Notes under the pieces: model-generated | The model's input: only the letters and a program-made list of their open reading frames with translations | Told to the model about the DNA's origin: nothing | The model's database searches: none | Assembly: GCA_016790425.1 (NCBI GenBank) | Contig: JAEUPF010000062.1 | Span: 1 to 55,204 of the forward strand | Direction: 5' to 3' | DNA length: 55,204 nt | Origin: Rubrivivax sp. | GTDB taxonomy: Bacteria; Pseudomonadota; Gammaproteobacteria; Burkholderiales; Burkholderiaceae_C | Program-made: the position numbers and the translations under genes | In this document: positions 1 through 55,204 of the stretch, piece by piece | Numbering within the stretch: the first letter of the stretch is position 1 | How the letters are laid out: each line of letters begins with the position of its first letter

Positions 1-6
1 ACTGAC

Positions 7-741
7 ATGGCCGCCCCGCTGCTCGAGGTGCACGACCTGCACGCCGGCTACGGCCGCGCCGAGGTGCTGTCGGGCCTGAACCTCACGCTCGGCCAGGGCC
101 AGGTGGTCACCGTCATCGGCCCCAACGGCGCCGGCAAGAGCACGACGCTGAACGCGCTGATGGGCGTGCTGCCCTCGCGCGGGCGCGTCGTCTTCGACGG
201 CACCGACCTCGCCGGCGCGACGCTGGAAGACCGCGTCATGCTCGGCCTGGCGCTGGTGCCCGAGAAGCGCGAGCTGTTCACGACCATGCCGGTGGAGGAC
301 AACCTCGTGCTCGGCGGCTACCGCGCCATGCGCCAACGTGTGCCGCAGTGGCGCAGTGCGCTCGAGCACGTCTACGGCCTGTTCCCGCGGCTGAAGGAAC
401 GGCGCGCGCAGCTGGCCGGCACGTTGTCCGGCGGCGAGCGGCAGATGCTGGCGCTGGGGCGCGCGCTGATGAGCGGCCCGAAGCTCCTGATGCTCGACGA
501 GCCGAGCCTCGGGCTGGCGCCGCTGGTCGTGCGCGACATCTTCGAGACCATCGAGCGCCTGCGCGGCGAAGGCGTGTCGATCCTGCTCGTCGAGCAGAAC
601 GCGCGCGCCGCGCTGCAGGTGGCCGACCACGGCTACGTGCTCGAAACCGGCGAGATCGTGCTCGACGGCCCGGCTGCCGCGCTGGCCGAGGACGCGCGCG
701 TCATCGAGACCTACCTCGGTGCGCAGCGCGACAAGCACTGA
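7..741 (+). CDS. livF: LivF-type ABC transporter ATP-binding protein
   Basis: ATP-hydrolysing subunit of a branched-chain-amino-acid-type (HAAT) importer, acting at the cytoplasmic face of the membrane. The 244-residue length fits LivF. Visible motifs are the Walker A GPNGAGKST near residue 40, the signature LSGGERQM, Walker B LLMLDEPSLGLAP and the H-loop region VEQNARAAL, all typical of LivF rather than LivG. A TGA at positions 3-5 just before the ATG suggests another transporter gene immediately upstream, outside the window, so this is probably the last gene of a liv operon. In aromatic-degradation loci such transporters often import the aromatic acid; that role here is inferred from the box genes about 6 kb away. 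The last codons and the stop lie inside the first unit of a 15-bp tandem repeat. Confidence 0.9.
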   Translation: MAAPLLEVHDLHAGYGRAEVLSGLNLTLGQGQVVTVIGPNGAGKSTTLNALMGVLPSRGRVVFDGTDLAGATLEDRVMLGLALVPEKRELFTTMPVEDNLVLGGYRAMRQRVPQWRSALEHVYGLFPRLKERRAQLAGTLSGGERQMLALGRALMSGPKLLMLDEPSLGLAPLVVRDIFETIERLRGEGVSILLVEQNARAALQVADHGYVLETGEIVLDGPAAALAEDARVIETYLGAQRDKH

Positions 742-816
742 CGCGACAAACACTGACGCGACGGGCACTGACGCGACGGGCACTGGCGCGGCAAGCACTG
801 ACGCGGCAATCCACTG
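727..816. repeat. 15-bp tandem repeat, six units, spanning the livF stop codon
   Basis: Six consecutive units start at 727, 742, 757, 772, 787 and 802. The core is CGCGAC(A/G)(A/G)(G/A)CACTGA, with single-base differences between units. The first unit supplies the last codons and TGA stop of livF; the rest fill the gap to the next gene. Every full unit carries an in-phase TGA, so slippage by whole units would not alter the LivF protein. No function is evident. Confidence 0.9.
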
Positions 817-830
817 CAAGGACAACAACG

Positions 831-1598
831 ATGAAGATCGAAGGACAGGCGGCGCTGGTCACCGGCGGCGGCTCGGGTCTGGGCGAAGCGGTGGGGCGCG
901 AGCTGGCGCGTCTGGGCGCCAAGGTGGCGGTGCTCGACGTCAACGCCGCCAGCGCCGAGCGCGTCGCCGGCGAGATCGGCGGCAAGGCGCTCGCCGCCGA
1001 CATCTGCGACAGCGCGAGCCTCACCGCGGCGCTCGACGCGGCCGAAGCGGCGCACGGCGGCCCGGCGCGCATCGTCATGAACATCGCCGGCATCGGCACC
1101 GCCAAACGCGTCGTCGGCAAGGACGGCCAGCCGGCGCCGCTGGAGGATTTCGAGCGCGTCGTTCGCATCAACCTCATCGGCACCTACAACGTCGTGCGCC
1201 TGGCCGCCGCCCGCATCGCCAGGCTGCCGCCGCTGACCGGCGGCGAGCGCGGCGTGATGCTGATGACGGCCTCGGTGGCCGCCTTCGACGGCCAGGTCGG
1301 CCAGGAAGCCTATTCGGCCAGCAAGGCGGCGCTGGTGGGCATGACGCTGCCCCTGGCGCGCGACCTGGCGCAGCACGGCATCCGCGTGTGCACGGTGGCA
1401 CCGGGCCTGTTCGAGACGCCGCTGATGAAGCAGTTGCCCGAAGCGGTGCAGCAGTCGCTGGCGGCGTCGATCCCCTTCCCGCCGCGACTGGGCAAGCCTT
1501 CGGAGTTCGCCGAGCTGGCCGTGCACGTCGTGACCAACGCGCACCTGAACGGCGAGACGATCCGCCTGGACGGGGCGCTGCGCATGGCGCCGCGCTGA
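831..1598 (+). CDS. SDR-family 3-hydroxyacyl-CoA dehydrogenase-like oxidoreductase
   Basis: A 255-residue classical short-chain dehydrogenase/reductase using NAD(P). The nucleotide-binding motif TGGGSGLG is at residues 12-19, followed by the NIAGIG motif and the catalytic YSASK near residue 160. The cofactor-site sequence (AVLDVN after the second strand) favours NAD. The overall pattern resembles type-2 3-hydroxyacyl-CoA dehydrogenases (HSD17B10-like), so oxidation of a 3-hydroxyacyl-CoA is likely, but the substrate cannot be read from sequence. The start ATG at 831 follows an AAGGAC ribosome site at 818-823. It lies 89 bp after livF, separated only by the tandem repeat, and is probably co-transcribed with it. 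Confidence 0.8.
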   Translation: MKIEGQAALVTGGGSGLGEAVGRELARLGAKVAVLDVNAASAERVAGEIGGKALAADICDSASLTAALDAAEAAHGGPARIVMNIAGIGTAKRVVGKDGQPAPLEDFERVVRINLIGTYNVVRLAAARIARLPPLTGGERGVMLMTASVAAFDGQVGQEAYSASKAALVGMTLPLARDLAQHGIRVCTVAPGLFETPLMKQLPEAVQQSLAASIPFPPRLGKPSEFAELAVHVVTNAHLNGETIRLDGALRMAPR

Positions 1599-1656
1599 CC
1601 GAACCGGCCGCCGCTGCAACCCGCGAACGCCTGCGCCGGCCGCCGTTTCACCCCCG

Positions 1657-1678
1657 GGACTTGATCTTTCCTAAGTCC
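1657..1678. promoter_or_regulatory. inverted repeat upstream of the exported-protein/FmdE-like pair
   Basis: GGACTT at 1657-1662 is matched by AAGTCC at 1673-1678, with a 10-base spacer. The left half contains TTGAT, a half-site of FNR/Dnr-type regulators, but the right half (CCTAA) is a poor match to ATCAA. It lies about 90 bp before the next start codon, in an unusually AT-containing patch of a GC-rich gap. It could be an operator or a weak hairpin. Confidence 0.3.
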
Positions 1679-1766
1679 GCGCGAGACCGATCGAACGACC
1701 CGGCCCCCTCGGGCTCCGAGCGTGCAGGCAGGCGAATGGTCGCCTCCCATCGCGAGGAGAGCAGGA

Positions 1767-2276
1767 ATGAGTCAATCCGGTTTCGTACGTTCGAGGGTGG
1801 GTCTGGCGGTGGCCACGGCCCTGATCGCGGCGCTGCCGCTGGTCGCCGGCGGCGCCGCCTGGGCGCAGGCCCACAGCCACGAGGCCGCCGCGCCGGTGAA
1901 GCTGGGCCTGGACCACGGCCGCAAGTGGGCCACCGACGCGCCGCTGCGTGAAGGGATGGGCCGCATCCGCGCGCTCGTCGAGCCGCAGCTGGCCCCGGCG
2001 CACGCCGGCAAGCTGAGCCCGGCGCAATACGCGGCACTGGCCGGCCGCGTCGAGACCGAGGTCGCCGGCATCGTCGCCAACTGCAAGCTGAAGCCCGAGG
2101 CCGACGCGGTGCTGCACGTGGTCATCGGTGAGATCGGTGCCGGCACCGAGGCGATGGCGGGCAAGAATGCCGCGCAGCGCCCGGCGCTCGGCCTGGTCCA
2201 AGTGGCCAAGGCGGTCAACGACTACGCCGGCCACTTCGACCACCCCGGCTTCAAGCCGATCCGCAACGTCCACTGA
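1767..2276 (+). CDS. small exported protein of unknown function
   Basis: 169 residues. The ATG at 1767 is preceded by GAGGAGAGCAGG, a strong ribosome site, which favours it over an in-frame ATG 45 bases upstream. Residues 1-35 form a signal peptide (positive start FVRSR, hydrophobic ATALIAALPLVAGGAA, cleavage site AWAQA), so the mature protein should be periplasmic. The mature part is mostly helical, with a histidine-containing start (HSHE), a single cysteine in VANCKLKPEADAVLH, and a histidine-rich end (GHFDHPGF). The IVANCKLxPEADAxLH pattern is one I associate from memory with a widespread proteobacterial exported family of unknown role. It lies 27 bp before the FmdE-like gene and is probably co-expressed with it. 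Confidence 0.65.
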   Translation: MSQSGFVRSRVGLAVATALIAALPLVAGGAAWAQAHSHEAAAPVKLGLDHGRKWATDAPLREGMGRIRALVEPQLAPAHAGKLSPAQYAALAGRVETEVAGIVANCKLKPEADAVLHVVIGEIGAGTEAMAGKNAAQRPALGLVQVAKAVNDYAGHFDHPGFKPIRNVH

Positions 2277-2303
2277 ACGCCACGCAGCCCGCGGGAGCAA
2301 CCG

Positions 2304-2954
2304 ATGAACGCCATCGACGCCACGGACGACATCGATACCGGCACGCCGGCGTTCTTCTCCCGGGCGCCCCGCATCGTCGTGCACGACGCCCTGGCGCAGT
2401 TGCTGGGCGCGTCGGCCGACGGCCGCATCGCGTATCGCTACGCCGATGCGGTCAAGCTCGCCGGTCACTCGTGCCCCACGGTGGCCGGCGCGTGGCTGAT
2501 GACGCGCACGGCGCTGGCCCGGCTCTACCCGGACGAGCCGGCACGCCGCGGCCAGGTGCGCGTGGAAGTGCGCGAGGCCGAGGACGCCGGCGTCGCCGGC
2601 GTCATCGCCAGCGTCGCCACGCTCGTCACCGGCGCCGCCGGCCGCGGCGGCTTCAAGGGCCTGGCCGGGCAGCATGAGCGCTGCGGGCTGCTTTCCTTCG
2701 GCGTCGCGCTGCGCGGCCAGTTGCGCTTCACGCGCCTGGACAACGGCGCGCAGGTCGAGGTGTCGCACGATGCGCAGGCCGTGCCGCGCCCGGGCGAGCT
2801 GCGCACGCTGATGCAGGCCGCGCTGGCCCCGGGCAGCGATGGCGCGGCGCGGGCCGCGTTCGCGCAGGTCTGGCAGGGATGGGTGGGCGAGATGCTGACG
2901 ACGCACGCCGACGACCCGGCGCTCGTCATCGTGCACGACGCGGTGCGCGGCTAA
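2304..2954 (+). CDS. FmdE-like domain protein
   Basis: 216 residues. The key motif is LAGHSCPTVAGAW around residues 51-63, matching the conserved H-x-C-P stretch of the FmdE family (formylmethanofuran dehydrogenase subunit E-like). It is followed by a glycine-rich segment GAAGRGGFKG and a second conserved cysteine in HERCGLL. No signal peptide or membrane segment is seen, so it is probably cytoplasmic. Bacteria of this type do not make methane, so the family name gives only a fold and possible metal binding, not a function. The ATG follows GCGGGAGCAACCG. The gene sits 27 bp downstream of the exported protein at 1767 and the two probably form an operon. Confidence 0.6.
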   Translation: MNAIDATDDIDTGTPAFFSRAPRIVVHDALAQLLGASADGRIAYRYADAVKLAGHSCPTVAGAWLMTRTALARLYPDEPARRGQVRVEVREAEDAGVAGVIASVATLVTGAAGRGGFKGLAGQHERCGLLSFGVALRGQLRFTRLDNGAQVEVSHDAQAVPRPGELRTLMQAALAPGSDGAARAAFAQVWQGWVGEMLTTHADDPALVIVHDAVRG

Positions 2955-3011
2955 GGGCGGCGCAGCGCGCGTTTGCCGGTGGCGGCCCGGGCGCGGGTCT
3001 ATGCTTCGCGC

Positions 3012-4763
3012 ATGGCCTACACCTATGCCGCCCCGCTGGCCGACATGCGCTTCGTCATCGAGCGCGTGCTCGAAGCGCCGCGCTCGTGGGCGCTGTGCCC
3101 GAGCTTCGCCGAGCTCGACGGCGACACCGCTGCCAGCGTGCTCGAGGAAGCCGCGAAGTTCGCGAGCCACGTGCTGCAGCCGATCAACGCCGCCGGCGAC
3201 CTCGAGGGCTGCACGCTCGACGCCGAGGGCAACGTGCGCACGCCCGCCGGCTACCGCGCCGCCTACCGTGCCTTCGTCGAAGGCGGCTGGCCGGCGCTGC
3301 CGTGCGATCCGCAGTGGGGCGGGCAAGGCCTGCCGCTGGTGCTCGACGCGGCGGTGCGCGAGATGCTCTCGGCGTGCAACCACGGCTGGAACATGTACCC
3401 CGACCTGCTGCACGGCGCGGCCCAGACGCTGGCCGCGCACGGCAGCGAGGCGCTGAAGCAGCGCTACCTGCGGCGCATCGCCAGTGGCGAGTGCCTGGCG
3501 GCGATGGCGCTCACCGAGCCGCAGGCCGGCAGCGACCTCGGCGCGCTGCGCACGAAGGCCGAGCCGCGCGCCGACGGCAGCGTCTGCGTCACGGGCCAGA
3601 AGATCTTCATCTCCGGCGCCGACCACGACCTCACCGACGACATCGTGCACCTCGTGCTCGTGCGCCTGCCCGAGGCGCCTTCCGGAAGCAAGGGGCTTTC
3701 GCTGGCACTGGTGCCGAAGTGGCTCCCCGACGGCCGGCGCAACGCCTGGGTCGTCGACGCCCTCGAGAAGAAGATGGGCATCAAGGGCAGCGCCACCTGC
3801 TCGGTGCGCTACGAAGGCGCCAGCGGCTGGCTCGTCGGCGAGCCGAACCGCGGCCTTGCGGCGATGTTCGTGATGATGAACTCGGCCCGCCTGCACGTCG
3901 GCCTGCAAGGCCTGGGGCACCAGGAGATGGCGACGCAGAACGCGCTTCGCTATGCGCAGGAACGCGAGCAGTTCAGCACCCCGATCGCCACGATGCCGGC
4001 GATGCGCCACCTGCTGCTGCGCCTGCAGGCGCTGACCGAGGGGCAGCGCGTCATCGCCTACCGCGCGGCGCTGGCCATCGACGAAGCGCACCACCACGCC
4101 GACGCCGCGGTGCGTGCGCGTGCCGCCGCCCAGGCCGCGCTGCTGACGCCGGTGGTGAAGGCGTTCTGCACCCACCACGGCTTCCACGGCGCCGCCAGCG
4201 CGCAGCAGGTGTACGGCGGCCACGGCTACGTGCATGCCACCGGCGCCGAGCAAGGCGTGCGCGACGCGCGCATCGCCATGGTCTACGAAGGCACCAACGA
4301 GATCCAGGCCATCGACCTCGTGCAGCGCAAGGTGCTCGGCGACGGCGGCCGGGCGCTGGCGACCTTGCTCGAGGACTGCGAGGCCGAGGCGGCGCGCACC
4401 GAGGCGGTCGCCGGCGAGCGCGGCAGCCACGGCGACCGGGCCAGCCTGGCCGGGTTCGCCGGGGCGCTGCGCGACCAGATCGCCCAGGCGCGCCGGACCA
4501 CGGCCGCCATCGTTGCCGCGGCCGCTGCCGATGCCCAGGCGCCGCTGCGCGCCGCCGACGACTACCTCTTCGGCGTCGCGCACCTGTTGCTGGCATGGGC
4601 GTGGGCGGCCAGCGCGCGCGCTGCGGCGAGCGAGCCGCCTTCGACCCTGGCCGCGCGCAAGCTCCAGCGGCTGGGCTACGGGGTGCGCTGCCTGCTGCCA
4701 CAGGCCGCGGTTCACTGGCAGCGTGCCCGCGCCTGCAGCGCCGAGCCGCTGCCTTCGCTGTAG
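3012..4763 (+). CDS. acyl-CoA dehydrogenase, DmdC-like (long form)
   Basis: 583-residue flavoprotein that oxidises an acyl-CoA to the 2,3-enoyl-CoA. It has the extra N-terminal segment (MAYTYAAPLADMRFVIERVL), the central ACAD fold (MALTEPQAGSDLGAL binding FAD and substrate; YEGTNEIQA carrying the probable catalytic Glu) and the extra C-terminal helical domain typical of the 3-methylmercaptopropionyl-CoA dehydrogenase subfamily. In Burkholderiales most members are annotated from this architecture alone and act on assorted acyl-CoAs. The ATG at 3012 was chosen because it begins the conserved N-terminus. It stands alone, 57 bp after the FmdE-like gene, and is followed by a GC hairpin. Confidence 0.85.
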   Translation: MAYTYAAPLADMRFVIERVLEAPRSWALCPSFAELDGDTAASVLEEAAKFASHVLQPINAAGDLEGCTLDAEGNVRTPAGYRAAYRAFVEGGWPALPCDPQWGGQGLPLVLDAAVREMLSACNHGWNMYPDLLHGAAQTLAAHGSEALKQRYLRRIASGECLAAMALTEPQAGSDLGALRTKAEPRADGSVCVTGQKIFISGADHDLTDDIVHLVLVRLPEAPSGSKGLSLALVPKWLPDGRRNAWVVDALEKKMGIKGSATCSVRYEGASGWLVGEPNRGLAAMFVMMNSARLHVGLQGLGHQEMATQNALRYAQEREQFSTPIATMPAMRHLLLRLQALTEGQRVIAYRAALAIDEAHHHADAAVRARAAAQAALLTPVVKAFCTHHGFHGAASAQQVYGGHGYVHATGAEQGVRDARIAMVYEGTNEIQAIDLVQRKVLGDGGRALATLLEDCEAEAARTEAVAGERGSHGDRASLAGFAGALRDQIAQARRTTAAIVAAAAADAQAPLRAADDYLFGVAHLLLAWAWAASARAAASEPPSTLAARKLQRLGYGVRCLLPQAAVHWQRARACSAEPLPSL

Positions 4764-4832
4764 CGCCGCCGGCCCGGCCGTCGACGGCGCGGCCGCGGCG
4801 CGCGCCAGGCGTGGCGGACGACGCGCCGCGCG

Positions 4833-4849
4833 CCGGCGGAACCCGCCGG
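4833..4849 (+). terminator. GC hairpin after the acyl-CoA dehydrogenase gene
   Basis: CCGGCGG at 4833-4839 pairs perfectly with CCGCCGG at 4843-4849 over a 3-base loop. The next bases, GTGCCGTTGTCA, are not a clear T-run. It may be an intrinsic terminator or attenuating hairpin in the 169-bp gap before the PrsW gene. Confidence 0.35.
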
Positions 4850-4932
4850 TGCCGTTGTCAGCACCCGGGCGCCATTGCATCATCCTGCGGCGGGCCCGCC
4901 GGGCCCTCGACCATCGCACGAGAGGTGCCGCG

Positions 4933-6378
4933 TTGTCCGATCGCCCGAAGTTCTGTTCCTCCTGCGGGGCCCCGATCACCCCGCCCGACGCCGTGTTCTG
5001 CGGCCGCTGCGGCGCGCGCATCGGTGCCGCAGGCCAGGCGGCGCCCGCCGCCGGCAGCGCCTCGGCGATGCAGGCCCTCGTCAACCGCATCACCGACACC
5101 GTCGGCCTCGAGCGGCTCGAAGGCTTCAGCATCCAGGCCCTCTTCTCGGAGACGCTGCGCCACCGCGAGCCCGACGAGATGGAGCGCTACATCGGTGTCG
5201 GCACCCCCGACACCACGCCGCCGCTGACGGCCGCGATGGGCCAGTGGCCGCGGCCGTGGCTGTTCCTGCGCACGCTCGTCTTCGCGCTCGTCGCCTACGG
5301 CCTGCTGCTGCTGACGTGGAAGGAGTTCGGCAACATCAACGTCGTGCCGGCGCTCATCATCGTCGGCTCGTTCGCGGTGCCGATGGCCACGCTCGTCCTC
5401 TTCTTCGAGCTGAACACGCCGCGCAACGTGTCGATCCTGCGCGTGGTGCAGCTCGTCATCCTCGGCGGCGTGGTGTCGATCGGCATCTCGCTGGTGCTGT
5501 TCCGCGTCACCAACCTCAGCAACGTGCTGGGGCCGCCGGCGGCCGCCTTCGTCGAGGAGGTGGGCAAGCTGGCGGCGCTGCTCGTGCTGGCCCGCTTCGC
5601 GCAGCAGGAGCGCTATTCGTTCGCGCTCAACGGCCTCTTGTTCGGCGCCGCGGTCGGCGCCGGCTTCGCCGCCTTCGAGTCGGCCGGCTACGCGCTGCGC
5701 ATCGGCCTGCGCAGCGCCGACGACATGCTCACCAACATCACGCTGCGCGGCCTGCTGTCGCCGTTCGCGCACATCGCCTGGACGGCGATCGCCGCCTGCG
5801 CCGTGTGGCGCGTGCGCGCCGAGGGCGTGCCGCTGCCGCAGGCGCTGTTCAAGCGCAAGTTCCTGCTGCTGTTCGCGGTGCCGGTGGCGCTGCACTTCAC
5901 GTGGAACTCGTCGTTCCAGCTGCCGCTGATGGGCAAGTTCATCATCCTCGGCTTCCTCGCCTACGTGGTCATCTTCAGCCTCGTGCAGGGCGGCCTGAAG
6001 GAAGTGCGCCGCACCGCTTCGCCCGACACGCTGGACCTCGAGGCGCCCGATGCGGTGACGATGCTGCGCACGCTGGTGATGCGGCGCACGGCAGCGCCGC
6101 CGCCACCGCACCCGGCCGCGCCGCCGCCGGCACCCCTGCCGCAGCCGCCGCACCGGCCCGAAAGGCCGCAGCAGCCGCCGCCGCATGCCGCGGCCGCGTT
6201 CGGGACGGGAGGCATGCCGCCTGCCGATTCGCCGCTGGCCGGCATTCCCACCGCGCCGCCGGCGGCCGACATCGATCTCGGCTCGCTCGGCGGCGACGGC
6301 GGCCACGGCGGCCACGGCCTGCACGGCACGCCCGACCCGCACGGCTCGCCGTTGCCGCCGACGCGCAAGCTTCAGTAG
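4933..6378 (+). CDS. PrsW-family membrane protease with N-terminal zinc ribbon
   Basis: 481 residues from a TTG start at 4933, preceded by GAGAGG. Residues 8-26 are a zinc ribbon (C8xxC11 and C23xxC26). Several hydrophobic segments follow, carrying the PrsW hallmarks: EEVGK at residues 208-212, [11 protein letters not shown] in a membrane helix, a histidine in AHIAWTA and HFTWNSS. PrsW proteins are intramembrane metalloproteases of the CPBP/Abi-like fold; substrates here are unknown. The last ~110 residues form a Pro-rich then Gly/His-rich cytoplasmic tail. The long open frame continues upstream, but the family N-terminus and the ribosome site support the TTG start. Confidence 0.75.
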
Positions 6379-6412
6379 GCTCGTCTCGCCCCTCCCCACC
6401 GAAAGGCCGCCC

Positions 6413-6832
6413 ATGCCCGCGCCGACCACCGTCATCCTCCCCGGTCGCGCGAAGCCCCGAGGGGCCTACCCGCACCTGCGGCGCGCCGGGCCGTTCCTGT
6501 TCGTCTCGGGAACGAGTTCGCGGCGATCGGACAACACCATCGCCGGCGCCAGCGCCGATGCCTTGGGCACCGCGCAGTTCGACATCGCGGCGCAGACGCG
6601 CGCGGTGATCGAGAACATCCGCGAGATCCTGGCCACCGCCGGCGCGCGCCTGGAAGACGTGGTGGAGATCAGCACCTACCTGGTCGACATGGCCGACTTC
6701 GCCGCCTACAACGCCGCCTACGCCGAGTACTTCAGCGCCGAGACCGGCCCGGCCCGCACCACGGTGGCGGTGCACGCGCTGCCGCACCCCTTGCTGCGCA
6801 TCGAGATCAAGGCCGTCGCCTACAAGCCCTGA
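6413..6832 (+). CDS. RidA-family 2-aminomuconate deaminase-like protein
   Basis: 139 residues of the RidA/YjgF/UK114 fold. The pattern [20 protein letters not shown], then SSRR, and the C-terminal EIKAVAYKP match the 2-aminomuconate deaminase branch (AmnD/NbaF type), which hydrolyses 2-aminomuconate to 4-oxalocrotonate plus ammonia in 2-aminophenol and 2-nitrobenzoate degradation. No other gene of that pathway is present in the window, so it may instead be a general enamine/imine deaminase. The ATG at 6413 follows GAAAGG. It ends 28 bp before the convergent alcohol dehydrogenase stop codon. Confidence 0.75.
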
Positions 6833-6859
6833 GAACCTGCCGCGCGGCCCGGGCTCAGG

Positions 6860-7918
6860 CTACGGCCGCAGCACCGCCCTGCCCTTGACCTTGCCCGAAC
6901 GCAGGTCGTCCAGCGCCTGCGAAGCCTCATCCAGCGGCCGCGTCGCCACCGGCATCGCCGGCAACTGCCCGGCGCGCGCGAGCGCGAGCAGCTCGCGCAG
7001 CTCGGCCAGGCTGCCCACGTACGAGCCGACGATCGAGATCGCCTTCATCGACACCAGCGTCGGCATCACCGGCGTGCTGCCGCCGAAGAGGCCCACGCAG
7101 ACGAGCCGCCCGCCCTTGCGCAAGGCGTTGAAGCCGAAGGCGAAGGTCGTGGCCGCGCCGACGAAGTCCACCGCCGCCGCGACGCCGCCACCGCTGGACT
7201 TGAAGAGGTTGCGCGCAGCGCCGTCTTCACCGGGGTCGAAGCAGCTGGCGGCGCCGGCGGCGAGCGCGACGTCCCACTTACCGCGGTCGATCTCGGCAAC
7301 GACGGGTGCCACGCCGAGCACGTGGCGCGCCAGGCGGATGCCCGACAGGCCGACCCCGCCGGCGCCGATGACGAGCACGGCGTCGCCGGCGGCCGGGCGG
7401 CCGATCTTCTTCAGCGCGCTGTAGGCGGTGAGGCCCGAGCAGGCGAGCGTGCAGGCTTCCTCTTCGCGCAGCGGTTCGTACTCGAGCAGCACGCGCGGGT
7501 GCGGCGCGACGACGTGGCTGGCGAAGCCGCCGTCGCGGTTGCAGCCGATCACCTGCGGCGCGCCGCACAGATGTTCTTCACCGCGCACGCAGGTGCTGCA
7601 CTGGCCGCAGCCGATCCACGGGTAGACGACGCGCTTGTCGCCGACGCGAACGCCGTCGGAGGCCTTGACGCCGGGGCCCAGCGCCACCACGGTGCCGGCG
7701 ATCTCGTGGCCGAGCGTGCGCGGCGGGCGCATCGGCCGGGTCATGTCGATCTTGTTGCCTTCGCCGAGGTCGAAGTAGCCGTCCTGCATGTGCAGGTCGC
7801 TGTGGCACACGCCGCAGCTTCCCACCTGCAGCAGCACCTCGGTGCCTTGCGGCTGCGGCGTGTCGCGCAGCACCCGCGCCAAGGGACGCCCGAAAGTCTC
7901 GACCTGGTAGCTCAGCAT
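6860..7918 (-). CDS. zinc-dependent alcohol dehydrogenase of the benzoate operon
   Basis: 352-residue medium-chain dehydrogenase. Catalytic-zinc ligands are visible as C38 (GSCGVCHSD) and H71-E72 (LGHEIAG). The structural zinc site is C104, C107, C110 and C118. The NAD(P) motif VIGAGGVGLSG lies near residue 180. The start at 7918 gives the conserved N-terminus; an upstream in-frame extension was rejected as low-complexity. It is third in the minus-strand run bclA-hydrolase-ADH. In anaerobic benzoyl-CoA degradation a related enzyme oxidises 6-hydroxycyclohexenecarboxyl-CoA; here the position suggests action on an alcohol or semialdehyde intermediate or side product of the box route, which is inference. 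A CT-rich repeat lies in its leader. Confidence 0.8.
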   Translation of the reverse strand: MLSYQVETFGRPLARVLRDTPQPQGTEVLLQVGSCGVCHSDLHMQDGYFDLGEGNKIDMTRPMRPPRTLGHEIAGTVVALGPGVKASDGVRVGDKRVVYPWIGCGQCSTCVRGEEHLCGAPQVIGCNRDGGFASHVVAPHPRVLLEYEPLREEEACTLACSGLTAYSALKKIGRPAAGDAVLVIGAGGVGLSGIRLARHVLGVAPVVAEIDRGKWDVALAAGAASCFDPGEDGAARNLFKSSGGGVAAAVDFVGAATTFAFGFNALRKGGRLVCVGLFGGSTPVMPTLVSMKAISIVGSYVGSLAELRELLALARAGQLPAMPVATRPLDEASQALDDLRSGKVKGRAVLRP

Positions 7919-7927
7919 GGTTGGCGG

Positions 7928-7944
7928 CTCTTTCTCTCTCTCTC
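7928..7944. repeat. CT dinucleotide repeat in the leader of the alcohol dehydrogenase gene
   Basis: About five and a half CT units, extended by a CTCTTT start, lie 10-26 bases upstream of the start codon. On the coding strand this reads as a GA repeat that provides or overlaps the ribosome site. Repeat-length change would shift Shine-Dalgarno spacing. Confidence 0.7.
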
Positions 7945-8028
7945 GTCGGTGCGCGGGCGACGAGCCCCACGCGAAGCCCGCGGGATGCCCCGGGGGGTGC
8001 TGCGCGGCGCCGCCTACGGAGGTTCGGC

Positions 8029-8979
8029 TCAATGCCCTTGCGTCTCGCGCAGGAAAGCGGCCACCGCGTCGATCACTCTACCCGGCTGGTCGCGGTGCGG
8101 CGAGTGGCCGCACTGCGGGATTTCGATGAGCCGCGTGTCGCGCACGCGACGCGCGATGCCGCGCACCTGCTCGAGCGTGCCGTACTCGTCGTCCAGCCCC
8201 TGCATCGCCAGCACCGGGCAGCGCACGGCGGCGATCTCCTCCTCGATCGACCAGGCCTTGAACTCCGGCGCCAGCCAGATGTCGTTCCAGCCCCAGAAAG
8301 GCGAGTCGGGATCGGCGTGGTGGCGGGCCAGCCGCGCGCGCAGGTCGGTGCCGAGGTAAGCCTCGCGCGCCCTGGCGATGCTCGCCACCGAGACGTCCTC
8401 GACGAGGATGTGCGGCGCCAGCAGCACGAGGCCGGCAATCGGGAACGGCGCCAGCGGCGCGAAGCCTTCGGCCTGCGCCGCCGCAGCCAGCAGCGCGATG
8501 CTGCCGCCGTCGCTGTGCCCGAAGAGCAGCAGCGGCTCGCCTTCGCGCAGCGTGCCCTCGCGCGCCAGCGCCGCCAGCAGCGCCGGCAGCACCTCACGCG
8601 CCTGCCGGTGCATGAAGTCCGGCGCCCAGCGCTCGCCGACGGCGCGCGGCGTGCTGCGCCCGTAGCCCGGGCGCGAGAAGACGAGCCCCCGCGCGCCGAC
8701 GCTGCGGCACAGGCGCTCGGGAAAATCGCGCCACATCGACACCGAGCCGAGGCCTTCGTGCAGGAAGGCGATCAGCGGCGCGGCCGGCCGCACTCCCTCT
8801 GGCCCACCCTCTCGTGCACCCTCTGCGCCTTCTCGTGCGCCTTCTCGTGCGCGTTCTCGTGCGCCTTCCCGCTCGCCTGCGGCTCGACCTTCCCGTTCGC
8901 CGACCCAGACCCGTTCGATGCGGACCGGCCGCCCGGCCCAGTCGATGTCGACGAACCCCTCGGTCGGCGCTTCGATCAT
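8029..8979 (-). CDS. alpha/beta hydrolase of the benzoate operon
   Basis: 316 residues. The nucleophile elbow is GHSDGGS (FGHSDGGSIAL), the oxyanion region FLHEGLGSVSMW, and the acid/base positions appear in LDDEYGT and QCGHSPHRD, so a complete Ser-Asp-His triad is likely. It starts within the bclA stop codon (ATGA overlap at 8976-8979), so the two are translationally coupled. The tight link with bclA suggests it hydrolyses an ester, thioester or lactone side product of the pathway. Residues ~28-62 are an unusual Arg/Glu/Gly/Ala repeat inserted between the first two strands, encoded by 12-bp tandem repeats. Confidence 0.8.
   Translation of the reverse strand: MIEAPTEGFVDIDWAGRPVRIERVWVGEREGRAAGEREGARERAREGAREGAEGAREGGPEGVRPAAPLIAFLHEGLGSVSMWRDFPERLCRSVGARGLVFSRPGYGRSTPRAVGERWAPDFMHRQAREVLPALLAALAREGTLREGEPLLLFGHSDGGSIALLAAAAQAEGFAPLAPFPIAGLVLLAPHILVEDVSVASIARAREAYLGTDLRARLARHHADPDSPFWGWNDIWLAPEFKAWSIEEEIAAVRCPVLAMQGLDDEYGTLEQVRGIARRVRDTRLIEIPQCGHSPHRDQPGRVIDAVAAFLRETQGH
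8829..8876. repeat. 12-bp tandem repeat inside the hydrolase gene
   Basis: Units at 8829, 8841 and 8853 are CTTCTCGTGCGC or differ by one base; 8865 is a diverged unit and degenerate copies flank both sides (about 8806-8900). The repeat is in frame and encodes a four-residue Arg-Glu-Gly-Ala-type repeat. Confidence 0.85.
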
Positions 8980-10637
8980 GGGCGGCCGCCGCCGCCCCCG
9001 GCCTCGCGTTCGCGCAGCTTGAAGCGCTGGATCTTGCCGGTGGCCGTCTTCGGCAGCTCTTCGACGAACTCGATCTGGCGCGGGTACTTGTACGGCGCCA
9101 GGCGGTCCTTGACGAAGCCCTTCAGTTCGTCCTCGTCGGCGCGCGCACCGGGTTTCAGCACGACGAAGGCCTTGGTCTTCGTCAGCCCCTCGGCGTCGGG
9201 GACGCCGATCACCGCCGCTTCGAGCACCGACGCGTGCTGCACGAGCGTCGCTTCCACCTCGAACGGGCTGACGTAGATGCCGCTGACCTTCAGCATGTCG
9301 TCGCTGCGGCCGCTGTAGGTGTAGCTGCCGTCGGCGTTGCGCACGTACTTGTCGCCGCTCTTGGTCCAGCCGCCCTGGAAGGTCTCGCGCGTCTTGCTGC
9401 GGTTGCCCCAGTACATCAGCGCCGCGCTCGGGCCGGCGATGTAGAGGTCGCCGGGTTCGCCGTCGGGCACCGGCGCGCCGCCTTCGCCGCGCAGCGCGAT
9501 CTCGTAGCCGGGCACCGGCCAGCCGGTGGTGCCGTAGCGCACGCGGCCCGGTGCGTTGCTGATGAAGATGTGCAGCATCTCGGTGGAGCCGATGCCGTCG
9601 ATGATGTGCACGCCGCCGAAGTGCGCGGTGAAGCGCTCGCCGATCTCGGCCGGCAGCGCCTCGCCGGCGCTGGAGGCCAGGCGCAGCGCGGTGTCGCCGC
9701 GCCGGGGCAGCGCCGGGTGCGCCAGCATGCCCGCGTAGCCGGTGGGCGCACCGAAGAAGACGGTGGGCTTCAGGTTCGCGACGCCGCCGGTCCAGCGCCT
9801 GAACACCGCCTCGGGCGTCGGCCGCTCGGGCATCAGCAGCGTCGTCGCGCCCACGCTCATCGGGAAGCTCAGCGCGTTGCCCAGGCCGTAGGCGAAGAAG
9901 AGCTTGGCGGCGCTGAAGCAGACGTCGCTCTCGCGCAGGCCGAGCACGGCCTTGCCGTACAGCTCGGCGGTCCAGTACGGGTTGGCGTGCGAATGCACGG
10001 TGCCCTTGGGCCGCCCTGTCGAGCCCGAGGAGTACAGCCAGAACGCCGGGTCGTCGGCGCCGGTGGCCGCCGGCTGCGCCATCGCCGCCTGCGCGCCGAG
10101 GAAGGCTTCGAACTCGACTTCAGCCGGCAGCTGCACGCCCGGCAGCGTGGCGCCGCGCAGTGACGCGGCGGGCCGCGAGACGACGACCTTCTGCACCTCG
10201 TGGTCGGCCTTCGTCAGCGCCGCCTGCAGCGCCGGCAGCAGCGCACCGGAGACGAGCACGGCCTGCGCGCGCGAGTGCTCCAGCATGTAGGCGTAGTCGT
10301 CGGCGGTGAGCAGCGTGTTCACCGCCACCGGCACGCAGCCGGCGTACAGGCTGCCGAGGAAGGCCACCGGCCAGTCGGTGGTGTCCAGCATCAGCAGCAG
10401 CACGCGCTCCTCGCGCTTGAGGCCGAGCGCGCGCAGCGCCGCAGCGAAGCGCCGCACGCGCTCGTCGAGCTGGCCGTAGGTGAGCGTGCCGGCGTCGTCG
10501 GCGAAGGCGGGCTTGCCGGCGCGGCCGGCGTTCACCGCCAGCAGGTGCGCCGCGAAGTTGAAGCGATCGGGCGGGGCCGGCACCTCGGCGGCCGCGGTGG
10601 GAACGGCAGCCATGGAGGCGGTGGGGGCGGTGCTCAT
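8976..10637 (-). CDS. bclA: benzoate-CoA ligase
   Basis: 553-residue AMP-forming acyl-CoA ligase that activates benzoate with ATP and CoA to benzoyl-CoA, the entry step of the box pathway. Seen in order: FNFAAHLL N-terminus, LYAGCVPVAVNTLLT, the phosphate-binding loop YSSGSTGRPKG, IDGIGSTEMLHIF, YSGRSDDMLKVSGIYVSP and the C-terminal PKTATGKIQR with the catalytic Lys. These match the benzoate-CoA ligase family closely. A ribosome site AAGGAG lies just upstream. It is divergent from boxR over a 119-bp shared control region containing a TGCA-N6-TGC element, consistent with BoxR control. The first ~20 residues are a variable extension. Confidence 0.93.
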   Translation of the reverse strand: MSTAPTASMAAVPTAAAEVPAPPDRFNFAAHLLAVNAGRAGKPAFADDAGTLTYGQLDERVRRFAAALRALGLKREERVLLLMLDTTDWPVAFLGSLYAGCVPVAVNTLLTADDYAYMLEHSRAQAVLVSGALLPALQAALTKADHEVQKVVVSRPAASLRGATLPGVQLPAEVEFEAFLGAQAAMAQPAATGADDPAFWLYSSGSTGRPKGTVHSHANPYWTAELYGKAVLGLRESDVCFSAAKLFFAYGLGNALSFPMSVGATTLLMPERPTPEAVFRRWTGGVANLKPTVFFGAPTGYAGMLAHPALPRRGDTALRLASSAGEALPAEIGERFTAHFGGVHIIDGIGSTEMLHIFISNAPGRVRYGTTGWPVPGYEIALRGEGGAPVPDGEPGDLYIAGPSAALMYWGNRSKTRETFQGGWTKSGDKYVRNADGSYTYSGRSDDMLKVSGIYVSPFEVEATLVQHASVLEAAVIGVPDAEGLTKTKAFVVLKPGARADEDELKGFVKDRLAPYKYPRQIEFVEELPKTATGKIQRFKLREREAGGGGGRP

Positions 10638-10697
10638 GACGGGTCTCCTTGTCCTCGCGTGAATCGGCCGCCGCCTGAACTGGACTGCAGCTCGCGC

Positions 10698-10726
10698 TTG
10701 CCAGGCCGGGGTTGATGCAGTATTGT
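10698..10726 (+). promoter_or_regulatory. candidate boxR promoter (TTGCCA-N17-TATTGT)
   Basis: TTGCCA at 10698-10703 and TATTGT at 10721-10726 are separated by 17 bases. The predicted start would be near 10733, giving a leader of about 24 bases before the boxR ATG at 10757. The -10 element lies inside the TGCA-N6-TGC element at 10716-10728, so BoxR binding would block it. The assignment is by eye and moderate. Confidence 0.45.
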
Positions 10727-10728
10727 GC
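10716..10728 (+). promoter_or_regulatory. candidate BoxR operator O1 (TGCAGTATTGTGC)
   Basis: TGCA followed after six bases by TGC. It lies in the divergent bclA-boxR control region and matches three other copies at the boxC promoter. TGCA repeats are, from memory, the recognition feature of the related regulators BzdR and BoxR. Confidence 0.55.
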
Positions 10729-10756
10729 CTGAACCGCGTCCGCCACGGAACCCCGA

Positions 10757-11923
10757 ATGCCCCGCACTCCCTTGCCTGCCCGTGCAGCGGCCGCCGCCGC
10801 CCGCAGCCGGCTCCCGCAGGAGGCGCGCCGTGGGCGCCCGCCGCTGCCGGGGCCGCCGCAACGCGCCGCGGGCGCCAAGGGGGCGAAGACCGCGAACGGG
10901 GCGAAGGGCGGGCAGGTCGCGAAGGCCTCGAACGTGGCGCCGCAAGCCGGCGAAGGCGCCGGCGACAAGCATCCCTTCCTCGTCGCCCTGGGCGAGCGCG
11001 TGCGCGCTCTGCGTTCGCGCCGCGGCATCACGCGCAAGGCGCTGGCTGCCGGCGCCGACGTTTCCGAGCGGCACCTGGCCAACCTCGAATATGGCCTGGG
11101 CAACGCGTCGATCCTCATCCTGCTGCAGGTGGCGCAGGCGCTGCAGTGCTCGCTGGCCGAACTGATCGGCGACGTGACGACCGGCTCGCCCGAGTGGCTG
11201 CTGCTGCGCGAACTGCTCGAAGGCCGCGACGAAGCGACGCTGCGGCGCGTGCGCGTGAGCGTGGGCGAGTTGCTCGGCACCGGCGGCGCCAGCGCCGGCC
11301 GCGACGGCGGCCACCCGCCGCGCGTGGCGCTGATCGGCCTGCGCGGCGCCGGCAAGAGCACGCTCGGCCAGGCCCTCGCCGACGACCTCGGGTTCCCGTT
11401 CATCGAGCTGTCGCGCCAGATCGAGCAGTTCGCCGGCTGCACGATCAGCGAGATCCAGGCGCTGTACGGGCAGAACGCCTACCGGCGCTACGAGCGCCGC
11501 GCGCTCGAGGAGGCGATCCAGATCTACCCCGAGGCGGTGATCGCCACCCCCGGCGGCCTCGTCTCCGACCCGGCCACGTTCAACCTGCTGCTGGCGCACT
11601 GCACCACCGTGTGGCTGCAGGCCGACCCCGAAGACCACATGAAGCGCGTCATCGCGCAGGGCGACCTGCGGCCGATGGGCGCGGCAGCGGCGCGCGCCGG
11701 CCTGCGGACCGCAAGGGGCGGCAGGCCGGACAAGAGCGGCCTCGGCGGCAGCGCCGCCGCCGCGAGCCGCGAAGCGATGGACGACCTGAAGAGCATCCTC
11801 GCCGGCCGCGCCGCCTTCTACTCGAAGGCCGACTTCAGGCTCGACACCAGCGCCCAGCCGCTGGCCGAGACGCACGCGGCGCTGCGCCGCCTGGTGCGGC
11901 GGGCGCTGAAGATGCCCGTTTGA
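10757..11923 (+). CDS. boxR: BoxR: XRE-type regulator fused to a shikimate-kinase-like domain
   Basis: 388 residues. A helix-turn-helix of the XRE family spans about residues 75-130 (FLVALGERVRALRSRRGITR, then RHLANLEYGLGN). A shikimate-kinase-like domain follows, with Walker A GLRGAGKST near residue 195. BoxR represses box genes and senses benzoyl-CoA through the kinase-like domain in known relatives. Two oddities are seen: a ~70-residue Ala/Lys/Gly-rich N-terminal extension with GAK repeats, and a ~27-residue Gly/Arg/Ala insertion at about residues 308-334, between LRPM and SREAMDDL, which I expect to be nearly adjacent in typical members. It is divergent from bclA and followed 165 bp later by boxC with its own promoter. 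Confidence 0.92.
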   Translation: MPRTPLPARAAAAAARSRLPQEARRGRPPLPGPPQRAAGAKGAKTANGAKGGQVAKASNVAPQAGEGAGDKHPFLVALGERVRALRSRRGITRKALAAGADVSERHLANLEYGLGNASILILLQVAQALQCSLAELIGDVTTGSPEWLLLRELLEGRDEATLRRVRVSVGELLGTGGASAGRDGGHPPRVALIGLRGAGKSTLGQALADDLGFPFIELSRQIEQFAGCTISEIQALYGQNAYRRYERRALEEAIQIYPEAVIATPGGLVSDPATFNLLLAHCTTVWLQADPEDHMKRVIAQGDLRPMGAAAARAGLRTARGGRPDKSGLGGSAAAASREAMDDLKSILAGRAAFYSKADFRLDTSAQPLAETHAALRRLVRRALKMPV

Positions 11924-11959
11924 CGGACCGGAGGCACGCCGCGATCGCCCGCCTCGACA

Positions 11960-11972
11960 TGCAACAAAGTGC
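11960..11972 (+). promoter_or_regulatory. candidate BoxR operator O2 (TGCAACAAAGTGC)
   Basis: A TGCA-N6-TGC element abutting the upstream side of the boxC -35 hexamer (11973). Its reverse complement, GCACTTTGTTGCA, differs from O4 at only two of thirteen bases. Confidence 0.55.
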
Positions 11973-12002
11973 TTGACGGCCGCTCGAAGCACGCACTATC
12001 AT
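11973..12002 (+). promoter_or_regulatory. candidate boxCBA operon promoter (TTGACG-N18-TATCAT)
   Basis: TTGACG at 11973-11978 and TATCAT at 11997-12002 each match the sigma-70 consensus at five of six positions, with an 18-base spacer. Transcription would begin near 12010, leaving a leader of about 80 bases before the boxC GTG at 12089. Operator-like elements lie on both sides and over the -10, the layout expected for repression. Confidence 0.6.
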
Positions 12003-12005
12003 GCA
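11993..12005 (+). promoter_or_regulatory. candidate BoxR operator O3 (GCACTATCATGCA)
   Basis: The inverse orientation of the element (GCA-N6-TGCA), covering the boxC -10 hexamer. Confidence 0.55.
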
Positions 12006-12034
12006 TTCGCCTGTCGCCGCCAGCCGCCCAACAG

Positions 12035-12047
12035 GCACTTTCGTGCA
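12035..12047 (+). promoter_or_regulatory. candidate BoxR operator O4 (GCACTTTCGTGCA)
   Basis: GCA-N6-TGCA downstream of the predicted boxC transcription start. The centre-to-centre distance from O3 is 42 bp, four helical turns, and from O2 to O3 is 33 bp, about three turns, so all sites face the same side of the DNA. Confidence 0.5.
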
Positions 12048-12088
12048 TCACCCCCGCCAGTCCCCCGCACAGCCCAGGAGCCGCCGCT

Positions 12089-13789
12089 GTGAACACCGCC
12101 TCCGCCGCCCCCGCCGACCCTGCCGCCGCGCCGCCGCGCGTCGACTACCAGACCGACCCCTCCCGCTACCGCCACTGGAAGCTCGCCTTCGAAGGCCCGG
12201 TGGCCACGCTGGCCGCCGATTTCGACGAGAACGCCGGCCTGCGCCCCGGCTACAAGCTCAAGCTCAACAGCTACGACCTCGGCGTCGACATCGAACTGGC
12301 CGACGCCGTCAACCGCATCCGCTTCGAGCACCCCGAGGTGCGCACGGTCGTCGTCACCAGCGCCAAGGACAAGGTGTTCTGCTCCGGCGCCAACATCTTC
12401 ATGCTCGGCGTCAGCTCGCACGCATGGAAGGTGAACTTCTGCAAGTTCACCAACGAGACGCGCAACGGGCTCGAGGACAGCAGCAAGGGCAGCGGCCTGA
12501 AGTTTCTCGCCGCGGTGAACGGCGCCTGCGCCGGCGGCGGCTACGAGCTGGCGCTCGCCTGCGACGAGATCGTGCTGGTGGACGACCGCAACAGCGCCGT
12601 CAGCCTGCCCGAGGTGCCGCTGCTGGGCGTGCTGCCGGGCACCGGAGGCCTGACCCGCGTCACCGACAAGCGGCACGTGCGGCACGACCTCGCCGACATC
12701 TTCTGCACCACCACCGAAGGGGTGCGCGGCCAGAAGGCCAAGGACTGGCGGCTGGTCGACGACATCGCCCGGCCGGCGCAGTTCGCCGCCAAGGTGCAGG
12801 AGCGCGCGCTCGAGCTGGCCAAGGGCAGCGACCGCCCGGCGAACGCGAGGGGCGTGCTGCTGCCGCCGCTGGCACGCACGATCGAGGCCGACGCGCTGCG
12901 CTACGGCAACGTCAGCGTCGAGATCGACCGCGCCCGCCGCACCGCCACCTTCACCCTGAAGGCGCCGGGCGGCGCGCAGCCGGCCGACATCGCCGCCATC
13001 GAGGCCGCCGGTGCCGCCTGGTACCCGCTGGCGCTGGCGCGCGAACTCGACGACGCCATCCTGTCGATGCGCACCAACGAGCTCGACATCGGCACCTGGC
13101 TCATCCGCACCCGCGGCGACGCCGCCGCGGTGCTGGCGATGGACCGCGTGCTGCTGGCGCACCGCAACCACTGGCTCGTGCGCGAGACGATCGGCGCGCT
13201 GCGCCGCACGCTGGCGCGGCTGGACGTGAGCAGCCGCAGCCTCTTCGCGCTCATCGACGAAGGCTCTTGCTTCGCCGGCACGTTCCTCGAACTGGCGCTG
13301 GCCTGCGACCGCAGCTACCACCTCGCCTTGCCCGACGATGCGGCGAAGGCGCCGAAGATCACGGTGGGCGAAGCGAACCTCGGCCCTGAACCCCTGTACC
13401 CGATGGTCACCGGCCAGAGCCGGCTCGGCCGCCGCTTCTACGACGAGACGCCGGCGCTCGACGCCGTGCGCGCCAAGCTCGGCCAGCCGCTGGACGCCGG
13501 CGCCGCGCTGGCGCTCGGCCTGGTGACGAGCGCGCCCGACGACATCGACTGGGCCGACGAGACGCGCATCGCCATCGAGGAACGCGTGGCGATGAGCCCC
13601 GACGCGCTCACCGGCATGGAGGCGAACCTGCGCTTCAACGGCCCGGAGAACATGTTCACGCGCGTCTTCGGCCGCCTCACCGCGTGGCAGAACTGGATCT
13701 TCCAGCGCCCCAACGCCGTTGGCGACAAGGGCGCGCTCAAGGTCTACGGCAAGGGCGACAAGGCCCAGTTCGACTGGAATCGGGTTTGA
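12089..13789 (+). CDS. boxC: BoxC, 2,3-epoxybenzoyl-CoA dihydrolase (ring-cleaving)
   Basis: 566-residue crotonase-superfamily enzyme that adds two waters to 2,3-epoxybenzoyl-CoA and cleaves the ring to 3,4-dehydroadipyl-CoA semialdehyde plus formate. The N-terminal block VDYQTDPSRYRHWKL, the oxyanion motifs CSGANIFMLG and NGACAGGGYELALACDE, and LPEVPLLGVLPGTGGLTR match BoxC, whose usual length is about 555. A second crotonase-like half follows, with GSCFAGTFLELALACDR. The GTG start at 12089 is preceded by AGGAG. An in-frame ATG at 12001 was rejected because it falls in the -10 region of the promoter. Confidence 0.93.
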   Translation: MNTASAAPADPAAAPPRVDYQTDPSRYRHWKLAFEGPVATLAADFDENAGLRPGYKLKLNSYDLGVDIELADAVNRIRFEHPEVRTVVVTSAKDKVFCSGANIFMLGVSSHAWKVNFCKFTNETRNGLEDSSKGSGLKFLAAVNGACAGGGYELALACDEIVLVDDRNSAVSLPEVPLLGVLPGTGGLTRVTDKRHVRHDLADIFCTTTEGVRGQKAKDWRLVDDIARPAQFAAKVQERALELAKGSDRPANARGVLLPPLARTIEADALRYGNVSVEIDRARRTATFTLKAPGGAQPADIAAIEAAGAAWYPLALARELDDAILSMRTNELDIGTWLIRTRGDAAAVLAMDRVLLAHRNHWLVRETIGALRRTLARLDVSSRSLFALIDEGSCFAGTFLELALACDRSYHLALPDDAAKAPKITVGEANLGPEPLYPMVTGQSRLGRRFYDETPALDAVRAKLGQPLDAGAALALGLVTSAPDDIDWADETRIAIEERVAMSPDALTGMEANLRFNGPENMFTRVFGRLTAWQNWIFQRPNAVGDKGALKVYGKGDKAQFDWNRV

Positions 13790-13809
13790 AGGACAACGGA
13801 GCAGCAGCC

Positions 13810-15237
13810 ATGAGCACCATCGACTACGGCGAGAAGATCCCCAACAACGTCAACCTGAGCGAAGACCGCACGCTGCAGCGTGCGCTCGAGCAGTGGCAGC
13901 CGAACTACCTCTCGTGGTGGGCCGACATGGGCCCCGAGGGCTCGCCCAACTACGACGTCTACCTGCGCACCGCGGTCAGCGTCGACCCGCAGGGCTGGGC
14001 GCAGTTCGGCTACGTGAAGATGCCCGAGTACCGCTGGGGCATCTTCCTGAACCCGGCCGAGAAGGACCGCAAGATCCACTTCGGCGACCACAAGGGCGAG
14101 GCCGCCTGGCAGGACGTGCCCGGCGAATACCGCGCCAACCTGCGCCGCATCATCGTCACCCAAGGCGACACCGAGCCCGCCAGCGTCGAGCAGCAGCGCC
14201 ACCTCGGCCTCACGGCGCCCAGCCTCTATGACCTGCGCAACCTGTTCCAGGTCAACGTCGAGGAAGGCCGCCACCTGTGGGCGATGGTGTACCTGCTGCA
14301 CAAGTACTTCGGCCGCGACGGCCGCGAGGAAGGCGAGGCGCTGCTCGAACGGCGCAGCGGCCAGCAGGACAACCCGCGCATCCTGCAGGCGTTCAACGAG
14401 AAGACGCCCGACTGGCTGAGCTTCTTCATGTTCACCTACTTCACCGACCGCGACGGCAAGTTCCAGCTGTGCGCGCTCGCCGAGAGCAGCTTCGACCCGC
14501 TGGCGCGGACGACGAAGTTCATGCTGACCGAAGAAGCGCACCACATGTTCGTCGGCGAGTCGGGCGTCTCGCGCGTCATCCAGCGCACCTGCCAGGTGAT
14601 GAACGAGCTGAAGACCGACGACCCGAAGAAGCTGCGTGCCGCCGGCGTCATCGACCTGCCGACGATCCAGCGCTACCTGAACTTCCACTTCAGCGTCACG
14701 ATCGACCTCTTCGGCGCCGACGAGAGCAGCAACGCCGCCACCTTCTACTCCACCGGCCTCAAGGGCCGCTACGAGGAGGGCAAGCGCAACGACGACCACC
14801 AGCTGCGCGGCCAGACCTACCGCGTGCAGCAGGCCAGGGACGGCCAGCTCGTCGACAAGGACGTGCCCATGCTCAACGCACTCAACGAGGTGCTGCGCGA
14901 CGACTACATCAAGGACAGCATCGGCGGCATCGAGCGCTGGAACAAGGTCATCGAGAAGGCCGGCCTCCCGTTCCGCCTGAAGGCACCGCACAAGGCGTTC
15001 CACCGCAACATCGGCGGCCTGGCCGGCGTCAAGGTTTCGCCGCAAGGGCAGGTGGTGAGCGAGGCCGAATGGAGGGCGCGCGAGGCCGAGTGGCTGCCCA
15101 GCGCCGACGACCGCGCCTTCGTGCAGGGTCTGATGGGCCGCGTCGTGCAGCCGGGCAAGTTCGCCAACTGGATCGCGCCGCCGGCGATCGGCATCAACCG
15201 CCAGCCGGTGGACTTCGAATACGTGCGCTTTGGTTGA
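13810..15237 (+). CDS. boxB: BoxB, benzoyl-CoA 2,3-epoxidase diiron subunit
   Basis: 475-residue oxygenase component that inserts one oxygen atom of O2 into the ring of benzoyl-CoA, with electrons from BoxA. Length matches the ~473 residues of known BoxB. The N-terminus ([19 protein letters not shown]) and the diiron ligand motifs are visible: EEGRHLWAM and TEEAHHMFV each give an ExxH pair, as in the ferritin-like BoxB fold. The ATG at 13810 lies 20 bp after boxC with an AAGGACAACGGAG ribosome site. It is co-transcribed with boxC and boxA. Confidence 0.95.
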
Positions 15238-15266
15238 GGAGTAAAACCGGGCCCGGAGAATCGCCG

Positions 15267-16601
15267 ATGGACATGGCCGTGAGCCCCGTCATCAAGCAGC
15301 ACCTGATCGACCCCGAGATCTGCATCCGCTGCAACACCTGCGAGTCGATCTGCCCGCGCGGCGCCATCACGCACGACTCGCGCAACTACGTCGTCGACGC
15401 GGCCAAGTGCGGCCAGTGCCTGGACTGCATCTCGCCGTGCCCCACCGGCAGCATCGACAACTGGCGCATGGTGCCGCGGGCGCGCGCCTACACCGTCGAC
15501 GAGCAGCTCGGATGGGACAGCCTGCCGGCCGAGCTGAGCGCCGAGCAGCTCGCCGAGGCCGGCGGCGCGGCCGGGGCGGAGACGTCCTCGGTGGCAGCCG
15601 CGGCGGCCGATGCCACGCTGCAGGCCAGTGTCGCGGCGGCCAGCGCGGCGGCCAGCGCGGCGGCCGCTGCCGCCGAGCCCGCCGTCAGGCCCTTCGCCGG
15701 CGCGCAGTACAGCGCCACGCTGCCGCCGTGGTCCGCTGCACACGCCTACGTGAACCTCTACGGGCCGAAGGCGGCGCAGAAGACCGTCACCGCCACCGTC
15801 AGCGGCAACGTGCGCGTCACCGCGGTGGGCAAGGACTACGACACGCACCACATCGTGCTCGACTTCGGCGCCATGCCGTTCCCCGTGCTCGAGGGCCAGA
15901 GCATCGGCATCGTCCCTCCGGGCACGGGCGCCGACGGCCGGCCGCACCACCCGCGCCAGTACAGCATCGCCAGCCCGCGCAACGGCGAGCGGCCCGGCTA
16001 CAACAACCTCTCGCTCACCGTGAAGCGCGTGCTCGAGGACTACCAGGGCCGCCCGGTGCGCGGCGTCGCCAGCAACTACCTGTGCGACCTCAAGGTCGGC
16101 GACAAGGTGCAGGTGATCGGGCCTTTCGGCACCAGCTTCCTGATGCCCAACCACCCGAAGAGCGCCATCGTGATGATCTGCACCGGCACCGGCAGCGCGC
16201 CGATGCGCGCGATGACCGAGTGGCGGCGGCGGCTGCGCACCTCGGGCAAGTTCGAAGGCGGCAAGCTGATGCTCTTCTTCGGCGCCCGCACCAAGGAAGA
16301 GCTGCCGTACTTCGGGCCGCTTCAGAACCTGCCGCGCGACTTCATCGACATCAACTTCGCCTTCAGCCGCACGCCCGGGCAGCCGCGCACCTACGTGCAG
16401 GACCGCCTGCGCGAGCGCGGCGCCGACCTGGCACTGCTGCTGAAGGACCCCAACGCCTGCTTCTACGTGTGCGGCCTGAAGGCGATGGAAGAAGGCGTGG
16501 TGCTGGCGCTGCGCGACGTGGCCACCGAAGCCGGGCTCGACTGGGAGCCCGTGGCCGCGGCGCTCAAGCGCGAAGGCCGCCTGCACCTCGAGACCTACTG
16601 A
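15267..16601 (+). CDS. boxA: BoxA, benzoyl-CoA epoxidase reductase subunit
   Basis: 444 residues. Two [4Fe-4S] ferredoxin motifs are at C19, C22, C25, C29 and C48, C51, C54, C58. A ferredoxin-NADP reductase module follows, with the FAD motif RQYSIASP and the NADPH-site [10 protein letters not shown], ending HLETY. It passes electrons from NADPH to BoxB. The ferredoxin and reductase parts are joined by an Ala-rich linker (residues ~90-140), longer than usual because of 12-bp repeats; the protein is about 30 residues longer than the ~414 I recall for Azoarcus BoxA. The start at 15267 is 29 bp after boxB, with a CCGGAGAA ribosome site. Confidence 0.95.
15633..15668. repeat. 12-bp tandem repeat in the boxA linker
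   Basis: Units at 15633 and 15645 are identical (GCGGCGGCCAGC) and the third at 15657 ends GCT. The unit is in frame and encodes Ala-Ala-Ser-Ala-type repeats between the ferredoxin and reductase domains. Confidence 0.85.
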
Positions 16602-16650
16602 AGCCCGGCGCCCGACCCCGCGCGCAGCCGAGCGCCAACCCCCCTTTCCG

Positions 16651-17469
16651 ATGAGCAGCGTCGCCACCCTCTACGCCACCTTGCAGGTCAGGAACCGCGC
16701 CCGCGGCGTCGCCCAGGTCACGATGGCCCGGCCGGCGGTCTTCAACGCCTTCGACGAAGCGATGATCGCCGAGCTCGACGCCGCGTTCGCCGCGCTCGAA
16801 GCCGACGCTTCCGTGCGTGTGGTGGTGCTTGCCGGCGCCGGCACGCACTTCAGCGCCGGCGCCGACCTGCAGTGGATGCAGCGCGCCAGCCAGGCCACGC
16901 ACGAGTGGAACGTGGCCGACGCGCGGCGCTTCGCCGGCATGCTCTCGCGCATCGAAGCCTGTGCCAAGCCCACCGTGGCGCGCGTCCAGGGCGCGGCGCT
17001 GGGGGGTGGCGTCGGCCTTGCTGCGGCGTGCGACATCGCCATCGCCGCCGACAACGCCACCTTCTCGGTCAGCGAGGCGAAGTTCGGCATCCTGCCAGCG
17101 GCCATCGGCCCGTACGTGGTCAACGCGGTGGGCAAGCGGCAGGCGAAGCGGCTGGCCTTGACCACCGAGCGCATCGGCGCGGCCGAGGCACTGGCCATCG
17201 GCCTCGTGCAGCGCGTCGCGCCCCTGGACGGCCTCGATGCCGCGGTCGACGCCGTCGTGGCGCAGCTCGTCGAAGGCGGCCCGCAGGCGCAACGCGAGAT
17301 CAAGCAGCTCTTCGCGCAGCTCGAGCCCGGGCCGATCGGCGCCAGCGTGCGCGAGCTGACGGCGCAGACGATCGCCCGCGTGCGCGGCACCGAAGAAGCG
17401 CGCGAAGGCTTCGCGGCGTTCCTCGGCAAGCGGCCGGCCGCGTGGGTCCCCCAACGCGACGAGACCTGA
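16651..17469 (+). CDS. enoyl-CoA hydratase of the benzoate operon
   Basis: 272-residue crotonase. Oxyanion-hole motifs are HFSAGADLQWM and GAALGGGVGLAAACD. The acid segment SEAKFGILPAAIGPYVV resembles the methylglutaconyl-CoA hydratase/LiuC branch more than a standard PaaF. By position it probably hydrates 2,3-dehydroadipyl-CoA to 3-hydroxyadipyl-CoA or isomerises the 3,4-double bond. The ATG at 16651 is 49 bp after boxA, with only a weak ribosome site. Being followed by paaH and a beta-ketoadipyl-CoA thiolase supports this role; exact substrate is inferred. Confidence 0.82.
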   Translation: MSSVATLYATLQVRNRARGVAQVTMARPAVFNAFDEAMIAELDAAFAALEADASVRVVVLAGAGTHFSAGADLQWMQRASQATHEWNVADARRFAGMLSRIEACAKPTVARVQGAALGGGVGLAAACDIAIAADNATFSVSEAKFGILPAAIGPYVVNAVGKRQAKRLALTTERIGAAEALAIGLVQRVAPLDGLDAAVDAVVAQLVEGGPQAQREIKQLFAQLEPGPIGASVRELTAQTIARVRGTEEAREGFAAFLGKRPAAWVPQRDET

Positions 17470-17566
17470 CACGAGCGGCGCGCCGGCCGCCGCGCTCGCC
17501 GCGCCTGCCGCGTGCGCCGGCTGCCCCGATCGGCCGGCGCCCTGCGAACCGCGACAATCGCGCCCC

Positions 17567-19150
17567 ATGGACCTTCGCAACACACCGGTGCTCGTGGTCG
17601 GCGCCGGCATCATGGGCGCCGGCATCGCGCAGGTGGCGGCACAGGCAGGCCACGCGGTGAAGCTCTACGACACGCGCGCGGGCGCTGCCGCCGAGGCGAA
17701 GGCGAAGCTGGCCGCCACGCTCGAAGGCCTCGTCGCCAAGGGCCGGCTCGAAGCGGCGGCGGCAGCCGCGGCGGTGGCGCGCATCGTGCCGGTGTCCGCG
17801 CTCGGCGAAGCCGCGGATGCGCAGCTCGTCGTCGAAGCCGTGGTCGAGAAACTCGACGTCAAGCGCGGCCTCTTCCGCGAGCTCGAAGGCATCGTCGCGC
17901 CGTCGTGCGTGCTGGCCACCAACACCTCGTCGATCTCGGTGACGGCCATCGCCAACGGCCTGGCGCACCCGGGCCGGCTGGCCGGCATGCACTTCTTCAA
18001 CCCGGTGCCGCTGATGAAGCTGGTGGAGGTGGTGTCGGGGCTGCAGACCGACGCCGGCGTGGCCGCCGCGATCTTCGAGCTCGCCAAGGCCTGGGGCAAG
18101 GTGCCGGTGCATGCGAAGAGCACGCCCGGGTTCATCGTCAACCGCATCGCGCGTCCCTACTACGCCGAGGCGCTGGCGCTGCTGCTGGAGCGCGCGGCCG
18201 AGCCGGCCGCGCTCGACGCCTGCCTGAAGGCCGCGGGCTTTCGCATGGGGCCGTGCGAGCTGATGGACCTGATCGGCCACGACACCAACTTCGCGGTCAC
18301 GCAATCGGTCTACGAGGCGAACTTCTTCGACAAGCGCTACCAGCCCTCGCTCGTGCAGCGCGAGATGGTCGACGGCGGCCTGCTCGGGCGCAAGAGCGGG
18401 CGCGGGTTCTACCGCTACGGCGGCGGCGCGGGCGGCGGCGGCGCGGGCGACGGCGCTGCCGGCGCGCCGGCCGCCGACACCGCCGCGCCAGCGGCGCCGC
18501 CCGGCGCGCACGAAGTCACCGTGCACGGCGACGGGCCGATCGCCGAGCTGCTGGAGGCGGCCGCCACCCAGGCATTGGCCGGGCACGGATGGGGGCCGGC
18601 GCGCGACCGTGGCAGCGCCTGGACGGGCCTGCGCATCGACGGCGCGCGCCTGATGCTGAGCGACGGCCGCACGGCGCAGCAGGTGGCCGCGGCGATGGCC
18701 GTGGCCGACGTGGCCTTGTTCGACCGCCCGCTCGTTCTGCCCCCGCCACCGGGCACCGCGCTCGCCTTCGCGGTGGCGCCGCAGGCCGGCGACGCCTGGC
18801 GGGCGCAGGTGCCGGGCTGGCTGGCGGCGCTGGGCTTCACGCCGGTGCCGCTGGCCGATTCGCCCGGGCTGGTGGTCACGCGCACCGTGGCCATGCTCGT
18901 CAACGAGGCCGCCGACGCGGTGCTGCAAGGCGTGTGCACGCCCGCGGGCGCCGACGCGGCGATGAAGCTGGGTGTCGCGTACCCCGCGGGGCCTTTCGAG
19001 TGGCTGGCGCGCTGGAGCCCGGGCGGCGCCGCTGCCGGCGGCGGCGCGGCCGCGGTCATCGGCGTCCTCGAGGCACTCGACGCGCACTACCGCGGCGAGC
19101 GCTATCGCGTCAGCCCGTGGCTGCGCCGGCAGCAGGCGGCGGCGCAGTGA
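17567..19150 (+). CDS. paaH: 3-hydroxyacyl-CoA dehydrogenase PaaH (3-hydroxyadipyl-CoA dehydrogenase)
   Basis: 527 residues. It has the NAD-binding VVGAGIMGAGIAQVAA at residues 9-24, the catalytic His in MHFFNPVPLMKLVEV, and the GPCELMDLIGHDTNF block. A C-terminal second dehydrogenase-like domain is typical of the PaaH/PaaC family of ~505 residues. The extra length is a Gly/Ala/Pro-rich linker near residues 285-310. It oxidises (S)-3-hydroxyadipyl-CoA to 3-oxoadipyl-CoA, the step before thiolysis, shared by the phenylacetate and box routes. It is 97 bp after the hydratase and 17 bp before the MaoC-like gene. Confidence 0.9.
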   Translation: MDLRNTPVLVVGAGIMGAGIAQVAAQAGHAVKLYDTRAGAAAEAKAKLAATLEGLVAKGRLEAAAAAAAVARIVPVSALGEAADAQLVVEAVVEKLDVKRGLFRELEGIVAPSCVLATNTSSISVTAIANGLAHPGRLAGMHFFNPVPLMKLVEVVSGLQTDAGVAAAIFELAKAWGKVPVHAKSTPGFIVNRIARPYYAEALALLLERAAEPAALDACLKAAGFRMGPCELMDLIGHDTNFAVTQSVYEANFFDKRYQPSLVQREMVDGGLLGRKSGRGFYRYGGGAGGGGAGDGAAGAPAADTAAPAAPPGAHEVTVHGDGPIAELLEAAATQALAGHGWGPARDRGSAWTGLRIDGARLMLSDGRTAQQVAAAMAVADVALFDRPLVLPPPPGTALAFAVAPQAGDAWRAQVPGWLAALGFTPVPLADSPGLVVTRTVAMLVNEAADAVLQGVCTPAGADAAMKLGVAYPAGPFEWLARWSPGGAAAGGGAAAVIGVLEALDAHYRGERYRVSPWLRRQQAAAQ

Positions 19151-19167
19151 GCGCAGCACACTGACGC

Positions 19168-19617
19168 ATGAGGTTCGCCGAGTTCCACGCCGGCCAGGTC
19201 ATCGAGGCCGGCCCGCATGCGGTGAGCGAAGACGAGATCGTGCGCTACGCCGATGCGTTCGACCCGCAATGGTTCCATACCGACAAGGCAGCGGCCGAAC
19301 GCGGCCGCTTCCAGGGCCTGATCGCCAGCGGCTGGCACACCTGCGCCATCGCGATGCGGCTGGCGGTCGCGGCAGCGCTTGGCGGCAGCGAGAACTTCGC
19401 CTCGCCGGGCGCCGGCTACGTGCGCTGGCCGAGCCCGGTGCGCCCGGGCGACCGCCTGACGCTCAAGGCCACCGTCATCGAGACCCGCCGCTCGCACGCG
19501 AAGGCCACGCTCGGCCTCCTGCGCTGGCGCTGGCAGCTGTTCAACCAGCACGGCACCGAGGTGCTCGACACCGAGGTGACGAGCCTGTTCGACCTGCCGC
19601 CCCTGCAAAGCCACTGA
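19168..19617 (+). CDS. MaoC-like hotdog-fold dehydratase
   Basis: 149 residues of the MaoC/(R)-specific enoyl-CoA hydratase family. The hydratase motif is seen as YADAFDPQWFHTD, then FQGLIASGWHTCAI, where Asp and His are the expected catalytic pair. It could hydrate an enoyl-CoA intermediate with (R) stereochemistry, supplementing the crotonase two genes upstream. Its position between paaH (17 bp) and the thiolase (28 bp) shows it is part of the benzoate operon, but the substrate is not known. Confidence 0.78.
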   Translation: MRFAEFHAGQVIEAGPHAVSEDEIVRYADAFDPQWFHTDKAAAERGRFQGLIASGWHTCAIAMRLAVAAALGGSENFASPGAGYVRWPSPVRPGDRLTLKATVIETRRSHAKATLGLLRWRWQLFNQHGTEVLDTEVTSLFDLPPLQSH

Positions 19618-19645
19618 TTCGACCGCACCGAGGAGTTCACCCGCC

Positions 19646-20851
<1,206 letters not shown>

Positions 20852-20868
20852 GCCGGGAAGGACGAGTC

Positions 20869-21288
20869 ATGAGCAAGACGACGACGATGAACGTCGAGAT
20901 CCGCTTCGGCGACTGCGATCCCGCGGGCATCGTCTTCTTCCCGCGCTACCACCGCTGGATGGACGCTGCCTCGCTGCACTTCTTCATGAGCAACGGCGTG
21001 CCGCCGTGGCACGTGCTCGAGCACGAGACGGGCATCATCGGCACGCCCTTGCTCGAGCACCACGCGCGCTTCGTCAAGAGCGCCACCTACGGCGAGAAGA
21101 TCCTCATCACCACCTCGATCCAGGAGTGGCGGGCCAAGGTCTTCCTGCAAAAGCATGTCATCACGCGCGGCGACGACCTCATCTGCGAGAGCGTGGAGAC
21201 GCGCATCTTCTGCAAGCGCGACCCCGCCGACCGGCGTCGCATCTACGGCGTGCCGGTGCCGGAGGACATCCGCCGCCTGTGCGAATGA
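20869..21288 (+). CDS. 4-hydroxybenzoyl-CoA thioesterase-type (4HBT) thioesterase
   Basis: 139-residue hotdog-fold thioesterase. The block FGDCDPAGIVFFPRYHRWMD carries the catalytic Asp of the Pseudomonas 4HBT type. In benzoyl-CoA clusters such enzymes are thought to release CoA from dead-end acyl-CoAs or excess benzoyl-CoA; that role is inferred from place. The ATG at 20869, with GGGAAGGACG upstream, is 17 bp after the thiolase and is the last gene of the box operon before a convergent terminator hairpin. Confidence 0.87.
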   Translation: MSKTTTMNVEIRFGDCDPAGIVFFPRYHRWMDAASLHFFMSNGVPPWHVLEHETGIIGTPLLEHHARFVKSATYGEKILITTSIQEWRAKVFLQKHVITRGDDLICESVETRIFCKRDPADRRRIYGVPVPEDIRRLCE

Positions 21289-21313
21289 CGTGATGCGAGG
21301 CGCCCCGGCGCGC

Positions 21314-21333
21314 CGGCCCGGGAGACCGGGCCG
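21314..21333. terminator. bidirectional terminator hairpin between two convergent operons
   Basis: An 8-bp perfect stem (CGGCCCGG / CCGGGCCG) closes a GAGA tetraloop between the box operon end (21288) and the ferritin-like gene end (21360). A T-rich GGTTCTCTGT follows about ten bases later on the plus strand. It probably terminates the box operon; use in the other direction is less certain. Confidence 0.55.
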
Positions 21334-21359
21334 CGCAGCGGGTTCTCTGTCACACCGTG

Positions 21360-21851
21360 TCAGCGCTCGCGGTGCGGGTCGGCAGCCCACGGTGCGGAGG
21401 GCCGCTTCGTGCGCGCCAGCCAGTCGTCCAGCGCCTGCACGTGCTCGGTCTCCTCGGCGGCGAACTCCGCGGCCAGGCGCTTGACTTCCTCATCGCTCGA
21501 AGTGATGCCGGCGTCGCTGTAGTACTGCATCGCGCGCAGCTCGTTCTCGCGCGCGTAGCGCAGCGCATCGTAGGCGTTGAGCGTCGGGTCGAAGGCTTCC
21601 TCGCCGCCGGCTTCGGGCGGCTGCCGCCACGCGTAGTCCCAGGGGCCGAGCGTCGGCAGCGAAACGCCTTGCGCGCGCTCGACGATCGAATCGTGGTGCA
21701 GCCGCGAGTAGCGCACCATGTCGCGGAACAGCGAGGCCACCTCGTCGTTGCGGTGCGCCTCCATCATGTCGGCGAGCTCGAGGTAGCGCTCGGCCGCCTC
21801 GCGCTCCAGCGCGATGGCGTGGGCGAGGAACTGCGCGAGGGTGTAGTCCAT
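21360..21851 (-). CDS. stand-alone ferritin-like protein
   Basis: 163 residues with no signal peptide. Four helices carry ferritin/rubrerythrin-like positions: LEREAAERY near residue 16, ENELRAMQYY in the third, and AEETEHVQAL in the fourth, giving an ExxH. The second helix (MVRYSRLHHDSIVE) lacks the expected Glu of its ExxH, so the dimetal site may be incomplete or altered. It is the last gene of a four-gene operon that begins with a rubrerythrin-ligase fusion, 11 bp after the dehydrogenase. Function is unknown; peroxide or oxygen protection, or electron/iron supply to the fusion enzyme, are possibilities. Confidence 0.75.
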   Translation of the reverse strand: MDYTLAQFLAHAIALEREAAERYLELADMMEAHRNDEVASLFRDMVRYSRLHHDSIVERAQGVSLPTLGPWDYAWRQPPEAGGEEAFDPTLNAYDALRYARENELRAMQYYSDAGITSSDEEVKRLAAEFAAEETEHVQALDDWLARTKRPSAPWAADPHRER

Positions 21852-21862
21852 GGCCGCCACCT

Positions 21863-22633
21863 TCAGCCGGCCATCGTCAGCCCGCCGCTGACGCTGAGCA
21901 CCTGGCCGGTGACGTAGCCGGCGCCGTCGCCGGCGAAGAACAGCACCGCGTCGGCCACCTCTTCGGGCCGGCCGAGGCGGCGCATCGGGATCGCCTTCTT
22001 CAGCGCCTCGGTCACCTTCTCGGGCACCGCGGCCATCAGCGGCGTGTCGGTGGGGCCGGGGCAGACGCAGTTGACGCCGATGCCGTAGCGCGCCACCTCG
22101 CGCGCCAGCGACTTGGTGAAGGCGATCAGGCCGCCCTTGGCGCCGGAGTACACCGTCTCGCCGAGGCTGCCCACGCGCCCGGCGTCGCTGGCGATGTTGA
22201 TGATGCGGCCACCGCCATTCCCACCGCCACCGCCCCTGCCGCGCTCGATCATCGCCAGGATGAACGCCTTGGCCAGCCGCATCGGGCCGACGAAGTTCAA
22301 GGCGATGATCTTGTCCCACAGCTCGGGCGAGCCTTCCCAGAACGGGTGCGTCGTGCCCCAGCCGGCACCGTTGACGAGCACGTCGGGCGTGCCGAAGCGC
22401 GCCTGCACGTCGGCGGCGAAGGCGGCGATCGACGCCGCGTCGGTCATGTCCACGCGCACGAACTGCGCCTTGCGGCCGGCCGCGCGCAGCGTGGCGGCGC
22501 GGCTCTCGCCGGCGTCGGCCTGGATGTCGGCCACGATGACCAGGGCGCCGGCTTCGGCGAGCTTGGCCGCGGTGGCCGCGCCGATGCCGGAAGCCGCGCC
22601 GGTGACGACGGCCAGTTTGTCGACGAGGCTCAT
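21863..22633 (-). CDS. SDR dehydrogenase resembling 2-hydroxycyclohexanecarboxyl-CoA dehydrogenase (BadH)
   Basis: 256-residue classical SDR. TGAASGIG at residues 12-19, NGAGWG, and the catalytic YSGAK are present, followed by CPGPTDTPL and the C-terminal SGGLTMAG. The segment GWGTTHPFWEGSPELWDKI resembles the BadH branch that oxidises 2-hydroxycyclohexanecarboxyl-CoA. A glycine-rich insertion (GRGGGGGNGGGR, near residue 135) precedes the strand leading to the catalytic Ser. It overlaps the preceding crotonase gene by ATGA (22630-22633), so the two are translationally coupled, suggesting hydratase then dehydrogenase on one alicyclic or aliphatic acyl-CoA. Confidence 0.8.
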   Translation of the reverse strand: MSLVDKLAVVTGAASGIGAATAAKLAEAGALVIVADIQADAGESRAATLRAAGRKAQFVRVDMTDAASIAAFAADVQARFGTPDVLVNGAGWGTTHPFWEGSPELWDKIIALNFVGPMRLAKAFILAMIERGRGGGGGNGGGRIINIASDAGRVGSLGETVYSGAKGGLIAFTKSLAREVARYGIGVNCVCPGPTDTPLMAAVPEKVTEALKKAIPMRRLGRPEEVADAVLFFAGDGAGYVTGQVLSVSGGLTMAG

Positions 22634-23526
22634 GAGGTGGATCCTTCTTTCGGGTTGGCAGTGCCGCGTTCGACGGGCCTGTCGTCGACGGCGGACTTGG
22701 GGACGGACCTGTCGAGGAAGGCCGCGACGCGGCGCCGCGTCTCGGGGTCCTGGTAAAGGCGCCGCGTCGCCTCGATCTCGGCGGCGAAGCCGACGCCGCC
22801 GGGCACGCCGGCCAGTGCGATGCAGCGCTTGTTCTCGGCGAAGGCCACGCGCGGCATCGCGCCGTAGCGGCGCGCCAGCGCAGCAGCCTCCTCGGCCAGC
22901 TGCTCGCGCGGCACGGCCCATTGCACGAGACCCAGGCGCGCGGCCTCGGCGGCACGCGGCGTCTCGGCCCCGAGGATCAGCCGCCGCGCCAGGCCGTGGC
23001 CCACCAGCCGCGTCAGGCGCTGCGTGCCGCCGGCGGCGGCGAGCAGGCCGAGCCCCGCTTCGGGCAACCCCACGCGCACGTCGTCGGCCGCGATGCGCAG
23101 GTCGCAGGCCAGCGCGAGCTCGAAGCCGCCGCCGAGCGCCGCGCCGCCGAGTTCGGCCAGCGTCACGCACTCCAGCGCTTCGATGCGCCCGAACACGCGC
23201 TGCATGCGGCGCACCGTGCCGAGCATCGCCTCGCGGCCCTGCGCGGTGGCCACGCACGAGCGAATCAGCGCCAGGTCGGCGCCGGCCGAGAACACCTTGC
23301 AGGCGCTGCGCAGATGCAGCACGGCGAGTGTGTCGTCGGCCTCGACCTGGTCGAGCACGGCCTCGAGTTGCGCCAGCAGCTCGTCGTTGATCGCGTTCAC
23401 CGGCGCGCGCTGCAGCGTCAGCACGAGAACTTCGCCGGCGCGCTCGGCGCGCACCAGCGCTTCCGCCGCCGGCGGGACCGCGCCACGCGCGGCACCGGCT
23501 ACCGGCTGCGGCGCGGCGCCGATCAT
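22630..23526 (-). CDS. enoyl-CoA hydratase/isomerase (crotonase), BadK-like context
   Basis: 298 residues with a ~25-residue Ala/Pro-rich N-terminal extension. Crotonase motifs are FSAGADLALI, GGAALGGGFELALACD and LPEAGLGLLAAAGGTQRLTR, containing the usual oxyanion-hole and Glu positions. It overlaps the upstream fusion gene by ATGA (23523-23526) and the downstream SDR by ATGA. Paired with a BadH-like SDR, it could hydrate a cyclohexenecarboxyl-CoA-type intermediate as BadK does. This is inference from gene order; a generic beta-oxidation role is equally compatible with the sequence. Confidence 0.82.
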   Translation of the reverse strand: MIGAAPQPVAGAARGAVPPAAEALVRAERAGEVLVLTLQRAPVNAINDELLAQLEAVLDQVEADDTLAVLHLRSACKVFSAGADLALIRSCVATAQGREAMLGTVRRMQRVFGRIEALECVTLAELGGAALGGGFELALACDLRIAADDVRVGLPEAGLGLLAAAGGTQRLTRLVGHGLARRLILGAETPRAAEAARLGLVQWAVPREQLAEEAAALARRYGAMPRVAFAENKRCIALAGVPGGVGFAAEIEATRRLYQDPETRRRVAAFLDRSVPKSAVDDRPVERGTANPKEGSTS

Positions 23527-25619
23527 CGCTGCCCGCCCTGCTGCCGGTGCAGCTCCACGAGCTTGCGCCGCAGCAGCTTGCCGGTGGGCCCGCGCGGGAA
23601 GCTGTCGACGGCGTGCAGCCAGCGCGGGCGCTGGTACGGCGGCAGCGTGGCGGCCACCTGTTCGAGCGCGGCGCGCGCGCGCTCGGCGTCGGCAGCGACG
23701 TAGAAGTACGCCACCGCGTCGACGCCGTCGGCGTCGGGCACGCACACCGCCGCGCCGTCGTTGACGGCGCCGGCCTGCGCGGTGAGCTTCTCGGCCAGTT
23801 CGACCAGGTTGACCCAGCGGCCGCGGATCTTGACCAGCGAATCCTCGCGCCCGGCGAACTGCCAGAAGCCGCCTTCGGTGCGCTGCCACAGGTCGGCCGG
23901 GCAGAACGCGCCTTCGCGGAACGACTCGGCCTGCGCGATCGGGCGGTCGTAGTAGCCCGAGGCCAGCGTCGCGCAGCGCACGAGCAGGCGCGTCGGCGTG
24001 TCGCGCGCGGACTCGTCGAGCGCGCGGATCTCGACGCCGGGCGACGGCAGGAAGCCGCGCTCGTCCGCCGCCTGCATCACGAGCACCAGCGTTTCCGAAG
24101 CGCCGTAGCCGTCGATGATCGGCAGGCCGCTCGCGCTCACCCAGCGCCGGCGCAACTGTGCCGGCAGCGCCTCGCCGGCGGAAACGCACAGGCGCACACC
24201 GGCGGCGGCGATGGCGCCGGCCGCCGATTCGTTGAGCAGGTCGCGGTACAGCGAAGGCACGCTGAACAGCACCGTCGGCCGCATGCGCGCCACGGTGGCG
24301 GCGACGCCCTTCGCGGTGGGCCACTGCGCATCGAGCACGAGCGTCGCACCCAGGCGCAGGCCGGCCAGCAGCAGGTTCGTCAGCGGGTAGGCGAAGAACA
24401 GGCGCGAACTGGCGAACAGGCGGTCGCCCGGCGCGATGCCGAAACGCTCGGCCGAGATGCGGCCGATCTCGCGCACGCAGCGGTGCGTGTGCACGACCGC
24501 CTTCGGCTTGCCCGACGTGCCCGACGAGTGCACCCAGAACGCCGGCGCCTCCTCGGGCATCGGCACGGCCGGCAGCGGCGGCGTCGCCGACACCGCGGCG
24601 CGCGCTTCATCGACGAGGCTGACGCGGGCATTCCACGGCGGCGGCGTGTCTTCGGCCGACTCGGCGACGATGACATCGAACCCGGCTTCCTCGAGGATGA
24701 ACTGCCACTCCGGCGCCGGGATGCGCGGGTTGACGCCCACCGCCACGCCGCCGGCCCAGATGGCACCCAGCCAGGCGACGACCCAGTCGAAGCCATCGGG
24801 CAGCTTGACGGCGACGCGGTCGCCCGGGCGCAGGCCGCGCTGGCGCCACAGCGCGCCGGCGCGCGCCACGCGGTCGCGCAGCTCGCCGTAGCTCATGCGC
24901 TTGCCGTCGCATTCGATGGCGATCGAAGCGGCGTCGTGGCCGGCGAGCAGCAGTTCGGCGCCGTTGAGCTGCGGTGCTGCTACGGCTGCGGCGGCGGCCG
25001 CGGCGCCCGCGGCCGGGCGTGCCGCGCCGGCGCGCGCCTGCCAGCGCGACAGCTCGGCGTCGAGCATGCGCTCGTGCTCGCGCTCCTCAGCGTTCAGCTC
25101 CTCGTACAGGCGCTGCTCGGCCGAGCCGGGGATGGCGGCGGCGGCGCTGGCGGCGAACGTGGCCGCGGCCCGCTGCTCGAAGCCGATGGCGATGCGCAGC
25201 AGGTCGGAAGGGTCGCCGATCAGACGGTCGATGCCGGCGAAGACCACCGCGGTCTGCAGCGAAGCCAGCGGCGGCGGGTCGGGCACGTCGACGCGGTAGC
25301 GCCGCGCCAGCGCCTCCATGTGCTCGCCTTCCATCACCGCGAAGCGGCGGAAGAGCTCGCGCAGCGCCGGGTCGGCGCAGTCGACGGCGGCGCGCTGGTA
25401 GAACGCGCGCCCGCCGAGCTCGATCTCGAAGGCGGTGCGCACCGCCGCCAGCGCCGGCGTTTCGGCGCCCGCGGCGGCCGCCGCTGCACCGTCCGCGCCC
25501 GGCGCGCCCGCGTTGCCGCATTGCACGAGCACGCCGCCGCACTTCGGGCAGCGGCCCCAGGGGAAGGCAAAGCCAACGCTTCCCTCGCCGCAGCCGGCGC
25601 ACTGCCACTGGCAAAGCAT
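23523..25619 (-). CDS. reverse-rubrerythrin-like domain fused to a benzoate-CoA-ligase-like acyl-CoA ligase
   Basis: 698 residues. Residues 7-27 form a rubredoxin-like ribbon (C7xxC10, C24xxC27). Residues ~60-190 form a four-helix diiron bundle, with Glu65/67, E97xxH100, E148 and E179xxH182 as likely ligands. After an Ala-rich linker (~195-216) comes a complete AMP-forming ligase: WVHSSGTSGKPKA phosphate loop, DGYGASETL, GREDSLVKIRGRWVN and the C-terminal PRGPTGKLLRRKL with the catalytic Lys. The ribbon-first order is that of reverse rubrerythrins. I know of no characterised enzyme with this architecture. The ATG at 25619 has GAGGAA about ten bases upstream and begins the conserved ribbon, but the frame stays open upstream into the TRIC gene to 26534. 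The substrate is probably an aromatic or alicyclic acid. Confidence 0.85.
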   Translation of the reverse strand: MLCQWQCAGCGEGSVGFAFPWGRCPKCGGVLVQCGNAGAPGADGAAAAAAGAETPALAAVRTAFEIELGGRAFYQRAAVDCADPALRELFRRFAVMEGEHMEALARRYRVDVPDPPPLASLQTAVVFAGIDRLIGDPSDLLRIAIGFEQRAAATFAASAAAAIPGSAEQRLYEELNAEEREHERMLDAELSRWQARAGAARPAAGAAAAAAAVAAPQLNGAELLLAGHDAASIAIECDGKRMSYGELRDRVARAGALWRQRGLRPGDRVAVKLPDGFDWVVAWLGAIWAGGVAVGVNPRIPAPEWQFILEEAGFDVIVAESAEDTPPPWNARVSLVDEARAAVSATPPLPAVPMPEEAPAFWVHSSGTSGKPKAVVHTHRCVREIGRISAERFGIAPGDRLFASSRLFFAYPLTNLLLAGLRLGATLVLDAQWPTAKGVAATVARMRPTVLFSVPSLYRDLLNESAAGAIAAAGVRLCVSAGEALPAQLRRRWVSASGLPIIDGYGASETLVLVMQAADERGFLPSPGVEIRALDESARDTPTRLLVRCATLASGYYDRPIAQAESFREGAFCPADLWQRTEGGFWQFAGREDSLVKIRGRWVNLVELAEKLTAQAGAVNDGAAVCVPDADGVDAVAYFYVAADAERARAALEQVAATLPPYQRPRWLHAVDSFPRGPTGKLLRRKLVELHRQQGGQR

Positions 25620-25719
25620 CGTCGGGTGTTCCTCGTCGCTCGGTCCCGGATGGGCGCGCCCAGCGCGCCGGCTCGGGCGCCCGACGGCAGTCCCCAGCGT
25701 CACTGCATTCTGGTACCCG

Positions 25720-25748
25720 AATACAGCTATGAACTTGACCTGGTTCAA
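25720..25748 (-). promoter_or_regulatory. candidate promoter of the rubrerythrin-ligase operon
   Basis: Read on the minus strand, TTGAAC (25748-25743) and TGTATT (25725-25720) are 17 bases apart, in a locally AT-richer patch about 100 bp before the ATG at 25619. The elements are only moderate matches, but the drop in GC content is clear against the surroundings. Confidence 0.35.
25730..25747. promoter_or_regulatory. inverted repeat TGAAC-N8-GTTCA over the candidate promoter
   Basis: TGAAC at 25730-25734 and GTTCA at 25743-25747 form perfect 5-bp arms across an 8-base spacer, inside the spacer and -35 of the candidate promoter. It is a possible operator for an unknown regulator. Confidence 0.3.
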
Positions 25749-25892
25749 CCGCTGCGCCGCCCTGGCAACCGGGGGAACCCGCACGCCGACCGGCGCCGGC
25801 GGCGCCGAGCGCGCGCAGGCGCTGCGCGTTACCGGGCGTGTCTGCCGCGGGCCGGCGCTGCAACGGCCGCTGCAACGGCCGCGGCGGTCTTC

Positions 25893-26534
25893 ATCGCCGC
25901 CGGGGCGCCACGCCGGCAGCCGGTAGCCGGTCCAAAGCGCCGCCGCGCGCAGCGCGCTCGCCGCGGCGGCACCGGCCACCAGCGCCGCCTCGTCGCCGGC
26001 GCCGAAGCGCGTGGCCAGCACCGTCACCCAGCCGCCGGCGAAAGCGCACAGCGCATACGGCCGGTGGTCGCTGAAGGCGCGCGGCACCTCGTTGCAGACG
26101 ATGTCGCGCAGCACGCCGCCGAAGACGGCGGTGACCATGCCCATCAGCACCGCGGCCAGGGCCGGCAAGTTCGCCGCCAGCGCCACCTGTGTGCCGCCGG
26201 CGCAGAACAGCCCCAGGCCCAGCGCGTCGGGCCACTGCATCGCGCGCTCGGTGGGCGCGAAGTGGCGCGCGCGCATGAACAGCATCGCCGCGATGCAAAG
26301 CGCCAGAAGCAGCCACAGCCACACCGCGTGCTGCACCCAGAAGAACGGCCGCCGGTCGAGCAGCACGTCGCGCAGCGTGCCGCCGCCGAAGGCGGTGAGC
26401 CCGGCGACGACGACCACGCCCACCGCGTCGAGCCGCTTGCGCGCCGCCTCGATGAGGCCTGACAGCGCGAAAGCCACCGTCGCCACCACCTCGACGACCG
26501 ACTGCGCGAGCGACAGCGACGGCAACGCGATCAT
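25893..26534 (-). CDS. TRIC/YadS-family cation channel protein, no in-frame stop of its own
   Basis: A membrane protein with the duplicated three-helix unit of the TRIC (UPF0126/YadS) family. GGGTLRDVLL in the first repeat and GGVLRDIV in the second are the hallmark motifs, with about seven hydrophobic helices. Family length is ~205-215 residues, so the protein should end near 25893. Instead the frame stays open for another ~90 codons of atypical composition and then, without a stop, through the whole rubrerythrin-ligase gene to 23523 (1003 codons in all). A TGA in the neighbouring frame at 25891 lies just where the family normally ends, so a one-base frameshift is the simplest explanation. 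The end coordinate is approximate. Confidence 0.7.
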
Positions 26535-26637
26535 GTGCGCGGCATTGTCGCCGACGCACTCATCCGGTCTATCCTCGCCGGCGTCCTTGCACCGGCCCGC
26601 CGGCCGCTTTCACCGCGGCCGCGTCCCCCACAGCGCG

Positions 26638-27384
26638 ATGAACACCGACAACGAACTCCGCAACGCCTTCGCCCCTGGCGGCCCGCTGCGCGCCTCGATC
26701 AACCTGGGCAACCCGATCCTCGCCCACCGCAACGCCGCCACCGGCGCGGCGGGCGGTGTCTCGGTGGACCTGGCCCACGAACTCGGCCGGCGCCTCGGCC
26801 TGGCGGTCGAGCTCGTCGTCTTCGACACCGCCGGCCAGTCGGTCGAGGCGGTGGCCGAGGAGCGCGCCGACATCGGCTTCTTCGCCATCGACCCCGCGCG
26901 CGGCGCGGCGATCGCCTTCACCGCGCCCTACGTGCTGATCGAAGGCTGCTACCTCGTGCGCGACGCTTCACCGCTGAAGACCAACGACGAGGTCGACCGC
27001 GCCGGGCACACCGTTGTCGTCGGAAAGGGCAGCGCCTACGACCTGTTCCTGACGCGCGAACTGAAGCACGCCGCAATCGAGCGCGCGCCGAGTTCGCCGG
27101 CCGTCGTCGAGACCTTCGTCGGCAACGGCCGCGCCGATGTCGCCGCCGGCGTCAGGCAGCAACTCGAAGCCGACGCGAAGCGGCTCGCAGGCCCGGGCGG
27201 CCTGCGCTTGCTGCCCGGGCACTTCATGGTCATCCGGCAGGCGATGGGATTGCCAAAGAGCCGCGGCGGCGCGGCCGCGGCGTTCCTCGCCGCGTTCGTC
27301 GAGGAGATGAAGGCGGGCGGCTTCGTCGCCGCGGCGCTGGCGCGGCACGGCGTGCAAGGAGCGTCGGTGGCGCCGCCGGCGTGA
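26638..27384 (+). CDS. solute-binding-domain protein without signal peptide
   Basis: 248 residues of the family-3 periplasmic amino-acid-binding fold (SBP_bac_3). The two-lobe pattern is visible in SVDLAHELGRRLGLAVELVVF, then ADIGFFAIDPARGAAIAFTAPYVLIEGCYLV and VVVGKGSAYDLFL. No signal peptide is present: the protein starts MNTDNELRNAF and goes straight into the domain, so it is probably cytoplasmic, and no permease or ATPase gene is adjacent. It may be a ligand sensor or a cyclohexadienyl-dehydratase-like enzyme on this fold. It starts 103 bp from the divergent TRIC gene and overlaps or abuts thpR downstream. Confidence 0.72.
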   Translation: MNTDNELRNAFAPGGPLRASINLGNPILAHRNAATGAAGGVSVDLAHELGRRLGLAVELVVFDTAGQSVEAVAEERADIGFFAIDPARGAAIAFTAPYVLIEGCYLVRDASPLKTNDEVDRAGHTVVVGKGSAYDLFLTRELKHAAIERAPSSPAVVETFVGNGRADVAAGVRQQLEADAKRLAGPGGLRLLPGHFMVIRQAMGLPKSRGGAAAAFLAAFVEEMKAGGFVAAALARHGVQGASVAPPA

Positions 27385-27422
27385 GCGGGCCGCGCGGTCG
27401 CGCGGGCGCCGCGCCCGCGGAC

Positions 27423-27917
27423 ATGCGGCTCTTCGTCGCGCTGTGGCCCGACGCCGCGGTGCGCGCCGCGATTGCCAGCCGCCGCGACGCGATCGCCTGG
27501 CCCGCCGGCACGCGCGCGACGCCCGACGACAAGCTGCACATCACGCTGCACTTCATCGGCTCGTGGCCCGCGGCGGCGTTGTCGCGGCTCACCGAGGCAC
27601 TGGCCGCCGTGCCGCCGGGGCCGGCCTTCGAGCTCGAACTCGGCCCCGTTGCCGCCTGGCCCAACGGCCTCGTCGTGCTGCTGGCGCGCACCGTGCCGCC
27701 GCCGCTGTCCGACCTGCACTCGCGGCTTTCCGAAGCGCTGCGCTCGCTCGGCGTCGAGATCGACCGCCGCCGGCTGCGCCCGCACGTCACGCTCGCGCGG
27801 CACGGCCCGCGCCGCATCGAAGCGCCTGCGTGGCCGCCGCTGCGCTGGGCGGTGCAGGGCTTCGCGCTGGTGGAATCGGCCGCGGGCCGCTATCGCGTCG
27901 TCGCCGGCGGCCCCTGA
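27423..27917 (+). CDS. thpR: RNA 2',3'-cyclic phosphodiesterase (2'-5' RNA ligase family)
   Basis: 164 residues of the 2H phosphoesterase family. The two HxT motifs are HITLHF near residue 40 and HVTLAR near residue 121, and the N-terminus RLFVALWP is typical of ThpR. It hydrolyses 2',3'-cyclic phosphates on RNA in vitro; the cellular role is unclear. The start was set at 27423 to give the family N-terminus. A GTG at 27381 overlapping the previous stop (GTGA) would add 14 residues and cannot be excluded. It overlaps the convergent beta-propeller gene by 28 bp at the 3' end. Confidence 0.85.
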   Translation: MRLFVALWPDAAVRAAIASRRDAIAWPAGTRATPDDKLHITLHFIGSWPAAALSRLTEALAAVPPGPAFELELGPVAAWPNGLVVLLARTVPPPLSDLHSRLSEALRSLGVEIDRRRLRPHVTLARHGPRRIEAPAWPPLRWAVQGFALVESAAGRYRVVAGGP

Positions 27918-29110
27918 AGGGCTGCCTTCCAGTCGCGGAACACGTCGAGGTCCAGGCCGTCGGGGTAGTTGAGGTACCCCGGCGCATGGCCCTTGGTGTC
28001 GGTGACGCCGTACTGCCAGATGATCCGCTTGGTCTGGCGGTCGATGACGACGACGCGGTTGCGCAGGTCGTCCACGACCAGGATGTCGCCGGTGTCGGGC
28101 AGCTCGCGCGCCAGCGAAGGGTGGTCGAGCGCGCCCTCGCCTTCCTTGACGTGGTACTCCCACGTGCGTTTGCCGGTGGCCGGGTCGAAGATGACCACGC
28201 GGCCCGGCTTGCTGAAGTCGGCCAGGATCACCTGCCTGCCGTCGACCGTGGGAAACGCGTCCGAGGGGTAGCGCACGTCGGGCGCACGCCGGCTCCAGAC
28301 GACCTTGCCTTGGCGCGTGATGCGCGAGATCCACGCGTCGGTGATCTCGGTGACGAGGATGTCGCCGTTGTCCATCGGCGTGGCGCCGTTGGGCCAGGCC
28401 AGCGAGCGCGGCGGGTCGTGCCGGCACTGGCCGGGCTGGCCCCACTGCGTGTCGATCTGGTTCGTCTTCGGGTCGATGATCAGCACGCGGCAGTTGCGGA
28501 TGTCGGCGGTGAGGAACTTGCCGTCTTCGAGCAGGTGCGCGTCGTCGGGGTAGTTCAGGTGCGCGCTGCCCTTGCCGCGCGTGTCGGGCACGCCGAAGGT
28601 CCACGTGACCGTGCGGCTGTCGTAGTCGACGATGTGCAGGTCGTAGTTGTCTTCCTCGCTGACGGCGAGCTGCGTGCCGTCGGGCGAGAAGTTCACGTCC
28701 TCGTTGCCGCGGTACAGCTTGAGGTTCGGCGACGGCAGCTCCCAGACGATGCGCTTGTCGGGCGTCACCTCGATGAGGCGGTTGTTGCGCCGGTCGGCGA
28801 TGACGATGGGATAAGGCAGCGGCTTGCCCCACGAGGCCACCGGCCGGGTGCGGTTGCCGGTGACCGGCGGGGGCTTGGGCAGCACGACGCCGCTGCTGAC
28901 GATGCCGGCGCCGGTCATCTCCGGCGTCACTTCCACGGGCGTGCCGGCACCTGCTGCTGCTGCCGCGTTCTTCTTCGCCGGCCCGGCGGCCTGGCCCGGC
29001 AGGACGAGGAGCATCGCGGCGGCCAGCGCCAGCCAGACACGCCACGACGAGGGCGCGGCCGCGTGGCCCGGCGCCATCACGGAAGGACGAGAAGAACGGG
29101 TCTTGCGCAT
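27890..29110 (-). CDS. exported beta-propeller (PQQ/NHL-like) repeat protein
   Basis: About 406 residues from the ATG at 29110. A signal peptide is present (basic RKTRSSR start, hydrophobic LALAAAMLLVLPGQAAG), so the protein is periplasmic or secreted. The mature part has repeated propeller blades of the type IVIADRRNNRLIEVTPD, VLIIDPKTNQIDTQWG, VVIFDPATGKRTWEYH and VVVIDRQTKRIIWQYG, about six to eight units. The W-Y-G/W-x-G blade endings resemble aryl-sulfotransferase and PQQ-like propellers. No catalytic motif was recognised. The downstream neighbour on the same strand is a sulfatase's operon partner candidate only by proximity. A TTG at 29158 would lengthen the N-terminus but was not chosen. 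Confidence 0.7.
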   Translation of the reverse strand: MRKTRSSRPSVMAPGHAAAPSSWRVWLALAAAMLLVLPGQAAGPAKKNAAAAAGAGTPVEVTPEMTGAGIVSSGVVLPKPPPVTGNRTRPVASWGKPLPYPIVIADRRNNRLIEVTPDKRIVWELPSPNLKLYRGNEDVNFSPDGTQLAVSEEDNYDLHIVDYDSRTVTWTFGVPDTRGKGSAHLNYPDDAHLLEDGKFLTADIRNCRVLIIDPKTNQIDTQWGQPGQCRHDPPRSLAWPNGATPMDNGDILVTEITDAWISRITRQGKVVWSRRAPDVRYPSDAFPTVDGRQVILADFSKPGRVVIFDPATGKRTWEYHVKEGEGALDHPSLARELPDTGDILVVDDLRNRVVVIDRQTKRIIWQYGVTDTKGHAPGYLNYPDGLDLDVFRDWKAALQGPPATTR

Positions 29111-29265
29111 CCAGCCACGATGCGCCGGCCGCGCCGGCGGGGCCTTGAACGGCGTCAATCCGCCGGCGTTCGCCGGGACCGCTTCAGCGGTTCACCGGTC
29201 GCCGCCTCCGCGCCTCGGCTTCAGCTTCAGCCCTCGGCGCTTCACCGCGCCACCGGTTCGCCGCC

Positions 29266-30606
29266 TCAGCGCTGCGGCATGTCCTTGGCGCCGTAGCCCA
29301 GGCTCACCGTCGCGTCGGCGGGCACCGGCGGCATCGACGCTTCCCACGCTTCGTAGGCGGCGCGCATCGCGTTCAGCCGCCCGGGCTCGTACGGTGCGCG
29401 GTTGGCGCGTTCGCGTTCGTCGGCGTCGATGTCGAAGAGGTACTCGTGCCCGTCGACGCGCAGGTACTTCCAGCGCCCGTCGCGGTGCGCGCGCTGGCCG
29501 CGGTGGTTCATGCGCCAGAACATCGGCCGCGCGATGCGCTCGACCTCGCCGCGCAGCACCGGCATCAGGTCGATGCCGTCCAGCGGGCAGGCCGCGTCGG
29601 GCACGGCACCGCCTGCGGCGATCATCGTGGCGCTGAAGTCCATCGTCAGGCAGTGTTGAGCGCTGACGCGGCCGGGGGCGATCACGCGCGGCCAGTGGGC
29701 CACCCAGGGCACGCGGATGCCGCCTTCGGTGAGATCCATCTTGCCGCCCACCAGCGGCCAGTTGTCGCTGAAGCGCTCGCCGCCGTTGTCGCTGGTGAAG
29801 ACGACGAGCGTGTCGTCGAGCACTCCCGCCTCGGCCAGCGCCGCGACGATGGCGCCGATGCCTTCGTCCATGTGGTGGATCATGCGGCGGTAGGTTTCGA
29901 TGTTGCCGCCGCCGAGGTGGAAGATGTTGCGGCTGACCTCGCTCGAGCGGGCCACCTCGCGGTCGTCGCGCGTCTCCCACGGCCAGTGCGGCGCCGTGTA
30001 GTGCACGCTGACGAAGAACGGCGCCCCCCCGGCCGATCGGGCCGCCAGGCGCCGCACCACTTCCACCGTTCGCTCGCTGATGAGGTCGGTCAGGTAGCCC
30101 TGGCCCGCGCTCTCGGCTTCGCCTTCCCACAGGTCGTGCTCGCCGTTGGTGGCCGCGTGGGTGAAGTAGTCGACGCCGCCCGACATGGGACCGAAGAACT
30201 CGTCGTAGCCCGAACGCAGCGGCCCGAAGTGCGGCGGATAGCCCAGGTGCCACTTGCCCACCAGTGCCGTGCGGTAGCCGGCGTCGCGCAGCAGCGAGGG
30301 CAGCGTCGGGTGCGCCGGCGGCAGGCCGAGCGTGGCGCTGCCGCGCGTGCGGATGCTGATCGGCTCCTCGGCAGCGCCGCGCAGGCGGTACTGCCAGCGT
30401 GCCGTCATCAGCGCGAAGCGTGTGGGCGAGCACACCGGCGAGTTGGCGTAGCCCTGCGTGAAGCGCAGCCCGCGCGCGGCCAGCGCGTCGATGTTCGGCG
30501 ACACCGCGCCGAAGCCCGCCGGCCGGCCGCCGTAGCAGCCGAGGTCGGCATGGCCGAGGTCGTCGGCGACGATGAAGACGAAGTTGGGGCGGCGCGCAGG
30601 GGTCAT
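29266..30606 (-). CDS. type I sulfatase (arylsulfatase family)
   Basis: 446 residues. Metal-binding VADDLGHADLG carries D15 and D16; the formylglycine signature CSPTR begins at C59, followed by the LMTARWQYRLRG segment; VGKWHLG, HYTAPHWPW and TSDNGGE supply further active-site residues. It hydrolyses a sulfate ester of unknown type. No signal peptide is seen, because the protein starts MTPARRPNFVF, so it would be cytoplasmic unless the start is wrong. The Cys must be converted by a formylglycine-generating enzyme, not encoded here. It ends about 80 bp downstream of putA on the same strand and may be read from its own promoter. Confidence 0.88.
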   Translation of the reverse strand: MTPARRPNFVFIVADDLGHADLGCYGGRPAGFGAVSPNIDALAARGLRFTQGYANSPVCSPTRFALMTARWQYRLRGAAEEPISIRTRGSATLGLPPAHPTLPSLLRDAGYRTALVGKWHLGYPPHFGPLRSGYDEFFGPMSGGVDYFTHAATNGEHDLWEGEAESAGQGYLTDLISERTVEVVRRLAARSAGGAPFFVSVHYTAPHWPWETRDDREVARSSEVSRNIFHLGGGNIETYRRMIHHMDEGIGAIVAALAEAGVLDDTLVVFTSDNGGERFSDNWPLVGGKMDLTEGGIRVPWVAHWPRVIAPGRVSAQHCLTMDFSATMIAAGGAVPDAACPLDGIDLMPVLRGEVERIARPMFWRMNHRGQRAHRDGRWKYLRVDGHEYLFDIDADERERANRAPYEPGRLNAMRAAYEAWEASMPPVPADATVSLGYGAKDMPQR

Positions 30607-30686
30607 GGCGGCGGCGATTCTTTGCGCTGCAAAGCGGCGCAGGAATGCGGGGAAGCGAGCAGCGGCGGCGGCGGCGCGACGGCCGT

Positions 30687-33600
30687 TCAGCCGATCGTCA
30701 TCAGGCTGGCGTTGCCGCCGGCCGCGGCGGTGTTGATGCTGAGCGAGCGTTCGATGACCAGCCGCTCCAGCGGCACGCGACCCTGCCCCGGCATCAATGC
30801 GGTGAGGGCGACGATCGGCCCCGGCCGCCGTGCCAGCGCCGCGGCGGTGGCGAGCAGCTCGGCGGCGCTGCCGTGCTGAAGCGCCGCGTCGAAGTGCGCC
30901 TGCGGCGCCGTCCAGTCCTGCGCCAGGGCCACGTGCTCGCGCACGTCGGCGGGCAGCCGGTCGCGCAGCGCCTGCGCCGACGCCGGCCACAGCGCCTGGC
31001 TGCCCACGGCCAGCACGGCAGCCAGCTGCGCCAGGCGGTCGGCGTCGCCGGCTGCGCCTTCGCTCGCCAGGCACAGCACTGCGGCACGCGGCAGCACGGC
31101 GTAGAGGTTCGCTTCGCCGGTGGGGCCGGGCAGTGCGTGCCAGATGCCCACCGGCGACTCGGCCGCGGCCTGGTCGCACTGCGCCGCCAGCACCGACAGG
31201 CCTTGCGCCACCGCCCAGCCGCGCAGCGCGTCGAGCGCCTGCGCCGCGCCGGCCGCCGCCGCGCCCGCCGGCCCGGCCTGCAAGTCCAGGCCGCGCACCG
31301 GCGGCAGGCTGGCACGGCCGGCCTGCGCCACTGCCAGCCGCGCCGCCTGCACCGGCCGCCTGGCCAGCAGGCGCAGCAGGTACAACGGCCCACCGGCCTT
31401 GGGGCCGGTGCCCGACAGCCCTTCGCCGCCGAACGGCTGCACGCCCACCACCGCGCCGACGATGTTGCGGTTGACGTAGACGTTGCCCGCGTGCGCCGCG
31501 GCGAGCACCTGCGCCACCGTCTCGTCGATGCGCGTGTGCACGCCCTGCGTCAGGCCGTAGCCGGTGGCATTGACCGCCTCCAGCGTCGCCGCAAGTTCCT
31601 CGCGCGCGTAGCGCAGCACGTGCAGCACGGGGCCGAAGACCTCGCGCTCGAGTTCGCCGATGCGCTCGATCTCGATCACCGTGGGCGGCACGAAGTGGCC
31701 GCGGTCGGCGCCGGTGCCGTCGCTGGCACCGCCGCGCAGCCGCCACACGCGGCGGCCGCGCCCGGCCATCGCTGCCACGTGGCGCTCGATGCCTTCGCGC
31801 GCCTGGGCATCGATCACCGGCCCCACGTCGGTGGCCAGCCGGCGCGGGTCGCCCAGGCGCAGCTCCTGCACGGCGCCTTGCAGCATCGCGACGACGCGGT
31901 CGGCCACCTCGTCCTGCACGCACAGCACGCGCAGCGCCGAGCAGCGCTGGCCGGCGCTGTCGAAGGCCGAGCTGACGATGTCGGCCACGGCCTGCTCGGC
32001 GAGCGCCGAGCTGTCGACGACCATCGCGTTCTGGCCGCCGGTCTCGGCGACCAACGTCACCGGCTGGCCGGCGGCCGTCAACCGCTGCGCGAGCGCGCGC
32101 TGCAGCAGGCGCGCCACCTCGGTGCTGCCGGTGAAGAGCACGCCGTTGACGCGGGCGTCGGCCACCAGCGGCGCGCCGACGGCCTCGCCGCCGCCGGGCA
32201 GCAGTTGCAGCGCCGCGCGCGGCACGCCGGCGTCGTGCAGCGCGCGCACCGCCGCGGCGGCGATGAGCGGTGTCTGCTCGGCGGGCTTGGCGAGCACCAC
32301 GTTGCCCGCCGCCAGCGCCGCGGCCACCTGGCCGGTGAAGATGGCGAGCGGGAAGTTCCACGGGCTGATGCACACCACCGGCCCGAGCGGCTCGTGGGTG
32401 GCGTTGCCGAAGTCGCGCGCCACCTCGGCGGCGTAGTAGCGCAGGAAGTCGACCGCCTCGCGCACCTCGGCCACGGCGTTGGCGCAGGTCTTGCCGGCCT
32501 CGCGGACGATGAGCGGGATCAGCTCGAAGGCCTGCGCTTCCAGCAGGCGCGCCGCCGCGACGAGGCATTCGGCGCGCTCGGCCGGGGCGGTGGCCGCCCA
32601 CAGCGGCGCGCCCGCCTCGGCCGCGGCAAGCGCGGCATCGACCTCGGCGCTCGTCGCTTCGCGCACCTGGCCGACGATGTCGGCGGGGTCGGCAGGGTTG
32701 CGCACGGGTTGCCACGGGTTGGCGCCGCTGTTGGCGGGGCTGTTCTCGCCACCGCTCGTGCCACCGCTCGTGCCACCGTTCGTGCCACCGTTCGTGCCAC
32801 CGTTCGTGCCGTTGTTCGTGCCGTTGTTCGTGCCGCTGTTCGTGCCGCTGTTCGGGCCACTGTTCGTGCCGCTGTTCGCGCCGTTGCTCGCACCGCCGTT
32901 CGCGCCGTTGCTCGCGCCGTTCACGGCGGCGGCGCTGTCGCTGCCCGTCGCGGTCGGTTCGGCGCGCCAGGCATTGCCCTGCGCCGCTCGCATCGCATCG
33001 GCGGCAAACGCCCGCGCCAGCGCCGCCAGCGTGCCCTCGTCGGCAAGATCGACGCCGCGCGAGTTGCTGCGCGCCTCGCCGTACAGCGAGCCCGGCATCG
33101 CGATGGCCGCATGCGGCGCGCCGAGCACGCCTTCGGTGGCCGCCGCGGCGCGCACCGTCTGCACCGGGTCCTGCACGAGCGCTTCGAGCGCGAAGTTCTC
33201 GTCGGCGATGCGGTTGACGAACGACGTGTTGGCGCCGTTCTCCAGCAGGCGCCGCACGAGGTAGGCCAGCAGCGTGTCGTGCGTGCCCACCGGGGCGTAG
33301 ATGCGGCACGGCCGGCCGAGGCCGGCCTTGCCGCGGTCGCGGCCGGGCCTGCCTTCGGCAGCGGGCCCCACCACCTGCTCGTACAGCGGCTCGCCCATGC
33401 CGTGCAGGCACTGGAATTCGTACTGCCCGGCGTGCCAGCGCGCCGGGTCGGCGAGCTCGTGGATCGCCGCCAGGCTCATCGCGTTGTGGGTGGCGAACTG
33501 CGGGTACACCGCGTCCGCTGCCGCGAGCAGCTTCTTCGCGCAGGCAACATAGGCCACGTCGGTGTGCGGCTTGCGCGTGTACACCGGGTAGCCGGCCTGG

Positions 33601-34766
33601 CCTTCCTGCTGCGCGCGCTTGATCTCGCTGTCCCAGTACGCGCCTTTCACCAGGCGCACCATCAGGCGGTGTCCGCTGCGCCGCGCCAGGTCGACGAGGA
33701 AGTCCACCACCGCCGGGCAGCGCTTCTGGTAGGCCTGGATGACGAAGCCGATGCCGTCCCAGCCGGCCAGCGCCTCCTCGTGGCACAGCCGCTCGAGCAG
33801 CTCGAGCGAGAGGTCCAGCCGCTCGCTCTCCTCGGCATCGATGTTCAGGCCGATGCCGTGCCGCCGCGCCAGCGCCGCGAGTTGCACCAGCCGCGGGTAC
33901 AGCTCGGCCAGCACGCGCTCGGCCTGCGCGCGCGCATAACGCGGGTGCAGCGCCGACAGCTTGATCGAGATGCCCGGGCCGTCGATGACGCCGTGCCAGG
34001 GCTGGCCGCGGCGCGCCGCTTCGGCCGCCTGAGCCGCCGCGGCGCGCCCGATGGCGTCGATCGCCCCTTCGTAGGCGGCGAAGTAGCGAGCGGCGTCGGC
34101 CGCGGTCATCGCCGCCTCGCCGAGCATGTCGTAGCTGTAGCGAAAGCCCGCGGCCTCGCGCTCGCGTGCGCTCGCCAGCGCCTGCTCGATCGTCTCGCCG
34201 GTGACGAACTGTTCGCCCATCAGCCGCATGGCCATGTCCACGCCCTTGCGGATGAGCGGCTCGCCGCCGCGCGCGACGACGCGCCGCAGCGTGGCGGTGA
34301 GCCCGGCGTCGCTGTGCGTGGCGACGAGCTTGCCGGTGAGCAGGAGGCCCCAGGCGGCGGCGTTGACGAACAGCGACGGGCTGGAGCCCAGGTGCTGCTG
34401 CCAGTTGCCGGCGGCGATCTTGTCGCGGATGAGCGCGTCGCGCGTCGCCGCGTCGGGTATGCGCAAGAGCGCCTCGGCCAGGCACATCAGCGCCACCCCT
34501 TCGGCCGAGCTGAGCGCGAACTCCTGCAGCAGGCCCTGCACGAGCCCGGCGCGGCCGCCTGCGCGCGAACGCTCGCGCACGCCGCGGGCGATGCGCAGCG
34601 CCAGCGTGCGCGCCGCCTCGGCCTGCGCCGGCGTCAGCTCGGCCTGCTGCAGCAGCCCGGGCAGCAGCTCGGGTTCAGGCGTCCGCGTGAGCGCGCGAAT
34701 GGCCTCGCGCAGCGGCGAGACTGCCAGGGGTCGGGCCAGCGGTTCGGACGGCGGCGGCGTGTTCAC
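30687..34766 (-). CDS. putA: PutA: proline dehydrogenase / glutamate-semialdehyde dehydrogenase
   Basis: 1359-residue bifunctional enzyme oxidising proline to P5C (FAD) and then glutamate semialdehyde to glutamate (NAD). The PRODH barrel spans about residues 180-560 (GPGISIKLSALHPRY, MVRLVKGAYWDSEIK, YPQFATHNA, GRPCRIYAPVGTH). The ALDH module follows, with SPWNFPLAIFTGQ, the VAETGGQNAM region and catalytic Cys in SAGQRCSALRV. The C-terminal ASLMTIG tail is typical of the long form. No N-terminal ribbon-helix-helix DNA-binding domain is present, so it should not repress itself. The two domains are joined by a ~75-residue Asn/Gly/Thr repeat linker. Its start overlaps the ornithine cyclodeaminase gene by 92 bp. 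Confidence 0.95.
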   Translation of the reverse strand: MNTPPPSEPLARPLAVSPLREAIRALTRTPEPELLPGLLQQAELTPAQAEAARTLALRIARGVRERSRAGGRAGLVQGLLQEFALSSAEGVALMCLAEALLRIPDAATRDALIRDKIAAGNWQQHLGSSPSLFVNAAAWGLLLTGKLVATHSDAGLTATLRRVVARGGEPLIRKGVDMAMRLMGEQFVTGETIEQALASAREREAAGFRYSYDMLGEAAMTAADAARYFAAYEGAIDAIGRAAAAQAAEAARRGQPWHGVIDGPGISIKLSALHPRYARAQAERVLAELYPRLVQLAALARRHGIGLNIDAEESERLDLSLELLERLCHEEALAGWDGIGFVIQAYQKRCPAVVDFLVDLARRSGHRLMVRLVKGAYWDSEIKRAQQEGQAGYPVYTRKPHTDVAYVACAKKLLAAADAVYPQFATHNAMSLAAIHELADPARWHAGQYEFQCLHGMGEPLYEQVVGPAAEGRPGRDRGKAGLGRPCRIYAPVGTHDTLLAYLVRRLLENGANTSFVNRIADENFALEALVQDPVQTVRAAAATEGVLGAPHAAIAMPGSLYGEARSNSRGVDLADEGTLAALARAFAADAMRAAQGNAWRAEPTATGSDSAAAVNGASNGANGGASNGANSGTNSGPNSGTNSGTNNGTNNGTNGGTNGGTNGGTSGGTSGGENSPANSGANPWQPVRNPADPADIVGQVREATSAEVDAALAAAEAGAPLWAATAPAERAECLVAAARLLEAQAFELIPLIVREAGKTCANAVAEVREAVDFLRYYAAEVARDFGNATHEPLGPVVCISPWNFPLAIFTGQVAAALAAGNVVLAKPAEQTPLIAAAAVRALHDAGVPRAALQLLPGGGEAVGAPLVADARVNGVLFTGSTEVARLLQRALAQRLTAAGQPVTLVAETGGQNAMVVDSSALAEQAVADIVSSAFDSAGQRCSALRVLCVQDEVADRVVAMLQGAVQELRLGDPRRLATDVGPVIDAQAREGIERHVAAMAGRGRRVWRLRGGASDGTGADRGHFVPPTVIEIERIGELEREVFGPVLHVLRYAREELAATLEAVNATGYGLTQGVHTRIDETVAQVLAAAHAGNVYVNRNIVGAVVGVQPFGGEGLSGTGPKAGGPLYLLRLLARRPVQAARLAVAQAGRASLPPVRGLDLQAGPAGAAAAGAAQALDALRGWAVAQGLSVLAAQCDQAAAESPVGIWHALPGPTGEANLYAVLPRAAVLCLASEGAAGDADRLAQLAAVLAVGSQALWPASAQALRDRLPADVREHVALAQDWTAPQAHFDAALQHGSAAELLATAAALARRPGPIVALTALMPGQGRVPLERLVIERSLSINTAAAGGNASLMTIG
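32749..32916. repeat. 14-unit 12-bp minisatellite in the putA inter-domain linker
   Basis: Fourteen contiguous 12-bp units run from 32749 to 32916 with plus-strand form CCNNYG-YTCG-NG; three consecutive units (32773, 32785, 32797) are identical CCACCGTTCGTG. On the coding strand each unit encodes Thr/Ala-Asn/Ser-Gly/Asn-Gly/Ser-type tetrapeptides. It lies exactly between the proline dehydrogenase and aldehyde dehydrogenase domains. Confidence 0.95.
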
Positions 34767-35922
34767 GGTGGCGCGATGCTAGGCCCCCGGCGGCGTCCGG
34801 GGCGTCGCCGCCGCCATTCGCGGTCGTTGCCGCGAGCAGGCCGAAGAGATCCTTCGGGTCGGCCAGCGCCGGCACCAGCGCCAGCGCCTCGCCGATGCCC
34901 TGTTCGAGCGCCGCGTCGCGCAGGAAGCACAGCGCCGCGTGGTCCTCGAGCGCGAAGCCGACGCTGTCGAAGACGGTGATCTGGCGCGCGTCGGCACGCC
35001 CCGGCGCCAGCCCTTGCAGCACGCGCCAGAACTCGGTGACGGGGAAGTCGGCAGGCATCTGCTGCAGATCGCCTTCGATGCGCGTCTGCGGCTCGAACTC
35101 GACGAAGACGCCGGCCGCTTCCAGCACGCCGGGATGCAACTCGGTCTTGCCGGGGCAGTCGCCGCCGACCGCGTTGATGTGCATGCCGGGCTCGAGCATC
35201 GCCGGCGTGACGATCGCCGCCTTCGCCTTGTCGGCGGTGACGGTGGTGACGATGTCGGCGCCGCGCACCGCCTCGGCCGCACTGCGGCACAGGTGCAGCG
35301 CCAGGCCGCTGCCGGCGAGATTGGCCGCGGCCTTGGCGCTGGCGGCGGTGTCGGTGTCGAACAAGCGCAGCTCGCGCACGCCCACCGCGTCGCGGAAGGC
35401 CAGCGCCTGGAACTCGCACTGGGCGCCGTTGCCGATGATCGCCATGCTGCGGCTGCCCGGGCGCGCCAGCTGCCGGGCCGCCAGCGCCGACATCGCCGCG
35501 GTGCGCATCGCGGTGGCCAGCGTCAGCTCGGCCAGCAGGCGCGGCGCGCCGGTGGCCACGTCGGCCAGGACGCCGAAGGCCATCACCGTGGGCAGGCCGG
35601 CGCTCGTGTTGGCCGGGTGGCCGTTGACGTACTTGAACGCGAACTGCGACGCATCGGCCACCGGCATCAGCTCGATGACGCCGCTGGCCGAGTGGCTGGC
35701 CACGCGCGCCGTCTTGTCGAAGTGCTGCCAGCGGCGGAAGTCGGCCTCGATGCGCTCGGCGATGGCGGCCAGGCAGGCCGGCAGGCCCTTGCGGCGAACG
35801 AGCTCCAGCACGTGCTGTGCGCCGAGGTACAGCGTCGAGGCGGCAGCGGCACGGCTCGTGCGGGTCGCGCGGGTCGTGGCGCCGCGGGGGGTTTCCCGGG
35901 TGGCGTTCATGGTCTTGCTCAT
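34675..35922 (-). CDS. ocd: ornithine cyclodeaminase family protein
   Basis: 415 residues of the ornithine cyclodeaminase/mu-crystallin family, converting ornithine to proline and ammonia with NAD. Key blocks are FKYVNGHPANTSAGLPTVMAF, the nucleotide site IIGNGAQCEFQALAF, and the catalytic-Asp segment HINAVGGDCPGKTEL. The family usually ends near DPKDLFGLL at about residue 360; here ~45 further residues overlap the start of putA by 92 bp in another frame. It may start at 35922 (MSKT) or 35910 (MNAT). Sitting directly upstream of putA, it completes ornithine to proline to glutamate. An Lrp-type regulator is divergent from it. Confidence 0.87.
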   Translation of the reverse strand: MSKTMNATRETPRGATTRATRTSRAAAASTLYLGAQHVLELVRRKGLPACLAAIAERIEADFRRWQHFDKTARVASHSASGVIELMPVADASQFAFKYVNGHPANTSAGLPTVMAFGVLADVATGAPRLLAELTLATAMRTAAMSALAARQLARPGSRSMAIIGNGAQCEFQALAFRDAVGVRELRLFDTDTAASAKAAANLAGSGLALHLCRSAAEAVRGADIVTTVTADKAKAAIVTPAMLEPGMHINAVGGDCPGKTELHPGVLEAAGVFVEFEPQTRIEGDLQQMPADFPVTEFWRVLQGLAPGRADARQITVFDSVGFALEDHAALCFLRDAALEQGIGEALALVPALADPKDLFGLLAATTANGGGDAPDAAGGLASRHREHAAAVRTAGPTPGSLAAARGHSRAHADA

Positions 35923-36056
35923 GGCGCGGTTCGTCGCCGAAGCGGCGAAGCGCTGTGTGTTGTTTGCCTGGACGACTTTGCCCATCCGTCGCGCCAGCCG
36001 GAAGCCAGCGCGATGCAGCGGTTCGCGCTGCCGGCTGCCGCTTTTCGCAGCCACAA

Positions 36057-36071
36057 TTGCCGAAACGGCAA
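36057..36071. promoter_or_regulatory. perfect palindrome TTGCCGAAACGGCAA upstream of the Lrp-type gene
   Basis: Six-base arms TTGCCG and CGGCAA around AAA, ending 16 bases before the regulator's start codon and inside the 165-bp divergent control region shared with ocd-putA. It is a strong candidate operator for the neighbouring regulator. Confidence 0.55.
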
Positions 36072-36087
36072 CGGACCCCGCGTTCCG

Positions 36088-36507
36088 ATGGACGACGTCG
36101 ATCGCCAGCTCATCGCGCTGCTGAGGAAGGACGCCCGCGCCAGCGTCGCGGCGCTGGCAGCCAAGCTCGGCGTCTCGCGCGGCACGGTGACCAACCGGCT
36201 GCGCAAGCTCGAGGACAGCCACGTCATCGTCGGCTACGGCGTGCTGCTCAGGCCCGACGCCGAGCCGCACGGGATCTCGGCCTGGATGGGCGTGCGCGTC
36301 GACGGCAACCAGACGCGCGCCGTCATCGCCGCGCTGCTGGGCGAGCCCGGCGTCGCGGCGCTGCACGACACCAACGGCCGCTGGGACCTGCTGGCCGAGC
36401 TGCGCGCGCAGAGCATGGCCGAGCTGTCGCAGGTGCTGGAGCGCGTGCGCCTGGTCAAGGGCATCGCCAACACCGAGACCAGTATCCTGCTGGCCTCGTA
36501 CCGCTGA
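36088..36507 (+). CDS. Lrp/AsnC-family transcriptional regulator
   Basis: 139 residues. An N-terminal winged helix-turn-helix (MDDVDRQLIALLRKDARASV, then KLGVSRGTVTNRLRKLE) is followed by an AsnC-type ligand-binding domain (DGNQTRAVIAALLGEPGV, DLLAELRAQSMAEL). It is divergent from ocd-putA and close to a perfect palindrome, so it most likely controls ornithine/proline catabolism in response to one of these amino acids; this fits PutA lacking its own DNA-binding domain. The ATG at 36088 begins the conserved domain. The transporter cassette downstream starts 24 bp later and might be co-transcribed. Confidence 0.88.
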   Translation: MDDVDRQLIALLRKDARASVAALAAKLGVSRGTVTNRLRKLEDSHVIVGYGVLLRPDAEPHGISAWMGVRVDGNQTRAVIAALLGEPGVAALHDTNGRWDLLAELRAQSMAELSQVLERVRLVKGIANTETSILLASYR

Positions 36508-36531
36508 ACCGCCGAAGGAGACAAGACCGCC

Positions 36532-37527
36532 ATGGCCTCGCAACGCCGCACCGTCGCCCTCGCTGCTGCCGCTGCCGCCGCCGTCGCCGCGGGTGCGGCC
36601 GCCTTCGCGCTGCCCGCCTTCGCACAGGACAAGTACCCGGCCAAGCCGGTGACGATCATCGTGCCGCAGGCGCCCGGGGGCGCCAACGACGCCATCGCGC
36701 GCATCGTCGCCGCCAAGCTCACCGAGCAGACCGGGCAGCAGTTCATCGTCGACAACAAGCCCGGCGCAGGCGGCAACATCGGCATGGCCGCGGTGGCCAA
36801 GGCCCGGCCCGACGGCTACACGCTGGTGCTCACCGCCGACAGCGCCGCGGTGATCAACCCCTCGCTGTACAAGACCACCGGCTTCGACACGCTGAAGGAC
36901 TTCGAGCCCGTCGCCCCGGTGGCCACCGCCGGCTACGTGCTGGTGGCCAACAACGCGTTCCCGCCGAAGAACGTGGCCGAACTCGTCGCTGCGGCGAAGG
37001 CGGCGCCGCGCAAGTACACCATCGCCTCGGCCGGCAACGGCACGCTGAACCACCTGATCGGCGAGATGCTCGGCAAGGCCGCCGGCATCGAGCTCGTTCA
37101 CGTGCCGTACAAGGGCGCCTCGGCCGCGGTGACCGACCTCGTCGGCGGCCAGGTGCAGGTGTCGGTGCAGAGCCTGCCGTCGTCGATCTCGTTCATCCGC
37201 GGCGGCAAGCTCAAGGTGCTGGGCGTGGTCAACGAGAAGCGCGTTGCCGCGCTGCCCGACGCACCGACGATCGGCGAGACGATCAACGGCTTCGGCCAGA
37301 CGCCGTGGTACGGCCTCTTCGCGCCTGCCGGCACGCCCCGGGCCGTCGTGGCGCTGGTGCAGGCCGAGGTGGCCAAGGCGCTCGACGCCGCCGACGTGAA
37401 GGAGAAGCTCGCCACCGTCGGCTGCGAGCCGTTCAAGGGCAGCGCCGAGCAGTTCGCCGCGCTCGTCAGGAGCGACCTGTCCAAGTGGGCGAAGATCGTC
37501 AAGGACTCGGGCGCGACGATCGATTGA
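36532..37527 (+). CDS. Bug-type tripartite tricarboxylate transporter receptor
   Basis: 331-residue periplasmic solute receptor of the Bug/TctC family, common in Burkholderiales. Residues 1-31 are a signal peptide ending PAFAQ. The family motifs YPAKPVTIIVPQAPGG, NKPGAGGNIG, HVPYKGASAAVTDLVGGQV and the C-terminal GATID are present. These proteins bind carboxylates such as citrate-like acids. No TctA/TctB membrane genes are adjacent, which is usual for the family. Followed 17 bp later by a CoA-transferase and an acyl-CoA lyase, it is likely to bind the acid they degrade. Confidence 0.88.
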   Translation: MASQRRTVALAAAAAAAVAAGAAAFALPAFAQDKYPAKPVTIIVPQAPGGANDAIARIVAAKLTEQTGQQFIVDNKPGAGGNIGMAAVAKARPDGYTLVLTADSAAVINPSLYKTTGFDTLKDFEPVAPVATAGYVLVANNAFPPKNVAELVAAAKAAPRKYTIASAGNGTLNHLIGEMLGKAAGIELVHVPYKGASAAVTDLVGGQVQVSVQSLPSSISFIRGGKLKVLGVVNEKRVAALPDAPTIGETINGFGQTPWYGLFAPAGTPRAVVALVQAEVAKALDAADVKEKLATVGCEPFKGSAEQFAALVRSDLSKWAKIVKDSGATID

Positions 37528-37544
37528 GTCGGAGGAACGCTGCC

Positions 37545-38762
37545 GTGGACCGGGAAGCACAAGGGCTGCCGCCGAGCGCGCTGCGCGGCGTGAAGGTCGT
37601 CGAGATGGGCCAGCTCATCGCCGGCCCCTTCGCGGCCAAGACGCTGGCCGAGTTCGGTGCCGAAGTCATCAAGATCGAGCCGCCGGGCAGCGGCGACCCG
37701 CTGCGCGGCTGGCGCCTCGTCAAGGACGGTACCTCGGTGTGGTGGCAGGTGCAGTCGCGCAACAAGCGCTCGATCGCGCTCGACCTGCGCAGCGCCGAAG
37801 GCCAGGACATCGCGCGCCGGCTCATCGCCCGGGCCGACGTGCTGGTGGAGAACTTCCGCCCCGGCACGCTCGAAGGCTGGGGCCTGGGCTACGAAGCGCT
37901 GGCGAAGACGAACCCGGGGCTCGTGATGCTGCGCATCTCGGGCTACGGCCAGACCGGACCGTACCGCGACCTGCCCGGCTTCGGCGCCATCGGCGAGGCG
38001 ATGGGCGGCTTGCGCCACCTCACTGGCGAGCCCGGGCGCGTGCCGGTGCGCTGCGGCGTCTCGATCGGCGACACGCTGGCCGCGCTGCACGGCACCATCG
38101 GCGTGCTGATGGCGCTGTACCACCGCAAGGTCAACGGCGGCCGCGGGCAGGTGATCGACGTCGCGCTGCACGAGGCGGTGTTCAACGTGATGGAGAGCCT
38201 GGTGCCCGAGTACAGCGCCTTCGGCGCCGTGCGCGAACCGGGCGGTTCGGCGCTGCCGGGCATCGCGCCTTCCAACGCCTACCGCTGCGGCGACGGCGCC
38301 GTGGTGCTCATCGCCGGCAACGGCGACAGCATCTTCAAGCGCCTGATGAGCGCCATCGGCCGCGACGACCTGGGCCGCGACCCGGCGCTGGCCGACAACG
38401 CCGGGCGCGTGAAGCGCGTCGCCGAACTCGACGCCGCCATCGGCGCGTGGACGGCCGCTCGTCCGTCGGCCCAAGCGCTGGCCGCGCTCGCCGAGGCGAA
38501 GGTGCCGGCCGGGCGCGTCTACACCGCCAAGGACATCGTCGAAGACCCGCACTACCGCGCGCGCGACATGGTCCTCAAGCAGACGACGCGCGAAGGCTTC
38601 GAAGTCGAGGTGCCGGGCATCGTGCCCAAGCTCACCGGAACGCCCGGGCGCCTGCACAGCGCCGCGCCGCGGCTGGGCGAAGACACCGACGCGGTGCTCG
38701 GCGAACTGGGCTTTTCGGCGCCGGACATCGCCGCGCTGCGCGGCCGCAAGGTGGTGGCATGA
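37545..38762 (+). CDS. class III (CaiB/BaiF) CoA-transferase
   Basis: 405 residues, moving CoA from a donor such as succinyl-CoA to a carboxylic acid. VVEMGQLIAGPFAAKTLAEF at the start, IKIEPPGSGDPLRGW, NKRSIALDLRSAEGQ and the ENFRPGTLEGWGLG block are characteristic. The position where many members carry the catalytic Asp appears to read Glu here (DVALHEAVFN); this alignment is by eye. The GTG start at 37545 follows GGAGGAA. The gene overlaps the lyase downstream by ATGA (38759-38762), so they act in one pathway: acid uptake, CoA activation, cleavage. Confidence 0.87.
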   Translation: MDREAQGLPPSALRGVKVVEMGQLIAGPFAAKTLAEFGAEVIKIEPPGSGDPLRGWRLVKDGTSVWWQVQSRNKRSIALDLRSAEGQDIARRLIARADVLVENFRPGTLEGWGLGYEALAKTNPGLVMLRISGYGQTGPYRDLPGFGAIGEAMGGLRHLTGEPGRVPVRCGVSIGDTLAALHGTIGVLMALYHRKVNGGRGQVIDVALHEAVFNVMESLVPEYSAFGAVREPGGSALPGIAPSNAYRCGDGAVVLIAGNGDSIFKRLMSAIGRDDLGRDPALADNAGRVKRVAELDAAIGAWTAARPSAQALAALAEAKVPAGRVYTAKDIVEDPHYRARDMVLKQTTREGFEVEVPGIVPKLTGTPGRLHSAAPRLGEDTDAVLGELGFSAPDIAALRGRKVVA

Positions 38763-39757
38763 ACGCTTCCGTGAACACGGCAACACCGGTCTGGAGCGGC
38801 AACGGCCGCCGCATCCGCATGCAGGAGGTCGGCACGCGCGACGGCCTGCAGGTCGAGGAGCGCTTCGTTGCCACGGCAGACAAGATCGCGCTCGTCGAGG
38901 CGCTGGCCGATGCCGGGCTGGCCAAGATCGAGGTCACCTCGTTCGTCTCGCCGAAAGCCATTCCGCAGCTGCGCGACGCCGAGGTGGTGCTGCGCGAGAT
39001 CCGGCGCAGGAGCGGCGTCGTCTACAGCGCGCTGGTGCCCAACGTGCGCGGCGCCGAGCGGGCCGTCGAGTCGAAGGCCGACGAGCTCAACCTCGTGATG
39101 TCGGCCACCGAGACGCACAACCTCGCCAACCTGCGCATGACGCGCGCGCAGTCGTTCGCGGGCTTGGCGGAGGTGGCCTCGATCGCCCGCGCCGGCCGCG
39201 TCCCGTTCAACGTCTCGCTGTCGTGCACCTTCGGCTGCCCGATGGAAGGCAACGTGCCCGAGGCCGCCGTGCTGCAATGGTGCGAGCGCTTCGTGGGCGA
39301 GCTCGGCGCGCACGGCGTGTCGCTGTGCGACACCACCGGCATGGCCTACCCGCCGCAGGTGGCAGCGCTCGCGGCGGCGTTCCGCCGGCGCTGGCCCGGC
39401 ACCGAGCTGACGCTGCACTTCCACAACACGCGTGGCATGGGCCTGGCCAACGTGCTGGCCGCCATCGACGCCGGCGCCGACCGCTTCGACGCCTCGTTCG
39501 GCGGCATCGGCGGCTGCCCGTATGCGCCCGGCGCCACGGGCAACATCTGCACCGAGGAGATCGCGCACGCGCTGGCCCTGATGGGGTACGACACCGGCGT
39601 CGACGTGGGCAAGCTGATCGCCGCGGCGCGGCGCCTGCCGGCGCTGCTCGGGCACGACATCCCGAGCCAGCTCGTCAAGGCCGGGCAGCGCTTGGACCTG
39701 CACCAGCCGCCGGCCGACTTCGAGGAGATCCGCGCGCGGGCCCTGGCGCGCGGTTGA
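38759..39757 (+). CDS. hydroxymethylglutaryl-CoA lyase-like enzyme
   Basis: 332-residue DRE-TIM metallolyase. The N-terminal QEVGTRDGLQVEE holds the catalytic Arg-Asp pair, SCTFGCPMEG is the substrate-site loop, and GGIGGCPYAPGATGN carries the active-site Cys. The metal-binding block reads HFHNTRGMGLAN, where classical HMG-CoA lyases have HxHDTYGQALAN, so the substrate may be a relative of HMG-CoA. It would split a 3-hydroxy-3-methylacyl-CoA into acetyl-CoA or pyruvate-type products. Coupled to the CoA-transferase upstream by ATGA. Confidence 0.85.
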   Translation: MNASVNTATPVWSGNGRRIRMQEVGTRDGLQVEERFVATADKIALVEALADAGLAKIEVTSFVSPKAIPQLRDAEVVLREIRRRSGVVYSALVPNVRGAERAVESKADELNLVMSATETHNLANLRMTRAQSFAGLAEVASIARAGRVPFNVSLSCTFGCPMEGNVPEAAVLQWCERFVGELGAHGVSLCDTTGMAYPPQVAALAAAFRRRWPGTELTLHFHNTRGMGLANVLAAIDAGADRFDASFGGIGGCPYAPGATGNICTEEIAHALALMGYDTGVDVGKLIAAARRLPALLGHDIPSQLVKAGQRLDLHQPPADFEEIRARALARG

Positions 39758-39808
39758 GGCCGGCCGCCGGCGCCGGGGCCGGCGCGCCGGTTCGCGCGCC
39801 CGCCTCGC

Positions 39809-40912
39809 TCAGACCCCGACCTTCAGCGCGCCGCGGCGGATCTGGTCGCGCTCCATGCTCTCGAAGAGCGCCTTGAAGTTGCCCTCGCCGAAGCCCTCGT
39901 CGGCCTTGCGCTGGATGAACTCGAAGAACACCGGGCCGAGCAGCGTCTCGCTGAAGATCTGCAGCAGCAGCTTCTTCTGCCCGCCGGCGGTGGAACCGTC
40001 GAGCAGGATGCCGCGCGTGGCCAGCTCCTTCACCGGCTCGCCGTGGCCGGGCAGGCGCTCGTCGAGCATCTCGTAGTAGATGTCGTTGGGCGCCGTCATC
40101 AGCGGCACGCCGGCCAGTTGCAAGGCGTCGACGGTGGCGAGGAGGTCGTCGGTGGCCAGCGCGATGTGCTGGATGCCCTCGCCGTTGAACTTCATCAGGA
40201 ATTCCTCGATCTGCCCCGAGCCGCCGCCGGCGCCCTGGCCCGACTCCTCGTTCAGCGGGATGCGGATCAGGCCGTCGGGCGCCGTCATCGCGCGGCTGGT
40301 GAGGCCGGTGTATTCGCCCTTGATGTCGAAGTAGCGGATCTCGCGGAAGTTGAACAGCCGCTCGTAGAACGCGCCCCAGAACGCCATGCGGCCGCGGTAG
40401 ACGTTGTGCGTGAGGTGGTCGATCGTGCGCAGGCCGTGGCCGCGCGGGTGGCGCTGCGCCAGCGGCTGGAATGCGGGCAGGAACTCGAAGTCGATGTCGT
40501 AGATGCTCCTGCCGTCCTCGTGGCGGTCGATCAGGTACAGCGCCGCGCCGCCGATGCCCTTCACCGCCGGCAGCCGCAGTTCCATCGGACCGGTGGGCAC
40601 CTCGACCGGCTGGGCGCCGAGTTCGAGCGCGCGCGCATAGGCCTTGTGCGAATCCCTGACCCGGAACGCCAGCGCGCAGGCGCTGGGGCCGTGTTCGGCG
40701 GCGAAGTAGCCGGCGAGGCTCTTCGGCTCGCGGTTGACGATGAAGTTGATGTCGCCCTGGCGGTACAGCGCAACGTCCTTGCTGCGGTGGCGGGCGACGA
40801 GGCTGAAGCCCATCTTCACGAACAGCGGCTCGAGCAGGTCGGGCACGGGCGAGGCGAACTCGACGAACTCGAAGCCGGCCAGGCCCATGGGGTTTTCGAC
40901 GAGGTCAGGCAT
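39809..40912 (-). CDS. hpd: 4-hydroxyphenylpyruvate dioxygenase
   Basis: 367-residue non-haem Fe(II) enzyme converting 4-hydroxyphenylpyruvate to homogentisate in tyrosine breakdown. The iron ligands are recognisable in [17 protein letters not shown] and FFEFIQRK, and the C-terminal [19 protein letters not shown] is the family signature. A Gly/Ser loop, [11 protein letters not shown], lies before the [10 protein letters not shown] helix and is typical in place but longer than usual. It is divergent from hpaH over 130 bp and convergent with the lyase gene. No homogentisate dioxygenase is in the window. Confidence 0.95.
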
Positions 40913-41042
40913 GGCAGTGCTCCGCGGTTCGATGCGCCGCCGTGGCGGCGGCAGGGGCGCGATTGTGCCGGCGGCCGCACCATCGTGCAGCGCCGGCCGC
41001 CTCGGGCACACTGGCGGGCCGACAAGGACAGGAGGAGCCTCG

Positions 41043-41846
41043 ATGCTCGATGCCGCGCAGCACGCCGCGCTGGCGCAGGAACTGCAAACCGCCGAGCGCA
41101 CGCGCGTGCAGGTGGAGCAGTTCTCCAAGCGCCACCCCGGCATGACGATGGCCGACAGCTACGCCATCCAGCGCCACTGGATGAAGCTCGAACGCGATGC
41201 CGGCCGGCGCGTCGTCGGGCACAAGATCGGCCTCACGTCGCGGGCGATGCAGCAGGCTTCGCAGATCACCGAGCCCGACTACGGCACGTTGCTGGACAGC
41301 ATGCTGCTGCGCGACGGCGGCGAAGTCGCGGCGGCGCGCTTCATCGTGCCGCGCCTGGAGGTCGAGTTCGCCTTCGTGCTGGCACGGCCGCTCGAAGGGC
41401 CGGGCGTGACGCTGTTCGACGTGCTCAACGCCACCGACTACGTGGTGCCGGCGCTGGAACTCATCGACGCGCGCATCGAGCCCTTCGACCGCGTGACGAA
41501 GGCGCCGCGCAAGGTGCTGGACACGATCGCCGACAACGCCGCCAACGCCGGCATCGTGCTCGGCGGGCGGCCGATGAAGCCCGACGCCGTCGACTGGCGC
41601 TGGGCCGGCGCGCTGCTGTACAAGAACGGCGTCATCGAGGAAACGGGCCTCGGCGCGGCGGTGCTGAACCACCCGGGCAACGGCGTCGCCTGGCTGGCCA
41701 GCAAGCTGGCGCCGCACGGCGAAGCCCTGGCCGCCGGCGAGATCGTCCTCGGCGGCTCGTTCACGCGGCCGGTGCCGTGCGCGGCGGGCGACACGTTCCA
41801 TGCCGACTACGGTCCGCTGGGGTCGATCTCGCTGCACTTCGTCTGA
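41043..41846 (+). CDS. hpaH: 2-oxo-hept-4-ene-1,7-dioate hydratase
   Basis: 267 residues, exactly the usual HpaH length. The family blocks [52 protein letters not shown] (metal-binding Glu pair) and [21 protein letters not shown] are all present. HpaH hydrates 2-oxo-hept-4-ene-1,7-dioate in homoprotocatechuate meta-cleavage. The other hpa genes are not in the window. It stands before a PanE-like gene 30 bp downstream. A ribosome site AGGAGG lies just upstream of the ATG at 41043. Confidence 0.9.
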
Positions 41847-41876
41847 CAGCGCCGCAAGCGGAAAGGAACGGCAAGC

Positions 41877-42875
41877 ATGAAGAAGGTCTGCATCGTCGGC
41901 GCCGGCGCCATCGGCGGCTTCATCGGCACCCGGCTCGCCGCGGCCGGCAGCGCCGAGGTGTGCACGCTGGCGCGCGGCGCGACGCTCGAAGCGTTGCGCC
42001 GGCACGGCTGGCGGCTGCAGACCGCCGCCGGTCTGGTGCAGGCGCCGGCGCGCGCCAGCGACAGCGCCGCCGAGCTCGGCGTGCAGGACCTGGTGGTCGT
42101 CGCCGTCAAGGGCCCCGCGCTGACCGCGGTGGCGCGCGGCATCGCGCCGCTGCTGGGGCCGCACACCTGCGTGATGCCGGCGATGAACGGCGTGCCGTGG
42201 TGGTTCTGCGAGGGCGTGCCGGGCTTCGCGGCCGGCGGGCCGCTGGCGAGCGTCGACCCCGGCGGCGAGGTCGCGCGCGCTGTCCGCTTCGAGAGCGTGC
42301 TCGGCTGTGTGGTGCACGCCAGCACGTCCACCGCCGAGCCCGGGCTCGTCGTGCACAAGGTGGGACAGGGCCTCATCGTCGGCGAGCCCGCGGGCGACTC
42401 CGGCCGGCGCAGTGCGCGCGTGCAGGCCGTCGTGCAGCTGCTCGCGCAGGCCGGCTTCGACGTGACGCACAGCGAGGATGTGCGCCACGACATCTGGTAC
42501 AAGCTGTGGGGCAACCTGACGATGAACCCGGTGAGCGCGATCACCGGCGCCACCATCGACCGCGTGCTCGCCGATCCGCTGCTGCGCGCGTTCTGCTCGG
42601 CGGCGATGCAGGAAGCGGCGGCCATCGGCGCGCGCATCGGCTGCCCGATCGCCCAGAGCCCCGAGGACCGGCACGCGATCACCGCCAGGCTCGGCGCCTT
42701 CAAGACCTCGATGCTGCAGGACGTGGAAGCCGGCCGTGCGATCGAGCTCGACGCGATCGTCGGCGCCGTGCACGAGATCGGCCAGCGCATCGGCGTGCCG
42801 GCGCCCAACGTGGCGGCGCTGCTCGGACTGGCGCGCCTGTTCGCGCGCGTGCGGGGCCTCTATCCGGCTGCCTGA
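41877..42875 (+). CDS. 2-dehydropantoate 2-reductase family protein
   Basis: 332-residue NADPH-dependent ketopantoate-reductase fold. The nucleotide motif IVGAGAIGGFIGTRLA is at residues 5-20, the catalytic Lys in WYKLWGNLTMNPVSA, and KTSMLQDVEAGRAIELDAI is the substrate-binding block. True PanE makes pantoate for CoA synthesis, but many Burkholderiales have several paralogues in catabolic loci, and the site next to hpaH suggests a reductase of another 2-oxo acid. The two roles cannot be told apart from sequence. Confidence 0.82.
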   Translation: MKKVCIVGAGAIGGFIGTRLAAAGSAEVCTLARGATLEALRRHGWRLQTAAGLVQAPARASDSAAELGVQDLVVVAVKGPALTAVARGIAPLLGPHTCVMPAMNGVPWWFCEGVPGFAAGGPLASVDPGGEVARAVRFESVLGCVVHASTSTAEPGLVVHKVGQGLIVGEPAGDSGRRSARVQAVVQLLAQAGFDVTHSEDVRHDIWYKLWGNLTMNPVSAITGATIDRVLADPLLRAFCSAAMQEAAAIGARIGCPIAQSPEDRHAITARLGAFKTSMLQDVEAGRAIELDAIVGAVHEIGQRIGVPAPNVAALLGLARLFARVRGLYPAA

Positions 42876-42907
42876 ACGGCCCGCCCGCGGGCGCTGACAA
42901 TGGGCGC

Positions 42908-43555
42908 GTGTCGCAGCTCTTCGAAGTCCACCCCGAGAACCCGCAGCCGCGGCTGCTGAAGCAGGCCGCGCAGATCCTGCACGCCGGCGGCGTGGCCGCC
43001 ATTCCGACCGATTCGAGCTACGCGCTCGTGTGCCACCTCGACGACAAGGCCGCCGCCGAGCACCTGCGGCGCGTGCGCCAGGTCGACGAGAAGCACCACC
43101 TGACACTGCTGTGCCGCGACCTCTCGGAGCTTGCCAGCTACGCGCGCGTCGACAACCGTCAGTACCGCATCCTCAAGCTCGGCACGCCGGGGCCGTTCAC
43201 TTTCATCCTCGAAGCGACCAAGGAAGTGCCGCGGCGCGTGTCGCACCCTTCGCGGCGCACCATCGGCCTGCGCGTGCCGGCGCACCACGTGACGCAGCAG
43301 TTGCTGGAGATCTTCGGCGCGCCGTTGCTGGCGACGACGCTGATCCCTCCCGGCGAGACGCGGCCGCTGAACGACGCGCACGAGATCCGCGCGCGCTTGC
43401 AGAAGGCGCTGCAGGCGGTGGTCGACGCCGGCGCCTGCCCGGCCGAGCCGACGACGGTGATCGACCTCAGCGTCGAGCCGCCGCTGGTGGCGCGCCTGGG
43501 CCGCGGCGATCCGGCGCGGCTGGGACTGGCGGCGCTGCCCTCGCCGGCCGCATGA
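42908..43555 (+). CDS. YrdC/YciO-family (Sua5-like) protein
   Basis: 215 residues of the YrdC domain family. The KxR-S/T-xN-type nucleotide-binding fold is seen in AAIPTDSSYALVCHLDDKAA, PGPFTFILEATKEVPRR and TIGLRVPAHHV. It resembles YciO (L-threonylcarbamoyladenylate synthase-related) more than essential TsaC. A GTG start at 42908 gives the conserved N-terminus MSQLFEVHPENPQ. It lies 32 bp after the reductase gene and is convergent with rhlE. Confidence 0.82.
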   Translation: MSQLFEVHPENPQPRLLKQAAQILHAGGVAAIPTDSSYALVCHLDDKAAAEHLRRVRQVDEKHHLTLLCRDLSELASYARVDNRQYRILKLGTPGPFTFILEATKEVPRRVSHPSRRTIGLRVPAHHVTQQLLEIFGAPLLATTLIPPGETRPLNDAHEIRARLQKALQAVVDAGACPAEPTTVIDLSVEPPLVARLGRGDPARLGLAALPSPAA

Positions 43556-43587
43556 GCGCGGCGCGCCGGTCGCGCCTGGCCGGCTTC

Positions 43588-43608
43588 GGCGCGCGGTGAA
43601 CGCGCGCC
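43588..43608. terminator. hairpin between convergent yciO-like and rhlE genes
   Basis: GGCGCGC at 43588-43594 pairs with GCGCGCC at 43602-43608 around a 7-base loop, in the 71-bp gap between converging genes. There is no T-run, so the terminator role is uncertain. Confidence 0.4.
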
Positions 43609-43626
43609 GGCCCGTCCTCGATCGAG

Positions 43627-45177
43627 TCAGCGCGTCGGGCGCGACGGGCGGGCGCCTTGCCCGCCCCTTCCGCGACCGCCGCCGGTGCCGCCGCCGCGGC
43701 CGCCGCGGCCGCCACGGCCGCTGCCGCCGGGCCCGCGGTCATGGGCAGCCGACGGCGAAGGCAGGTCGAGCAGCAGGTCCACCGGGCCGCCGCGAACCGC
43801 GTGCGGCGCCGGTGCACCATGGCCGGCGCTGCGCGAGGCGTGCGCGCCGTGCGGCCCATGCGAACCGTGCGCCGGGCGCGAACCGCTGCGCTGCGGTGGC
43901 GGGCCCGACGGCCGGCCGTGGCCCGCGCCGTGCGACGAGCCGTAGCCTGGCCGGCCGCGGCCGCCGCCGCGCGCCCCGGCGCCGATCGTCATGCGGTGGC
44001 CGAGCACGATCGGCTCGGCGCGCTCGCCGGCCGGCGGTTCGAAGCCGGGCACCGGCACGCGCTTGATCGGCCGCTTGATCAGCCGCTCGATGTCGCGCAG
44101 GAAGTCCTCTTCGTCCAGGCAGACCAGCGAGATCGCCTCGCCCGACGAGCCGGCGCGGCCGGTGCGGCCGATGCGGTGCACGTAGTCCTCGGGCACGTTG
44201 GGGATCTCGTAGTTCACCACGTGCGGCAGCTCGGAGATGTCGATGCCACGGGCGGCGATGTCGGTGGCCACCAGCACGCGCAGCTCGCCGCTCTTGAAGT
44301 CGGCCAGCGCCTTGGTGCGCGCGCTCTGGCTCTTGTTGCCGTGAATGGCGAGCGCGCTGATGCGCTGGTCGTTGAGCCAGTCGCACAGCTTGTTGGCGCC
44401 GTGCTTGGTGCGCGTGAAGACGAGCACCTGGTGCCAGTCGCCGCACTCGATGAGGTGCTTCAGCAGGTCCTTCTTGCGGTCGCGGCCCACCGGGTGCGCC
44501 ACCTGTGCCACCAGGTCGGCGGTGGCGTTGCGCCGCGCCACCTCGATCAGCGCCGGCTTGTTCAGCAGGCGGTCGGCGAGCTCCTTGATCTCGTCGCTGA
44601 AGGTGGCGCTGAAGAGCAGGTTCTGCCGCTTCGGCGGCAGGATCGCCAGCACCTTCTTGATGTCGTGGATGAAGCCCATGTCGAGCATGCGGTCGGCTTC
44701 GTCGAGGACGAAGAACTGCACGGCCGACAGGTCCAGCGTGCCTTGCTGGTGGTGGTCGAGCAGGCGGCCGGGCGTGGCGACGAGGATGTCGACGCCGCGC
44801 CTGAGCTTGTCCACCTGCGGCTGCATGCCCACGCCGCCGAAGATGACCATGCTCCTGAGCGTGAGGTACTTGCCGTAGGTCTGCACGCTCTCTTCCACCT
44901 GCGCGGCGAGTTCGCGCGTGGGCGTGAGGATGAGGGCCCGGATCTTGATGCGGTTGGTGCGCGGGTCGCGTGCCGCTGGTTCGTGCGCCAGCCGCTGCAG
45001 CATCGGCAGCGTGAAGCCGGCGGTCTTGCCGGTGCCGGTCTGGGCGCCGGCGAGGAGGTCGCCGCCGGCGAGCACGGCCGGAATGGCCTGCGCCTGGATC
45101 GGCGTGGGGGTTTCGTAGCCCTGTTCGCGCACGGCGCGCAGGAGCGGCTCGGCCAGGCCGAGGTCGGTGAAGTTCAT
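43627..45177 (-). CDS. rhlE: ATP-dependent RNA helicase RhlE
   Basis: 516-residue DEAD-box helicase. In order: the Q motif ([28 protein letters not shown]), Walker [31 protein letters not shown], and the [10 protein letters not shown] motif VI. The RhlE identity rests on the N-terminus and the [19 protein letters not shown] block. The C-terminal ~120 residues are a disordered Gly/Arg/His/Pro-rich tail of the RNA-binding RGG type. It remodels RNA in ribosome assembly and cold adaptation. The leader upstream contains several inverted repeats. Confidence 0.92.
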
Positions 45178-45290
45178 CGATGAAGGGCCCTGAAGTTGGC
45201 GGGCCAGGTTCGCTGCCTGCGGCGACCCGTTGCGGGTGCACCAGTCTCGAGGCGCGAGGGAGTACGCAAAGAAGCGTACGAGCGTCGGAA
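45178..45290 (-). promoter_or_regulatory. hairpin-rich leader of rhlE
   Basis: Three perfect inverted repeats lie in the first ~100 bases before the rhlE ATG: GGCCC-N10-GGGCC (about 45186-45205), ACCCG-TTG-CGGGT (45225-45237) and GTACGC-N6-GCGTAC (45262-45279). The rest of the 259-bp gap shows no other feature. They could form a structured 5' UTR used in autoregulation or cold response. Confidence 0.35.
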
Positions 45291-45436
45291 GTGACTGCGC
45301 GCAATGACTGGAAGGTTGCGACGCAGGCGCGAGTTTACCCCGAGTGCATGCCCGGGCCCCGGCGGGGGCATCGGCCGAACGCCTGAACAGCGGGGCGAAT
45401 GCAGGCCAGACGCCGCCTGCTTCGCCGTCAGGCGCT

Positions 45437-45862
45437 TCAGCCCGGCATCGGCCGGTGCGCGTTCAGCCGCAGCCAGCCGCGCGCGACGCGGTAGGTGGCC
45501 CACAGGCCGAGCACGATCAGCCCCAGCGCGAAGGTGCCGAAGCCGATCAGCACCAGCGTCAGCGGCAACGAGACGAGGCCGACCACCAGCGCCCACAGCA
45601 GCGCGAACCAGAAGGTGCGGATCTGCCAGCCGAAGTGCGATTCGAGCCAGGTGCCGCGCGCCTCGCCGCGCTTCAGGTAGCCCAGGATCACCGCGATGAT
45701 CGACGGCCAGCCGAACAGGAACGTCCCCAGCACCGTGGCGGCGCCGAACGCGCCGATGCAGATGCCCAGCGCGTGCAGCGCGTAGACGAGGTGCGCGATG
45801 CGCACCAGCGACGCCGGCGCCTCCACCGTCATGGCCCTCGCCGGGGTTGTCGTCAGGCTCAT
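45437..45862 (-). CDS. DUF4870-like small membrane protein
   Basis: 141 residues with three to four hydrophobic segments: [69 protein letters not shown] short amphipathic stretch, [10 protein letters not shown], separates the last two, as in DUF4870 proteins. It is an inner-membrane protein of unknown function. The ATG at 45862 is favoured over an upstream ATG 45 bases away. It is divergent from the PAS histidine kinase over 131 bp. Confidence 0.65.
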
Positions 45863-45993
45863 CGTTTGCCCTCCTGCTCCTGGGGAACTGTGCCAGCGTT
45901 GCCGCAAGTGGGTCCGCGCACGGGTTCCGCAAGGCCCCGGCAGGCAAGTCCCTGTCGACGACAGTTCTCTGGCCGGTCGGGGAGGATCACCGG

Positions 45994-47583
45994 ATGCCGC
46001 CGCCGAGCCCTCCTTCGCCGCCGCCCGCCTCCCCGGAGCCGGCAGCGCACGCGGCGCTGGCGGCGCTGGCCCTGCACGATTCGCCGAGCGCCTTCATCGT
46101 GCTCGACGAGAAGGCGCGCGTCCAGTGGTGGAGCGACGCCGCCGAGGGCCTTTTCGGCTACGAGGCGCGCGAGGCCGAGGGCCAGCCGCTGGACGAACTG
46201 CTGCTGCACGGCGGCGAGCCGGCGGCGCGCGAGCAGGCCGCGGCCTTCGAGCGCGCCCTGCGCGGCTGGCGCGTCGTGCGCGAGCGCGCCTGCCGGCGGC
46301 GCGACGGCGTGCTGCTGTACGTCAACGAGTCGCTGCGCGCCGGCAGCGGCGAAGGCGGCACGCGGCACGTCGTGGCCGTGCTCGCCGACGTGACGGCGCT
46401 GCGCGTGCAGCGCGACAGCCAGCTGGTCGTCGCCCGCTACCAGGGCGTGCTCGAGTACGCGCCCGATGCCATCGTCATCGTCAACGACGTCGGCCGCATC
46501 GTGCTGTTCAACGCCCGCGCCCGCGAGATGTTCGACCGGCCGTCGGCGGAGGTCATCGGCGAGCCGATCGAGATGCTGCTGCCGGCGCGCCTGCGCCAGG
46601 CGCACGTGCGCCACCGCAGCGCCTTCCTCGCCGCGCCGCGCATGCGGCCGATGGGCGCCGGGCTCGAACTGCACGGCGTGCGCCGCAACGGCGAGGAGTT
46701 CCCGGTCGAGATCAGCCTGAGTCCCATCGACTCCGAGGGCCTGCGCCTGGTGATGAGCGCCATCCGCGACACCAGCGAGCGCCGCCGCTTCGAGCAGGCG
46801 CTGCGCGAGAAGAACGAGGAGCTCGAGCGCGCGATCCGCGCCAAGGACCTGTTCCTGGCGACGATGAGCCACGAGCTGCGCACGCCGCTGAACGCGATCA
46901 TCGGCTTCACCGGGCTGATGCTGATGAAGCTGCCGGGGCCGTTGACGGCGGCGCAGGAGCGGCAGCTCACGCTGGTGCAGTCCAGCGGCCAGCACCTGCT
47001 GTCGCTGATCAACGACCTGCTCGACCTGGCGAAGATCGAGTCGGGCCGCGTCGAGCTGCATTTCGAACCCGTGCCGTGCCGCGCGTTGCTGGAGGAAGTG
47101 GCCGCGACGCTGCGGCCGGCCGCCGGCAGCAAGGGGCTGGCGCTGCGGGTGGAGGTGGCCGGCAGCGGTGAAGGCGGCGGCGGCACCGGCGACGTGGTGG
47201 CGCACGCCGACCGGCGGGCGCTGCACCAGATCGTGCTCAACCTCGGCTCCAACGCCGTCAAGTTCACCGCGCAGGGCGAAGTGGTGCTGCAGGCGGCGTA
47301 CGTGCACGCCGGCAACGAGCCGGCGAGCGTCGAGGTCGCCGTGGCCGACACGGGGGTGGGCATCAGCGCCGAAGACCAGGCGCGCCTGTTCCAGGCCTTC
47401 ACGCAGCTGGGGCCGCGCAGCGGCCGCCCGGCCGAGGGCACCGGGCTCGGCCTGCACCTGTCGCGCAAGCTGGCCGAGCTGATGCAAGGCACGCTGCGCG
47501 TGACCAGCGAGCCCGGCCGTGGCAGCCGCTTCGTGCTGACGCTGGGGCCGGCGCGTCAGGACGGCACCGCCAGCACGGCCTGA
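45994..47583 (+). CDS. PAS-domain sensor histidine kinase
   Basis: 529 residues, no membrane segment, so a cytoplasmic sensor. Two PAS domains lie at about residues 25-140 (SAFIVLDEKARVQWW) and 145-265 (YAPDAIVIVNDVGRIVLFN). A short coiled linker, then the dimerisation/phospho-acceptor helix with H293 in MSHELRTPLNAIIGF, and an HATPase domain with NLGSNAVKFT, DTGVGIS and GTGLGLHLS. The signal sensed is unknown. The start at 45994 has GGAGG a few bases upstream. A double receiver protein follows after 43 bp and is the probable partner. Confidence 0.9.
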   Translation: MPPPSPPSPPPASPEPAAHAALAALALHDSPSAFIVLDEKARVQWWSDAAEGLFGYEAREAEGQPLDELLLHGGEPAAREQAAAFERALRGWRVVRERACRRRDGVLLYVNESLRAGSGEGGTRHVVAVLADVTALRVQRDSQLVVARYQGVLEYAPDAIVIVNDVGRIVLFNARAREMFDRPSAEVIGEPIEMLLPARLRQAHVRHRSAFLAAPRMRPMGAGLELHGVRRNGEEFPVEISLSPIDSEGLRLVMSAIRDTSERRRFEQALREKNEELERAIRAKDLFLATMSHELRTPLNAIIGFTGLMLMKLPGPLTAAQERQLTLVQSSGQHLLSLINDLLDLAKIESGRVELHFEPVPCRALLEEVAATLRPAAGSKGLALRVEVAGSGEGGGGTGDVVAHADRRALHQIVLNLGSNAVKFTAQGEVVLQAAYVHAGNEPASVEVAVADTGVGISAEDQARLFQAFTQLGPRSGRPAEGTGLGLHLSRKLAELMQGTLRVTSEPGRGSRFVLTLGPARQDGTASTA

Positions 47584-47626
47584 GGCGCGCCGCAGGCCGC
47601 CCGAAGCACACGCAGCGAGACCGACC

Positions 47627-48511
47627 ATGGCCACCCGCATCCTCGTCATCGAAGACAACCCGGTCAACCTGGAGCTGATGCAGTACCTGCTCCTGGCGTG
47701 GCAGTACGAGGTTCTGACGGCCACCAACGGCGCCCAGGGCCTGGCGCTGGCTGCGTCGCAGCGCCCCGATCTCGTCGTCTGCGACATCCAGATGGAAGGC
47801 ATCGACGGCTACGAGGTGGCGCGCCGCCTGCGCGCCGACCCGGCGCTTTGCCACATCCCGCTGGTCGCGGTGACCGCTTTCGCGATGGTGGGCGACCACG
47901 AGAAGGCGCTCGCCGCCGGCTTCGACCGCCACCTGCCCAAACCCATCGACCCGGCCAGCTTCATCGCGGCCATCCAGCCGCTGCTGTCCGGCGAGCGCGT
48001 GCCGCCGGCGCCGCGGCCGCAGACGGCAGCCGCCGGCGGCGCGGCCGACCCCGCGGGCCGCGTGCCCGAGACGCTGCGCGCACCGCGCAAGCCGTGCACG
48101 CTGCTGACGGTGGACGACGGACCGCTGAACGTCGAGTACAAGGCCGACCTGCTGCACGCCGCCGGTTACGAGCTGCTCACCGCGCGCAGCGTCGAAGAGG
48201 CGCTGGCGGCGCTGCGCTCGCACCGGGTCGACCTCGTGCTGTCCGACGTGCGCATGCCCGGCGGCGGCGGCTTCGAGCTGCTGCGCCAGGTGCGCGCCGA
48301 CGCGGCGACGCGCGACCTGCCGTTCGTCTTCCTCACCGCCTCGGCGCGCGACGAGGCCTCGCGCCGCGAAGGCCTGGCCCTGGGCGCCGACGCCTACCTG
48401 GTGCGGCCGGTGCCGGCCGCCGAACTGCTGGGGCAGGTCCGCCGCTGCCTGAACGGCGAGGGCGGCGGGGGCGGCGGGGGCAGCGGGAGCGGCGGGGGCG
48501 GCGCGGGATAA
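47627..48511 (+). CDS. response regulator with two receiver domains
   Basis: 294 residues: receiver 1 at about 1-125 and receiver 2 at about 160-280, joined by a Pro/Ala-rich linker. There is no output domain. Receiver 1 has the full set: acidic EDN, phospho-acceptor D53 (VCDIQM), Thr in AVTAF and Lys in LPKPID. Receiver 2 keeps acidic DDG and D207 (LSDVRMP) but has Arg at position 260 (YLVRPV) instead of the conserved Lys, so its switching may be altered. It ends in a Gly/Ser homopolymer tail. With the PAS kinase upstream it looks like a phosphorelay or adaptor component. Confidence 0.88.
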   Translation: MATRILVIEDNPVNLELMQYLLLAWQYEVLTATNGAQGLALAASQRPDLVVCDIQMEGIDGYEVARRLRADPALCHIPLVAVTAFAMVGDHEKALAAGFDRHLPKPIDPASFIAAIQPLLSGERVPPAPRPQTAAAGGAADPAGRVPETLRAPRKPCTLLTVDDGPLNVEYKADLLHAAGYELLTARSVEEALAALRSHRVDLVLSDVRMPGGGGFELLRQVRADAATRDLPFVFLTASARDEASRREGLALGADAYLVRPVPAAELLGQVRRCLNGEGGGGGGGSGSGGGGAG

Positions 48512-48563
48512 TGCGCGGTTCCCGCTCGCACCGAGCGCCGAGACTCCCTTCGAAAGCAGCCCG

Positions 48564-50228
<1,665 letters not shown>

Positions 50229-50237
50229 AGCGGCGGC

Positions 50238-50267
50238 GCCGCCCAGCGGCCGCGCGCCCTGGGCGGC
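50238..50267 (+). terminator. hairpin after ettA
   Basis: GCCGCCCAG (50238-50246) pairs with CTGGGCGGC (50259-50267) in a perfect 9-bp stem with a 12-base loop, nine bases after the ettA stop. No T-run follows. The rest of the 205-bp gap holds GC-rich repeats and a small GTTGATCAAC palindrome at 50382-50391. Confidence 0.45.
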
Positions 50268-50433
50268 CGGCCCCGCAGGGACGGCCCGGGCGCCGCCTCG
50301 CCACGCTGCGCCTTCGGCGCGCCGCACGGCCGCGTGCGCTCTTGCTCGCCGTAACGTCGCCGCGCCCCCGCGGCCGGTGACGTTGATCAACAATGGCCGC
50401 ATCGCCCTGCGACCGGGGCGCGAGTGAGCTGCC

Positions 50434-53400
50434 ATGCGGCCGACTGCCTTGCCCGCCTTCGCTTCCCCTTCATCGCCTTGCGTTCCTCACCGCCGCGGCG
50501 CCGTCGCCGCCGCCGCGCTCGCTGCCTTGCTGGCCCTGGCCGGCTGCGCCGCCACCGCCCCCGACAAGGAGCGGCCGGCGCAGACCGAAGCCCGTATCGC
50601 CGACGCTCGGCCCGCCGCCACCACGGCGCCGCGACTTCCGGCATCCCAGGGCAACGGCGGGCCCGGCGCTGCGAACCGGCCGCAAGGCGCAGCGTCGTCG
50701 GCCTCGGCGGGGCTTGCGGGGCCGGCCACCGCCGCCTCCGGCCCCGGGGGCGCCGGCGTCGCGAACGCGGGCAACGGCACCTCCGGCGCTTCGTCCAGCG
50801 GCGGCCCGCCGCCGTTCATGAACGTCGTGCGCGAGGCCCGGCGCATCGACGGCCCGATCGTCATGTGGCAAAAAGACGAGAAGGTCTGGCTCGAGTTGAC
50901 GCCGCAGGACTTCGGCCGCCCGTTCCTGCTGAGCCCCAAGATCAAGAGCGGCATCGGCGAAGCGTGGGTGCTCGGGGGCCTGATGGCCTACCCGGTGAAC
51001 GGTGCCGGCGGCGCGCAGCTGGTCGAGTTCGTGCGCGTGCACAACACCGTGCGCCTGCAGGCGCGCAACACCGACGTCGTCGCCCCGGAAGGCACGCCCG
51101 AGGCGCGGGCGGTCGCCGACAGCTACTCCAACAGCCTGCTCGGCGTGGCCGGCGTGGCCAGCCAGCCGCACCCGGAACGCAAGTCGATCCTCGTCGAGGC
51201 CAACAGCTACTTCATGAACGACATCGTCGGTGTCGGCATGATGCTGCAGCGCGCCTTCCGCCAGGGCTACAGCCTCGACCGCGGCAACAGCACCATCACC
51301 GCGGCGCGCAGCTCCAAGGAAGCGGTGATCCTGGAGACCTCGAATCACTTCTACACCGGCAGCATCAGCACGCCCGGCTTCGTCAACGTGCCGCTGGGCG
51401 GCAGCGGGCCCTCGGTGCCGCGCTTCCTGCCCGATGCGCGCAGCATGATCGTCGGCCTGCACTACTCGCTGGCGCCGCTGCCCGACAAGCCGATGGCCAC
51501 GCGCGCCGCCGACCCGCGCCTGGGCCTGTTCACCAGCACGCGGCTGGACTTCGGCAACGACCTCGCCCTGTCGCCGCGGCAGCGCATGGTCAACCGCTGG
51601 CGGCTGGAGAAGAAGGACCCGGCGGCGGCGCTGTCCGAGCCGGTCAAGCCGATCACCTTCTGGATCGACCGCAACGTGCCGCACGCGTACCGCGCGACGG
51701 TGCGCGCCGCCATCCTCGAATGGAACAAGGCCTTCGAGCGCATCGGCTTCAAGGACGCCCTCGTCGTGCAGCAGCAGAGCGACGACGCCGCCTTCGACAC
51801 GCTCGACTTCGGCGTCGCCTCGGTGCGCTGGATGATGAACGCCGAGCCGAGCTTCGGCGCCATCGGCCCCAGCCACGTCGACCCGCGCAGCGGCGAGATC
51901 CTCGACGCCGACATCGCCTTCGAGGGGCTGTCGGCGCGTGCCGTGCGCGGCATCCGCACGCAGGTGCTGGGCGCGATGGCCGCCACCGCCGGCGGCGCTT
52001 CGCTGGCCGGACTCGGGTTGCCGGCCGTGCCCGAGGCCGCGGGCGCCGGGACGGCCGCGCCGCCTTCGTTCGCGGCCCCGTTCACAGCCCCGTTCGCAGC
52101 CCCGTTCGCCCCCGGCCTCGACGCCCAGCAGGCCATGCCTTCGGCGCCGCACGACCACCGCCTGTGCCTTTACAGCACCCTCGGCGCCGAGCAGCTCGGC
52201 TACGCGCTCGACGTGCTCGAGGCACGCGGCGACCTCGACCCCGAGAGCGCCGAGGCGCAGCAGTTCGTGCTCGACTACGTCAAGGACGCGCTGATGCACG
52301 AAGTGGGGCACGCCCTGGGCCTGCGCCACAACTTCCGCGCCTCGCGCGTGTACAGCGAGGAGCAGCTGTCGGACCCGGAGTTCACGCGCGCACACGGCAC
52401 CACCGGCAGCATCATGGAATACAACGCCGTGAACCTGCCGCGTCCCGGCCAGCGCGGCGGTACGCCGTTCATGACCACGCTCGGCCCCTACGACTACTGG
52501 GCCGTCGAGTACGCCTACAAGCCGCCGGCGCCGAACGCCACCGCCGCCCAGGAGCGCGAGATGCTGCAGGCGATCGCCGCACGCAGCAGCGAGCCGCTGC
52601 TGGCCTACGGCACCGACGAGGACGCCTGGTTCGGCATCGACCCCGAGACGATCCAGCTCGACCTCGGCAACGACCCGATCGCCTTCGCCGCCAAGCGGGT
52701 GGAGATCGCGCGCGACCTCTTCCGCCGCCAGGAGACGCGCGAGCTCTCGCCGCAGCGCGACTACGCGGTGCTGCGCCGCTCGCTGAACTACGCGCTGGGC
52801 GACGCGGCACGCGCGGTGGGCGTGCTGGTGCGCCAGATCGGCGGCGTGCGCACGCTGCGCGACTACCCCGGCAGCGGCCGCGACCCGCTGCTGCCGGTGC
52901 CGGCCTCGGTGCAGCGGGCGGCACTGGATACCATCGCCAACGCCGTGCTGGCCGCCGACGGCCTGAAGCTGTCGGCCCCGCTGCAGCGCCGCCTCGCGCC
53001 CGACTACATGGAGCGCGCCGAGATGGGCGCCCCCACCGACTACTCGCTGCCCGGGCGTCTGTTCGAGCTGCAGCGCGCCGTGCTCGCCTACCTGATGAGC
53101 GAGTGGATCGCGCAGCGCGTGCTCGACAGCGTGGGCAAGTTCGACCACCCGGCCGAGGCGTTCCAGTTGCGCGAGCTGTACGACCGTCTGGCCGAGGACG
53201 TGTGGAGCGAGTTGAAGAGCGGCGCGCCGGTCACGCCGGCGCGGCGCGAGTTGCAGCGCGAACACCTGAACCGGCTCGCGTTCATGGCCCTTCGGCCCGC
53301 CAGCCGCGTCGACGCGCGCGCCGTGCTGCGCGACGAGGCGCGCACGCTGCTGCCGCGGCTCGAAGCGGCGGTCCGGCGCCCTGGGCTGGACGCCGACACG

Positions 53401-53475
53401 CGCGCCCATCTGGCCGACAGCGCCGAGACGCTCAGGCGCGCGCTGGCGGCGCCGTTGCCGCGGCTGGGGCTGTAG
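50434..53475 (+). CDS. lipoprotein zinc-dependent metalloprotease (gluzincin/metzincin-like, DUF5117/DUF4953 type)
   Basis: 1013 residues. Residues ~18-38 form a lipoprotein signal with lipobox LAGC (C38), so the protein is membrane-anchored, outside the cytoplasm. A ~180-residue segment of DUF5117 type (RLIAVxWQKDEKVWLEL-like) precedes the catalytic domain. The zinc motif HEVGHALGLRH starts at H622, with H626 and H632 as further ligands, as in metzincins; a conserved SIMEYNAVN follows near residue 655. The family is large and uncharacterised. Positions 52069-52104 add a Phe-Ala-Ala-Pro repeat loop. It stands alone, 205 bp after ettA. Confidence 0.85.
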   Translation: MRPTALPAFASPSSPCVPHRRGAVAAAALAALLALAGCAATAPDKERPAQTEARIADARPAATTAPRLPASQGNGGPGAANRPQGAASSASAGLAGPATAASGPGGAGVANAGNGTSGASSSGGPPPFMNVVREARRIDGPIVMWQKDEKVWLELTPQDFGRPFLLSPKIKSGIGEAWVLGGLMAYPVNGAGGAQLVEFVRVHNTVRLQARNTDVVAPEGTPEARAVADSYSNSLLGVAGVASQPHPERKSILVEANSYFMNDIVGVGMMLQRAFRQGYSLDRGNSTITAARSSKEAVILETSNHFYTGSISTPGFVNVPLGGSGPSVPRFLPDARSMIVGLHYSLAPLPDKPMATRAADPRLGLFTSTRLDFGNDLALSPRQRMVNRWRLEKKDPAAALSEPVKPITFWIDRNVPHAYRATVRAAILEWNKAFERIGFKDALVVQQQSDDAAFDTLDFGVASVRWMMNAEPSFGAIGPSHVDPRSGEILDADIAFEGLSARAVRGIRTQVLGAMAATAGGASLAGLGLPAVPEAAGAGTAAPPSFAAPFTAPFAAPFAPGLDAQQAMPSAPHDHRLCLYSTLGAEQLGYALDVLEARGDLDPESAEAQQFVLDYVKDALMHEVGHALGLRHNFRASRVYSEEQLSDPEFTRAHGTTGSIMEYNAVNLPRPGQRGGTPFMTTLGPYDYWAVEYAYKPPAPNATAAQEREMLQAIAARSSEPLLAYGTDEDAWFGIDPETIQLDLGNDPIAFAAKRVEIARDLFRRQETRELSPQRDYAVLRRSLNYALGDAARAVGVLVRQIGGVRTLRDYPGSGRDPLLPVPASVQRAALDTIANAVLAADGLKLSAPLQRRLAPDYMERAEMGAPTDYSLPGRLFELQRAVLAYLMSEWIAQRVLDSVGKFDHPAEAFQLRELYDRLAEDVWSELKSGAPVTPARRELQREHLNRLAFMALRPASRVDARAVLRDEARTLLPRLEAAVRRPGLDADTRAHLADSAETLRRALAAPLPRLGL
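52069..52104. repeat. 12-bp tandem repeat in the metalloprotease gene
   Basis: Three units start at 52069, 52081 and 52093, differing by one or two bases from TTCGCAGCCCCG, plus a partial unit at 52105. The repeat is in frame and encodes Phe-Ala/Thr-Ala-Pro. Confidence 0.85.
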
Positions 53476-53617
53476 CGGTCGCGTTCCCCGCCCTGCCCCC
53501 GCGCGCGGCGACAGCGCCGGGGTGCGGGGCCCGCAGCGGCGCCCCAGGCCGCCAATCCGGCCCCTCGTCGCATGCCGCATGGTGCGCCGGCGCGCGCGTT
53601 GCTATCGTGCAGCCACG

Positions 53618-54748
53618 ATGACGCCCGCCCCGCACACGAACGCAGGCGCCGGTGCCACGCCGCCGTCGCCCTCGCCACGGCAGGCGCCGCCGGCATCGCG
53701 GCGACTGGCGGCTTCGTTCAACGCCGGCAACCTGGGCGTGGCCGTCGGCTTCGGCGTCACGGCGGCGGTGATCTTCTCGCCGATCTTCGTGTCGTTCCCG
53801 GTGCTGCTGGGGCGCACGCTGTTCCTGGCGCTGATGCTGCTGCTGACCTTCGTCGCCGCGCAGCACCTGGTGCCCGATCGCTGGCTGCCGCGCTGGCTGC
53901 CGCGGTGGCTGTTCACGATGCTGGCGGTGGCCGTGGCGGCGCCGTGCGGCACCTTCGTCGTCTACCTCGCCTCGGTGGGCGGCGACCTCAGCCTCTTCCT
54001 CGGCAGCGAGCCGCGCATCCGTGGCTTCGTGATGCTGGCCAGCACCGGCCTCGTGCTCGGGCTGATCATCACCCTCACCGCGCAGGTGCGCGAGCGCGAG
54101 GCGCGCGCGCGCACGCTGGCGCTGGAGTTCGAGCTCGAACGCAGCCGGCTGGAGCGGCAGGCGCTCGACGCGCGGCTGGCGCTGCTGACGGCACAGATCG
54201 AGCCGCACTTCCTGTTCAATACGCTGGCCAACGTGCAGGCGCTCGTCGAGAGCGGTTCGCCGCGCGCCGCGCCGGTGCTGCAAAGCCTCGTCGCCTACCT
54301 GCGCGCGGCGATGCCGCGGCTGAACGAAGGCGCGGCGACGCTCGGCCGCGAGCTGGCCCTCGTGCGCGCCTACCTCGAGCTGATGGCGATGCGCATGCCC
54401 GACCGGCTGCGCCACGCGATCCAGGCCGACCCGGCGCTCGATGCCGAGCCGTTCCCGGCGCTGGCGCTGCTGACGCTGGTGGAGAACGCCGTGCGCCACG
54501 GCGTCGACCCCAGCGAACGCGGCGCCACCATCGAGGTCGGCGCGCGGCGCGACGCCGGCAGCGGCGCGCTGCATCTGTGGGTGGCCGACAGCGGGCCGGG
54601 CCTTTCGGAGCACGCCGCCCCGGGCACGGGCCTGGCCAACCTGCGCGAGCGGCTGAAGGGCGTCTACGGCGAGCGGGCGCGCCTCGAACTGAGCGAGAAC
54701 GCGCCCGGCGGCGGCCTGCGCGCCGAGATCGTCATTCGCCCGGCCTAG
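53618..54748 (+). CDS. LytS/AlgZ-type sensor histidine kinase
   Basis: 376 residues. Four hydrophobic segments lie between residues ~35 and 155 (VAVGFGVTAAVIFSPIF, LFLALMLLLTFVAA, MLAVAVAAPCGTFVVYL, LASTGLVLGLIITL). They are followed by a coiled stretch and the His_kinase domain with H in TAQIEPHFLFNTLANVQ and an HATPase end (LVENAVRHG, DSGPGL, GTGLANLRERL). This is the five- or four-TM LytS class that pairs with LytTR-type response regulators. The ATG at 53618 was chosen as the first Met before the hydrophobic part. The partner regulator begins 10 bp downstream. Confidence 0.9.
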   Translation: MTPAPHTNAGAGATPPSPSPRQAPPASRRLAASFNAGNLGVAVGFGVTAAVIFSPIFVSFPVLLGRTLFLALMLLLTFVAAQHLVPDRWLPRWLPRWLFTMLAVAVAAPCGTFVVYLASVGGDLSLFLGSEPRIRGFVMLASTGLVLGLIITLTAQVREREARARTLALEFELERSRLERQALDARLALLTAQIEPHFLFNTLANVQALVESGSPRAAPVLQSLVAYLRAAMPRLNEGAATLGRELALVRAYLELMAMRMPDRLRHAIQADPALDAEPFPALALLTLVENAVRHGVDPSERGATIEVGARRDAGSGALHLWVADSGPGLSEHAAPGTGLANLRERLKGVYGERARLELSENAPGGGLRAEIVIRPA

Positions 54749-54758
54749 AGGCACCGCG

Positions 54759-55204
54759 ATGAACGCTGCCGACCCGCCCGCCGGGCACCCTGCGCGGGCG
54801 CCTCGAACACCGCCGGCGCCGACCGCCCTGGTCGCCGACGACGAGCCGCTGCTGCGCGAGCGCCTCGTGGCGCACCTGGACCGCCTGTGGCCCGAACTGA
54901 CAGTCGTCGCCCAGGCCCGCAGCGGCCGCGAGGCGGTGGAGCTCTTCGACGAGCGCCCCTGCGACATCGTCTTCCTCGACATCCACATGCCCGGCCTGAA
55001 CGGGCTCGAAGCGGCACGCGCGATCGGCAACCGCGCCCTCGTCGTCTTCGTCACGGCGTTCGAGCAGTACGCGCTCGACGCCTTCGAGCGCGGCGCGCTC
55101 GACTACCTCGTCAAGCCGTTCGACGAAGCGCGGCTGGCGGCGACGCTGCAACGCCTGCGCGCCCGGCTGGCCGAGCGGATGCAGGCGCAGGCGATCGCCC
55201 CTTC
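54759..55204 (+). CDS. receiver-domain response regulator, LytTR type expected (truncated by window end)
   Basis: 148 codons visible, then the window ends. A receiver domain is present, with ADDEPLLRER, phospho-acceptor Asp in IVFLDIHMPG, Thr in VTAF and Lys in YLVKPFD. The phrase AFEQYALDAFERGALDYLVKPF is the LytTR-family (AlgR/YehT) signature, so the missing part should be a LytTR DNA-binding domain. It is the cognate regulator of the kinase just upstream. Confidence 0.85.
   Translation, partial: MNAADPPAGHPARAPRTPPAPTALVADDEPLLRERLVAHLDRLWPELTVVAQARSGREAVELFDERPCDIVFLDIHMPGLNGLEAARAIGNRALVVFVTAFEQYALDAFERGALDYLVKPFDEARLAATLQRLRARLAERMQAQAIAP

Follow-up and report, generated by a model that had tools for sequence, protein, structure and literature searches.

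In a 55,204-nucleotide contig of a Rubrivivax sp. (hereafter the window), a single gene joins a rubrerythrin module of the reverse type to a complete aryl-CoA ligase. As the best explanation, held with moderate confidence, we propose a bacterial aryl-CoA ligase tethered to a reverse-rubrerythrin peroxide reductase that would shield the oxygen-sensitive reductases of its pathway during oxic-anoxic shifts. In relatives, the joined gene lies in clusters devoted to anaerobic aromatic degradation, which suggests that the protein may carry its own defence against oxygen. Bacteria that degrade aromatics facultatively depend on oxygen-sensitive reductases in places with a fluctuating oxygen supply. 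A peroxide-reductase module joined to the entry ligase would, if the reading is true, show directly, and in a way open to experiment, how they manage this. The fusion reading would also make it easier to name a gene that would be placed vaguely among the benzoate-CoA ligases by sequence models. The gene and its parts are located as follows.

23523..25619, minus strand: fusion gene, reverse-rubrerythrin plus aryl-CoA ligase, 698 aa (Pfam, residue conservation, 58 open relatives)
25521..25610, minus strand: rubredoxin-like ribbon, residues 4-33, C7xxC10...C24xxC27
25026..25457, minus strand: ferritin-like diiron four-helix bundle, residues 55-198 (Pfam, structure models, fold search, conservation)
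24972..25025, minus strand: Ala-rich low-confidence linker, residues 199-216 (pLDDT < 50 at 201-211)
23535..24971, minus strand: AMP-forming aryl-CoA ligase, residues 217-695 (Pfam, solved-structure relatives, conservation)

The initial annotation had given the 698-codon frame its correct coordinates; the strand is minus. The plus strand of 23523-25619 is likewise free of stops (the GC content of the window is 73%); the domains sit in the minus frame. This frame stays open upstream as far as 26534, across a glycine-transporter-like gene (PF03458). The ATG at 25619 was chosen as the start because it is preceded by GAGGAA and Pfam finds no domain in 25620-25889. Neither Rfam nor a tRNA scan gave a match in the window, no promoter-like site was found at 25500-26100, and the window contains no TGCA-N6-TGCA site, the motif of a BoxR/BzdR-type operator.

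From its N-terminus, the product runs through the rubredoxin-like ribbon, the ferritin-like diiron bundle and the Ala-rich linker to the complete AMP-forming ligase. The CxxC...CxxC ribbon, the ligands in the order E, ExxH, E, ExxH and the ligase resembling benzoate-CoA ligase had all been read from the sequence before, and all are present. Pfam Rubrerythrin (PF02915) matches residues 61-189 with 27.8 bits (cutoff 22.8). The candidate diiron ligands, four Glu and two His (E67, E97xxH100, E148, E179xxH182), are kept in all 58 relatives, apart from one row truncated at E67 by a contig end. The window's ribbon corresponds to the second of two in the family: its cysteines are kept in 54 of 55 untruncated relatives, and a pattern search found an extra upstream ribbon, CxxC...C[C/G], in 51 of the 55, which the window protein lacks. 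Classical rubrerythrins carry an extra ligand Glu in helix 3 (ExxE). Its place is taken here by Ala151, which is invariant in 45 aligned sequences. When the N-terminal part was modelled alone, a fold search returned the ferritin-like structures 2fzf and 2oh3 with a probability of 1.00 at weak E-values (at least 2.5e-3); no solved fold matched this part at E <= 0.001. A structure search with the whole model gave, among the 50 matches listed, only ligases, synthetases or adenylation domains.

The ligase half is matched by Pfam AMP-binding (PF00501) over residues 232-557 with 198.8 bits, and its closest solved relative by sequence is the benzoate-CoA ligase 2v7b (E 8e-56). The catalytic residues S366-K373, E509, D576, R591 and K681, which we take to be the P-loop, the A5 Glu, the A7 Asp, the A8 Arg and the A10 Lys, respectively, are present and nearly invariant in the fusion relatives. 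A canonical benzoate-CoA ligase can be ruled out: the TIGR02262 score of 251.4 lies below the cutoff of 375.25, and the pocket His (H333 in BadA) is missing. The corresponding residue is V512 in the window protein and V, I, A, S or L in all 58 relatives, none of which has H, whereas BclA of the box cluster keeps the His. The best NCBIfam match by E-value is the 3-hydroxybenzoate-CoA ligase HbdA (NF053567; 4e-94), at 315.8 bits against a cutoff of 1000. The substrate is probably 4-hydroxybenzoate or a close relative, since the ligase accompanies the genes for 4-hydroxybenzoyl-CoA reductase (hcrCAB).

Open fusion genes, 58 in number, were found in 57 of the 78 loci fetched, a set that was drawn from 80 of 218 confirmed matches and holds some contigs twice (e.g., L074 and L057). 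According to the record titles, the carriers are Ramlibacter, Rubrivivax, Ideonella, Piscinibacter, and their relatives. These genes rule out a sequencing or assembly artefact as well as a fusion confined to the window. The initial annotation had named a stop or frameshift near residues 195-216, or homologues that always carry the domains as separate genes, as grounds for giving up the fusion; neither the window nor the 58 relatives show such an interruption, and the domains are not always separate genes. An alignment of the 58 relatives gives a length of 16-37 aa for the stretch from W193 to N219. A tblastn search of plasmids gave 1345 records, in none of which 80% of the query was covered, and the 25 matches listed covered the ligase part only.

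The ligase without the rubrerythrin part occurs in 6 of the 78 loci. Judged by parsimony, the ligase tree (outgroup L072; not included were the outgroup rows L014, L019, and L020 and eight fused rows that were short or near-duplicates) fits a single fusion, after which the rubrerythrin part was lost at least three times. These losses imply that the tether is dispensable, which speaks against our main reading and for a rival in which the rubrerythrin half is a passenger, that is, an accidental fusion of neighbouring genes with a diiron site of little fitness value. The same rival draws on the relic of the first ribbon (MPCPPCHPP) that the unfused ligase at L128 retains, on the loss of this ribbon in four relatives and the window, and on four pairwise comparisons in which the rubrerythrin part shows a higher rate of evolution than the ligase. 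For the Pfam search, the L128 ligase was read from 9983, 12 bases downstream of its likely start. Still, we judge it unlikely, because the candidate ligands and the second-ribbon cysteines are kept although the aligned relatives (45-sequence alignment) share just 55-75% identity with the window protein, and because pN/pS of the rubrerythrin part is 0.5-0.7 and thus below 1, a value obtained in GC-rich DNA with constrained third positions. Against our main reading, the window lineage lacks one ribbon and shows a longer rubrerythrin branch than its sisters (0.39 vs ∼0.17), whereas the ligase is not faster (0.17 vs ∼0.19; nine fused rows were left out of the companion tree for this comparison). 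In favour of our main reading, fusions that directly follow genes for an NfnAB-like flavoprotein (nfn) have a rubrerythrin part that is more strongly conserved, when measured against the ligase, than in other fusions (Mann-Whitney p 0.002); a count of independent pairs gave on average 4.5 for and 0 against this link (p ∼0.06). By contrast, absence of the first ribbon shows no significant link to absence of nfn (0/23 with nfn vs 4/30, p 0.12), a further point against our main reading.

The common neighbours in the 57 fusion loci are hcrCAB, NfnAB-like, enoyl-CoA hydratase (ECH) and SDR genes; many of these loci end at contig ends, so that all neighbour counts are lower bounds. Immediately upstream of the 58 fusions we found nfn (23), hcrB (20), hcrC (1), another gene (9), or the contig end (5). 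That hcrB directly precedes the fusion in 20 of 58 cases, with no nfn between, argues against our main reading. A match to hcrB occurs in 32 of the 57 loci (28-32 for the hcr genes overall), and hcrA or hcrB in 25 of the 37 loci with at least 5 kb upstream, neither being present in the other 12, which likewise speaks against our main reading; hcrA and hcrB of locus L067 exceed their family cutoffs. Rubrerythrins of the same type that lack a ligase adjoin nfn in 14 of 15 loci, and four of these are fused to it. Of the genes labelled padBCD and NnrS, padB and padC score under the cutoffs of their best models, padD has no match, and NnrS has no Pfam match; the gene labelled paaK matches TIGR02155 at 578 bits, under the cutoff of 646. 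At the genome level, hcrA is present in 11 of 11 fusion genomes but in 7 of 288 others (299 family genomes; Fisher 9e-16). Of 50 named fusion genomes, at least 46 carry it with an identity of 57% or higher; this set of 50 covers all of the 57 fusion loci except L102, L105, L115, L120, L124, L127, and L129. A BcrB-like benzoyl-CoA reductase occurs at 66% identity or more in 44 of these 50 (BcrB query identified by TIGR02260, companion BcrA reference by TIGR02259). In the window itself, the fusion heads the following block.

22630..23526, minus strand: enoyl-CoA hydratase/isomerase (PF00378), ATGA overlap with the fusion gene; match in 39 of 57 fusion loci
21863..22633, minus strand: SDR dehydrogenase, closest to the BadH model but under its cutoff, ATGA overlap; match in 37 of 57 fusion loci
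21360..21851, minus strand: a further ferritin-like protein, not fused, related to the solved structure 2oh3 (E 3.7e-58); match in 18 of 57 fusion loci
20869..21288, plus strand: 4HBT-type thioesterase, convergent, same arrangement in relatives; match in 13 of 57 fusion loci

The initial claim of a fusion gene heading a catabolic operon is supported, and the fusion is genuine and conserved. The block adjoins box genes and lies apart from hcrCAB: the hcrCAB genes of the window's MAG are on another contig, with no such ligase behind hcrB. Its NfnAB-like genes are likewise on a different contig, which speaks against our main reading.

The frequent ECH and SDR genes lead to a tentative alternative, which we consider less than likely: the ligase may serve side-chain or alicyclic acids (hydroxycinnamates, phenylpropionates, cyclohexanecarboxylates), with the CoA esters passed on to the adjacently encoded ECH, SDR, second ECH and acyl-CoA dehydrogenase and the rubrerythrin part still acting as a peroxide reductase. 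Both ECH and SDR are commoner beside the fusion than the hcr genes, leaving room for a substrate other than 4-hydroxybenzoate, contrary to our main reading. ECH is present in 33 of the 45 loci with at least 3 kb downstream, the second ECH in 30 and the acyl-CoA dehydrogenase in 20 of the 57 loci, and it is ECH and SDR, not hcr, that accompany the fusion in the window. With V or I instead of H333, the pocket may be wider. While the SDR is closest to BadH and the models matched by the acyl-CoA dehydrogenase include those of cyclohexanecarboxyl-CoA dehydrogenase, both proteins remain under the alicyclic model cutoffs; a thiolase (one reference, window 19646-20851) matches in 1 of the 57 loci (L117, 25% identity); and where the ligase stands without the rubrerythrin part, hcrA and hcrB are retained at every locus (6/6), but ECH (1/6) and SDR (2/6) only rarely.

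The catabolic setting described in the initial annotation was borne out, but not the partner it had proposed, namely the diiron oxygenase BoxB as the protected enzyme. We consider it highly improbable that BoxB is shielded by the domain, or that the domain acts as a gate on benzoate activation in the aerobic (box) route, even though the fusion adjoins box genes in the window and boxB lies ∼20 kb from the fusion on the same contig in one of the two closest relatives. The flanks of the 57 other fusion loci (∼10 kb on both sides in 26, less in the rest) contain no match to boxB or boxC, and the frequent neighbours belong to the anaerobic hcrCAB route instead. The references for boxB and boxC are sound; that for boxA (15407-16654) is probably in the wrong frame and has no family hit, and its zero count is meaningless. 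Furthermore, the box cluster in the window has its own benzoate-CoA ligase (TIGR02262, 806 bits). Genomes with the fusion do often carry boxB (10/11 vs 150/288 others, p 0.012; 46 of the 50 further genomes), but this link is weaker than that to hcrA, which is far tighter. Protection from peroxide or oxygen by the predicted diiron domain as such is plausible. The ligase itself is unlikely to be what is protected, since PMC8388817 describes aryl-CoA ligases as insensitive to oxygen.

What the data show is the architecture and its conservation, the synteny, the co-occurrence, and a tree compatible with one origin followed by losses. Returning to the tethered peroxide reductase, we infer its activities, substrate, electron path and donor, and protective role as follows. 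The C-terminal half would convert the aromatic acid and ATP to the CoA ester. In the N-terminal half, electrons from NAD(P)H would pass through the NfnAB-like flavoprotein and the rubredoxin-like ribbon to the diiron site, which would reduce H2O2 (or O2) to water. The tether would fix the ratio of scavenger to entry enzyme, and we propose that this would let the downstream oxygen-sensitive molybdenum and iron-sulfur reductases survive oxic-anoxic shifts. A redox-coupled entry valve, in which the diiron site senses or consumes O2 or H2O2 and sets aromatic-acid activation for the anaerobic reductive route via the mobile ligase, seems decidedly unlikely; if true, it would make substrate activation and oxygen defence a single enzyme function. 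In a bolder form of this idea, the nascent aryl-AMP or aryl-CoA would itself be acted upon by the diiron domain.

We know of no other rubrerythrin fused to an enzyme without electron chemistry, and among the open-access papers that our searches listed, none reports a rubrerythrin-CoA ligase architecture. With the benzoate-CoA ligases (TIGR02262; BadA, BclM 2v7b) the fusion shares the fold, the AMP-binding motifs and the catalytic residues, but it scores under the family cutoff, has V512 for H333, and carries an extra N-terminal module; HbdA, although the best match, is likewise far from reaching its cutoff. Compared with classical rubrerythrins, the window protein differs by Ala151. The 'reverse' group of rubrerythrins, described in PMC5114695, shares with it the ribbon placed before the ferritin-like bundle and the four Glu and two His, which are the rubrerythrin diiron ligands according to PMC11926857; the difference is the fusion to a CoA ligase. 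The C-terminal part of PRK12775 (NF009413), an NfnAB-like flavoprotein with a ferritin domain, matches fusion residues 4-195 at 193.8 bits, under the whole-protein cutoff of 1895, and the match is confined to the ferritin part. PRK12775 joins this domain to its presumed electron donor, whereas our fusion joins it to a ligase and nfn is separate, directly upstream in the 23 cases given above. The precedent for a natural rubrerythrin fusion to an unrelated enzyme is HydR, a chimera of [FeFe] hydrogenase and rubrerythrin that reduces H2O2, as described in PMC11926857. The partner in HydR is a redox enzyme that supplies electrons, while the CoA ligase of the fusion supplies none.

The initial annotation placed a rubrerythrin-like module and a ligase in one frame. 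This was borne out, since the minus strand carries an open frame of 698 aa with both Pfam domains, Rubrerythrin at residues 61-189 and AMP-binding at residues 232-557. Two genes of the window are relevant here:

25619-23523, minus strand: fusion gene, open frame of 698 aa
21360-21851, minus strand: stand-alone ferritin-like gene at the operon end, close relative of 2oh3 (E 3.7e-58)

The proposed position of the fusion as first gene of an operon also held. It shares an ATGA overlap with an enoyl-CoA hydratase (ECH) gene on the minus strand, which again overlaps by ATGA with a dehydrogenase (SDR) gene, followed by the separate ferritin-like gene, toward which a thioesterase gene is convergent. 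Relatives of this stand-alone protein occur at a benzoyl-CoA reductase locus (L073) and on contig C131 of the window's own genome (L165), the latter together with a benzoyl-CoA reductase B fragment. Upstream of 25619, the frame is stop-free to 26534 (minus strand) through a glycine-transporter-like gene, giving a frame of 1003 aa; chance, a sequence error or a lost stop could account for this, and we treated it as chance, the DNA being 73% GC.

Residues 4-195 match the ferritin part of PRK12775 (NCBIfam), and the top NCBIfam matches of the whole protein are HbdA and benzoate-CoA ligase, each far under its own cutoff. The noted resemblance to benzoate-CoA ligase stood insofar as the closest solved protein by sequence search is such an enzyme (2v7b), but the protein falls under the TIGR02262 cutoff and by that profile is not a benzoate-CoA ligase. 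The box cluster at 9-21 kb of the window has its own benzoate-CoA ligase (BclA; TIGR02262, 806 bits against a cutoff of 375). An AlphaFold model of the fusion protein reached a pLDDT of 85.5 and a pTM of 0.84, with pLDDT below 50 confined to residues 36-51 and 201-211. Folded alone, the N-terminal part gave a four-helix bundle (pLDDT 84.7); its top solved folds were the ferritin-like 2fzf and 2oh3, with no match at E <= 0.001. Judged by profile and motif, the N-terminal half is a predicted reverse-type rubrerythrin without the seventh classical ligand, and the C-terminal half a predicted aryl-CoA ligase.

The architecture is genuine and conserved across relatives. GTDB species genomes yielded 218 confirmed matches; the 80 retained represent 78 loci. 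The two halves are joined in 57 of these loci (58 fusion genes), while 6 have just the ligase and 15 just the rubrerythrin. The possibility that homologues always carry the two domains as separate genes did not hold. Isolates with the fusion include Ramlibacter monticola, R. alkalitolerans and R. lithotrophicus; the rest are mostly MAGs. Among 299 genomes of the window's own family, the N-terminal part was matched in 14, with nine full-length fusions besides the window and one more cut by a contig end; in a class-wide spread sample of 369 genomes, no further full-length match was found among the matches listed. One Ramlibacter cluster (L109) holds two diverged fusion genes (10001-12049 and 18925-20990), the second with a long ligase branch; they possibly serve different substrates. 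The fusion on a contig titled Anaerolineales (L102) and the one in Aquabacterium L101 are nearly identical, their ligases having end branches of 0.011 and 0.035; the L102 contig is probably mis-binned.

E67, E97, H100, E148, E179 and H182 are retained in 58/58 fusions (one row is cut before E67), and C7, C10, C24 and C27 in 54 of 55 untruncated rows, the exception being L110. In the ligase, E509, D576 and R591 are present in all 58 fusions, K373 in 57 and K681 in all 55 rows reaching that site. Where BadA has its pocket histidine H333, which together with I334 is the mutated pair in the title of entry 6m2o, the fusions have V (47), I (7), A (2), S (1) or L (1), with V512 in the window protein; BclA of the window carries H. 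By pattern search, an extra upstream ribbon CxxC...C[C/G] exists in 51 of 55 rows and is absent from the window protein. The window protein reads MLC-QWQC at 25613-25608 (minus strand) against MLC(PxC...CC..)QWQC in relatives; about 24 residues, the first ribbon among them, have been cleanly lost.

A common gene order in relatives is thioesterase, a Mo-oxidoreductase trio that we take to be pad-like, PaaK-type ligase, the 4-hydroxybenzoyl-CoA reductase genes hcrC-hcrA-hcrB, an optional NfnAB-like flavoprotein gene (nfn), fusion, ECH, SDR, optional ferritin and thioesterase genes, ECH2, acyl-CoA dehydrogenase and others. Within the 57 fusion loci, hcrB was found in 32, nfn in 25, ECH in 39 and SDR in 37; hcrA or hcrB occurs in 25 of 37 loci with at least 5 kb upstream, and ECH in 33 of 45 with at least 3 kb downstream. 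At L067, hcrA and hcrB score above the family cutoffs, and hcrC of L059 lies slightly under (245.6 against 257.8). Behind the cluster follow a gene without Pfam match (presumably NnrS), a hemerythrin (PF01814), another oxygen-related iron protein, and a GNAT gene (PF00583) in 26, 19 and 21 of 57 loci, respectively (e.g., L063, L065, L074, L090, L095). BoxB had been suggested as pathway partner; box genes adjoin the fusion in the window, no boxB or boxC match lies in the 57 fusion loci, and BoxB was dropped as the conserved partner. Ideonella H3_PRO2, with 75% identity one of the two nearest relatives, has boxB about 20 kb from the fusion. In the window's own genome, the pad-like trio, paaK and hcrCAB lie in conserved order on contig C137 (L161), without a ligase behind hcrB; the stretch from hcrB to the next conserved gene, which holds the ligase in many relatives, matched none of the references. 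NfnAB-like genes lie on C110. In this lineage the fusion block and hcr have evidently come apart.

Both benzoyl-CoA reductase and 4-hydroxybenzoyl-CoA reductase are sensitive to oxygen. All 11 fusion genomes of the family (including G462, whose fusion is cut by a contig end) carry hcrA, compared to 7 of 288 others (p = 9e-16, related genomes not being independent), and 10 of 11 carry boxB, compared to 150 of 288. Across 50 genomes drawn from the 57 named fusion loci, boxB is present in 46, hcrA (>=57% identity) in at least 46 and a BcrB-like gene (>=66%) in 44. Bacteria with the fusion therefore tend to possess the oxygen-dependent benzoyl-CoA route as well as the oxygen-free one.

Rooting the ligase tree (64 rows; outgroup support 100/100) places the six unfused ligases within the fused clade at three points, and the simplest account is a single fusion followed by three or more losses. 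The unfused ligase of Aquabacterium humicola (L128) still opens with MPCPPCHPP (9971-9997, its likely start), which is probably left over from the first ribbon of a lost rubrerythrin module. In 14 of the 15 loci that have a rubrerythrin of the same type but no ligase, it adjoins an NfnAB-like gene, and in 4 it is fused to it; L067 shows the order hcrB-nfn-rubrerythrin before the contig ends. It is therefore likely that the fusion arose by joining rubrerythrin and ligase genes situated behind nfn. The rubrerythrin tree is weakly resolved and compatible with this origin, with stand-alone rows L137 and L139 among the fused ones. The rubrerythrin part of the window protein is on a long branch, 0.39 against about 0.17 in its sisters; its ligase, at 0.17 against about 0.19, shows no such lengthening.

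For the function of the fusion protein we put forward, as a well-posed hypothesis held with even confidence, an aryl-CoA ligase tethered to a reverse-rubrerythrin peroxide reductase. Searches of an open-access library showed no description of such a fusion among the papers listed. Fusions with nfn as immediate upstream neighbour conserve ribbon and bundle better, relative to the ligase, than the others do (p = 0.0006 and 0.002, 23 against 30 genes, uncorrected for kinship), and all phylogenetically independent pairs that differ do so in this direction (p ~0.06); loss of the first ribbon (0/23 against 4/30) did not differ significantly. This fits NfnAB as electron donor to the rubrerythrin part, without proving it. 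That the rubrerythrin domain guards the ligase itself is unlikely, because aryl-CoA ligases are described as oxygen-insensitive in PMC8388817. According to PMC11926857 and PMC5114695, peroxide is reduced by rubrerythrins that carry a rubredoxin-like centre.
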